Origin: a virus
Virus record (IMG/VR): IMGVR_UViG_3300042197_002149
Location: 1-39,200 of that record
Strand: one strand, 5' to 3'
DNA length: 39,200 nt
Below are positions 1 to 39,200 of the stretch, piece after piece. Every line of letters begins with the position of its first letter. Within the stretch, counting starts at the first letter, position 1. The position numbers were made by a program, and so were the translations under genes. The notes below the pieces were generated by a model. It was not told where the DNA came from, did no database searches, and saw only the letters and a list, made by a program, of their open reading frames with translations.

Positions 1-560
1 CTTAAAGTTTGTGTGTATCCGTCAGTTAAAATATTATCGTCAATTTCATCAATATCAGTATTGAGTTCTTCATCTTCATATCTAAAGAGTTCACATTTTA
101 ATTCATAAGTATATGTTTTTTGTAACTGATAAAATGGTTGCTCATGTTCAACAAATTTAATTTCAAATAATCTGTCTCCCAAAGGAAAATAAATCAAATC
201 TCCTTCCTTTGGTCTTGTTGAAAGTTCAATATTTGGTTTATCCTTTATTAATGGAGTGATATAATTTTCAAATCTTTCTCTTGATATTGTGATTGTCAAG
301 TCTGTTAGTGGTTGAATACCAAACTTTGATAATATTGTTCCTTGACCTTCATATCCATCATAAGTATTGACATATGCTTCTATTGGAAGTGCCAAATTGA
401 ACTTAGACTCAATAACTTCTTTTATAACGCTTTTCTTTGTAATATATTTTCTTGGAAGATAATAAACTTCAACTCCATACATACGGAGTTGTTCGTTAAT
501 CAAATCTTGAATTAACGATTGCTCTGTTTTAGATCCTTGAAGAAAAAATGGATTAAGCAT
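1..560 (-). CDS. 14: gp14-like neck protein (partial, C-terminus beyond window)
   Basis: This is the N-terminal part of the neck protein that, with gp13, closes the filled head and forms the site where the tail docks. The ATG is at 560-558 and 186 codons are visible before the reading frame leaves the window at base 1. The start, MLNPFFLQGSKTEQSL, followed by QDLINEQLRMYGVEVYYLPR, matches my recollection of gp14 from marine T4-like phages. An acidic stretch (YEDEELNTDIDEIDD) lies near the visible end. The stop of gp13 lies one base upstream, so the two are co-translated, as in T4 where 13 and 14 are adjacent. No promoter is visible in between. Confidence 0.85.
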   Translation of the reverse strand, partial: MLNPFFLQGSKTEQSLIQDLINEQLRMYGVEVYYLPRKYITKKSVIKEVIESKFNLALPIEAYVNTYDGYEGQGTILSKFGIQPLTDLTITISRERFENYITPLIKDKPNIELSTRPKEGDLIYFPLGDRLFEIKFVEHEQPFYQLQKTYTYELKCELFRYEDEELNTDIDEIDDNILTDGYTQTL

Positions 561-561
561 A

Positions 562-1398
562 TTATCCAATCATGTCCAATGGTGGTAATTCATAAGTATT
601 GGACATTTTCTCCATGATCGCATCTATTTCTTTTTGTGCATCGTCATACATTTGTCTTCCATTCAATTCAACACCACCAGGAAGTTTAACACCAGTAAAT
701 TTCATCATATTTTGACCCCATTGTTTTTTGATAAGAGATGTCAAATATGGTTTTAAGAACGAATCATTCCAAACTCTTGAATAATCATTTGGATCTAGTA
801 ATCGATAACAATCAATAATTAAATATTGTCCGACGCTGACACTACTCCAATCAATATCTAAGTAAAGTCTATCTTGTCTTTTGTTAAATCTAATTTGCTT
901 ATCAGTATTCAGTAAGAAGTCAATATCTTCAAGATATGTTTTTACCATTGCATAAGTTAAAAGTTCGGTAGAACCCCAATAGTAAATATCATTCAAAAAG
1001 AGTTGATATTTAATACTAAACATATTGTGGGTGATGGTATTTGATCCATCAAATTTAAATATTTTGTTAACCCCAATTACCGAAGGATGGACAGGAAGAT
1101 AATTTCCATTTTCTTCAAATTGAAATGATGTGCTATTTCCCAAATTTTCAGATACAGTTGTAGTTGTTATTCCTACACCACCACTTCTAGCTCTGCCCCT
1201 ATCAATGTCATCCTGAGTAATTTTATACTTCATGTATGTCTGATAGACACCATCAAAATGACGTTCTTGAAAATATTGAACCGCATCATCAACAAGATCT
1301 TCAATTTGCTCATCAGCAACGTTGATTTCTAAAACTGGATATCCCAGTTTTCTCTTACAGTAATCAATTAATTCTTGTCGTGTGCTGGGTTGTGCCAT
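562..1398 (-). CDS. 13: gp13-like neck protein
   Basis: A 278-residue neck protein, close in length to T4 gp13 (about 309). It acts at the portal end of the capsid after DNA packaging, together with gp14. The start MAQPSTRQELIDYCKRKLG and the conserved core (YFQERHFDGVYQTYMKY, later DWSSVSVGQYLIIDCYR) are what I recognise from cyanophage gp13. The start overlaps the end of a 64-residue ORF by 31 bases, so translation is probably coupled. It lies directly before gp14, preserving T4 order. Nothing looks truncated or unusual. Confidence 0.9.
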   Translation of the reverse strand: MAQPSTRQELIDYCKRKLGYPVLEINVADEQIEDLVDDAVQYFQERHFDGVYQTYMKYKITQDDIDRGRARSGGVGITTTTVSENLGNSTSFQFEENGNYLPVHPSVIGVNKIFKFDGSNTITHNMFSIKYQLFLNDIYYWGSTELLTYAMVKTYLEDIDFLLNTDKQIRFNKRQDRLYLDIDWSSVSVGQYLIIDCYRLLDPNDYSRVWNDSFLKPYLTSLIKKQWGQNMMKFTGVKLPGGVELNGRQMYDDAQKEIDAIMEKMSNTYELPPLDMIG

Positions 1399-1562
1399 TT
1401 GAGTTCAGATAAAACTTCTTCTTGCTTTAGATATAACTTTGCAAACGATTTAGCGAGATTTTTTAATTCATCAATATCGCTTATACTATCTATGTCACGA
1501 GCAACCTTTTCATATTCAAAGCATTTATTTAAGTTTGTAAGTTCAATATTATTTGGATTCAT
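1368..1562 (-). CDS. small conserved cyanophage protein, unknown function
   Basis: A 64-residue ORF beginning MNPNNIELTNLNKCFEYEKV, with a helical middle section (LKNLAKSFAKLYLKQEEVL). It overlaps the gene before it by 14 bases and gp13 by 31 bases, so it is wedged into the structural operon and probably translated by coupling. I recognise similar short ORFs near gp13 in cyanomyoviruses but know no function. Its place inside the late block suggests a virion or morphogenesis role; that is inference only. Confidence 0.7.
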   Translation of the reverse strand: MNPNNIELTNLNKCFEYEKVARDIDSISDIDELKNLAKSFAKLYLKQEEVLSELKWHNPAHDKN

Positions 1563-1782
1563 AAGTCAAAGCTCTTAAAAGATTTTTAATTTCATCGAGA
1601 TCATTTTTCATTTTACACATATCATCCTCAAGTTTTTGAAGTTTTTGTCCCTCAGATTCTTTTGCTAATTTTAAATTTTTATAATTTTGATAGTCACTCA
1701 TATTTGTATTTAAAATGGCATTTGTAGAATTATCACGAATTAGGTTATTATAACCTTCAACTTTGGAAAATTTTGTATTCAT
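1549..1782 (-). CDS. small coiled-coil protein between DUF4815 protein and neck genes
   Basis: A 77-residue ORF with an Asn-rich first half and a strongly charged heptad-like second half (about residues 44-70, containing KLQKLEDDMCKMKNDLDEI), which predicts a coiled coil. It starts two bases after the stop of the 2498-residue structural gene and overlaps the next small ORF by 14 bases. In T4, wac (fibritin) and other trimeric fibre genes lie in this interval before 13. A short fibritin-like or fibre-adaptor role is conceivable, but nothing in the sequence proves it. Confidence 0.65.
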   Translation of the reverse strand: MNTKFSKVEGYNNLIRDNSTNAILNTNMSDYQNYKNLKLAKESEGQKLQKLEDDMCKMKNDLDEIKNLLRALTYESK

Positions 1783-1784
1783 AA

Positions 1785-4700
1785 TTACGCAAGAGCAATA
1801 ACTCTAAGATCTTTTAATCTTGGTGGGTGAGCCATATCGGTTGATGATCCAATCAATTTAATACTAAAGTATCTAAAATCTGTCAGATTATTAGTAGTGA
1901 ATGTATATTCTTTGTAATCTAAATTCCGACTCAGGTTGGCAAGATTATCAGTTTTTGCAATCTTGACATCAGATAATCCATCATTGTTTGCAGTATTAAT
2001 TACATTACCAAGACTGTCAAGATTATTATACCCTGGGAATGGGTAGTATATGGGTTTCTCCGTAGGATCTCCCAGAAGGGCATAGAATGCCCTTAGATCG
2101 CCAATTCTATTAACATATGCGCTCACAATAATCTTCAGAGAAGATGCTGGAACTTCAAGTGCAATTGGATTTGATGCATAAACAAATGCTGATGGATCGT
2201 CTTCGAGAGTAGAAACTCTAAAATCAGTTGCATAATTTTCGATTGGACTATTTACTCTATTGCTAATAAAGATCGCAGATACTCTATCCAAATCAATAAC
2301 TGGAGATACATTTCTGTCAAAAGTATCCATCTTAATATTCAGAGTAAATGATTTATTTCCTGGAAGTGTAGTTAAAGCAGAAGTCTCATTGACCGATGCA
2401 GCTACAATTCTTGGTGAATTAAGATAATTGTTTGATGTCAGGGAAATTGGTTCATATCCTACATCAGTGTAAGATTCCTCATTTCCATCAACGCTTGAAC
2501 CAGTTACTGTTCTAATCGAAGCAGAGAGACCTGTTCCAAGTAAGTTCATCGTTTGAATATTTGGTCTTATAATTTCGAAAGGAATGTTTTGAGTTGCATA
2601 AATGTTTGTTCCACCAGCAGATTTTGTTTCATTAATATAAAGTGGTGGGAATGAAGTTGCAACACTTCTATTAACTTGACCCTGTGGTAAAGATGCTGAA
2701 TTGCCAGCAGAACTTGAATCAATTTTCAAATAGTAATAATCGAGATCAAAAGGTCTTGCCGAAGAGAACCCAACATCTTGAAGAGTATGAGTTTTATTAA
2801 TTCTTCTAAGAGAAATTCCATTTAACTCATACTTAAATACTGGAGTTCCAGCAGTATATGAGAAGGCTTTGGTTTGATCAATTTGTCTGGTAATTCCGGT
2901 TAAAGTATTTCCACTAACTCCCTCATATGCAATAATTTCGTCACCAATTAAAATATATCCAGGATTTGTTGATGCGACACCAACATTTTCAAATGTAGAG
3001 AAATTAGATGAGCTTACAAGTGCAATGCTTCCAGAATCTTCTTTAGCATATGCAGCGTTCAATGTTGTAGGAGTTATGTCAGAATATGTTCCAGAAATAA
3101 CAACGTTGTTATTTAAGGCATACATACCATGGTTTTTATGATTTACCTTGATATGCAATCCATCAAATTCCTCAGAATCTACGGTTACATAACTTGCAGT
3201 TACCCCACCACCATTCAAGTCCGTAATTCCAATTCCAGAGGCAACATATGCAATTGTACTGCCAGCACCAGTAGTGAAATTGCCTTGAACTTTATCGAGA
3301 ATAATTTCATTAATACCTGCTATTTGTCCAACAGAAAGTCTCAAATTGGATCCAAGAGTGCTTCCATTTAAACTGGATACGCTCAGAACATCACCAACTC
3401 GATATCCAGATCCTCCAGCACTAATCGTTGCGGCTGTAGCTACATTTCCAGAAATTGTAATGTTTGCAGTTGCATTAACTCCAGATCCAGTTACATTAGT
3501 CAAAGAAACTCCACTGTAAGATCCATCAGAGTAACCGATACCTGCATTTGTAATTGTAAGTGTGTTAGTTGCAGATCCAGCAGCTCCAACATAATTGCCA
3601 GTTGCATTTGAATTTCTTTGGGAAACTGTAGTTCCAACGATAAAGTTTGTGCTAGTTACCGTAGTTCCTAATCCAACACGAATCTTTCTTGAATTCATTT
3701 CAAGAGGATTCTTTAAAAGATTAGCAATTTGTTTGTTACCAATGTTGAGTTGTGGGTTATAGAAATTAATATCTCCAACTTCATCAGTAAATACTGCTTG
3801 ATATAAATTAAATTTCAGATCTTCATATTGGCTTGGAGTCCAAGTAGAAGCGTTTTGAGACTTAAATAATGAACCTAAAAGTGGTTGCTCCGTTACAAAT
3901 ATTTGCTGAGATTCTGCTAACCCAGCGGTTGTAATGTCTGGTTCACCGAGTCTTGAAATCCAAACTTGATATGAAGTTGATTCTGACAGAAGAACAACTG
4001 CATGTTCTTCTCCACCTCTAAGATATACTGGAGATGGGAAAGTTACCGTTGTGACTGCGCTACCATCATCGGAAATATTAACATTTGCAGGATCAATTAC
4101 AACTTCACTAAATGGATAAATTTCTGTGGTTGGCAGTCCAAGTTTCATTGAGCGAAGTTGTACTGTAACGGGCAGAGTATCATCTTTTGAGTTGAAATAT
4201 AAATCAATTTTAGTCACAAACAATCCGTTTCCATCAGGAAGCAAGAATGATTGTGCCAAAGGATCTTGCTGAGGTGCAGGAGCTTGTACTACAACCGTAT
4301 TTTCTATTACAATTGTATTAGTGATGAATACTGGTTGAATTCTTGTAACCTGAGTATTTGAAGATGTTGAAGAATTTGATTGAGTTCTTGAATCTGAAAG
4401 TGTAGTCGATTCGAAACGAGGACTTCTTACTGATGCAATGGTTTCTTGAATGTTATTTACAAGTCCCTGTGCGTAATAATTTACTTCGCCTTCAGTGGAA
4501 ACAGATCCTGGAACTAAAGAATTTGTTGGATTGTTAGTTAACTTAAATGTCTTTACACCAGTTTCAAAAGTTGGATTTGTTGGAACATTTGGATTTGGAA
4601 TTAAATATGATCCAATGACTGTTCCCTGATTATCAGAAACCAATCTGACATTTGTTATTGTTGCTTCTGCTCCACTTGTTAATCCTTTTAACTTAAGTCC

Positions 4701-7700
4701 AGTTGCAACTCTACCAAAGAATTGTCCTTGCGCTTGTTCGGAAAGACTTGCAACATCAACATTAAGAATTGTTGAAGTTGCCGAATAACCAGAAGCTAAA
4801 GTTCCGGTTACTTGCTGATCATATGGTGTTCGAGTATAAACATCCGTTGGAGCATTAAATGGACCATACTTGTGATTTGCAGATGCGACTCTAAATGTAA
4901 TTTCTGTTGGAGTAATCCCTGGAGTATTATTTTGATTAATTGGAGATGTTGCAAAACTTCCAGTTACAGTTTCTCCAACCTGGAATATTCCAGATTCCAT
5001 TGTAATTTCAAGAAGTTTTGGAACAATAAATGAATTAACATCTTCTCCATCAAAGAAAGCATATACTTGAGTGAATGGTCTAAAACGTTTAGCAACAAAC
5101 TCAACATTTCTTGATCTCATAAATGTTATGAGTTCCGAGGCAACTAAAGAATCTCCTTGAGAAGTTGTTGTTACTTGTTCGGTGAGTTGTAATTGAGTTC
5201 CTGTTCTTCTTTGCTCCTCAGTTGTTGTAGTAGTGGTAAATGTTGTAGTGGCATCTCCAGAATCTTCTACTCGTTGTGTGGTTTCTGTTCCTGACCATGT
5301 TGTTTCCCATGCATTCCAATTTACCGGACCAAGACCTGTTTGTGGGTCAAATCCCTCAGCAGCTAATTGTTGTTGAGTCGCTGTAAAATTATCTTGCGTG
5401 ATTGTTTTTGGTTCTAATCTAACCTGATCAGTCCAAACATCAGATGATGGAGTTAACTCAATATTTCCAATATAATTGGTTACAAGATATGGAGTTACAT
5501 TTTCAATTCTCGTAGCATATGGTTGAGATAAGAAACGAGCTTCTGTATAATCTAATGTGATAACCTGTCCTGTTCTTCTTACATTACTACCAATTAAATC
5601 GGTAACAAATCTTGAGTCTGCTGTAGGATCTACTGAGGCTCCAATTCCAACCAATGATTTTGATCCAATTAAAAGATCAACTTCAGTACAATATGGAGAT
5701 GGTCTTAATTCTTGATTTGTTGCGTCAATTGAATTTTTAATTTTTGTAGTTGTATTTTGCGTATTTAAGTTTCTAAAATTATCAACAAAAAATCCAGATT
5801 TAAATCTGTCCAATCCATTTACATCTCGAATACTTAATGATTGTGTATTTGCTTCCAAAAGATTTAAAGTTGTATATGTTTCCAGATTTTTAATTCTATC
5901 TTCAAGTCTTGAGATATCTTTCATTTGATATCTCTTATGATTAAGAAGTTGAATAGATGCTTTATTTACATCGCAAAGATATGGTGGAAGAACTGCAGAC
6001 GCAATTTCAAGTGCATCATCCAGTGCTTTTGGTGGTCTTGGAGTTTCTGCTGGATCTCCAGAAACGAGTTGAAGTGCTCCAGTTTTTGTGAGGAAAATGC
6101 GATCAATTCTTCCCAAATAATGATTAAAAGAAAGAAGAATTGATTCATCGGAAGCAAGAATATTTCTCCCAGAATTTTGCGATTCTGAAAAAGTTCTTGA
6201 TAAAAATTCAAAGGGAGAACGAGACCCAGCAGAAACGGAATACTGTGATACTCTTGGTCTAATGTCTAAAATATCACTGTTTGCAACTTTTCCTTCTACA
6301 GGAGCTATATCACAATAATCAAAATTATCATACGAATTTACTGTAGTAACATCTCCAAGATCAGATGATCCATAACTCGCAGACTCAAAAATAATCTTAA
6401 TTTGTTTTGCAGGTTCTTTTGTTAAAGGATCTCTTACAATTCTTGAATAATCGTAAATTGTATTTTTCTGGGCAGAATCTAATTTATAATTTTCAGTAAT
6501 GTTTTTATCAGATAAAGTAATTGATGAAACTGCAGCTTCAATTCCCGTCTCATCAAATAAAACAGTTTCATTTTCCTGGAAAGATTTGTCGTTTAAGTAA
6601 ACAAAATTGATTTTCAAATCATTTACTTTAGTTGTATAAATCGCTATCGCACCAGAAGTTTGACCAATAAAAGTTTCTCCAATTAATAGGTCTCCGGTTC
6701 TATTTGTTGGACCCGTTAATGAACTAAAAGTAACCGAAGGTAAATTCGCTTCTGATGTAGTAGTAGATTCAAACACACCATAAATTTTTGTTACATCTGG
6801 TACATTCAGACAAATTTCTTCATCTTGTACTCTCGTTCCAAATGGAAACGTGCCATAGGTCAATCCATCATTAATTGTTGTTGATCCAATTCCAGAATAA
6901 TCATATTTTGATTTGTCTACAATTAATGTGTTGATCCTATTTCTATTTTTAACTTTAGATTTTACATTGATTTTTCTTAATGTCGCAATTAATCTTGCGC
7001 CACTATCATTACCACCAAGACCTCGAAGTGTTAATTCTGAAGAAGTTGCATTAAAAGTAAACTTATCTGCTCTTAAGGTTTCAAAAGAACCATCGGATCT
7101 TACCAATACATATCTTTCCTCATCAAATGGTAAGAAAGTTTCATTTGCAGCTGCCGTTAAAGTGTTTGATTGATTACTTGTAATAGTAACCGCAAATTCC
7201 TTTTTAATAGTTAAATTCGATTCTGTAAGATCTACTGATTGTATAAAGTTTTTTGGTAATTTGGTGTATAATGTGTTATCTACAGATGTTTGAAAAGATG
7301 ATCCGAGAATAGATAGATCACTTACAGTTTTTGCAGTGGATGGAGGAGAACCCTCACAAATTCCTGTTACTGTTGCAACTCCAGTTACAACAATAGAATT
7401 TTGAGATACGCTTAAAATTTTATTATATGTTGGAACAGTTGAACCCGAAATTGTATACTGAACCAATCCACCAACTTTTACATTATTAGTAAACGCAAAA
7501 TTGCTATCTGCTCTGTCCAGACTAATGCTACTAATACCTGTTGTAGATCTTGCTGTGATTGAAGCAAGTCCAACGTTATAAGTTACTGTTGGAACAATAT
7601 CTGCAGTAAATGAGGTAGTTGAAGTGCTAACATTTGAGAGAGACTCAACATCTTGAATTGAATACTCAGTTATTGCTGTCGATACTCTACTTGTCCCTTC

Positions 7701-9281
7701 TACTCCATTGAAAATGAATTTTTCATTCGCCGCAAAAGAACCCTTTACTCCATAAGCGGTAATAATTCCTGCGTTATTAACATCAAATCTCAGATATCCC
7801 GTTGCTCCACTTGCTTTACCTTTGATATGAACGGGAGTCGTAAGGGTTACGTTTTGATTGAGCGTAATTTCAGTATAAGTTTCTATGTCAAATAACGCAA
7901 TATCCCACTGATTGAGGTTTAAATTGGAAGTATTATATGAACCAGATTCTAATGCATAATCATAAACTCTCGCAAGACCAATTTCTTTTCCCGAAAGAGC
8001 AGAAGATGCAACACCAACTCTAGAGTCTCTTAAAGATACAATAAATGGACTTCCAAGATTTAAATTTGGAGCTCCAGTTGCTCTGTTTACTGTAAACGTA
8101 GGGCCAGTTACATATGCAATGCTTGCATCAGTAACACTCTTGGTTGTTCTTGGTTTTTCAAAATCCAAGAAGTTTGCAGATAAAGACTCAACTTCATATC
8201 CTTTGACGAATGCTTTTCCAGCGCCAATTTTATATGTTGCTAAACTTTCTCTTGGTGTATTGTTATTATATGTTAGTGAATTTTCTTGAAAAATTCCACC
8301 ATTTCCCAGATTATCGTTTAAAGTTTCTTTTGCAGTTACATCAAAAGGTCTTACATAATAATCACCAGATTCATCTGATGTTCTTCTTGCAAGTTCCGTT
8401 GCAAGAATATTATATTGGGAAGTTGTTGTGGTATTTTTAATTAATTCCCCATTTCTTATTTCCAATAATCCTACAAAATTATCTGCAGTTGTATCAGTTA
8501 TTTCTTTCTTACTTAATAAAGCTGATACTTTAAATCTATCCGCTCCTGGAGCTGCATAATTTGAAAATCCTTGTGCATTATCATTTAAGGTATCATCTTC
8601 ATCTGATGTAACAGTCTCTTCAATTACATCAAATCCAACTTTACAACTTGTGATATTTGAATATGGATCTAAAATTAAAGTCTGATCAGATACCTCAACA
8701 AAATACCCTCTTAAAAAATAAACTCCATTATTAAGAACTGCAGCCGATCCATTTCCCGTGGCATTGGAAGTTGTATTTGCAAAACCTTCTCCACTTTGGA
8801 TTATTACAGAATTTTCTGTATATGCAGAATTTAAAGTCAGTTTTTCATTGTCAGAAAATGTATTCTGGTCATTTAAACCAGAAGCCAAATAATTTACATA
8901 CAAGGTAGTATATTCATTTCCCAATTCATTTTGGGGTAAAACGTATACAATCTGAGCTTCTACTTTTGATTCGTCACCAGTAATTTTTTTGCCAACAAGA
9001 TCGTTGATGTAAACACTAACATCTACTCCAAGATATGAATTTTCGATTTTAACAAATCTAAACTCATTACTATAGCTCAATTGACCCGGAATTACTGCAG
9101 ATCCTTCTTTAAAAACATGATTACCAAATTTTTCAATCTGATCTTGAAGGATAGATTGAAGCGTGGTTAATTCTCTAGCCTGAACTGGATATCCAGGTTT
9201 AAACAAAACCTTATGATAATTCTTTGTAGAATCAAAATCATCAAAATATGGAGAAACGTTAAGATTAGTTGACTCTGGCAT
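1785..9281 (-). CDS. DUF4815-containing giant baseplate/tail structural protein
   Basis: A 2498-residue virion protein. The N-terminus (YFDDFDSTKNYHKVLFKPG, then QARELTTLQSILQDQIEKFG and an HVFKEGSAV block) is the DUF4815 signature found in structural proteins of marine T4-like phages. The rest is Ser/Thr/Asn-rich and beta-strand-like, as expected of baseplate or fibre proteins. A Thr-rich linker lies near residues 1340-1375. A glycine repeat pair (NAGIGYSDG, then AGGSGYRVG) near residues 1915-1970 is shared with gp8 and the 3689-residue protein. It occupies the place where T4 encodes gp9 to gp12 and wac, so it probably supplies peripheral baseplate or fibre-attachment functions; that is inference from position. 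Six bases separate it from gp8. Confidence 0.8.
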   Translation of the reverse strand: MPESTNLNVSPYFDDFDSTKNYHKVLFKPGYPVQARELTTLQSILQDQIEKFGNHVFKEGSAVIPGQLSYSNEFRFVKIENSYLGVDVSVYINDLVGKKITGDESKVEAQIVYVLPQNELGNEYTTLYVNYLASGLNDQNTFSDNEKLTLNSAYTENSVIIQSGEGFANTTSNATGNGSAAVLNNGVYFLRGYFVEVSDQTLILDPYSNITSCKVGFDVIEETVTSDEDDTLNDNAQGFSNYAAPGADRFKVSALLSKKEITDTTADNFVGLLEIRNGELIKNTTTTSQYNILATELARRTSDESGDYYVRPFDVTAKETLNDNLGNGGIFQENSLTYNNNTPRESLATYKIGAGKAFVKGYEVESLSANFLDFEKPRTTKSVTDASIAYVTGPTFTVNRATGAPNLNLGSPFIVSLRDSRVGVASSALSGKEIGLARVYDYALESGSYNTSNLNLNQWDIALFDIETYTEITLNQNVTLTTPVHIKGKASGATGYLRFDVNNAGIITAYGVKGSFAANEKFIFNGVEGTSRVSTAITEYSIQDVESLSNVSTSTTSFTADIVPTVTYNVGLASITARSTTGISSISLDRADSNFAFTNNVKVGGLVQYTISGSTVPTYNKILSVSQNSIVVTGVATVTGICEGSPPSTAKTVSDLSILGSSFQTSVDNTLYTKLPKNFIQSVDLTESNLTIKKEFAVTITSNQSNTLTAAANETFLPFDEERYVLVRSDGSFETLRADKFTFNATSSELTLRGLGGNDSGARLIATLRKINVKSKVKNRNRINTLIVDKSKYDYSGIGSTTINDGLTYGTFPFGTRVQDEEICLNVPDVTKIYGVFESTTTSEANLPSVTFSSLTGPTNRTGDLLIGETFIGQTSGAIAIYTTKVNDLKINFVYLNDKSFQENETVLFDETGIEAAVSSITLSDKNITENYKLDSAQKNTIYDYSRIVRDPLTKEPAKQIKIIFESASYGSSDLGDVTTVNSYDNFDYCDIAPVEGKVANSDILDIRPRVSQYSVSAGSRSPFEFLSRTFSESQNSGRNILASDESILLSFNHYLGRIDRIFLTKTGALQLVSGDPAETPRPPKALDDALEIASAVLPPYLCDVNKASIQLLNHKRYQMKDISRLEDRIKNLETYTTLNLLEANTQSLSIRDVNGLDRFKSGFFVDNFRNLNTQNTTTKIKNSIDATNQELRPSPYCTEVDLLIGSKSLVGIGASVDPTADSRFVTDLIGSNVRRTGQVITLDYTEARFLSQPYATRIENVTPYLVTNYIGNIELTPSSDVWTDQVRLEPKTITQDNFTATQQQLAAEGFDPQTGLGPVNWNAWETTWSGTETTQRVEDSGDATTTFTTTTTTEEQRRTGTQLQLTEQVTTTSQGDSLVASELITFMRSRNVEFVAKRFRPFTQVYAFFDGEDVNSFIVPKLLEITMESGIFQVGETVTGSFATSPINQNNTPGITPTEITFRVASANHKYGPFNAPTDVYTRTPYDQQVTGTLASGYSATSTILNVDVASLSEQAQGQFFGRVATGLKLKGLTSGAEATITNVRLVSDNQGTVIGSYLIPNPNVPTNPTFETGVKTFKLTNNPTNSLVPGSVSTEGEVNYYAQGLVNNIQETIASVRSPRFESTTLSDSRTQSNSSTSSNTQVTRIQPVFITNTIVIENTVVVQAPAPQQDPLAQSFLLPDGNGLFVTKIDLYFNSKDDTLPVTVQLRSMKLGLPTTEIYPFSEVVIDPANVNISDDGSAVTTVTFPSPVYLRGGEEHAVVLLSESTSYQVWISRLGEPDITTAGLAESQQIFVTEQPLLGSLFKSQNASTWTPSQYEDLKFNLYQAVFTDEVGDINFYNPQLNIGNKQIANLLKNPLEMNSRKIRVGLGTTVTSTNFIVGTTVSQRNSNATGNYVGAAGSATNTLTITNAGIGYSDGSYSGVSLTNVTGSGVNATANITISGNVATAATISAGGSGYRVGDVLSVSSLNGSTLGSNLRLSVGQIAGINEIILDKVQGNFTTGAGSTIAYVASGIGITDLNGGGVTASYVTVDSEEFDGLHIKVNHKNHGMYALNNNVVISGTYSDITPTTLNAAYAKEDSGSIALVSSSNFSTFENVGVASTNPGYILIGDEIIAYEGVSGNTLTGITRQIDQTKAFSYTAGTPVFKYELNGISLRRINKTHTLQDVGFSSARPFDLDYYYLKIDSSSAGNSASLPQGQVNRSVATSFPPLYINETKSAGGTNIYATQNIPFEIIRPNIQTMNLLGTGLSASIRTVTGSSVDGNEESYTDVGYEPISLTSNNYLNSPRIVAASVNETSALTTLPGNKSFTLNIKMDTFDRNVSPVIDLDRVSAIFISNRVNSPIENYATDFRVSTLEDDPSAFVYASNPIALEVPASSLKIIVSAYVNRIGDLRAFYALLGDPTEKPIYYPFPGYNNLDSLGNVINTANNDGLSDVKIAKTDNLANLSRNLDYKEYTFTTNNLTDFRYFSIKLIGSSTDMAHPPRLKDLRVIALA

Positions 9282-9287
9282 GATTTT

Positions 9288-10841
9288 TTAGAACTGCAAA
9301 ATTACCTTGATATCTTCTTTTTGACTAGATGATCTTGTTACAGAAGGTCTATTATCTACATGGATAATATTTCCAGAATATTTTTGAACTTCTGGATTTG
9401 AAACTCCATTTGTAAAAGTTTGACCAAAATAATATGTCCTACTATTTATTGTGGTAGTGAGACCAGTAAAATTGGTGTCAATTGTTAAATTAACACTTCC
9501 TCCCTGAACAATAGTTGTGCCGCTTGCTCCCACAGAGGATGTAAATCTATTCAGACCAAATCCATAGATTGGAGATGTATCTTTTGTTCCATCTGTATTG
9601 AATCCAGCTAAAGTTCTATCTTGCCAATACTTAAGAACGCCTGTAGTCTGATCGTAAGAAACAACTTTACCTACAGCCGTGGAACCAACTCCAATAGTTT
9701 GAGAAACTAAACTGTCGGCAACAAATGTCGCTGTGCTATAACCCGCTCCAACAAGTTTTAAAGCATATACAGCACTTGCTTTATCTTCAGTTAAAATAGA
9801 ACTTGAACTATATGCCAAAGGATTTTCAATAACTCCAACTCTAGCAATTTGGTTGCCAGTTATAAAATCTGGATTTTGCGTATCGTTTTCAATTCTTGTG
9901 TAAAGGCAAACTCTATTTGCTCCAAGTTCTCTATAAATGTTTGCACCATGTCCACCTTTTGGTGGAATAATGACATCGAAAACTGGAGATGTTGTTCCAG
10001 TAGGAACATTTCCCGTTACTAAATCAACTGTTCCAAAAGTATATCCAGAACCACCACTCGAAATAGTAATTGATTCTATTTTTGAATTATTGTTTACAAC
10101 AATTGTTGCTTCGGCTCCAGATCCATCACCTTTTATAGGAACTCTTGTATATGTTGTGTTTGCTGTTCCAATTCCTACTCCACGATTTTTGATGGTAACA
10201 ATCTTTAACTGTCCACTGGTGGCAGCATTATTTCTAACTGCAGAATCTTCGTCATTGGTTTCCCAATTCTTTGGAACGGGAATAAAATTAGAAGTATCAA
10301 ACTTAACAATATCGCTTGGAGTGATTGTATACAGATATTTCCAGATATATCCATCACCACTTGTTCCAGCGGATCTTGGTTCTAAATCAGTGAAAGTTGG
10401 TTCATCAAGAGATGGTCTTCCTTCGGGATTTTCTGGATCAGTTCCATTTTGGAGGCAAATATATACACGAAAATCACTATTTACAACGTAAAAATTTGCC
10501 GCATATAAACTGGTAACTCCAGAGGGTTTTGAAGTATTGGTTCTACTTATATCATGTCTATACATATCATAAGTTGTTCCAGAACTCCAGGTTATTTTTC
10601 TAACCACCTGCTTCATATTTTCTGGAGATATTTTTTTGAGTGCTATGGCAGTATCCCAATAACCATTTTCTTCATCAAAACTATCTTTTGGTGCAGGTGG
10701 ATTTGTATCCCAAGTAGAACTAGAATCAGTTGGATTGGGAAGGCCTACAAAAACATAGTACGAGTTAACTGTAGAACTTGCTGCAGCAACAAAATTCTTA
10801 GCACTTAGTATTCTAAACTGGTCTGTTATAATAGCGGCCAT
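9288..10841 (-). CDS. 8: gp8-like baseplate wedge protein
   Basis: A 517-residue homologue of the T4 gp8 baseplate wedge subunit (T4 gp8 is 334 residues). The start MAAIITDQFRILSAKNFV and the block YVFVGLPNPTDSS, with later DGYIWKYLYTITPSDIVKF, are the recognisable gp8 core. The extra length is mostly a Gly-rich beta region from about residue 215 onwards, including GGSGYTFG near residue 265, the same repeat type seen in its two giant neighbours. The gene sits between the 3689-residue protein and the DUF4815 protein, matching T4 order 7-8-9. A late-like box lies just upstream, overlapping the preceding stop codon. Confidence 0.85.
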   Translation of the reverse strand: MAAIITDQFRILSAKNFVAAASSTVNSYYVFVGLPNPTDSSSTWDTNPPAPKDSFDEENGYWDTAIALKKISPENMKQVVRKITWSSGTTYDMYRHDISRTNTSKPSGVTSLYAANFYVVNSDFRVYICLQNGTDPENPEGRPSLDEPTFTDLEPRSAGTSGDGYIWKYLYTITPSDIVKFDTSNFIPVPKNWETNDEDSAVRNNAATSGQLKIVTIKNRGVGIGTANTTYTRVPIKGDGSGAEATIVVNNNSKIESITISSGGSGYTFGTVDLVTGNVPTGTTSPVFDVIIPPKGGHGANIYRELGANRVCLYTRIENDTQNPDFITGNQIARVGVIENPLAYSSSSILTEDKASAVYALKLVGAGYSTATFVADSLVSQTIGVGSTAVGKVVSYDQTTGVLKYWQDRTLAGFNTDGTKDTSPIYGFGLNRFTSSVGASGTTIVQGGSVNLTIDTNFTGLTTTINSRTYYFGQTFTNGVSNPEVQKYSGNIIHVDNRPSVTRSSSQKEDIKVILQF

Positions 10842-10857
10842 TTTGAAGTTTTTTATA

Positions 10858-10865
10858 TATTTATG
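10858..10865 (-). promoter_or_regulatory. T4-late-like promoter box upstream of gp8
   Basis: The minus strand reads CATAAATA, close to the T4 late consensus TATAAATA recognised by gp55/gp33. The box overlaps the TAA stop of the 3689-residue gene and lies 17 bases before the gp8 ATG. This would give gp8 and the downstream structural genes their own late start. AT-rich sequence makes chance matches possible. Confidence 0.45.
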
Positions 10866-13800
10866 ATGAGTAATCTCGGTATTTTAGGGGAAGTAATCTT
10901 TGAACTGTTGGTGATGTTGCAATTCCTGCAAGACCATTATTGTAAACTGTAAATGATTTTGGATCTGTTCTATTTAACTGACTAATTCTACCCCAACTAT
11001 ATTCGCCATAAAAACTACTAAATCCAAATCCTGAAAGTCCATTATAACTTGTTAAACTTACAGTTACTTGAGCAACATAAGTAAGTCCAATTCCAGGAAC
11101 TCCAGTCTGTGCAATAGAAACTGCAGCTACTTCGTAAATATTATCAATAAATGTACTACCAAATCCAACTACCGTGCCATCTTGACGCAGAGATGTAACA
11201 CCATTGCCAACATTAGAGTTGGAGACTTTAAAATAGTAACCAGTTTGAATTCCACTCACTCCAGTAGTTGCAATTCCGACAGAATTAATATTTAAATCTC
11301 TTAAGAATGAGTTTGTAGGAATAAACAGGTCAAGAATAATTCCAGTTGAAGCAACTCCAACTGTTGTTGTTTTAATTCCAGTAATAACTCCAAAGTCGCC
11401 CGAATATACAACATTTGTAATTAACTCACTAGTTACTGATGGGAATTCAATCAAAACTTGTGGTGGATTTGTTGAAGTATATCCACTACCAGAATTTACA
11501 ACACTGATGGAAGTTACTATACCGCTAGTTATAGATGCTGATCCAGAAGCTCTAAATGTAGTTCCAAGTCCGACTGGATTTGAAATCGTTACTTCTGGTG
11601 CGGTAGAATATCCCTTTCCACCATTACTAATAGCAATTGAAGAAATTGTACCTGCAGCAGATACGATAGCGGTTGCGGCGGCGGCCACTAAAGTATCTTG
11701 AGATGTTATGATTACTTTCTTTGGATCAGTATTCGCAGAGACATATTCATTAGCACTATCAAAAAATGTCTTGACACTTTCTACAAAAATTACAGAAGAA
11801 GTAACTCCAACACTCTGAATAATATTTGTAGTTGGTTGAATAACTGGTTCGTAAAGAACTCTATTTTTTCCAATTTCAACCCCATCAATAATTTTATCTT
11901 GAGTTTGATAACATAATGTAACTGGTCTAATTAAACTTTGATTTAAACTAAGTCCTGGGTTAAAATAAGTATTTGTCTTAGCGTTATTGCTGGAAAGAAC
12001 CTCAGATACTATTCTTTCATTTTGAGTTTGATCCATAGTATCACCAATTATGGTCAGTCCATCTCCAACTTCAATTGGTTCTATAATATCAACAAAAGTT
12101 ACATCAACTTCACCATTACCTTTATAGAAAAGAATTTTTGAAGTATCCTCTGGTTTTGGTGGTTCTGAGAAAGTTATTGAACTTCCACCAGAAAATAGAT
12201 ATCCTTTTCCAGGAACTTGTAAAATATCATTAATGAAAACCAATAATGTGGATTGAACGTCAATTCCGGAACCAACTCTAGCTCTAATAGAAGTTAAAGT
12301 ATCGTTAATTTTCAGTGGGAATACAGTGGTTTCACCATCAAATAACGAATCAAGAGGATCTATTACTTGAAGGTCTCCAATTGAGAATCCAGAGAAACTA
12401 TCTGTGAAAGTTCTATCAACAGTAATTTGGAACTCACTAAATGTCGAGGCAATATCTGTAGGAATTCCTACAGTGCCTCCGACTCCAACGGTAAGAATTT
12501 GTCCTTGACCATAAGAGTATCCAGTATTTTTAATTTCAAAAGTGATTACGCTTGATCCTTGACCAACAACAATATCAACGGTTGCTCCACTTCCAAATCC
12601 AGTTGGAGATGAAGAACTATAAACTAAAGGAATATTACTATATGATAATGGAGCATCAATAACAACTAATGGAGGATTTGATGAAGTATATCCAACACCG
12701 GGGTTTGTAATTGCAATACTCACAATTCTACCTTTATTTGTTGTAGACGTTCCAATTGATGCAACACCAACATAAGTAATATTTGGAGTTCCTGTACTTT
12801 GTGTGATAACTCCAACTCGAACCGTTGGTTGAGATCCAGATCTATATCCAGAACCACTATTTCCAATACTAATAGATTGAATAGTTCCAGCCACAGAAAC
12901 AATGGCCGTTCCTCCAGCACTTACTAATGGTTGATAACCAAATCCAGCAGTGGATCCAACTGAAACAATAATACCAGATCTTGGTAAAGATGTTGCATTA
13001 ATATCATAAGATTGAGTTTGAGTTCCTGTGAAAGTAATTGAAGTAATACCAGCAGACTCAGAAAGGTCATAATTTCCAGAAACTAAAACTGATCCTGTAG
13101 ATCTTTCTGGACCTTGGAAAATTTGATTTACTAAGACGATTGCATTTGATGTGCTAATTCCAGTAATATTGGATCCCTCAGACTTTAATGTAAAAACACT
13201 ATTCGAACCATTAAATGATCCAGAAATGTCATCAAAAACTTTATTATAAAAATAAGTATCATCAACTGAGTTGACATTACCCGATTTTAAGAAAACTCTT
13301 CCACTAAACGTAGATCCAGTGATCAATCCAACATAATCTTGTTCATCTCCTCTATCAGATACACCAGTAAATGGAACTTGTCCATATGGAGCAGTTGAGA
13401 AATAAATGATGTTGTTATCAATATTGTAATTTCCATTGAGTTTTGTAATGAGACTACCAATACCATGTGTAGCAATTCCAGTTCCCAACCATCCTCGTTG
13501 AACAATTGCAACATTTGTGGAACCATATCCAAGAGTTTCAATTAACATAATTTCATTATCAATTTTTATCATATCCCCGGTAAAGAATGATGTAATTCCA
13601 GATAATGTCACTAAATTTGTTATTTCTCCAACAAAACTAGAAGTTATCGTTGTAACTGCTGTAGATACAAGAGGAGACTGAATAACGTTATCGATTGATA
13701 TTAAAGTTTTTGCATTTTGCTTTTTGGACCTGAAGACGTGTGAAGTTCCAATTCCAACACTCGTAATATCAAATGTTACTGCTGGTGTTGATAAAGCATC

Positions 13801-16800
13801 AGCTGCAGATTTTGCAAATTTTACATATAAGTTATCAGATTTGACAGCATATATGGTTCTTGGAAGTTTATCGGTTGTTCCTACACCAACGGAAGTGGTT
13901 GCGATTCCAATGGCATTAATTGAAGTTGTATCTGATGAAGTATATTCATAAGAAATTTCTTCTCCAGTTACAAAGAAATGTCCAGGAATTTTAACTGCGT
14001 TTAAACTTAAATCAACAATACTAGAATCAGATCCTAATGCATATCTTTCAAAAATTGGGAGTTGATTGCTTGTAAGATTAAATTCTTTTTTCGTGGAAAC
14101 TAAAGTTCCTTCGTAAGAACCATTTCCAGAAGCAATTGATGCATTATTCAGTGATATTTCTCTAGTAAAATTATTCCCCTCAGATGAATGAACCGACTGC
14201 TGGAAAACTCTTACTTGTGCGTCAATGTTTGCATTTGGAATAAAGTGTAATCGAGTGTTGTCTCCAACTCTTTCAATTGTAAAACTTCCAAGAGGCCCAT
14301 CGGTTTGTACAAAACCGAATTCTGACACGTAAGCGTTCGATTGATTTTTCAGAGAAACTAACTCCGACATTTGATATTGTTGGTTAGTCAAGTCCTCAAC
14401 AACTGCAATATAGTATGCAGCATCTCCAGTCAATGAAAATTCAGAAACCGTAGAAACTCCTGGCGCTGTTGATGAAGCAATACTTGTCAATGTTGAGGTA
14501 AGGAAACTATCATACATGACAGTTGTTCCAACTCCAACTGCAGATGAATTTGCAATTGAAACCCGAACAGTATTTACAAAGTGTGCTGTAGATAATCCAA
14601 CATCTGGAGTTAAATCAATGTTTAAATTGGATCCAGACAAATACGCATTGTATGTTCCAATTCCCGGTGAACTGAAAGAAGATAAGTTACCAGTTGTTAA
14701 CTGTCCATATTCTAAAAATTCTACATCAGTTCCATTATGGAGAACGCTGATTTCATCGACTTCATAGAAAGAACCATCTGTTGCTCCAATTACAACATAA
14801 ACTTTAGAAGCCCTATACGTGGATGCAATTCCAACAATTGTAGTTGCAGTGCTCACACCAACAGGAATCGTTACAGTTGAAGATTTAATATTGACAATAT
14901 CTCCAAGGTTATACTCTCCAGTAGATGCAACAACATCGGAAACATTGATACTTGAGAATGAAATATCATAATTATTTTCTTCTGAAAAAACAGGATAAAA
15001 TACTAAAGCACCTTCAGTACCAGCGATATTAAAATCAAAGGTTCCCAAATCATCTTGATTGAAAATTTTTCCATATTGATTCAAATAACCAAAATTACTA
15101 TCGTGAAGTAATGATGTCAATAACACTTGATTTTGCTCTGGTAAAACTAAATCTCTTACAAATGTAATATATTTTCTATAACGATTATCGGATAATGTAA
15201 ATGCGTCAATCGTTGAAAACGGAGTTGATCTGGGATTACTATTAAATTGTGGAGAAAGATCATCAATATTAAGAACTCTATTTCCAACTGACTCAAAATA
15301 ATCTTGTAGAATTGCCGAATTGAAGTTAATTTGATTTGAGGCAAATCTATTACCAACAAAAATATTATTTTCTGTTACAAGATCAAAATCTGATATACAG
15401 TGAGTATCGATTGTAGAATCCAATTCAGCCAAAGTGGCAATTTCCATTTCTGCGGTTGTTCCAATTCCAATTGAATCTGGAGAAGATACAACTTGAAGAT
15501 CTGCAAATTTTTTAAATCCTGCGGGGTGATTTAAATCATCTACTACATCATCCCAGTCACTAAATGGAGTGTTTGTTTTGATAGAATATGAAAAATATTG
15601 ATAGTAATCATTATCTGCAATTTTTTGAAGATCATTATTTAAAAATCCGGTTTGCTGTTGCCAACCTTTTTTAACTATTGAATTTGATTTGACATTATAG
15701 ATTGAATCAAAACTAATTACTCGATTAATTACGGCCTCAGTTTTAGAAGATTCACCGACTAAAGTATCACCTTGCACAAATCCTTGACTTGTAGAGACTC
15801 TTACAGTATTATTATTTTCATCCCAATTTTCTATAACTCCAGTCGATGATTGTGAGAATACATTTTCTCCATCAAAAAATTCATTTCTTTGATATTCAAT
15901 TGAAAATGATGGAAGATCTCTTTCCGCAATTATTCTTCCTGCAGAATTAATTGGATCGTAGTTTCCTGGAATTTCTGTTGAAGATAGTTTTCCAGTTAAA
16001 TTGTAGGAAACTGTTGCTCCAATTCCACCAATGTTTGGATCTATATTGACAATTGTAAAGAACTCATATCCATAGGATTCTGAATTATATCCTTTGGCAG
16101 TCGATCCAATACCAACACTAATATTTTCAATTAAAATTTTATCTCCAATTGCAAAGGGGAAATCTGCGGCATTACTAAAACTGGATCCAAGTGTTACGAC
16201 AACATCTTTACTTGCAGAAATAAATCTAATCGTACTGATTCCAACACCATTACTATTGTTTATTGGGAAAACTATTGAAGTTTCTTTATTGACAGATCTT
16301 GAATTTTTTAGAATAGAAACTTGAGTATCTCCAAGATTATATTCCAAATCAACACCTTGATCAATTTCTCTTGTTAAACGATCAATAACAATTAAGTCTG
16401 GTGCTACGATATAGTTTCTTCCAACTGAAGTAACTCCTATGGATTTAATTGAAAATAAATTATTTACTTCTAAAATTTCTGGAATTTTTGCTGTTGGCCT
16501 TAAACTTAAATCTGAAGGATAGTCAAATCCAATATCTTGAATTTCAACTCTATTAATAGACCCAATACCAGTGCCATATGGAACTAAAACTGCATTTGTT
16601 CCAATACCTGTTGTTATTGATTTAATATATGGAAGAGTTCTATATGATAGACCTTTTGATTTTAATTTTGCTTGATGAATTGGACCATAAGCAGTTCCGG
16701 ATGTAGTTTGATATTTCAATTCCCCATTGGAGGATGAATAACTTGATGCCTCTGGATAACTTAAAATTGTATATGCAAATTGAGTAGATGATGTAGAAAC

Positions 16801-19800
16801 AATATCATAGGTTCCAGAATATAAACTTGTTACAACTCCAGGAAGAACTGAAACTTTAACAGAATCTCCTATTTCAAGTCCATGAGTTGCAGCAAGAGAA
16901 ACTGTGACTAAATTTCTAGTCGTTGTTCCCTTTAAAGTATTTTGATAGTTTGTAGTAAAACTATGAGAGTTTCCAGTTCCAACATTTGTGAAATAAAGTA
17001 AGGAAGCAGTTGTTCCAATTCCCACAAAAGATCCAGTGGTTCCCAATCCAACTTTAATTGTTGATATACCAATTAAATTATCTCCAAGTCTTGCAGCATA
17101 AACTGAAGAATTATTTGAAAGTTGATAACTTGATACTCCATCTGTAGATATTGAAACTGCAGTTCCGCCATTGTGACTATATATCAATTCTGTTCCGGTT
17201 TCCAAACCATGTTTTGGTAACCATAGAGATCTGGTTGGAATATTAATTTGAGTTATTCCAGCTCCAGGATTTGTAAAATTTAGAGTATATCCTATTCCAG
17301 GGCCAGCAGTTGTTCCCAATCCAACAGTTTCTTTTGGATCAAAATATATTTGCCTATTTAATTGTAAGTTAAACGTAGAAGTTGAAATTCCAAATGGCAA
17401 TTCAAATTTTCTAGTTCTTTCAGTAATTGCCACTCCAGCAGAAATTGTTGTTATGCCTTGGGTGTTATTGTAATTGCGTGCAACTCTAACTCTTGATGAA
17501 AGAGTATCTACATTAAGAATTTTTACTTGCTCACCAAGAATTTGGTATATATCATTTTCCTTTACAACATTTAAATTTCCATTTACATTGAAATATGTTA
17601 CAATTCCAGTATATCCTGTAGAACCAACTCCAGTAGATAACAATAATTCATTGATGACCACTTTTATTTTTCCACTGGTGCTAATTCCAGTTGATGTAAA
17701 ACTTACCAAATCATTGTTATTATAAGCATGGGGATTAGTTGCATATCCAATGAACTGCTTTCCATTAGATATGGGAATCATTTGAACTCCTTCAATTACA
17801 GAAGTTGCGATTCCAACATTGTTTACTTCTTTTCCTTCAAGGAAAGAAACTTCTGCAGAAATGCCAAAACCACCAGTTCCAGTATTGTCAAAAACAATTT
17901 GATCACCAACTTGATAGTTTGTCCCTCCAGTTACGATGCCAATGGAATCAATTCCAGATCTTGTTGTATTTTTTACAATTGATAACTGCTTTTTAATTCG
18001 GTTTGAGTCTATGACAAAATCATAATAACTTCTAGCATTAGTAAAGTGATATGGATATGTGTTTCTACTCCAACCTTGAGCATTTATATCAATTTCATCT
18101 TGATTTGATGAAGCCAAATAATTAAACGCTATTGGTTTTGATTTATAAGTGTTTCCAATAATATATGGGAATACTGGTCTTCTAAATGATGCGAATGGTC
18201 CAGTCGAATCATTTACAGAATTTATAGTAGCAAAATATGCATAGACTCCATCTGGAAATTCTGGAGTTGGTCCAAATTTTCCATTGTGTTCATCTAAATC
18301 TCCACTGTTTGTAAAAATATAATCTTCAACGAAATACCCAGAAGGATATAATAAAGTGCTTGGTCTATCTGGACTTAATGATACAGTATATCCAGAAACC
18401 ATTCTCTTAACAATACCAGAGGAATCAAATCCATATGGTCCATAAATTGGATTTCCATCATATGCCCAACCAATAATAGGAGAGTGTGTAGATGATTCAA
18501 TTTCAGCTCCTGCAGAAGTTTGTAAGTCTGATACGAAAATTGGAGTTTCTGCAATAAATTGTGTTGCAAGTGAAGAGATTCTTAAAGATCTTGCGGCATA
18601 TGAATGAGTATACTGAAGTCCATAAGAATCTTTCAATGATCTTTGAAGAATTCCATCATCGGATGGTATTTGATTTGATTGTAATAATCTTTGTACAGTA
18701 TCAACTCTCCAAGATGTTAAAGATGCTTCAAATAATGCTCCCGCTCCAGCAGGTATAACATCAATGTCCGTTCCTTCAGAATATCCGTTTCCTTCAAATA
18801 TAACTTTTACTTCAACTAATTGACCATTATTAATAATTGGTGTAAGAACAGCACCAGATCCAGTAGTACTATTAATAACCAAATTTGGAGGAGAATTATA
18901 ACCGCTTCCATTATTGGTTACAAAAACCTGTTTGATTTTTTCATTAGATACAACCGTTACCAACTGAGCTCCAGATCCACTGTTTAAAGTAAATGTTGGT
19001 TGTCTTTGATAATTTAAGATCTCTTCATCACCATATTCTGATCCACCAGAAATAACAGAAACTGAGGTGATTTCTCCTCTAAAAATCGGTTTTAAAACTG
19101 CATTGAAATTTTGTCCCGTTAGGGTTGAAACACCAATTCTACCTTTAATTGTTAATTGGATTGATGATCCACTACTTACATATCCAGTGCCACTTTCTAT
19201 TATTGATACTGATCCAATTTTCTTTTTCTTATTTACCGATAAAAATCTATGATTTCCAGTTCCAAAAGAGGATAAATTAATTGTGTTAATACCTACAGAA
19301 GCATCTGTGAAAGTATTATGCAATTTAATTGTTGTTCCATTTTGAACGGAAACATAATATTTTGCTCCGGTTGTAATACCGCCAACATTACTTTCTCCTT
19401 GAGTATCATAAATGACTTCTTCAGAATCTCTAAATTTATGAAAAGTTCCAAACCCAATAGTATCATTTGTAATATTAACTTGTGAAGAAGAAGCGGATGA
19501 ATTAAATGTTATGGAGTGATCAAATTCGATTAGATTTGGTTTTACGATTGCACCTGTTCCTCCACCACCAGTAATAGTAATAATTGGATCTTCCAGATAA
19601 TCAAACCCCGGATCAACAATATCGACTCGATTCAATGCACCAGTTACTGTACAAATTGCAACAGCCCCAGTTCCCAAGTCATCGGAAATTGTTAAAACTG
19701 GCGGACTCATTAGATCATATCCAGATCCTGGAGAAGTTGGTACTATTCTTAAAATCGAACCATAATAAATTAAATCGCTTGACTTATAATTTGATAATTC

Positions 19801-21930
19801 TACACCATTAACAAAAATTCCCGTATGTCCTTCCGTTTCGTATTTTAATCCATCATTAATTGGGGTTGATAATTTTCGAATAAGTTTTTGTGGTTTTACT
19901 CTTTCAAGATTTAAAGATCTATCAGAAAATTCAAAGAAGAAAAATTTATTATTGATAACTGTTCCTGTTATTGAAATATAATTTTGAGTGTAAATATTTT
20001 GACGACTTCTTGCAAGAGATATCGTTGTAGAATTAATTCTCCTTACAAAATAAATCCCTTTAATCAAATCTAATTTATTTGAACTATCAGTAGGATTATA
20101 AACAATCGCATCACCAGTTAATAGTCCATGAGTTCCAATTACTAATTGAGTTCCAGAAAAAGTTCCAGAAAAAGTAATTGCGCGATCAGTAATTGTTAAT
20201 GGTCTATTAAAATATGTTGGTAAAGAATTTGCAGCTAAATATAAAGAATCATTCAAATCTGTATAAATGTTTTGAACATTGGACGAAAATTTTTCAATTT
20301 CTGCATAATTTGTCGTAGATACCTTTGAAATATTTTTTCTAACAGTGTAAAAAGAATTTGTGCTTAATTGACCCTGCCCAGAAATATTAAATGAAGTTTT
20401 ATTATCAAATCCAGAAACATTGGAAGTGAAAATTGAAGTAATATTTTCTGGAATTATACTTCCATAAAACTCTCTACTATCTGAAGAAATAAGTGTAATT
20501 GAATCACCAATTACAAAATCGTGCTCATCAAAAAGATTTACCTTATACGTAAAATTTGAAATATCAAGTAATTCTAAACTTTTAACGTCATATCGTGAGG
20601 ATACATTAAAAAACCAATTATTTGCTTTAGGTGAATCCAGTTTTGATCCTAATGTTTTAATTTGAATTATATCATTTTTTTCTTGATAGTAATTATCATC
20701 TAAAATTTGCAAATCTGACAATACGCCAGTGATTCTAACTTTCACCACATTATCTGTTGAAATACCAACCATTCCATAAGCATATGCATCAAGAGCAATT
20801 TCTTGAGACGCTGAGAGTTCTGAAGTTACTCCAGAGCACCCTAAAAATTGATTGAGTGTTTTTTCGCTATAAGTAATCGAAATCGTGGTATCATCTGCAA
20901 CCACTGCAGTCAATGTTCCAGATTCTGGAAATCCTACGGTAGAATCCACATCAAGTGTTGTAACACCAATTCCTGCTGTTGTTACTATTTGAGTTTTTGG
21001 ATGAATTGTAAATTCTCCAAAATTATAATCAGATACGTTAACATCTTTTTCTTGATCATAATCAAGACTAATAATATAATATTCTTTTTCACCTCTAAGT
21101 ATTCTTTCTACTTTTGAAATCGTTCTTTTAGCCCCAGCAATAAAATCTGTTTCGTCTTGAATCAAAGTTGATCCAGAAAGACTCATAGGATCACCAGAAA
21201 TTGCCTCTACAACATGATCTTTGGCAATATAATATTGGGCATCCGATGGTTGAATTAAATAATCTCTTGGTTTAATTACAGATACAGATTCTCCATAAAG
21301 AGCTGAGAAAAGAATTTTAAAAGACTTATCAGATCCCTTGGAAGAATAAAAATCTTTTATACGAGTAATAAAAAAGGATTCGTTTAATTCGGAATATAAT
21401 TCTCTGACTTCAAATCCAGGAGCGACTTGTTTTTTAACTTTTGTAAAAAATTCTTTTAGGAAAAGAACACTTAAATTTGTAACAGTTTCTCCAGAAGAAT
21501 GCTCTGCTACTTCAGAATCCGAAAAAACAAGTTGATCATAATTTGCAGGATCTTGATATGATGTAGTTCCTACAAAGCCTCGAATACAATTGACGAATGT
21601 TGTTGATGTTTTTGATTCGTATGTGATGATCTCATTATTAATTAAAAGTAATCCATATGAGTCTGGAAATCCACTTGTAGAATCAACGGATATTGTCGTG
21701 TCAAAAAACTCAACGTCTGCAGATAAACTAGTGGAATCAATTAAATTTGTAAGATTTTCTAATTTTACATATCGATCTATATTTTGTAAAATATCAGACG
21801 GGCCACTCTGATATTCTAAAGATCTGTAATATTGAGATAAAAACTCAACAAACAGGGGAAATTCATCTCTTACATAAGAGGGAACTTGATTTTCAACAAT
21901 TAAACTCGTCTTTACCCTTGTCTGTGCCAT
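10861..21930 (-). CDS. 3689-residue baseplate-region structural protein with YHYH-like segment
   Basis: The largest gene here, placed where T4 encodes gp7 (1032 residues) between gp6 and gp8. The first 250 residues (VPSYVRDEFPLFVEFLSQYY, later FYSSKGSDKSFKILFSALYG) are the conserved N-terminal part of large cyanophage baseplate proteins. Residues about 1150-1240 contain GWAYDGNPIYGPYG and LDEHNGKFGPTPEFPDG, the hallmarks of the YHYH domain, but the eponymous YHYH reads YAYF. Many copies of a beta repeat of the form GxGYxxxPPxVxI occur near residues 730-800, 950-1010, 3030-3080 and 3440-3490. It is preceded by gp6 with one base between. It is probably a wedge or tail-periphery protein; calling it gp7 is positional only. 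Confidence 0.75.
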   Translation of the reverse strand: MAQTRVKTSLIVENQVPSYVRDEFPLFVEFLSQYYRSLEYQSGPSDILQNIDRYVKLENLTNLIDSTSLSADVEFFDTTISVDSTSGFPDSYGLLLINNEIITYESKTSTTFVNCIRGFVGTTSYQDPANYDQLVFSDSEVAEHSSGETVTNLSVLFLKEFFTKVKKQVAPGFEVRELYSELNESFFITRIKDFYSSKGSDKSFKILFSALYGESVSVIKPRDYLIQPSDAQYYIAKDHVVEAISGDPMSLSGSTLIQDETDFIAGAKRTISKVERILRGEKEYYIISLDYDQEKDVNVSDYNFGEFTIHPKTQIVTTAGIGVTTLDVDSTVGFPESGTLTAVVADDTTISITYSEKTLNQFLGCSGVTSELSASQEIALDAYAYGMVGISTDNVVKVRITGVLSDLQILDDNYYQEKNDIIQIKTLGSKLDSPKANNWFFNVSSRYDVKSLELLDISNFTYKVNLFDEHDFVIGDSITLISSDSREFYGSIIPENITSIFTSNVSGFDNKTSFNISGQGQLSTNSFYTVRKNISKVSTTNYAEIEKFSSNVQNIYTDLNDSLYLAANSLPTYFNRPLTITDRAITFSGTFSGTQLVIGTHGLLTGDAIVYNPTDSSNKLDLIKGIYFVRRINSTTISLARSRQNIYTQNYISITGTVINNKFFFFEFSDRSLNLERVKPQKLIRKLSTPINDGLKYETEGHTGIFVNGVELSNYKSSDLIYYGSILRIVPTSPGSGYDLMSPPVLTISDDLGTGAVAICTVTGALNRVDIVDPGFDYLEDPIITITGGGGTGAIVKPNLIEFDHSITFNSSASSSQVNITNDTIGFGTFHKFRDSEEVIYDTQGESNVGGITTGAKYYVSVQNGTTIKLHNTFTDASVGINTINLSSFGTGNHRFLSVNKKKKIGSVSIIESGTGYVSSGSSIQLTIKGRIGVSTLTGQNFNAVLKPIFRGEITSVSVISGGSEYGDEEILNYQRQPTFTLNSGSGAQLVTVVSNEKIKQVFVTNNGSGYNSPPNLVINSTTGSGAVLTPIINNGQLVEVKVIFEGNGYSEGTDIDVIPAGAGALFEASLTSWRVDTVQRLLQSNQIPSDDGILQRSLKDSYGLQYTHSYAARSLRISSLATQFIAETPIFVSDLQTSAGAEIESSTHSPIIGWAYDGNPIYGPYGFDSSGIVKRMVSGYTVSLSPDRPSTLLYPSGYFVEDYIFTNSGDLDEHNGKFGPTPEFPDGVYAYFATINSVNDSTGPFASFRRPVFPYIIGNTYKSKPIAFNYLASSNQDEIDINAQGWSRNTYPYHFTNARSYYDFVIDSNRIKKQLSIVKNTTRSGIDSIGIVTGGTNYQVGDQIVFDNTGTGGFGISAEVSFLEGKEVNNVGIATSVIEGVQMIPISNGKQFIGYATNPHAYNNNDLVSFTSTGISTSGKIKVVINELLLSTGVGSTGYTGIVTYFNVNGNLNVVKENDIYQILGEQVKILNVDTLSSRVRVARNYNNTQGITTISAGVAITERTRKFELPFGISTSTFNLQLNRQIYFDPKETVGLGTTAGPGIGYTLNFTNPGAGITQINIPTRSLWLPKHGLETGTELIYSHNGGTAVSISTDGVSSYQLSNNSSVYAARLGDNLIGISTIKVGLGTTGSFVGIGTTASLLYFTNVGTGNSHSFTTNYQNTLKGTTTRNLVTVSLAATHGLEIGDSVKVSVLPGVVTSLYSGTYDIVSTSSTQFAYTILSYPEASSYSSSNGELKYQTTSGTAYGPIHQAKLKSKGLSYRTLPYIKSITTGIGTNAVLVPYGTGIGSINRVEIQDIGFDYPSDLSLRPTAKIPEILEVNNLFSIKSIGVTSVGRNYIVAPDLIVIDRLTREIDQGVDLEYNLGDTQVSILKNSRSVNKETSIVFPINNSNGVGISTIRFISASKDVVVTLGSSFSNAADFPFAIGDKILIENISVGIGSTAKGYNSESYGYEFFTIVNIDPNIGGIGATVSYNLTGKLSSTEIPGNYDPINSAGRIIAERDLPSFSIEYQRNEFFDGENVFSQSSTGVIENWDENNNTVRVSTSQGFVQGDTLVGESSKTEAVINRVISFDSIYNVKSNSIVKKGWQQQTGFLNNDLQKIADNDYYQYFSYSIKTNTPFSDWDDVVDDLNHPAGFKKFADLQVVSSPDSIGIGTTAEMEIATLAELDSTIDTHCISDFDLVTENNIFVGNRFASNQINFNSAILQDYFESVGNRVLNIDDLSPQFNSNPRSTPFSTIDAFTLSDNRYRKYITFVRDLVLPEQNQVLLTSLLHDSNFGYLNQYGKIFNQDDLGTFDFNIAGTEGALVFYPVFSEENNYDISFSSINVSDVVASTGEYNLGDIVNIKSSTVTIPVGVSTATTIVGIASTYRASKVYVVIGATDGSFYEVDEISVLHNGTDVEFLEYGQLTTGNLSSFSSPGIGTYNAYLSGSNLNIDLTPDVGLSTAHFVNTVRVSIANSSAVGVGTTVMYDSFLTSTLTSIASSTAPGVSTVSEFSLTGDAAYYIAVVEDLTNQQYQMSELVSLKNQSNAYVSEFGFVQTDGPLGSFTIERVGDNTRLHFIPNANIDAQVRVFQQSVHSSEGNNFTREISLNNASIASGNGSYEGTLVSTKKEFNLTSNQLPIFERYALGSDSSIVDLSLNAVKIPGHFFVTGEEISYEYTSSDTTSINAIGIATTSVGVGTTDKLPRTIYAVKSDNLYVKFAKSAADALSTPAVTFDITSVGIGTSHVFRSKKQNAKTLISIDNVIQSPLVSTAVTTITSSFVGEITNLVTLSGITSFFTGDMIKIDNEIMLIETLGYGSTNVAIVQRGWLGTGIATHGIGSLITKLNGNYNIDNNIIYFSTAPYGQVPFTGVSDRGDEQDYVGLITGSTFSGRVFLKSGNVNSVDDTYFYNKVFDDISGSFNGSNSVFTLKSEGSNITGISTSNAIVLVNQIFQGPERSTGSVLVSGNYDLSESAGITSITFTGTQTQSYDINATSLPRSGIIVSVGSTAGFGYQPLVSAGGTAIVSVAGTIQSISIGNSGSGYRSGSQPTVRVGVITQSTGTPNITYVGVASIGTSTTNKGRIVSIAITNPGVGYTSSNPPLVVIDAPLSYSNIPLVYSSSSPTGFGSGATVDIVVGQGSSVITFEIKNTGYSYGQGQILTVGVGGTVGIPTDIASTFSEFQITVDRTFTDSFSGFSIGDLQVIDPLDSLFDGETTVFPLKINDTLTSIRARVGSGIDVQSTLLVFINDILQVPGKGYLFSGGSSITFSEPPKPEDTSKILFYKGNGEVDVTFVDIIEPIEVGDGLTIIGDTMDQTQNERIVSEVLSSNNAKTNTYFNPGLSLNQSLIRPVTLCYQTQDKIIDGVEIGKNRVLYEPVIQPTTNIIQSVGVTSSVIFVESVKTFFDSANEYVSANTDPKKVIITSQDTLVAAAATAIVSAAGTISSIAISNGGKGYSTAPEVTISNPVGLGTTFRASGSASITSGIVTSISVVNSGSGYTSTNPPQVLIEFPSVTSELITNVVYSGDFGVITGIKTTTVGVASTGIILDLFIPTNSFLRDLNINSVGIATTGVSGIQTGYYFKVSNSNVGNGVTSLRQDGTVVGFGSTFIDNIYEVAAVSIAQTGVPGIGLTYVAQVTVSLTSYNGLSGFGFSSFYGEYSWGRISQLNRTDPKSFTVYNNGLAGIATSPTVQRLLPLKYRDYSS

Positions 21931-21931
21931 A

Positions 21932-23845
21932 TTATGATCTGATTAAACTACCGTTCGTATAACTAGATGTTACAGTATATGTTGATCCTGAAATATTTGC
22001 ACCAGATGAAATATCATCTATTTGCATATTTAAGATACTGTTATTAATATCTAGTTGCAAATAAAGATCCTCTTTTCCGATAACATCATTTGATTTAGGA
22101 ATTGCTGAAATTTCAACAATCTTTAATCCATTTTTCATTTTTACAGTGTTTGTAATTTTGATTGGAGATAAATTAATTTCACCTCTTTCATAATCAATAG
22201 ATCCAACATTGTTTCTAACAATAACTGGTTCTGTAAAAGAATTCAATTTAAATAAGAATATACTTCCTGTCTTTTCATTTGATCCTGGTAAATCTCCAAA
22301 ATAAACTTGATCTACGATTCCATCAACATTAAATCCAGAGGATTTGATATTATATCCAGTTCTTGAATTTTTAATATGAAATTGATTTCCAAAACACAAT
22401 TCATAATCTGCAAGAACATTTACTTTTGCACTTAAATCACGACGCATTGTGATTTTTGTAATGTTTGATGTAATTGATGGATGGCTGTCATCGATTATTT
22501 TTTGGAATTTGCTATATTTGAATCTCGATCCATATCGATTCAGCTCTGTTGAATCGGAATATCTTGAAAGGTTTGCTTCAACAATTGACTTTACACTTCC
22601 AGCACCAGGAGATAAATTTGCATTATAGTAAACTGTTGATTCATATTCTACAAATATGTACTTGAGATCAATAATCTCAGTAACAATTCCTGCGACGGTA
22701 TATTTTCTTAATTGGGTTTTAATTTGATCCTTAATAATACTTGATAAAAAGTCTCCATTATAAGGTTTAATTGAAATGAATACCTTTCCATATCTGGGTG
22801 GATCCAATGTTTCTCCACCATATACAGAGATGGACTCGGTTTCTGGAAATATCGTAGGAACAATCGCTTCATAATCAGCAGCAGTTACAGCTCTGTTTTG
22901 TGAAGCATAGATTCTTGGAGCAAATTTTTTAATTGAATCTACAGACTCTAAATCTTGCCCATTATTTGATGCAATATCAGTTGTGATTTCTGAAATTGAC
23001 TCTACAACCGAAGCGTCATTATTATCTAAAAGTCTTCCCGCATATACGAAGTTAGATATGCCATTTCCATTTTCTCCATTGCTCACAACATAAGAAACTT
23101 CAATAAAATTAAGATTATCAAGTTTTACTCCAAAAATTCCATCACCAAAAATAACTTCGTATCTTTGATCTTCAATTTCTTGAATGAAGAAGACTTTTGA
23201 TGTTGGTCCAATATCAATCAGATTTTCTGAAAGAATAAATTGACGAGTCACAGTGCTGTTTTGAGTATTTCTAACTGTAACTCGTATCGAACTCACGTCA
23301 ATACCAGCATTTGATAATACGAACTTTTGATTTGGATTATTTGTATCTACAGTAAATGTTTGAGTAAGATATGTTCCTTCATAAACCGAAATTGCGTCAA
23401 ATGTTGCAATATTATTTACAACAGGTTTTGTGACAGAATCAATAATATTAAAACTATAACTCAGTCCCTGAAAAGTTGTAGAACTTGTGCAAACAAGTCC
23501 TTTCTGAAGAGTTAATGTTAATGGCGTAATTGGTAAAGAAGAAGTGTCAACAAAAAATGAAACAGTTGCGATTGATGACTTCTTCGATCTTGGAATATAT
23601 CCAATTGCTTTTGCGAGAGAAACGACATTTTCTCTTAAAGTTGCAGAATCAATGAAAACTTCGTTGCTAACCATGTTAGCATTGTACGAAGTAATGTATG
23701 TATTATATGCAAGAGTATCAATAATCGTTGATAAATTAGAACCTTCGAAATCATAGTCAGTAAAATTCGAGTTTGCTCTCAGATATTCTTTGAGAGAACT
23801 CTTAATTTGATCGAAATCGAGATTGCTAAAATTTATGAGTGTCAT
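21932..23845 (-). CDS. 6: gp6-like baseplate wedge protein
   Basis: A 637-residue homologue of T4 gp6 (660 residues), the wedge subunit that forms the inner baseplate ring and belongs to the J-like baseplate family. The N-terminus (NFSNLDFDQIKSSLKEYLR, then DYDFEGSNLSTIIDTLAYNT) and the central RAVTAADYEAIVPTIFPE are strongly typical. A beta-rich C-terminal part follows. Its ATG directly follows the TAA of gp25, and its stop lies one base from the next start, so it is tightly co-translated with both. The order gp25-gp6 is shared with other contractile injection systems. Confidence 0.93.
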   Translation of the reverse strand: MTLINFSNLDFDQIKSSLKEYLRANSNFTDYDFEGSNLSTIIDTLAYNTYITSYNANMVSNEVFIDSATLRENVVSLAKAIGYIPRSKKSSIATVSFFVDTSSLPITPLTLTLQKGLVCTSSTTFQGLSYSFNIIDSVTKPVVNNIATFDAISVYEGTYLTQTFTVDTNNPNQKFVLSNAGIDVSSIRVTVRNTQNSTVTRQFILSENLIDIGPTSKVFFIQEIEDQRYEVIFGDGIFGVKLDNLNFIEVSYVVSNGENGNGISNFVYAGRLLDNNDASVVESISEITTDIASNNGQDLESVDSIKKFAPRIYASQNRAVTAADYEAIVPTIFPETESISVYGGETLDPPRYGKVFISIKPYNGDFLSSIIKDQIKTQLRKYTVAGIVTEIIDLKYIFVEYESTVYYNANLSPGAGSVKSIVEANLSRYSDSTELNRYGSRFKYSKFQKIIDDSHPSITSNITKITMRRDLSAKVNVLADYELCFGNQFHIKNSRTGYNIKSSGFNVDGIVDQVYFGDLPGSNEKTGSIFLFKLNSFTEPVIVRNNVGSIDYERGEINLSPIKITNTVKMKNGLKIVEISAIPKSNDVIGKEDLYLQLDINNSILNMQIDDISSGANISGSTYTVTSSYTNGSLIRS

Positions 23846-24247
23846 TTATCGTGTTTGTTGTAATGCAAATGCCAGTTGCTGTGGTAAAACATCAATTCCA
23901 ATGATTTCATATTGAATTGTAACGTATAAATCGTTGCCATCATAGTTTGGTTCTACATTCACATCAATTAATCTGACTCTTGGTTCAAAATTATTGATTG
24001 TATTTTCAATTTCTTCCTTTACAATCGTTGTAGAAATGTTATCCATGTTCTCAAAAACTGATTTTGAGACACCAGAACCCAAATCTTCATTAAAAGGCTT
24101 TTCTCCTGGAAGGGTAAGTACCAAATTTCGAATTGAACGGGCAATCGCACTTTCATTTTTGAGTGCGATTAGGTCATAATTCAATGCACTTACCTGAAAG
24201 GAAGCACTAATGTCCTTAAAACCTTTACTTACCCTTTCGACAGGCAT
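23846..24247 (-). CDS. 25: gp25-like baseplate wedge protein (lysozyme-like fold)
   Basis: A 133-residue homologue of T4 gp25 (132 residues), the wedge protein that links the baseplate to the first sheath ring; the family also includes the gpW/gp25 proteins of type VI secretion. The motif NLVLTLPGEKPFNEDLGSG is the conserved core with the EPR segment further on (NNFEPRVRLIDVNV). The start is the ATG at 24247, 22 bases after a late-like box. Its stop abuts the gp6 start. No anomalies. Confidence 0.93.
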   Translation of the reverse strand: MPVERVSKGFKDISASFQVSALNYDLIALKNESAIARSIRNLVLTLPGEKPFNEDLGSGVSKSVFENMDNISTTIVKEEIENTINNFEPRVRLIDVNVEPNYDGNDLYVTIQYEIIGIDVLPQQLAFALQQTR

Positions 24248-24268
24248 GAAGATGTAATAAATCTATCT

Positions 24269-24276
24269 TATTTATT
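24269..24276 (-). promoter_or_regulatory. T4-late-like promoter box upstream of gp25
   Basis: The minus strand reads AATAAATA between the 64-residue ORF and gp25, 22 bases before the gp25 ATG. It differs at one base from the T4 late box TATAAATA. It sits at the head of the long baseplate operon, the place where a late promoter is expected. Confidence 0.5.
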
Positions 24277-24290
24277 CGCAATTTTATCGG

Positions 24291-24485
24291 TTATTCGTGC
24301 CATCTTTCAACAAAATCGTCAAATCCTCCAACTCCACCACAAGGTCTTGAGTAGCGGTCGTCTGGAATCTGATATTTTTGAGTTTTTTTTGTTTTTTGAA
24401 GGTATTTTTCGGAAGACAACTCGGTAATGAGGGTCATTCCCGACTTCATAAAGTCATTTCCTTTGTCAACTGGTGAATTTGCCAT
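24291..24485 (-). CDS. small conserved cyanophage protein, unknown function
   Basis: A 64-residue ORF starting MANSPVDKGNDFMKSGMTL and ending GGFDDFVERWHE, with Gly-Gly and Pro-rich loops in the second half. It overlaps the end of the 232-residue gene by 20 bases, indicating coupled translation, and precedes gp25. I believe homologues occur next to gp25 in other cyanomyoviruses, but I know no function. No signal peptide, membrane segment or metal motif is visible. Confidence 0.65.
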   Translation of the reverse strand: MANSPVDKGNDFMKSGMTLITELSSEKYLQKTKKTQKYQIPDDRYSRPCGGVGGFDDFVERWHE

Positions 24486-25164
24486 CGTTTTTAGCTCCTG
24501 ATTCGTTAAAATCAGAACTTTTTACGGGGTTGCTATCCCGAATTTCTTTGATTTCGTACATAAAATCGTCAGATGTCTCAATTTTTCGACGATTTTCGAC
24601 AGAATACTCTGTTAAGTCAATTTCATAACCCGGATTTTGAGTAATTCTGTTCTTAGTCCATGCATCATCATACCATAAGATCTTATTATTTGGATATGCA
24701 TAGAAATTTCCATTGTCCATCTTAAAGACATGAGCACATTTATGCTCTGGAGTCTCACTAAAATTTGTATTCAACGTTGATTTTGATTCCCACGACCAAT
24801 CAAGAGTAAACAAGTAGGTTCCTTCATTCTTTTCTCCACGATAATTGATCAGTTCAGCACGTAAGTTAGCCAGTCTTGCGCGAACTTGAACGTCAATATA
24901 AGGAGAAAAGCAATCCCACCACATACACTCTTCTAACTTTGGAACGGGTGCATCAGGTTTCCAACAAAATGCATGAATCGGTCTTCGTGTCCAGTTTACC
25001 CCATTCTCTAAAAACGCTTCAAAGAGGGGTACATGCTTCTCTAAGGACGCTACAGAGTGTACATCGCATAAAGTTACCTCACCATGACCTTTTTTATGAT
25101 TATACAAAAATTCATTGCGAATATAACAAGTGATCGTTGGTAAGTTGTGATTTAAATATGCCAT
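24466..25164 (-). CDS. conserved cyanophage protein upstream of the baseplate operon
   Basis: A 232-residue soluble protein with many aromatic residues (YIRNEFLYNHKKGHGEV, FCWKPDAPVPKLEECMWWD, LDWSWESKS). I recognise it as a conserved hypothetical of marine T4-like phages and cannot assign a family. The N-terminal MAYLNHNLPTITCYIR fits the ATG at 25164. The C-terminal 25 residues are polar and probably disordered. It overlaps the 64-residue gene, which precedes gp25, so a role in virion assembly is possible but unproven. A terminator lies just upstream, separating it from the glycosyltransferase-like group. Confidence 0.75.
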   Translation of the reverse strand: MAYLNHNLPTITCYIRNEFLYNHKKGHGEVTLCDVHSVASLEKHVPLFEAFLENGVNWTRRPIHAFCWKPDAPVPKLEECMWWDCFSPYIDVQVRARLANLRAELINYRGEKNEGTYLFTLDWSWESKSTLNTNFSETPEHKCAHVFKMDNGNFYAYPNNKILWYDDAWTKNRITQNPGYEIDLTEYSVENRRKIETSDDFMYEIKEIRDSNPVKSSDFNESGAKNDGKFTS

Positions 25165-25174
25165 AAAATATAAT

Positions 25175-25199
25175 AAAAAAGCAGGAATTTCTTCCTGCT
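25175..25199 (-). terminator. rho-independent terminator
   Basis: The minus strand forms an 8-bp stem (AGCAGGAA with TTCCTGCT) around a GAAA tetraloop, followed directly by a run of six T. It lies ten bases after the 48-residue ORF stop and would end transcripts of the group at 25209-26279 before the 232-residue gene. Confidence 0.85.
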
Positions 25200-25208
25200 C
25201 TATCTATA

Positions 25209-25355
25209 TTACTTACCTTGCCCTCTGTATTTTTTCTGCTTACCATTGCGAGAAGTAGCAGAGGTCAGCGTCATCTTACTATGCCCTTGCCGAGTTTTCT
25301 TCGGCGGACCAGGAACATGAGAAGTCTTAGTTGGTGATCCCTTTGGTTTAGCCAT
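25209..25355 (-). CDS. 48-residue highly basic protein
   Basis: A small ORF of 48 residues beginning MAKPKGSPTKTSHVPGPPKK and ending KKYRGQGK. It has about 14 Lys/Arg and no acidic residue, plus many Gly, Pro, Ser and Thr, so it is probably disordered and able to bind nucleic acid or an acidic surface. It overlaps the upstream 50-residue ORF by 8 bases and is the last gene before the terminator. Its small size, coupling and clean start support a real gene. I cannot name its function. Confidence 0.7.
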   Translation of the reverse strand: MAKPKGSPTKTSHVPGPPKKTRQGHSKMTLTSATSRNGKQKKYRGQGK

Positions 25356-25500
25356 AAGTATTCTCCCTTAATTCTAATTCATTTACATCAAACTCTTCGT
25401 CTTCATAATACTTCTGGGAGAGTTCTTCCAGAATCTCAGCACACTCTTCATGTGTGAGATTGCGGTATAAGACTCTCCCTCGGTATACAATATTCAACAT
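25348..25500 (-). CDS. 50-residue acidic conserved cyanophage protein
   Basis: An ORF of 50 residues starting MLNIVYRGRVLYRNLTHEE and ending in a very acidic helix-like stretch (YYEDEEFDVNELEL). Its ATG overlaps the stop of the glycosyltransferase-like gene by one base (TGATG), and its end overlaps the basic 48-residue ORF by 8 bases. I recognise the NIVYRGRVLY start from cyanophages. The acidic ORF next to the basic one could form a charged pair; that is speculation. Confidence 0.75.
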   Translation of the reverse strand: MLNIVYRGRVLYRNLTHEECAEILEELSQKYYEDEEFDVNELELRENTYG

Positions 25501-26279
25501 CAGATTACACGAGTCTTTTCATGCCCCACACGAATGCGAGGATCACACCAGATCTCAAAGCCTTTTTCCTTAGCGTCGAGACAGAATGACACGTCTTCTC
25601 CACACATATCCTGAACGTTCCCAGATTCAAATACCTGCATCTTTGGAGCGAACCAGGGGTACTCAAGGTTCTCAAAGACACCGTTCTTAATCATCACCCA
25701 ACCGAAACCAGTGTAGTCTACGGTGAAAGGCTTACGACGTTTTTCCATAGTGGTCAGAGTTTCATGATTCATGACTCCACCGTTCTTACGGAAGTCATCT
25801 TCTTCCAACCAGTGAGCCACTGAGGTCGTGTGACCATCTTCTGTGCAATACCAACCAGCGGTGATTTCTCTGTCAACGAGATTACCTTCGCTGTCTTCAC
25901 TCAGAGCCAGATCACAGAGTTGCCAGAACTTTTCTGTGTTAAACACAATGTCATTATCAATCCACAGTTGATAATCATACTGCAGTTTACCATCCCAGGG
26001 AATCTGCTTTGGTCCACGCAGTACGTTAGCACCTAAGCACTTACAACGTGCAAAGTTTACCATGGAAGAATAATCTTGAGAAATCTGAATACTCATACCA
26101 TTCTGTACCATATCAAAGCACAGTTGTACGAATGACTTCAGAAACTGATATGAACAACCACGGCCTGGAAGACAGAATACGATTGACTTACCTCGCATTC
26201 TTTCTTTAATTTTATCATAATCCCACTCAGGTTCAGATACCTTTGGAGCAGGAGCTTTAACAGTAAATCCTTTTGCCAT
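25500..26279 (-). CDS. glycosyltransferase-like protein (GT-A type fold)
   Basis: A 259-residue protein resembling the GT-A nucleotide-sugar transferases carried by cyanomyoviruses. A strand and loop (IVFCLPGRGCSYQF, residues 33-46) is followed by YDYQLWIDNDIVF (residues 101-113), whose D108-N-D110 fits a metal-binding DxD motif. Later, CGEDVSFCLDAKEKGFEIW followed by CDPRIRVGH matches the acceptor-side GED region and the C-terminal His of the family. The sugar and acceptor are unknown; phage DNA, virion proteins and host surface are all possible. The start MAKGFTVKAP is followed by a Pro-rich linker. A promoter sits just upstream, and two small genes follow in overlap. Confidence 0.75.
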   Translation of the reverse strand: MAKGFTVKAPAPKVSEPEWDYDKIKERMRGKSIVFCLPGRGCSYQFLKSFVQLCFDMVQNGMSIQISQDYSSMVNFARCKCLGANVLRGPKQIPWDGKLQYDYQLWIDNDIVFNTEKFWQLCDLALSEDSEGNLVDREITAGWYCTEDGHTTSVAHWLEEDDFRKNGGVMNHETLTTMEKRRKPFTVDYTGFGWVMIKNGVFENLEYPWFAPKMQVFESGNVQDMCGEDVSFCLDAKEKGFEIWCDPRIRVGHEKTRVI

Positions 26280-26302
26280 AAGAGAAAATAACTTTCAGAT
26301 CA

Positions 26303-26331
26303 ATTTTACCATGTATATATGGTGATGTCAA
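26303..26331 (-). promoter_or_regulatory. sigma70-type promoter for the glycosyltransferase-like group
   Basis: The minus strand shows a perfect -35 TTGACA (26326-26331), a 17-base spacer and -10 TAAAAT (26303-26308), 23 bases before the ATG at 26279. The -35 overlaps the end of the upstream oxygenase gene. Within the spacer, CCATATATACATGG is a near palindrome and might be an operator. Confidence 0.8.
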
Positions 26332-26888
26332 CTCAGTTCTAAATTAAAAGATAAAATAATTCTTTCTTGTTCTGACATATTTGGATTTGTAAAATGTTTA
26401 AGTGCTGATGGGAAAAAAATTAAAGACCCTTCATTGACTTCGGGAGTATATATCATATGTTCTCCAGTTATAAAGTGATCAAATGGAGAAATAAATTTTG
26501 TTGGTGTATGTACTTCCGAGTTATAATCAATAAAACACACAGAACTATAACCAGTTGTTCCATGATTATGAACTTCATGAAAATTATATTGTAGTGCTTG
26601 TTCGAACCATGCACTCTTTATCCAATGTTTGTGAATATTGAAATGGTTTTTAAAATATTCTATTTCATCATTTAAAATATCTTGAATACAATTTAAATAT
26701 GATTTAAAATTTTGAGATTCTAAATCTAAATCATGATAATTTGTATTGACATATTCATCTTTATTATCTGAAACTGTAATTTCAGATAATTCATAAAGAT
26801 CTTTTAATTGTTTTTTTTTAACCTTCCAATTTCTTACTTCGACATGTAAAAATGGGATGTAAAATATGTTATTACGAAAATCATTCAT
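26328..26888 (-). CDS. 2OG-Fe(II) oxygenase family protein
   Basis: A 186-residue protein of the phage 2-oxoglutarate/Fe(II) dioxygenase type. The cupin-like core is visible: FHEVHNHGTTGYSSVCFID carries the proximal His ligands, and EGSLIFFPSALKHFTNPN with QERIILSFN supplies the distal His and the Arg that binds 2-oxoglutarate. The family hydroxylates proteins or small molecules; the substrate here is unknown. The first 75 residues, rich in Lys and Asp, are less conserved. It begins one base after the 61-residue ORF stop. Its 3' end contains the -35 of the next promoter. Confidence 0.8.
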   Translation of the reverse strand: MNDFRNNIFYIPFLHVEVRNWKVKKKQLKDLYELSEITVSDNKDEYVNTNYHDLDLESQNFKSYLNCIQDILNDEIEYFKNHFNIHKHWIKSAWFEQALQYNFHEVHNHGTTGYSSVCFIDYNSEVHTPTKFISPFDHFITGEHMIYTPEVNEGSLIFFPSALKHFTNPNMSEQERIILSFNLELS

Positions 26889-26889
26889 T

Positions 26890-27075
26890 TCAGTAAGAAG
26901 CTTCTAGTTCTTTCTTTAAAATTAATTCTTCATATGAAAGATCATTTTGCGAATAATCTGTTTTGATAATATTGATCATACGATTTAAAGTTTCCCATGC
27001 AACATTAAAATCTTCTTCACTAACAGAGTGCATGATACACTTATTCTTTGCATATATGTGATAAATTTTTTGCAT
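26890..27075 (-). CDS. 61-residue conserved cyanophage protein
   Basis: An ORF starting MQKIYHIYAKNKCIMHSVSEE, with NVAWETLNRMINIIKTDYS and LSYEELILKKEL in the second half. I recognise this short family from many cyanomyoviruses; no function is known to me. It lies 28 bases after the zinc-ribbon-like gene and one base before the oxygenase start, so the three genes are likely one late transcript. It looks like a compact alpha/beta protein without membrane segments. Confidence 0.8.
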   Translation of the reverse strand: MQKIYHIYAKNKCIMHSVSEEDFNVAWETLNRMINIIKTDYSQNDLSYEELILKKELEASY

Positions 27076-27103
27076 GGAATTTTTTGCTCATCATCTTATA
27101 TAT

Positions 27104-27382
27104 TCATTGATTGTTCCATGAATGCCATTTTTCTTTTGGGCATTTTGATGAAGAGTAGAATATTTTTCTGTTGATATTGCATCCACATTCAATACATCTA
27201 TTAAGTTCCACATTCAGGTATTCGCATTCATTACAAATATTCAATCTTTCTTTTTGTATCTCATATGGAGCAAATGGTGGATATCCTTTAATAGTTGTTT
27301 TAACAACTTCTGCTGCACTTTTTGCAAAATTTTTTCCTTGCTCAATTAATGGTGGAAATTGCTTTTCTTCATTTTCTCCCAT
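27104..27382 (-). CDS. four-cysteine zinc-ribbon-like protein (DUF6171-like)
   Basis: A 92-residue protein with a C-terminal cysteine cluster: CNECEYL, then CIECGCN, then KCPKEKWHSW. The CxxC-x9-CxxCxC spacing and the CP-x-x-KW ending match a small zinc-binding family common in cyanophages. The first 40 residues are helical and polar. I chose the ATG at 27382 because GGAG lies seven to eight bases upstream and a late-like box is 26 bases upstream. A TTG start at 27493 would run the protein through that box. Function is unknown; DNA or protein binding is plausible. Confidence 0.75.
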   Translation of the reverse strand: MGENEEKQFPPLIEQGKNFAKSAAEVVKTTIKGYPPFAPYEIQKERLNICNECEYLNVELNRCIECGCNINRKIFYSSSKCPKEKWHSWNNQ

Positions 27383-27407
27383 TTTTTCTCCGGGAATTTT
27401 TTTTTGA

Positions 27408-27415
27408 TATTTATA
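27408..27415 (-). promoter_or_regulatory. T4-late-like promoter box
   Basis: The minus strand reads TATAAATA exactly, preceded by GCTT, 26 bases before the ATG of the zinc-ribbon-like gene. This is the full T4 late consensus and the best late box in the window. It probably drives the genes at 26328-27382. Confidence 0.65.
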
Positions 27416-27502
27416 AAGCTCGGTCGAATTGTCACCTCTGTAGGTTAGGGACTTATCGATTTTTATAACCGCCTTCGCCCGCCGACCACACAACCGTCAA
27501 GG

Positions 27503-27566
27503 GCCACATACTGCCATCACGAATAACTGCAGCCACGAATAGTGTGGGTGCCACGTATAACCGCAG
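27503..27566. repeat. imperfect short tandem repeats, GCCACGAATA-type
   Basis: On the plus strand, four related units begin at 27503, 27513, 27532 and 27550: GCCACATACT, GCCATCACGAATAACTGCA, GCCACGAATAGTGTGGGT and GCCACGTATAACCGCA. They lie in the roughly 200-base gap between the 44-residue ORF and the zinc-ribbon-like gene, downstream of a near-consensus promoter. No ORF covers them convincingly. They may be protein-binding sites or parts of a structured leader. Confidence 0.5.
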
Positions 27567-27579
27567 CACCACTCAGTAG

Positions 27580-27608
27580 ATTATACCATCAGAACTGAAT
27601 CACGTCAA
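27580..27608 (-). promoter_or_regulatory. near-consensus sigma70 promoter with extended -10
   Basis: The minus strand carries -35 TTGACG (27603-27608), a 17-base spacer and -10 TATAAT (27580-27585) with TG one base before it. It overlaps the end of the 44-residue ORF. No start codon follows for about 190 bases, so the product is either a long leader for the gene at 27382 or a non-coding RNA. Confidence 0.7.
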
Positions 27609-27723
27609 TAGGTGTCCACGAGGACTGCTCAGCTTCTTCGGTAGCGATAACATCGAGAATGCTCAGAATCTCGGTGCCAGTGTTACCCTTAGAGAGCAGG
27701 GAAAGTGCAATCGAACGAGTCAT
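27589..27723 (-). CDS. 44-residue conserved cyanophage protein, MTR family
   Basis: A short ORF beginning MTRSIALSLLSKGNTGTEIL, then SILDVIATEEAEQ. I recognise this MTR...GxTGxEILxxLD peptide as frequent in cyanophages. A shorter relative, MTRKQFFIQVLDQF, lies at 29200-29319, which suggests a small paralogous family. It follows the 55-residue ORF by 73 bases. It is likely helical and has no known function. Confidence 0.75.
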   Translation of the reverse strand: MTRSIALSLLSKGNTGTEILSILDVIATEEAEQSSWTPIDVIQF

Positions 27724-27796
27724 GATAAAGTGTTAAAAACTGTGTGTTCTGTGAGTGTCTTAAGAGCGCATCTCATTCTCTCTGTGACTTATACTC

Positions 27797-27964
27797 TTAC
27801 CAGTCTACTTCCAGGTCTTCCACATAAGCCTCCACGGTCTCATCACCATCGAGTTGGAATAACTTTCGCCAATCAATCTGTCGGGCATCAAAGTCACTGT
27901 ACACGGAAAGATCCAGTGTCACACGCACATTCTTTTTCTGGGCTTGAAGATAAGAAACTGACAT
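27797..27964 (-). CDS. 55-residue small protein, unknown function
   Basis: An ORF starting MSVSYLQAQKKNVRVTLDLS and ending VEAYVEDLEVDW, with an acidic second half. It is the first gene behind the consensus promoter at 27997-28025, about 25 bases from the expected transcript start. The promoter carries the GGCC motif shared by the early cassettes. Function is not recognised. Confidence 0.7.
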   Translation of the reverse strand: MSVSYLQAQKKNVRVTLDLSVYSDFDARQIDWRKLFQLDGDETVEAYVEDLEVDW

Positions 27965-27996
27965 GGTTTTAGAGTGCCGAGGAACTAACTGTGGCC

Positions 27997-28025
27997 AGTA
28001 TAAGATGCGGGGGAGAAACTGTCAA
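27997..28025 (-). promoter_or_regulatory. consensus sigma70 promoter with GGCC motif
   Basis: The minus strand shows -35 TTGACA (28020-28025), a 17-base spacer and -10 TATACT (27997-28002), followed at once by GGCC. It is among the strongest promoters in the window by match. It drives the 55- and 44-residue ORFs. Confidence 0.85.
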
Positions 28026-28271
28026 GACCTGCAGAGTATTTATCAGCGGGTCTTATAAGATTTGGGAGGATTGTGGGGATTTGGTGATCTCCGAGATCTT
28101 GACATTTCTCTGCGGTTGTGGTAGCCTGCAGGCTAAGATCACAAGGTCTCAGCACATTTATAAGGCATAAAAAGCGCAGCACATTCTCAACAATGACCCT
28201 AATTGATTCTCAATTAATAACACTTATTGAGAATCATCAAAACATTTCAGCTTAATTAAAAAAAGGCTTTT
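28026..28271. other. palindrome-rich intergenic region
   Basis: About 245 bases without a convincing gene. It holds a 14-bp perfect palindrome TAGCCTGCAGGCTA (28122-28135), a 13-base odd palindrome GATCTCCGAGATC (28086-28098), and an inverted repeat with 11-bp arms TGATTCTCAAT (28204-28214) and ATTGAGAATCA (28226-28236). A third copy of ATTCTCAA begins at about 28183. The large inverted repeat lies just after the HicA-like gene and might end or regulate its transcript, though no T run follows it. The 65-codon frame at 27985-28182 has no family features. Confidence 0.55.
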
Positions 28272-28469
28272 TCATTTGATTTTAACCATTTTACGTTGAA
28301 TATCACGTTCAATTTGGTTCAGAGCATGACGACAAGAGGGTGTAGCACTGGTGAAGATCTTCAGACCTGAGGGATGCTGCCACACTAAATGTTTCGAGGT
28401 TCGCTGTAACTGAAACTGATAAGACTCCATCAGGACGGTGAGTTCTTTCTTGAACGTTTTGCTGCTCAT
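28272..28469 (-). CDS. HicA-like small RNA-binding/toxin-fold protein
   Basis: A 65-residue protein resembling HicA/YcfA mRNA-interferase folds. It has TSKHLVWQHPSGLKIF (residues 24-39) with His27 and His32 near the position of the catalytic His of HicA, then TPS and HALNQIERDIQRK, which matches the family's second helix. HicA toxins act with a HicB antitoxin, but no HicB-like gene is next to it. The gene overlaps the preceding ORF by four bases (ATGA). It may be a solo phage RNA-binding protein rather than a toxin. Confidence 0.65.
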   Translation of the reverse strand: MSSKTFKKELTVLMESYQFQLQRTSKHLVWQHPSGLKIFTSATPSCRHALNQIERDIQRKMVKIK

Positions 28470-28633
28470 TGTTCTACCTGAGTGATAGCTTGAAGATCAG
28501 AGAGTGCTAAACTGATTGCTGCTTTGGCATAACCGAGACGCTCGTATTCATCTTTCTTGGATGATACAAACTCCAATGCTTCAGTGAGTGTGGAGATCGC
28601 AAGATTGAGTTTATGAACTGTAAAGTCAGTCAT
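28466..28633 (-). CDS. 55-residue helical protein coupled to the HicA-like gene
   Basis: A short ORF beginning MTDFTVHKLNLAISTLTEAL, predicted all-helical (KLNLAISTL, GYAKAAISLALSDLQ). I chose the ATG at 28633; a TTG nine codons further up (28660) is an alternative. The frame overlaps the HicA-like start by ATGA and the 41-residue ORF end by 8 bases. As the direct partner of a HicA-like gene it could be an unusual antitoxin, but it does not resemble HicB, so this is conjecture. Confidence 0.6.
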   Translation of the reverse strand: MTDFTVHKLNLAISTLTEALEFVSSKKDEYERLGYAKAAISLALSDLQAITQVEQ

Positions 28634-28751
28634 GAGCTGTGGATTGAATTGTGTTACCAATGAGATGGAAGAGTTCCCCTGTATTATACCTTAAAGATGG
28701 GGAGAGTATAAAGAACAGGAGAAGAATGATCGGGAAAATGTTCTTCTTCAT
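28626..28751 (-). CDS. 41-residue putative membrane peptide
   Basis: An ORF beginning MKKNIFPIILLLFFILSPSL, a clear N-terminal signal or membrane helix after two lysines, followed by about 20 polar residues. Its ATG overlaps the TGA of the 104-residue gene (TGATG), and its end overlaps the next ORF by 8 bases. These couplings favour a real gene. Against it, a TATAAT box (28683-28688) lies within it, so the stretch may instead be a promoter region. Confidence 0.45.
   Translation of the reverse strand: MKKNIFPIILLLFFILSPSLRYNTGELFHLIGNTIQSTAHD
28683..28688 (-). promoter_or_regulatory. -10 box TATAAT before the HicA-like pair
   Basis: The minus strand reads GGTATAAT about 50 bases before the ATG at 28633. 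No good -35 lies 16-18 bases upstream. It could be an activator-dependent promoter for the HicA-like pair, or chance. Confidence 0.4.
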
Positions 28752-29065
28752 CAGTTCAGGCGCATACCATCGAAGAAAGGAATCACGTCGTTGTTGTAGC
28801 GAATGAACCACTCAAAGTTCTTTTGGAAAATGTACTCACCAGGGCAGCCATGCTCAGCGAGAATAGCATTAAGGCGAGACTTTGTGGTGTTGGTACGATA
28901 GCCACAGGAATCAAGTTCAATCCAAGTCTCACCAATGCGAGCGATCAGATGACCGTGGAGATACACATCGCTGGAGTTAGTATAAGAAATCACCTGAGTG
29001 TTTGCACACTTGAAGTCAACACCATTGGTGATAGCGTTGTTCATTTGGCGTTCGATCTTCCGCAT
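28751..29065 (-). CDS. 104-residue conserved cyanophage-type protein
   Basis: The protein starts MRKIERQMNNAITNGVDFK and contains YLHGHLIARIGETWIELDSC, GYRTNTTKSRLNAILAE and FEWFIRYNNDVIPFFDG, an alpha/beta protein I recognise only as a phage hypothetical. The frame is open up to 29194 but would then read through the promoter cassette, so I place the start at 29065; Met at 29044 is an alternative. The leader between cassette and start has a GC-rich inverted sequence (GAGGGGGAG against CCCCCCCTC) that may fold. It is coupled to the 41-residue ORF. Confidence 0.7.
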   Translation of the reverse strand: MRKIERQMNNAITNGVDFKCANTQVISYTNSSDVYLHGHLIARIGETWIELDSCGYRTNTTKSRLNAILAEHGCPGEYIFQKNFEWFIRYNNDVIPFFDGMRLN

Positions 29066-29127
29066 GAGAGTGTAGAGAAAGGGTTGGTGGTGGTGAGGGG
29101 GGGTCGTTCCCTCCCCCTCATGTGGCC

Positions 29128-29187
29128 AATATACGGCAGCCAGGGGGCCCTTACAAGGGGGCTTGTGCAGCCTTGTGGACTGGCACA
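29128..29187 (-). promoter_or_regulatory. PeSL-like cassette A (stem-loop plus promoter)
   Basis: The minus strand has an imperfect hairpin with TGTG and CACA ends (29164-29187), then -35-like TTGTAA, 17 bases, and -10 TATATT (29128-29133) followed by GGCC. It is the most upstream control element for the 104-residue gene. Confidence 0.65.
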
Positions 29188-29199
29188 GTGGCATCCTGA

Positions 29200-29319
29200 T
29201 TAGTCTTTAAGAAAGCAGACAATCTCACCGGATTCAATATCATTCAGCAGTTGCAATAGATCGTTGCCAGTGGTAGAGAATTGATCCAGGACTTGAATGA
29301 AAAACTGTTTGCGAGTCAT
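29200..29319 (-). CDS. 39-residue protein, MTR family
   Basis: A tiny ORF beginning MTRKQFFIQVLDQFSTTGND and ending EIVCFLKD. It shares the MTR start, the T-T-G-N centre and the LLxxLxxIE end with the 44-residue ORF at 27589-27723. It lies just upstream of cassette A and 29 bases after the 57-residue ORF. It is likely an all-helical peptide of unknown role. Confidence 0.65.
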   Translation of the reverse strand: MTRKQFFIQVLDQFSTTGNDLLQLLNDIESGEIVCFLKD

Positions 29320-29348
29320 GGTAAGATGTGCGATGTTTGTGTTAGAAA

Positions 29349-29522
29349 TCAACCTTCAAGAAGTTCAGGATAGTATTCCTCAACCTCAGCAATCAGTTCT
29401 TCATCGCTATAACCTTGCAGACTTTCTTCAATCTGATCGCCTACAAGTCGCATCAAATCTTTGGTGGACATGTTGTCAAGAATACGATCAATGTATGCTT
29501 CTAGGAGTTCTTGGCGGTTCAT
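29349..29522 (-). CDS. 57-residue conserved cyanophage protein
   Basis: An acidic helical ORF starting MNRQELLEAYIDRILDNMS, with GDQIEESLQGYSDEELIAEV and ending EYYPELLEG. I recognise this peptide family as common in cyanomyoviruses, often in the same variable region. An in-frame start at 29564 would add 14 residues that overlap the previous gene; the ATG at 29522 fits the family start better. Function unknown. Confidence 0.75.
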   Translation of the reverse strand: MNRQELLEAYIDRILDNMSTKDLMRLVGDQIEESLQGYSDEELIAEVEEYYPELLEG

Positions 29523-29563
29523 AGAATTGTCGGAGTTGGAATGTGGATTAGGAAGGGCAATCA

Positions 29564-29773
29564 TCAGACAATGAAGTTAGAATCAGGATCAAATGTAACC
29601 TCGGAAATGACATCAAACTCATCAGTCATTTTCACATAATTCCACTCATTGTCATTCTCACCTTGCTGATAAACATGAATGAAATTGTCGGAATCTTGCT
29701 TTACATAACAACCATCATAATTCTCCTCATCATAAACATAACCTGCAGCGATCAGAGCATCAGTGAATGTCAT
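29564..29773 (-). CDS. 69-residue small protein behind cassette B
   Basis: The protein starts MTFTDALIAAGYVYDEENYD and has YVKQDSDNFIHVYQQGENDN, then NYVKMTDEFDVISEV: an acidic alpha/beta domain, possibly with a short beta sheet. The open frame extends to 29821, but those first 16 codons translate the repeated leader (giving PYIGHVER), so the true start is at 29773, just behind the SD-like GAGAGGA. No function is recognised. Confidence 0.75.
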   Translation of the reverse strand: MTFTDALIAAGYVYDEENYDGCYVKQDSDNFIHVYQQGENDNEWNYVKMTDEFDVISEVTFDPDSNFIV

Positions 29774-29797
29774 GGGGTGATTCCTCTCAACATGGCC

Positions 29798-29858
29798 AAT
29801 ATACGGTGGATCTGGGAGCAAGTCTAGTGGGTGTGTGCCACCTTGTTGACTGTCACAC
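29798..29858 (-). promoter_or_regulatory. PeSL-like cassette B (stem-loop plus promoter)
   Basis: The minus strand has GTGTG and CACAC arms (about 29833-29858) overlapping the stop of the upstream gene, then a 4/6 -35 (TAGACT), 17 bases and -10 TATATT (29798-29803) with GGCC. The leader GGCCATGTTGAGAGGA supplies the ribosome site for the gene at 29773. Confidence 0.75.
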
Positions 29859-30112
29859 TACACCAGGACGTGACGATAGTCCAGCGATTTAATACACCAA
29901 CCAGTCGCAGCTGTGATCTCTTCGACTAGATCCTCCTCATCCACAGCTTCCCAGATTTGTCCTACTGTGTCAGAAGTTACCATCTCTTGGTATTCTTGCC
30001 ATTCCTCATCTGTGCCACGGAGAATGTCATTATCCTCAGTGAAATCAAACTCGATGGATGTAACTTGGAATTGCATTGTTCGAGGGTGAATGTGTTGTTT
30101 AATCAGAGACAT
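29858..30112 (-). CDS. 84-residue acidic conserved cyanophage protein
   Basis: An ORF starting MSLIKQHIHPRTMQFQVTS and running through IEFDFTEDNDILRGTDEEW, with many Asp/Glu. The ATG at 30112 shares its A with the TAA of the upstream gene (TAATG), which favours this start over Met13. The C-terminal GWCIKSLDYRHVLV looks like a buried beta strand. The last codons overlap the stem-loop of cassette B. I recognise it only as a phage hypothetical; an acidic DNA mimic is possible but unsupported. Confidence 0.7.
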   Translation of the reverse strand: MSLIKQHIHPRTMQFQVTSIEFDFTEDNDILRGTDEEWQEYQEMVTSDTVGQIWEAVDEEDLVEEITAATGWCIKSLDYRHVLV

Positions 30113-30273
30113 TAGACGGATGGGGTGACGTTAATCTCCTTAACATTCAGTCCACAGAGCTGATTGTAGACACGGTTAAGAATCAATTTATCGGCAGACT
30201 TTGCCTTGCTTTTCTCATACCAAACAGTAACACATCCGTCGTAGGTTTCAACTTGCACACGATAGTTTTTCAT
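30112..30273 (-). CDS. 53-residue small beta-rich protein
   Basis: An ORF starting MKNYRVQVETYDGCVTVWYE, then KSKAKSADKLILNRVYNQL and KEINVTPSV. The pattern of strand, basic helix and strand suggests a compact alpha/beta fold. The stop codon overlaps the next ATG (TAATG), and the start lies three bases after the preceding stop, so it belongs to a coupled group headed by cassette C. No function is recognised. Confidence 0.7.
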   Translation of the reverse strand: MKNYRVQVETYDGCVTVWYEKSKAKSADKLILNRVYNQLCGLNVKEINVTPSV

Positions 30274-30276
30274 GAT

Positions 30277-30444
30277 TCAGTATGCAGAAACAGTGGTGAA
30301 AATGATGCCAGTCTCGTTATAGCGAAGATCAACATCGCACTGGTATTCTTCACTCAAATTGTATGCGATGTCATAAGCTCTGTCGAGATCAGTAGTGTGA
30401 TTCTCCCAGGGAGCTGCGTGGCACTTGATGTCAACTCGGGTCAT
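30277..30444 (-). CDS. 55-residue small protein behind cassette C
   Basis: The protein starts MTRVDIKCHAAPWENHTTDL, followed by AYDIAYNLSEEYQCDVDLRY and ending IIFTTVSAY. I set the start at 30444; upstream in-frame codons (MAMLRGTQ) come from the repeated leader GGCCATGTTGAGAGGA and are probably untranslated, although in this case the leader ATG is in frame. It is the first gene of a coupled group that runs down to 29858. Function unknown. Confidence 0.7.
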   Translation of the reverse strand: MTRVDIKCHAAPWENHTTDLDRAYDIAYNLSEEYQCDVDLRYNETGIIFTTVSAY

Positions 30445-30466
30445 TTGTGTTCCTCTCAACATGGCC

Positions 30467-30525
30467 AATATACGATGCCTGGCTGCCCTGTGGGGGCACT
30501 TGTGGCCAGTCTGTGGACTGGCACA
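30467..30525 (-). promoter_or_regulatory. PeSL-like cassette C (strong stem-loop plus promoter)
   Basis: This cassette has the best hairpin: TGTGCCAGTC and GACTGGCCACA arms around CACA (30501-30525), ten pairs with one bulge. The -10 is TATATT (30467-30472) followed by GGCC. No good -35 is visible, so an activator or the GGCC element may matter here. Confidence 0.65.
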
Positions 30526-30532
30526 GGGTAGA

Positions 30533-30805
30533 CTATACCATCACAAGTTGTTTGGTAGGTTGAACAGAATAGGTGAAATGTGCTGCCGTTACAGATGCAC
30601 CAGCGAGACCAATTTCATCAACAATTTTCCATGAATCTTTAGTTTCTTCGATGACAATGTAACCGAAAGTGCCAGCGATGGGCATTTGCTCTAGACCACA
30701 CTTTTCTGCTTGTCGTTGTGTGGTAAAATACTCTTTACGATTCCACCAACCGTTGCGAGCAACATTATCAGAAGGACCAAAGCTGATGCAAACGTAGTTA
30801 GTCAT
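30533..30805 (-). CDS. 90-residue conserved protein, unknown function
   Basis: The protein starts MTNYVCISFGPSDNVARNGW, then WNRKEYFTTQRQAEKCG, GTFGYIVIEETKDSWKIVDE and a C-terminal AAHFTYSVQPTKQLVMV. It appears to be a small alpha/beta protein with a beta-rich centre. The open frame extends to 30886, overlapping the upstream gene, but the ATG at 30805, 28 bases after that gene's stop, is more likely. I know no function. Confidence 0.7.
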   Translation of the reverse strand: MTNYVCISFGPSDNVARNGWWNRKEYFTTQRQAEKCGLEQMPIAGTFGYIVIEETKDSWKIVDEIGLAGASVTAAHFTYSVQPTKQLVMV

Positions 30806-30833
30806 GGTTTTGTGAGTTAGAGTGAAGAATGAA

Positions 30834-31070
30834 TCAGAAGTGTGCTTCAGACCAGTCAAGTTTATCGCTGTACTTTGCGATGCCATCGTAACAACGACCT
30901 GCCATCAGATCATCACCATCAGCAATATAACCTTTGAGAAACTCGAAGCAGTATTTAATACGCAACTCGGGTGCAATCGCAGCGAGTTGTTGTTGCTTAC
31001 GCTGATAAGCTGCGTTGTAAGCAAACATCTCCCGATCTTCAATGCTGACGGTGTGAAATTTGCGATCCAT
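30834..31070 (-). CDS. 78-residue helical protein behind cassette D
   Basis: An ORF starting MDRKFHTVSIEDREMFAYNA, then YQRKQQQLAAIAPELRIKYC and GYIADGDDLMAGRCYDGIAK. It is probably all-helical, with a basic first helix. The start lies just behind the leader GAGAGGG of cassette D. It is followed 28 bases later by the 90-residue gene. I cannot assign a family. Confidence 0.7.
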   Translation of the reverse strand: MDRKFHTVSIEDREMFAYNAAYQRKQQQLAAIAPELRIKYCFEFLKGYIADGDDLMAGRCYDGIAKYSDKLDWSEAHF

Positions 31071-31094
31071 GGGGTGATCCCTCTCAACATGGCC

Positions 31095-31140
31095 AATATA
31101 CGACGGATGGCCCCCTAGGTCAAGGGGCTGAACGATCAGC
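31095..31140 (-). promoter_or_regulatory. PeSL-like cassette D (stem-loop plus strong promoter)
   Basis: The minus strand has a GCTGA-TCGT-TCAGC hairpin (31127-31140) overlapping the upstream gene end, then -35 TTGACC (31118-31123), 17 bases, and -10 TATATT (31095-31100) followed by GGCC. This member makes the promoter reading of the whole family convincing. Confidence 0.85.
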
Positions 31141-31318
31141 GTATTTTATGAGTGAAATTGCGTTTCATAAGATTCTTGCATACCACAAATCTTTCCCACT
31201 CTCTATCACTAAAGTTGTCAGATGCGTATGGGATACCAACAATGTAAGCACAAGCTTTGTTGATTCTTTCTTCTATCTGTGCAGTGGAGAGTGATGCGAT
31301 CAGTGCAAGTTCAATCAT
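31136..31318 (-). CDS. 60-residue small helical protein
   Basis: An ORF starting MIELALIASLSTAQIEERIN, then KACAYIVGIPYASDNFSDRE and ending KRNFTHKIR. The N-terminal helix is hydrophobic but short, so membrane insertion is uncertain. Its start overlaps the 30-residue ORF by 8 bases, and its end overlaps the hairpin of cassette D. No family assigned. Confidence 0.7.
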   Translation of the reverse strand: MIELALIASLSTAQIEERINKACAYIVGIPYASDNFSDREWERFVVCKNLMKRNFTHKIR

Positions 31319-31403
31319 CTTTGTTTAAGTAATCAAAACGCTTGGAGAATAGAACAAAAAAGAACCACGCAAATGCTGCTGAGATGATAAGGAAATAGAT
31401 CAT
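31311..31403 (-). CDS. 30-residue single-pass membrane peptide
   Basis: A very short ORF, MIYFLIISAAFAWFFFVLF followed by SKRFDYLNKDD: one clear membrane helix with a basic, then acidic tail. The ATG overlaps the TGA of the 147-residue gene by four bases (ATGA), and the end overlaps the next gene by 8 bases. Double coupling plus an ideal membrane helix support a real gene. It may act in the host membrane; its role is unknown. Confidence 0.65.
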   Translation of the reverse strand: MIYFLIISAAFAWFFFVLFSKRFDYLNKDD

Positions 31404-31843
31404 TTCGCATAAAGGTAACCACCAGACCAATCAGCATTTTCCAGCAGGTATTCACGATCAGCAATCAATCGCAGATCATAACGAACACCCTTGGCAGGAG
31501 CTTTCCAAGATGCAGACTTGTACAGCTGTCCAGTTTGCTTATCAACGAAAGCATGAACAGAGCGACCACCACCACCATCAATCATGATGATTTTGTGATA
31601 CTTTTTACCAGTCTCAATAGTATAGTCAATGTCACACTTACCAGACTTCAGTTCTTCAATCTTACGCAGATGATATTGTGTCTGCACAGAATCAGAACCA
31701 TCATAGGTAAAGTTATAGTTCTCAGCGGAGCGTTGATGAGAACGAATCGAATACTGACGATAGTTATCTTTCAGTGCTTCAATCAGCAGACGAGTATTCT
31801 TAAGGACCGAATCTGCAATGGTTCGTTGTGCTTGGAGTTGCAT
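31400..31843 (-). CDS. 147-residue conserved cyanophage protein
   Basis: The protein starts MQLQAQRTIADSVLKNTRLL, has a long basic helical half, and then a conserved beta half: KKYHKIIMIDGGGGRSVHAF, VDKQTGQLYKSASWKAPAK and GVRYDLRLIADREYL. I recognise the YHKI...SVHAFVDxxTGxxYK block from many cyanomyoviruses, but it has no known function. The frame is open to 31891, where the extra residues (PYIGHVERN) translate cassette E; the ATG at 31843 is preferred. Confidence 0.8.
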   Translation of the reverse strand: MQLQAQRTIADSVLKNTRLLIEALKDNYRQYSIRSHQRSAENYNFTYDGSDSVQTQYHLRKIEELKSGKCDIDYTIETGKKYHKIIMIDGGGGRSVHAFVDKQTGQLYKSASWKAPAKGVRYDLRLIADREYLLENADWSGGYLYAK

Positions 31844-31864
31844 TGGATTCCTCTCAACATGGCC

Positions 31865-31924
31865 AATATACGGGATCTGGCTGCCCAGCACAAGGGGGCT
31901 TGTGACACTTATTCAAGTGGCACA
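31865..31924 (-). promoter_or_regulatory. PeSL-like cassette E (stem-loop plus promoter)
   Basis: The minus strand has a hairpin with TGTG/CACA and CACTT/AAGTG stems around GAAT (31901-31924), overlapping the 3' end of the 68-residue ORF. A weak -35 (TTGTGC), 17 bases, and -10 TATATT (31865-31870) followed by GGCC complete it. Confidence 0.7.
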
Positions 31925-32115
31925 GGGGGTGTCTCTCCTTCTATTTCAGATGATCTAGGCTGCGGTGCGATTGTATCAACTTTCACATTGTTCACATAAA
32001 TTGCAACTTCACCTTGCAATTCTGTTGCATAATGTTGACCTAACAGGTATGCTTCTTCAAGTGAACTGCAATGGTGATGATTGATGCCATTACTGATAAA
32101 GAACTCGTCTTGCAT
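31909..32115 (-). CDS. 68-residue small protein, unknown function
   Basis: An ORF starting MQDEFFISNGINHHHCSSLE, then EAYLLGQHYATELQGEVAIY and VNNVKVDTIAPQPRS. It seems to be a small alpha/beta protein with a polar, Pro-rich tail of about 18 residues that is encoded partly by the cassette E hairpin. The tail may have been acquired when the cassette inserted. It lies 26 bases after the nucleotidyltransferase-like gene. Confidence 0.65.
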   Translation of the reverse strand: MQDEFFISNGINHHHCSSLEEAYLLGQHYATELQGEVAIYVNNVKVDTIAPQPRSSEIEGETPPVPLE

Positions 32116-32141
32116 TGTTTTACTCTAACTGTTCTATTTAA

Positions 32142-33059
32142 TTACCAATCTTTGGGTTTGGTGAAGTTATAGTGAGAAAAGATGCGACGATTGACCAACT
32201 TAAACGAACCAAACTCATTGGAATGTACATAACCCTCATGACCTGGGATACAATCAATATCAAGATCAAGCTTTGCATCAACTTGATCACCTGTAATCTC
32301 AATTCCCTCCATGATTAACAGTTTCGCTTGCGTCAACAGATCAAACAACCACAGCAAATTGCCGTCGATGCAATCAATTACATGATTTTCTCGGATGCAC
32401 TTATTGATTGCAATTTTCAGTTCTTCTTGTTCTTTTTTGGTCTCAGGGTACTTAACAAAATTGCTAATCACACTTGCCAGACCAAGAATAAAATCAATTC
32501 GACGAGAACGGGTGGCAAACTGTGCATCTGGATTGATAAAACGAGTGCGAAGAAAATTGTATTTGAGATGCTCTGGAATGTCAAAAGATGCGGTGAGTTC
32601 TTTCATAGAATCACCAAAATACGAAGTATGTGCTACAAATACGATAGAAGTGTCGAGAAAAGTAACATCTGCACAGTCAAAAGAATACGAAAGAGTATTC
32701 GGAGTGAACGAATGTTTGCCACCATAACCAATAAAGTCACCCTGATAAATGCCATCAACTTGAGGCAATACTTCCAGGCAAGTGTGAAGAATAGCTGCAA
32801 CTTTCTGATTGTTACCATGATTTCTCTCAATGCAATCATGAGTATAATTAATCTTTACTTTGACTTTGTTGAATACACTCTTGGTGCCAACAAAAAACTT
32901 ACCATTCTCGGGATTTGTGCCGAATACGATAGCAGGAGCGCCATCATACTTCACACTACAACTACCTTTACAGTTACGCAGATAGTTGATAGTATCCTGT
33001 ACAGCTTTCTTACCAAGCAGTACAGAATCTTCGGGATGTTCGAGGTGAGTGTTCTTCAT
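32142..33059 (-). CDS. putative covalent nucleotidyltransferase / ligase-like protein (DUF6267-like)
   Basis: A 305-residue protein. Residues 35-46 (SVKYDGAPAIVF) match the KxDG nucleotidyl-binding motif I of ATP-dependent ligases and capping enzymes, with Lys37 as the likely AMP acceptor. GIYQGDFIGYGG (103-114) fits motif III, EGYVH (275-279) motif IV and FKLVNRR (286-292) motif V. A helical region of about 100 residues lies between. I associate it with a phage family of unknown function (DUF6267). Its substrate, RNA, DNA or protein, is unknown. The start MKNTHLEHPEDS at 33059 lies only six bases after the -10 box, so the message may be leaderless. A 254-codon frame on the other strand is a shadow. 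Confidence 0.75.
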   Translation of the reverse strand: MKNTHLEHPEDSVLLGKKAVQDTINYLRNCKGSCSVKYDGAPAIVFGTNPENGKFFVGTKSVFNKVKVKINYTHDCIERNHGNNQKVAAILHTCLEVLPQVDGIYQGDFIGYGGKHSFTPNTLSYSFDCADVTFLDTSIVFVAHTSYFGDSMKELTASFDIPEHLKYNFLRTRFINPDAQFATRSRRIDFILGLASVISNFVKYPETKKEQEELKIAINKCIRENHVIDCIDGNLLWLFDLLTQAKLLIMEGIEITGDQVDAKLDLDIDCIPGHEGYVHSNEFGSFKLVNRRIFSHYNFTKPKDW

Positions 33060-33065
33060 GTGGCC

Positions 33066-33099
33066 ATCATACAGCAAAAAAGGGGTCTGTAAAGACCCC
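33066..33099 (-). promoter_or_regulatory. promoter nested in a terminator hairpin
   Basis: The minus strand has a terminator-like hairpin GGGGTC-TTTACA-GACCCC followed by six T (33076-33099). The loop TTTACA (33088-33093) is also a 5/6 -35, with a 16-base spacer to -10 TATGAT (33066-33071), followed by GGCC. The same DNA probably ends the upstream transcript and starts the nucleotidyltransferase-like gene. Confidence 0.75.
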
Positions 33100-33109
33100 A
33101 TGTGACAGT

Positions 33110-33268
33110 TTAAGAATCGGCACACTCTTTGAGTTCTTTCACACGTTCATGACGTAGCTTCAGAAGATCACGATAACGCTTGTGCTGTTCTTTTGTGAGT
33201 TGAAAATAGTTGCGATGCCACTCAGTACGCAACTCTTTCATTTCTTTCATTACTTCAGAAGATTTCAT
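33110..33268 (-). CDS. 52-residue basic coiled-coil protein
   Basis: An ORF starting MKSSEVMKEMKELRTEWHRN, then YFQLTKEQHKRYRDLLKLRH and ending KELKECADS. It is almost entirely one charged helix, likely a coiled coil, rich in Arg, Lys and Glu. I recognise the YFxLxKEQHKRY segment from cyanophages. It follows the 39-residue ORF by two bases and ends ten bases before the terminator hairpin. Function unknown. Confidence 0.75.
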   Translation of the reverse strand: MKSSEVMKEMKELRTEWHRNYFQLTKEQHKRYRDLLKLRHERVKELKECADS

Positions 33269-33270
33269 AA

Positions 33271-33390
33271 TCAGTAATCGTATTCAGCGTTGATGTATTC
33301 GTTGAAGTCAAACTTGTCATCATAATCTTCAACAATGTCAAAGATTTCGCCAGGCATGTCTTGAATCTCAGACCAAAGCTCGTCGAACAT
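33271..33390 (-). CDS. 39-residue acidic conserved cyanophage peptide
   Basis: A tiny ORF, MFDELWSEIQDMPGEIFDIV, then EDYDDKFDFNEYINAEYDY: about 13 acidic and one basic residue. I recognise this peptide from cyanomyoviruses. It is the first gene behind the strong promoter at 33415-33444, which suggests early and high expression. Such small acidic phage proteins often bind a host protein; no target is known here. Confidence 0.8.
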   Translation of the reverse strand: MFDELWSEIQDMPGEIFDIVEDYDDKFDFNEYINAEYDY

Positions 33391-33414
33391 GGTTTGTCTC
33401 TCAGGAACAAGGCC

Positions 33415-33444
33415 ATAATACATGGGATGGGGGTCGCGTGTCAA
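33415..33444 (-). promoter_or_regulatory. strong sigma70 promoter with GGCC motif
   Basis: The minus strand shows perfect -35 TTGACA (33439-33444), an 18-base spacer and -10 TATTAT (33415-33420), followed by GGCC and a leader with GAGAGA before the ATG at 33390. The -35 overlaps the stop region of the 76-residue gene. Confidence 0.85.
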
Positions 33445-33671
33445 CTTAGTGGACGGTTCTGCAATTGGCCATTATCTATGTGAATGTAAATGGGTTGATC
33501 ATCATTCCAATGGCGAATTACGCCCGCAACGATAAAACAATTAGTAAGAAGATAAGTGATGAATATAAAAGTCCGTATACGAGCCACGTTGTCTGCTTCT
33601 CGGTCATCTTTACCTGCCTTTTCTCCTATTGCTTTTGCCCAAAGTCTCCAATGAGTGTTATTATTTTTCAT
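33441..33671 (-). CDS. 76-residue membrane protein, conserved in cyanophages
   Basis: An ORF starting MKNNNTHWRLWAKAIGEKAG, then KDDREADNVARIRT, with one membrane helix FIFITYLLTNCFIVAGVI (about residues 35-52), followed by RHWNDDQPIYIHID. The basic side before the helix predicts a cytoplasmic N-terminus. I recognise the KxDREAD...RTFIFxTY pattern from cyanophages. It overlaps the oxygenase stop by four bases (ATGA). Function unknown. Confidence 0.8.
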   Translation of the reverse strand: MKNNNTHWRLWAKAIGEKAGKDDREADNVARIRTFIFITYLLTNCFIVAGVIRHWNDDQPIYIHIDNGQLQNRPLS

Positions 33672-34249
33672 GATAAATTAAATGCGATTGAAATACGATC
33701 CTCATCCGATTGATTTGGTTCAACAAGATGATGTAAATGTGCTGGGAATAACACTAAAACTCCTTCTTTTGGAATAAACTCAAAGGTGTAATCATAATTA
33801 TGTTCTTTTTGCACTTCTTTATCTATTGAGTTCAATAAATTATGCTCAACGAAATTATGTGGATTATGAAATACCAATTTTCCACAATTATCTGGCGCTT
33901 TTATCCAAAATACACCAGATAAATTACACCTAGGGTGACAGTGAGAAACATTATAATTATTTTTCTTGTTAATATTGATCCACATATTATCTAAATTAAA
34001 TTTAAGATTGTAGTGAGTCAACGATTGAAAAGTATTGTTTAAAATATAATTCCTAAACTCTAAAAATGATTCTTGATTATGAAAATCTGATGGAGATTGC
34101 CAACCTCCACGATTACTAAATTGAACACTTTCTGTGGTTGATTGATAGTTATAAATCCATTCAATTAAATCGTTACGAATGTAACTGTATAAATCACACT
34201 CAGTTTTTGTAATAATTGATGGAAATACTGTATAATTATGCACTCTCAT
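33668..34249 (-). CDS. 2OG-Fe(II) oxygenase (2OG-FeII_Oxy_5 type)
   Basis: A 193-residue dioxygenase with the full family signature: NVSHCHPRCNLSGVFWIKAP carries the proximal HxH ligands, KLVFHNPHN follows, and EGVLVLFPAHLHHLVEPN then DEDRISIAFN supply the distal His and the 2-oxoglutarate-binding Arg. It is more typical than the copy at 26328-26888. The family hydroxylates proteins or nucleic-acid-linked substrates in cyanophages, but the substrate is not established. It overlaps the genes on both sides by four bases, in a dense coupled operon. Confidence 0.88.
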   Translation of the reverse strand: MRVHNYTVFPSIITKTECDLYSYIRNDLIEWIYNYQSTTESVQFSNRGGWQSPSDFHNQESFLEFRNYILNNTFQSLTHYNLKFNLDNMWININKKNNYNVSHCHPRCNLSGVFWIKAPDNCGKLVFHNPHNFVEHNLLNSIDKEVQKEHNYDYTFEFIPKEGVLVLFPAHLHHLVEPNQSDEDRISIAFNLS

Positions 34250-34422
34250 TTTTCTGTGAGTTTGTTTATGTTCTTAAAGTCTGATTTATTTACAACAACA
34301 CAAACATCCTGTGATCTATGCTTTCCTTTGACCACAAGTATAGAAAGAGAGTGATCACAAATAAATGTGACCACTCCTACAACTTCTTTATACTTAACAG
34401 TCTCACCCTCAGCAAACTGCAT
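34246..34422 (-). CDS. 58-residue small beta-barrel-like protein
   Basis: The protein starts MQFAEGETVKYKEVVGVVTF, then ICDHSLSILVVKGKHRSQDV and CVVVNKSDFKNINK: five short strands typical of an SH3-like or KOW-like barrel. The start is fixed by GGAGG seven bases upstream; the open frame runs further up to 34473. It lies within the end of the 59-residue gene (14-base overlap) and overlaps the oxygenase start by four bases. Confidence 0.7.
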   Translation of the reverse strand: MQFAEGETVKYKEVVGVVTFICDHSLSILVVKGKHRSQDVCVVVNKSDFKNINKLTEK

Positions 34423-34588
34423 CAAGATCCTCCATAAATATCCAATCGTCAGGCTCTTCACCATCAACAACAAACTCTAGATACAGTGCATCAGCATCAT
34501 CTAAACGATCTTTATCCACTAGATAACACATTTGATGATTCCAATGATCTTCAATTTCAACCAGGATTTGACGATGTAGATTAGTCAT
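34409..34588 (-). CDS. 59-residue acidic conserved cyanophage protein
   Basis: An ORF starting MTNLHRQILVEIEDHWNHQM, then CYLVDKDRLDDADALYLEFV and ending EEPDDWIFMEDLDAVC. It has about 17 acidic residues. It overlaps the 93-residue gene by four bases and the next gene by 14, and the SD of that next gene lies inside its coding sequence. I recognise it as a cyanophage hypothetical with no known role. Confidence 0.7.
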   Translation of the reverse strand: MTNLHRQILVEIEDHWNHQMCYLVDKDRLDDADALYLEFVVDGEEPDDWIFMEDLDAVC

Positions 34589-34866
34589 GATAACGCAGCT
34601 TCAAGAGGGTTCATTTTGATTTGCATCGCAGAGTAAGGTGTAGTTTTCTGTGCGTCTACTACACTACCCACTGTCGATGAATTAACTGGGGCATGGTATT
34701 GTCCTGTTTTGGAATTGTAGAATCCCCAGATGCACTTAACAGGTTCACCATTATTATAATCGTAAATGCGATCATCACAGATCCAAATGGCAGTGACATT
34801 ACGCTTGAAAAATGTTTGTTCATAATGATAATTCTGTGGTGCTTTATGGGGAAACTTTACTGCCAT
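34585..34866 (-). CDS. 93-residue conserved cyanophage protein
   Basis: An ORF starting MAVKFPHKAPQNYHYEQTFF, then KRNVTAIWICDDRIYDYNNG and CIWGFYNSKTGQYHAPVNSS. The central part is beta-rich and aromatic. It begins two bases after the 77-residue gene's stop and overlaps the 59-residue gene start (ATGA). I recognise it from cyanophages but cannot assign a function. Confidence 0.75.
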   Translation of the reverse strand: MAVKFPHKAPQNYHYEQTFFKRNVTAIWICDDRIYDYNNGEPVKCIWGFYNSKTGQYHAPVNSSTVGSVVDAQKTTPYSAMQIKMNPLEAALS

Positions 34867-34868
34867 AA

Positions 34869-35102
34869 TCAGGTGATGAATGAGTCAATAATGCGGGATT
34901 CTTGTTCTTCAGCAAGTGCAAAACGTGGTGCCTTGACGATGTTTGCTAGAATACGATCATCATAGGATTCTGCATAATCATCACGCCAACTCAGCAATAG
35001 ATCGTGACATTCATTATCATCTTTGGCAATTACAGTGATTGTGCCACCGTATTCTGAAGTGGGAAAACCAACCCAATAATCGACAATGTAAAGTGATTTC
35101 AT
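34869..35102 (-). CDS. 77-residue conserved cyanophage protein
   Basis: An ORF starting MKSLYIVDYWVGFPTSEYGG, then TITVIAKDDNECHDLLLSWR and FALAEEQESRIIDSFIT: a small alpha/beta domain. It is the first gene behind the promoter at 35126-35154, which lies inside the end of the upstream 51-residue ORF. GGAG is not obvious before the ATG. Function unknown. Confidence 0.75.
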   Translation of the reverse strand: MKSLYIVDYWVGFPTSEYGGTITVIAKDDNECHDLLLSWRDDYAESYDDRILANIVKAPRFALAEEQESRIIDSFIT

Positions 35103-35115
35103 CTTTTCTGATTAA

Positions 35116-35271
35116 CTACTCCTTAATTTTAGATGATTGTTCCATGTTTGTCAACGCTTGCTGTTTGTAGTATGCTTTATACATGCGATCATCGCGTTGG
35201 ATTAGAAAAATGTTCCAACCAATAATAGCAAGGAAACCAAGTGAAAATGCGGTCAGATACTTCTTGTTCAT
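35116..35271 (-). CDS. 51-residue membrane-anchored small protein
   Basis: An ORF, MNKKYLTAFSLGFLAIIGWN, then IFLIQRDDRMYKAYYKQQ and a polar tail ending KIKE. Basic residues followed by a hydrophobic helix (about residues 6-24) predict a single-pass membrane anchor with the tail outside the cytoplasm. Its ATG overlaps the TGA of the 134-residue gene by four bases. The last codons contain the promoter for the next gene. Confidence 0.7.
   Translation of the reverse strand: MNKKYLTAFSLGFLAIIGWNIFLIQRDDRMYKAYYKQQALTNMEQSSKIKE
35126..35154 (-). promoter_or_regulatory. intragenic sigma70 promoter
   Basis: The minus strand shows perfect -35 TTGACA (35149-35154), 17 bases and -10 TAAAAT (35126-35131), in the last part of the 51-residue ORF. 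It precedes the ATG at 35102 by 23 bases, the same geometry and hexamers as the promoter at 26303-26331. Confidence 0.75.
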
Positions 35272-35672
35272 GCTGCAGCTCCTGCGGGAATTTCAACACC
35301 TTCCATGTAGGAATCGTGCCACTTACAAGTATCATAACACAACCAACCTTCAGATTCAGTGAAGACGTAACCAAACTCTTCATTATTCTGAAGAAACTCT
35401 GCCAGGTTATTGTCTAAACGAGGAGGGCAATCTTCACCACGCGAAGCATAATACAGGGGACCAACAGTAGGCAGAGTTTCATTCTGCCAACCAGCATTAG
35501 TACGAAGCGCAGAAATATCACCACCGTCGATCAGTTCGCGCACCTGATCTTCAGTGTTATAATGTGTGCGAAGAACACGACCATTAAAAGACGGATAGCC
35601 GTCATAATGACAATAAACAGACACGATTTGTCCGTCTTTAAGTTCTAGACCGATGCGAGAGCGGGTTGCCAT
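35268..35672 (-). CDS. 134-residue conserved phage protein (MATRSRIG family)
   Basis: An ORF starting MATRSRIGLELKDGQIVSVY, then CHYDGYPSFNGRVLRTHYN, RELIDGGDISALRT and PRLDNNLAEFLQNNEEFGYV. I recognise the MATRSRIGxE...YCHYDGYP signature as a family widespread in phages and some bacteria, without a known activity. It is the first gene behind cassette F and is coupled to the 51-residue membrane protein. The C-terminus contains WHDSYMEGVEIPAGAAA. Confidence 0.82.
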   Translation of the reverse strand: MATRSRIGLELKDGQIVSVYCHYDGYPSFNGRVLRTHYNTEDQVRELIDGGDISALRTNAGWQNETLPTVGPLYYASRGEDCPPRLDNNLAEFLQNNEEFGYVFTESEGWLCYDTCKWHDSYMEGVEIPAGAAA

Positions 35673-35695
35673 GTGGTGCTTGTCTCAACATGGCC

Positions 35696-35752
35696 AATAT
35701 ACGATGCTCAGACTGCCATAGGGGAATCAGTGGACAGCCTGCAAACTGTCAC
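35696..35752 (-). promoter_or_regulatory. PeSL-like cassette F (stem-loop plus promoter)
   Basis: The minus strand has GTGACAG and CTGTCCAC arms (35730-35752) overlapping the end of the 68-residue ORF, then -10 TATATT (35696-35701), GGCC and the leader CATGTTGAGA. No clear -35 is seen. It drives the MATRSRIG gene. Confidence 0.65.
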
Positions 35753-35955
35753 TCGCTCAGTGCTGATCCACGCCAATTCTTTGGAGCTGGAGGATCACAC
35801 TTTCCTTCTAAAGAACGTACCATTAGCTCAGCAAACTTTTCCATTTTTTCTGATGATACTGTTTGTGGAGCATAACTGATAGCATCTTTTAATGCTACCA
35901 GTTCATTCCACTCTTCTGTGCTAAGATTCTCTGAACCAGTTTTAGCAAGAGTCAT
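35749..35955 (-). CDS. 68-residue conserved cyanophage protein
   Basis: An ORF starting MTLAKTGSENLSTEEWNELV, then ALKDAISYAPQTVSSEKMEK and FAELMVRSLEGK. I recognise the TEEWNELxALKDAI...KMEKFxELMVRSL pattern from cyanomyoviruses. It is all-helical with a Pro-rich tail of about 14 residues that overlaps the cassette F hairpin. GGAGGG lies just before the ATG. Function unknown. Confidence 0.8.
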   Translation of the reverse strand: MTLAKTGSENLSTEEWNELVALKDAISYAPQTVSSEKMEKFAELMVRSLEGKCDPPAPKNWRGSALSE

Positions 35956-35976
35956 AATCCCTCCAAGTGTGCGGCT

Positions 35977-36005
35977 ATCATAACATTCATATCCTGCACT
36001 ATCTA
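35977..36005 (-). promoter_or_regulatory. sigma70-like promoter before the 68-residue gene
   Basis: The minus strand has -35 TAGATA (36000-36005, 4/6), 17 bases, and -10 TATGAT (35977-35982), followed by AGCC, one base from the GGCC found in the other cassettes. A GGAGGG ribosome site follows. Confidence 0.6.
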
Positions 36006-36038
36006 TAAATTTAACAATTTCTTTGGGATCATGAAACT

Positions 36039-36332
36039 TTACATAGTAAATCTATCAGATTTTGCCTGTCGAATAGCATTATCTTGTCCTAGATCAATCT
36101 TAAAATGTTGTAATTCTTCTTTCTTGGCTTTACGAACTTCGTATGTACTTTTCGCACGTTCTCCCCAGAAAAGTTTATCTCCTTCCTTTAATTTGAGATG
36201 CTTTCTTACTTCATTTGGAATAGAAATAATATATTCTTCTTTTCCATTTTCATTTCTGACCCTCTCTACAGGTAATGTCCAAATGGCTTCAGGCATTGCC
36301 TCAGATCCAAATTCTTCTAATTTTCTAGGCAT
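36039..36332 (-). CDS. AbrB-like (swapped-hairpin) DNA-binding protein
   Basis: A 97-residue protein with an AbrB/MazE-type swapped-hairpin domain: TLPVERVRNENGKEEYIISI, then PNEVRKHLKLKEGDKLFW. The pattern of strand, P-x-x-V/L-helix and EGD turn is the family signature. Such proteins bind DNA as dimers, as transcription regulators or antitoxins. The C-terminal 35 residues are basic. It overlaps the 164-residue protein by 8 bases; that protein ends in a related domain. No toxin gene is next to it. Confidence 0.75.
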   Translation of the reverse strand: MPRKLEEFGSEAMPEAIWTLPVERVRNENGKEEYIISIPNEVRKHLKLKEGDKLFWGERAKSTYEVRKAKKEELQHFKIDLGQDNAIRQAKSDRFTM

Positions 36333-36819
36333 GATCTACTTTTTTTAATGTAAATGAACCGTCATTATTATCTATCCACTCAATTTGATCGCCTTCAGAA
36401 ATGTTTGCTGCTTCTAGCAAATCATCTGGGAAACTAATAAAATATTCTGTTTCGTCAGTATCAAAATCCTTAACTTCTTCAACAGGTAGTCTCCATGTTT
36501 TAACTCGATCTGGCGCTTCTTTTTCTACAATTTCCCAAAAATCATTCCAAGCACTTTTACATTCTGGTGAGGGATCATCTTTATCACAGGTAAATGGCTC
36601 ACCAGTTGCACTGAGATCAACTGGACGATGGCCACTCATCAGTTCTAACAGTCCAAAACATTTTTGAGATTGTTCTTTATGATAGTTGTACTCATCTTGC
36701 ACAACTTTACGAATAGTAGAATAGATTTCATGGGGCGATGCCTCTGCACTTGAGAGTGCATCATGTAACCAATTCTCTAGATTTTCAAGAGAATACTTTT
36801 TATAATCAAAGTCAGTCAT
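36325..36819 (-). CDS. 164-residue protein with helical N-domain and AbrB-like C-domain
   Basis: The protein starts MTDFDYKKYSLENLENWLHD, has a helical half (residues 1-70, ALSSAEASPHEIYSTIRKV), an acidic linker with CDKDDPSPECKSAW, and a C-terminal AbrB-like segment (about 105-163): WRLPVEEVKDFDTDETEYFI, then LEAANISEGDQIEW. The C-domain closely parallels the downstream 97-residue protein, so the pair arose by duplication or fusion. I chose the ATG at 36819 because the upstream frame overlaps the 55-residue gene. It may be a DNA-binding regulator. Confidence 0.75.
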   Translation of the reverse strand: MTDFDYKKYSLENLENWLHDALSSAEASPHEIYSTIRKVVQDEYNYHKEQSQKCFGLLELMSGHRPVDLSATGEPFTCDKDDPSPECKSAWNDFWEIVEKEAPDRVKTWRLPVEEVKDFDTDETEYFISFPDDLLEAANISEGDQIEWIDNNDGSFTLKKVDHA

Positions 36820-36979
36820 GTTTCTTATAAACTCGCTTGAGATCTTTGTAAAGTTCTTTAATCTGCTCATAGGCCTGGTCTTCAGTGAGTTTATCACCCA
36901 GTTCAAGACCCACAATCAATTCTACACGATCACCGAATCGTGCAAGTGTTTTTTCAAAATGTGTTAAGTCTTCGTACAT
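36812..36979 (-). CDS. 55-residue helical protein
   Basis: An ORF starting MYEDLTHFEKTLARFGDRVE, then LIVGLELGDKLTEDQAYEQI and KELYKDLKRVYKKHD. It is helical, with an acidic first and basic last part. It overlaps the next gene by 8 bases. A late-like TATAAATG box lies 15 bases before the ATG, so it heads an operon with the AbrB-like pair. Function unknown. Confidence 0.75.
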   Translation of the reverse strand: MYEDLTHFEKTLARFGDRVELIVGLELGDKLTEDQAYEQIKELYKDLKRVYKKHD

Positions 36980-36993
36980 AATTGAATGTTGTG

Positions 36994-37001
36994 CATTTAT
37001 A
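36994..37001 (-). promoter_or_regulatory. T4-late-like promoter box
   Basis: The minus strand reads CTATAAATG (TATAAATG core) in the gap between the dioxygenase-like gene and the 55-residue gene. One base differs from the T4 late box. Confidence 0.5.
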
Positions 37002-37007
37002 GGGATT

Positions 37008-37601
37008 CTACACTACATCAAACCAAAAAACAAGTACTAGTCGAGAATTGAACATATTATTGCCAAAATAATAATATGGTGCATGATATCGAGTTCCATT
37101 ATATAAGACAAATCTATTAAATTTGTTTGTCAACTCCACTTCAATTTCAAAGTTTTTATTAAATTGTTCTTTATAGTCGGCAAACTCTGTTATAATTTTA
37201 ATGTCATGAGTTGAAGATGCAATACCAAAATTATTAGAATGTTCAACGCTGCTTATATCTACGATTTGATTGCAAAGTATTGTTCCAGAATGTTCTGGCG
37301 GATTCTCATTTAAATAAATCAATCCAGCATATTTTTGCCGATCTTTATGAATCAAACCAAGTCTATGAATACCTGATGTAATATGAAAAGCACAATAAAA
37401 ATTTATTATATTTGTATCAAGTGTTTTTTCTAAAAAAGTGACAATAGATGTAATAATTTTATCTTGAACTGAACATCTAATTCCAGGATAGTTTTTAGTA
37501 GAATCATTTAAGATGCAATCATATTTCTCCGAAAGAAGATTAAGTGCTATCTGTCTTATTTCATGCGGATTTTCAAAAAAATTATCAATGAGTTTATACA
37601 T
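37008..37601 (-). CDS. P4H/DUF6445-like Fe(II) dioxygenase paired with the halogenase
   Basis: A 197-residue protein with a prolyl-4-hydroxylase-like core: IHKD (His85 and Asp87) as HxD ligands, YAGLIYLNENPPEHSGT after it, then FNRFVLYNGTRYHAPYYYFG with His173 and SRLVLVFWFD with Arg187 for the co-substrate. DUF6445-type proteins of this shape often neighbour tryptophan halogenases in bacteria. Here the start overlaps the halogenase end by 8 bases, so the two are made together. Hydroxylation of the same substrate as the halogenase is a reasonable inference; the substrate is unknown. Confidence 0.75.
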   Translation of the reverse strand: MYKLIDNFFENPHEIRQIALNLLSEKYDCILNDSTKNYPGIRCSVQDKIITSIVTFLEKTLDTNIINFYCAFHITSGIHRLGLIHKDRQKYAGLIYLNENPPEHSGTILCNQIVDISSVEHSNNFGIASSTHDIKIITEFADYKEQFNKNFEIEVELTNKFNRFVLYNGTRYHAPYYYFGNNMFNSRLVLVFWFDVV

Positions 37602-39045
37602 TTAAAATTTGTTCAATAAATTTTTTGTGTCCAACCCAAAATAATTGTCTTTCAAAATTATTATAGTCATTCAGTTCTTTTTGAGATAATTCATATAGAT
37701 TATACTCTTCATATTCCGATATGATTTTATTACAATCAAACCAATCCAGTCCATAAAGAATCGGGATGTAATTTTCAGCATTAAACATTCCCCACGGACA
37801 ACTAATATCTGATGATAATGGTAATCTATTTTTCCACATATCAAGATAATTTTGAAGAGTTGGTGTCAATTCTAAATTATTCTTAACTTCTTTCCAAAAT
37901 GGAGTATCATCTCTCTTTATGAGATAGTGTGCCTGAACGTAATCTGCAATATTATCAAATATTGCATTTACATGTTTATTGCAACTGTCTTCATCATATG
38001 ATGGTAAAAAGTGCATGAAACAGAACATTTGTTGAATGACACTGCCAATAGATGTCGCTTCAAGTGGTTCCACAAAACTTTGAGCTAATCCAACACCATA
38101 ACAGTTTTTATGCCATGCCTTTTCTAAACGACCAGGATCAAACTTAAATGATCTTGCAACTTCTAATGTTTGACCATATGCTTCTTCCATTTCTTGATGA
38201 GCTTCATCTTTGCCGATAAATCCATCACAGTACACATATCCGTTTCCAGTTCTAGTCTGTGTTGGAATTGTCCAAGACCAACCATTTTTTCTTGCAGTGG
38301 ATTTTGTATATTTATTATATTCATCCATCTCCTCTGTTGGAAATGCAATAGCAGAATTTAATGGAAAATAGCGGGCATATGATTTCCACTTAATTCCATA
38401 AGTTTTATGTAAAAGAAGTTTTGCAAATCCTGTACAGTCGATGAAGAAATCTGCAAAATGTTCCCATTCACTTGATACAACAGAACGAATATCTCCAGTT
38501 TCCTCATCTAAAGTTGCACCTGTTAGATTATCAATAATGATTTCAATATTTCTTTTTTTACACTCCTCATGTAAAAATGTATTCAATGCAAATGTATCAA
38601 AATGATACTGATTTGTTGGGGAATCATTCAAATTATTGAAGTTATTTAATGCAACTTTATTTTCCCAAGTCTTATCAGATTGCATTTTTTGTGGTGCTTG
38701 AGATGTAGCAATAATATGAGCATAATTGAAGAAATAGCTACCCTTTATCTTTGAAAATGGTAATCCAACATTGTGCATAAAGTCATTTTCTGCCCAATTC
38801 TCAAAATATACACCAATCTTAAATGTACCATTGCAATGCAATATTGCATCAAGTTGATTCAGACCAATAAATGAACAGAATTGAGCCCAATGTTCGGTTG
38901 AACTTTCTCCAACTCCAACGATGCCAACATCAGCAGATTCTACAATCTTAATTTCTTTCTGAGGAAATCTTGTTTTAAGTATTAAAGCGGCAATACATCC
39001 TGCAGTACCACCGCCAACTACAATGATACTATCAATTTTTTTCAT
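37594..39045 (-). CDS. flavin-dependent halogenase (tryptophan halogenase family)
   Basis: A 483-residue FADH2-dependent halogenase. GGGTAGC (11-17) is the FAD dinucleotide-binding motif. GVGES (44-48) and GTFKIGVYFENW (73-84) hold the catalytic Lys76, equivalent to PrnA Lys79. GWSWTIP (254-260) is the WxWxIP fingerprint that blocks monooxygenase activity, and SFVEPLEATSIG (322-333) carries Glu325, equivalent to PrnA Glu346. All key residues are present, so it should be active with a flavin reductase supplied by the host. Cyanophage halogenases are known; VirX1 of cyanophage Syn10 iodinates many substrates. The natural substrate here is unknown. It overlaps a partial gene upstream and the dioxygenase downstream. 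Confidence 0.92.
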   Translation of the reverse strand: MKKIDSIIVVGGGTAGCIAALILKTRFPQKEIKIVESADVGIVGVGESSTEHWAQFCSFIGLNQLDAILHCNGTFKIGVYFENWAENDFMHNVGLPFSKIKGSYFFNYAHIIATSQAPQKMQSDKTWENKVALNNFNNLNDSPTNQYHFDTFALNTFLHEECKKRNIEIIIDNLTGATLDEETGDIRSVVSSEWEHFADFFIDCTGFAKLLLHKTYGIKWKSYARYFPLNSAIAFPTEEMDEYNKYTKSTARKNGWSWTIPTQTRTGNGYVYCDGFIGKDEAHQEMEEAYGQTLEVARSFKFDPGRLEKAWHKNCYGVGLAQSFVEPLEATSIGSVIQQMFCFMHFLPSYDEDSCNKHVNAIFDNIADYVQAHYLIKRDDTPFWKEVKNNLELTPTLQNYLDMWKNRLPLSSDISCPWGMFNAENYIPILYGLDWFDCNKIISEYEEYNLYELSQKELNDYNNFERQLFWVGHKKFIEQILNV

Positions 39046-39200
39046 TTAATTCTTTCCTCAATTCTTCAGCAAGTTTAATGGATCTCCTCCATATCATATA
39101 TTTAACAATCGGATTATCAGGACTCTGCATGATTTTCCACTTCAGTTTCTCATATTCCAATTTAATTCTTTGCTGTGTCAATACCAAAAAAGTTGCCAAG
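39032..39200 (-). CDS. partial hypothetical protein (C-terminal end)
   Basis: The last 55 codons of a frame that enters from beyond base 39200 and stops at 39034-39032. It overlaps the halogenase start by 14 bases. The visible end reads QQRIKLEYEKLKWKIMQSP, then KYMIWRRSIKLAEELRKEL: a basic helical tail. A start inside the window cannot be excluded (a TTG lies near 39180), so it may be a short complete peptide. Function unknown. Confidence 0.55.
   Translation of the reverse strand, partial: LATFLVLTQQRIKLEYEKLKWKIMQSPDNPIVKYMIWRRSIKLAEELRKELNEKN

Follow-up and report, generated by a model that had tools for sequence, protein, structure and literature searches.

Minus-strand TATNNT-GGCC boxes in a cyanophage small-gene region as probable early promoters of a CGRE1-like, PlmA-responsive type

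The window analyzed here, a stretch of 39,200 nucleotides of viral DNA (IMG/VR record IMGVR_UViG_3300042197_002149), contains exactly nine occurrences of TATNNTGGCC, all of them on the minus strand between 28.0 and 35.7 kb and none on the plus strand. Their first bases lie at 28002, 29133, 29803, 30472, 31100, 31870, 33071, 33420 and 35701, and the promoters are named below after these positions (the preliminary description of this DNA had numbered each -10 box by its last base). A plausible start codon follows at a distance of 12-38 bp in eight of the nine boxes and of 68 bp at 29133. The features are as follows, with dyad scores given as the matrix score at the register and -35 scores out of 9.

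35730..35753, minus strand: dyad (CGRE1-like, putative operator) of promoter 35701, score 23.7
35692..35701, minus strand: -10 TATATT + GGCC, promoter 35701; leader ATGTTGAGACAAG; gene start 35672
33449..33472, minus strand: dyad of promoter 33420, score 19.5; promoter also with TTGACA, 18-bp spacer
33411..33420, minus strand: -10 TATTAT + GGCC, promoter 33420; start of a tiny gene 33390
33101..33124, minus strand: dyad of promoter 33071, score 19.1
33062..33071, minus strand: -10 TATGAT + GGCC, promoter 33071; DUF6267 gene start 33059
31901..31924, minus strand: dyad of promoter 31870, score 20.5
31861..31870, minus strand: -10 TATATT + GGCC, promoter 31870; DUF7717 gene start 31843
31091..31100, minus strand: -10 TATATT + GGCC, dyad-less promoter 31100 (dyad score -6.5); TTGACC 17 bp upstream, -35 score 8; gene start 31070
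30502..30525, minus strand: dyad of promoter 30472, score 26.0, the highest in the window
30463..30472, minus strand: -10 TATATT + GGCC, promoter 30472; gene start 30444
29834..29857, minus strand: dyad of promoter 29803, score 21.1
29794..29803, minus strand: -10 TATATT + GGCC, promoter 29803; gene start 29773
29164..29187, minus strand: dyad of promoter 29133, score 18.8
29124..29133, minus strand: -10 TATATT + GGCC, promoter 29133; Kyano_Gp96 gene start 29065
27993..28002, minus strand: -10 TATACT + GGCC, dyad-less promoter 28002 (dyad score -11.0); TTGACA 17 bp upstream, -35 score 9; gene start 27964

At promoter 33071 the start of the DUF6267 gene (33059) coincides with the predicted +1, which would make this transcript leaderless. 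Across the window TATNNT is followed by GGCC in 9 of 368 minus-strand words and 0 of 326 plus-strand words, and on the minus strand of 27900-36100 in 9 of 69 words (P ~1e-14 relative to the first-order expectation); dinucleotide shuffles yielded on average 0.33 boxes per window and 0.08 for the 27900-36100 region. The nine boxes noticed in the preliminary description are thus real, and GGCC is not equally common after TATNNT words elsewhere. Since GGCC as a word is not scarce (27 occurrences versus 20.5 expected), its enrichment after TATNNT is positional, and a scarcity of GGCC is ruled out as the cause of the pattern. A tenth promoter had been proposed at 35982 (TATGAT-AGCC), where the letters are indeed present; this candidate has no upstream dyad, a poor -35 (TAGATA) and a leader unlike the conserved block, and is probably due to chance. 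The motif, which had been suggested as worth seeking in related cyanophages, is common to relatives. It is almost certain that the TATNNT-GGCC boxes act as promoters in a cyanobacterial virus, and the small-gene region that they serve is probably an early region.

The GGCC motif is secondary, and the more telling common feature of these promoters is the dyad GTGnCAGTT-N4-AACTGnCAC (~22 bp, half-site GTGnCAGTT), whose center lies at ~-53, slightly upstream of the -35 position, with a constant spacing of ~41 bp to the TANNNT -10 box. This dyad was present in 7/9 copies of the window and in 160/168 relatives carrying the same block. Each of the six further cyanomyoviruses that were scanned also had the composite of dyad and -10, in most cases lacking GGCC, whereas shuffled sequences gave zero composites except for one match. 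There are 7-22 dyad sites per phage, and in some phage copies (L163, L175 and L206) the -35 region contains a third half-site. A TTGACA-like -35 at 16-18 bp is good at 28002, 31100 and 33420, middling at 29133 and 33071, and weak at 29803, 30472, 31870 and 35701, so that the earlier observation of several copies with a weak -35 applies to about four of them. The weak -35 goes with the dyad and not with GGCC, because a TTGAC -35 box was found in 6/6 dyad-less copies compared to 5% of dyad copies (Fisher P = 1e-7) in a cleaner copy set that was chosen after the result of a first test. That first test, performed on a noisier set including coding false positives, gave a weak rank correlation and mean -35 scores that were no different.

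These results bear directly on the suggestion that GGCC itself is functional, as a discriminator or as the site of a phage factor, and that it sets the choice of start and offsets a weak -35. GGCC is a constant of the nine window copies irrespective of promoter type, and it sits at the discriminator, which is read by sigma region 1.2, so that a contribution to promoter strength is plausible. However, the nine copies keep GGCC with good and weak -35 boxes alike, the -35 boxes of relatives with AGCC are no stronger than those of relatives with GGCC (mean score 5.02 versus 5.26, P = 0.28), the dyad promoters of other cyanophages mostly lack GGCC, and the weak -35 boxes are accounted for by the dyad. 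Compensation by GGCC is therefore not borne out, and we consider this explanation as a whole very unlikely. From the broader proposal that the boxes are promoters under a regulator, the promoter cores and the discriminator position of GGCC stand and a regulator is probable, but GGCC does not appear to be its site.

The dyad could also be viewed as an RNA stem-loop at which the preceding transcript is terminated or processed, in a cassette of the PeSL type, since it is intergenic and adjoins the promoter, and a terminator-like hairpin with a T-run lies between dyad and -10 at 33071 (the only such hairpin within the window) and at several sites in S-CRM01. However, among 912 dyads C.A/A.C mismatches (345) were no rarer than T.G/G.T mismatches (270), a symmetry that shows no wobble bias, the variants of the two half-sites were uncoupled, a T-run after the dyad was absent, the distance to the -10 was fixed, and the gene of the host small RNA Yfr2 has the dyad at the same distance. 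A stem-loop is hardly credible in view of these data. Known RNA families gave only sub-threshold matches in the window region. Two further readings of the leaders were rejected: a conserved hairpin in the 29133 leader, of which the letters are kept and the stem is inconsistent, and a leader peptide starting at the upstream ATG of ATGTTGAGAGG, the reading frame of which varies among copies as judged by eye.

A host counterpart of the dyad was found at the promoters of Yfr2, at which we arrived after a scan of host genomes with the exact dyad had first led to heterocystous cyanobacteria. When the phage-trained matrix was applied to 26 Yfr2 promoters, a set that includes related copies, 20 of them had their best site ending 40-42 bp upstream of +1, the other 6 being off this spacing; the corresponding phage distance is 41, with +1 inferred to lie 12 bp downstream of the first -10 base. 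Scores of at least 6 were reached by 54% of the 26 promoters, of which several score low, compared to 4% for flanking sequence and 2.4% for shuffled sequence. Because the exact dyad was absent from small, picocyanobacteria-sized genomes except for one match, the host sites are to be seen as looser variants. The yfr2 promoters are reported to be bound through the element CGRE1 by the host GntR-family protein PMM1637, via which Yfr2 is described as induced (PMC6778093). PMM1637 has been equated with PlmA, a partner of PII-PipX; in 2018 the PlmA regulon was described as undefined (PMC6243067). The phage dyad would accordingly correspond to CGRE1, a likeness drawn through the Yfr2 promoters. A link of phages to PlmA/CGRE1 may already have been published.

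A GntR gene above the cut-off was found once in each of ten Yfr2-bearing host genomes, and none was found in the window or in five cyanophage genomes, in which only GntR-type genes were sought. On this set of sequences a phage-coded GntR regulator is rejected, and the dyad is more likely bound by a protein of the host than by the phage regulator that had been envisaged at GGCC. A binder other than PlmA, either another host regulator or a virion-borne phage protein copying the Yfr2 site, would be compatible with the restriction of the phage search to GntR-type genes and with the third half-site, which is not a known feature of PlmA, but is unlikely given that sequence and position both agree with the Yfr2 promoters reportedly under PMM1637.

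Palindromes near the -35 serve repressors as well as activators, and repression is frequent among GntR proteins. A repressor, be it PlmA or a later regulator that shuts the promoters, could also use a dyad near -53. We assign a low probability to repression, since most dyad copies lack a -35 box, as expected under activator dependence, and since Yfr2 is described as induced via PMM1637 (PMC6778093).

In summary, the sequence comparisons suggest that the boxes are probably early phage promoters of a CGRE1-like type that respond to PlmA, GGCC being a lineage-specific discriminator, where binding, activation and timing are deduced from the sequence. Host PlmA would help to recruit host RNA polymerase to small, probably early, phage genes, and at promoters 28002 and 31100 a TTGAC -35 box would take the place of the dyad. 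GGCC together with ATGTTGAGAGG may form a lineage-specific downstream core in which the discriminator, the start region and the ribosome site are fused; this block is common to both promoter types, and RNA polymerase itself would be its simplest reader. Dependence on PlmA would tie the phage genes to PII-PipX nitrogen signalling and to the redox state. More tentatively, early transcription of T4-like cyanophages might be wired to the host PII-PipX-PlmA sensor of nitrogen and redox state, with the 7-22 sites titrating PlmA from Yfr2 and shifting the control of photosynthesis, and with the GGCC lineage adding a fused discriminator-leader block and even leaderless mRNA. On this view an incoming genome would draw PlmA off Yfr2, because its sites outnumber those of the host, which has only a few at yfr2. 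If the PlmA assignment is true, it names a host protein on which the early genes of many cyanomyoviruses depend, explains the use of -35-less promoters by phages without MotA/AsiA, links infection to the nitrogen, carbon and redox state of the host, and gives PlmA a large viral regulon.

A novel element controlling early genes of the T4-like cyanophage Syn9 was reportedly described by Doron et al. in 2016. It is probably the same element as the dyad; Syn9 has seven composites of dyad and -10, six of them at 44.8-53.1 kb, and its copies carry ATAAGAGTCAAAGG after the -10 and not GGCCATGTTGAGAGG. T4-like coliphages are reported to possess PeSL cassettes of promoter and stem-loop (Arbiol 2010; Comeau 2014). 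Like these, the present promoters are cassettes repeated amid small variable genes, and 33071 overlaps a terminator-like hairpin; unlike in PeSL, the conserved dyad would act as a DNA site and not as a hairpin. The arrangement also resembles T4 middle promoters, in which an activator site replaces the -35 before a sigma70-type -10, as the dyad would do here, but differs from them in that MotA is phage-coded and its box is short. In marine T4-like cyanophages motA and/or asiA are reportedly missing (PMC5780444). A further likeness is to CGRE1 of the yfr2 promoters (Lambrecht et al., 2018, described in PMC6778093), with the same dyad at the same distance to +1 in 20 of the 26 Yfr2 promoters; compared to these, the phage dyad precedes protein genes, recurs in 7-22 copies per phage and is accompanied by the fused GGCC-leader block.

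From its gene order relative to annotated gp25/gp6 regions, we read the virus of this 39.2-kb record as a T4-like cyanophage, and its closest DNA relatives in the phage collection were phages of Synechococcus and Prochlorococcus, none of which matched more than a few percent of the query. The minus strand carries the large genes, and a cluster of small genes, with raised G+C along most of its length, lies at 27-36 kb. Two members of this cluster were assigned as follows:
33668-34249, minus strand, putative 2OG-Fe(II) oxygenase (PF13759)
36325-36915, minus strand, protein with a MazE-like C-terminus (weak, sub-threshold match)

The sequence TATNNTGGCC occurs nine times in the window, always on the minus strand and within 28.0-35.7 kb. 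The preliminary description had noted GGCC directly after TATNNT boxes in this region, and this was borne out: GGCC followed 9 of the 368 minus-strand words versus none of the 326 plus-strand words in the whole window, and shuffled sequence yielded 0.33 copies per window versus the nine real ones. A plausible start codon was found 12-38 bp downstream of eight of the nine boxes, and 68 bp downstream of box 29133 (boxes are named by the first base of the -10).

The promoter element extends beyond GGCC. Scanning viral contigs for TATNNTGGCCATGTTGAG provided at least 119 stretches, and an alignment of 159 unique copies, picked by the downstream block alone, revealed a second conserved block, the dyad GTGnCAGTT-N4-AACTGnCAC, whose centre lies 40-42 bp upstream of the first -10 base. 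Seven of the nine window promoters carry it (scores 18.8-26.0), while matrix scoring found no dyad at 28002 and 31100. The AGCC box at 35982, previously listed as a tenth promoter, lacks a dyad, matches the -35 consensus poorly and is probably a chance occurrence. An RNA hairpin was considered and rejected: over 912 dyad copies, C.A/A.C mismatches (345) were as common as T.G/G.T mismatches (270) and variants of the left and right half-sites were uncoupled, and the dyad is therefore read as a DNA site.

The dyad and the -35 are ALTERNATIVES, judging from 168 promoters that contain the GCCATGTTGAGAG block. The dyad was present in 160 of these promoters, only 8 of which (5%) had a TTGAC -35, versus all six clear dyad-less promoters (Fisher P = 1e-7, an optimistic value since some of the six are near-identical). 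Likewise, the dyad-less window promoters 28002 and 31100 have TTGACA and TTGACC, respectively; promoter 33420 combines a dyad with TTGACA. Weak -35 boxes thus appear to be compensated, as had been suggested, but by the dyad rather than by GGCC, given that promoters with G or A as first discriminator base did not differ in their -35 (P = 0.28). In the window lineage, GGCC directly follows the -10 whether a promoter has the dyad or TTGAC, is fused to a start region containing the ribosome site and tolerates A at its first base; in the simplest reading it would be a discriminator read by RNA polymerase. A second promoter class, lacking the dyad, has CTGATCGGTCAG-CCCC-TTGAC in common ahead of TATnnTGGCC (window 31091-31140, minus strand) and recurs in loci L033, L042, L050, L073, L076, L100, L116, L158, L525 and L533. 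Immediately upstream of the TTGACA promoter 28002, GATAAATA (28037-28044, minus strand) resembles a T4-type late promoter; late and early promoters may be joined here.

At promoter 33071, the start of the DUF6267 gene (PF19782) lies exactly 12 bp downstream of the first -10 base (33059-33071, minus strand) and coincides with the predicted +1, so that its mRNA is probably leaderless. The same spacing was found in most relatives displayed (L010, L016, L034, L050, L073, L079, L097, L105, L114, L120, L148, L167, L232, L241). In addition, a terminator-like hairpin with a T-run (GGGGTCTTTACAGACCCCTTTTTT; 33078-33102, minus strand) occupies the interval from dyad to -10 of this promoter, and comparable hairpins occur in S-CRM01 (82913, 105681, 137114) and DSL-LC02.

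Comparison with other phages suggests that the dyad promoter is general in cyanomyoviruses and that most copies lack GGCC. At least 119 unique sites matched the exact dyad; in most of those displayed, a -10-like box lies downstream with roughly the usual spacing, and no TANNNTGGCC occurred within 60 bp of the dyad among the matches listed. Composites (dyad plus TANNNT at 29±1 bp) numbered 7 in Syn9, 22 in S-CRM01, 10 in DSL-LC02 and 12 in S-PM2 (first 50 kb), and were also present in the stretches examined of S-CAM9 and S-T4; a few of these composites are a single dyad read on both strands, or weak matches standing alone. Shuffled controls gave zero but for one match. The phage loci compared contained 912 unique composites, 146 with GGCC and 71 with AGCC, in a sample biased by the searches used to collect the loci. 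The letters 3' of the -10 are similar inside one phage and lineage-specific, namely (G/A)GCCATGTTGAGAGG in the window phage, S-CAM9 and S-T4, ATAAGAGTCAAAGG in Syn9, TAAAGAGTCAAAG in DSL-LC02 and AGCTAAGTGGTCAAGAGG in S-CRM01. Two Syn9 dyad promoters (44827 and 48611 in L128) lie at or within the start positions annotated for gp61 and gp73, and the true start codons may therefore be located farther downstream.

The dyad site also appears to stand before the host small RNA Yfr2. A genome scan found the exact dyad in many heterocystous cyanobacteria, at two loci directly upstream of the Rfam Cyano-1 RNA (RF01701), which we take to be the Yfr2 family from its GGAAACA loop and multiple copies and which had matches in 43 of 44 chosen genomes, mostly of 1.9-3.1 Mb. 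For 26 distinct Yfr2 starts, the 90 bp upstream were searched with a phage-trained matrix. In 20 cases the best site ended 40-42 bp ahead of +1, compared with 41 in the phage when +1 is set 12 bp downstream of the first -10 base. Scores of at least 6 were reached by 54% of Yfr2 promoters versus 4% in flanking and 2.4% in shuffled sequence. The nominal P of 2e-22 is too small owing to related copies, but such joint agreement in sequence and position is hard to obtain otherwise. In small host genomes the exact dyad is nearly absent, the host sites being looser. The exact dyad also precedes a conserved stretch (GCAAGGAGTGATACCACTTCACC) in L313, L282, L322, L325, L379 and other heterocystous cyanobacteria; this stretch had no above-threshold Rfam match and is perhaps an undescribed small RNA.

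The GntR-family protein PMM1637 of the host is reported to bind yfr2 promoters through the CGRE1 element (PMC6778093). It has been equated with the host regulator PlmA, a PII-PipX partner reduced by thioredoxin, which has been credited with Yfr2 regulation (PMC6243067, PMC7344720), and its regulon has been termed undefined (PMC6243067). One GntR gene above cut-off, with a very similar DNA-binding part, was found in each of 10 host genomes, and none in the window or five cyanophage genomes. PlmA is thus a likely candidate regulator of the dyad promoters, and the missing -35 together with the dyad position points to a role in activation. The literature searched, with incomplete coverage of Syn9 and CGRE1 work, gave no description of the GGCC-leader sub-class, of the positional agreement with Yfr2 promoters or of the either/or relation between dyad and -35. 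A novel element reportedly controls Syn9 early genes (a finding attributed to Doron et al. in 2016), and the authors include Steglich, senior author of the paper on CGRE1, the element of yfr2 promoters. The phage element is probably CGRE1, an identity that may already be published.
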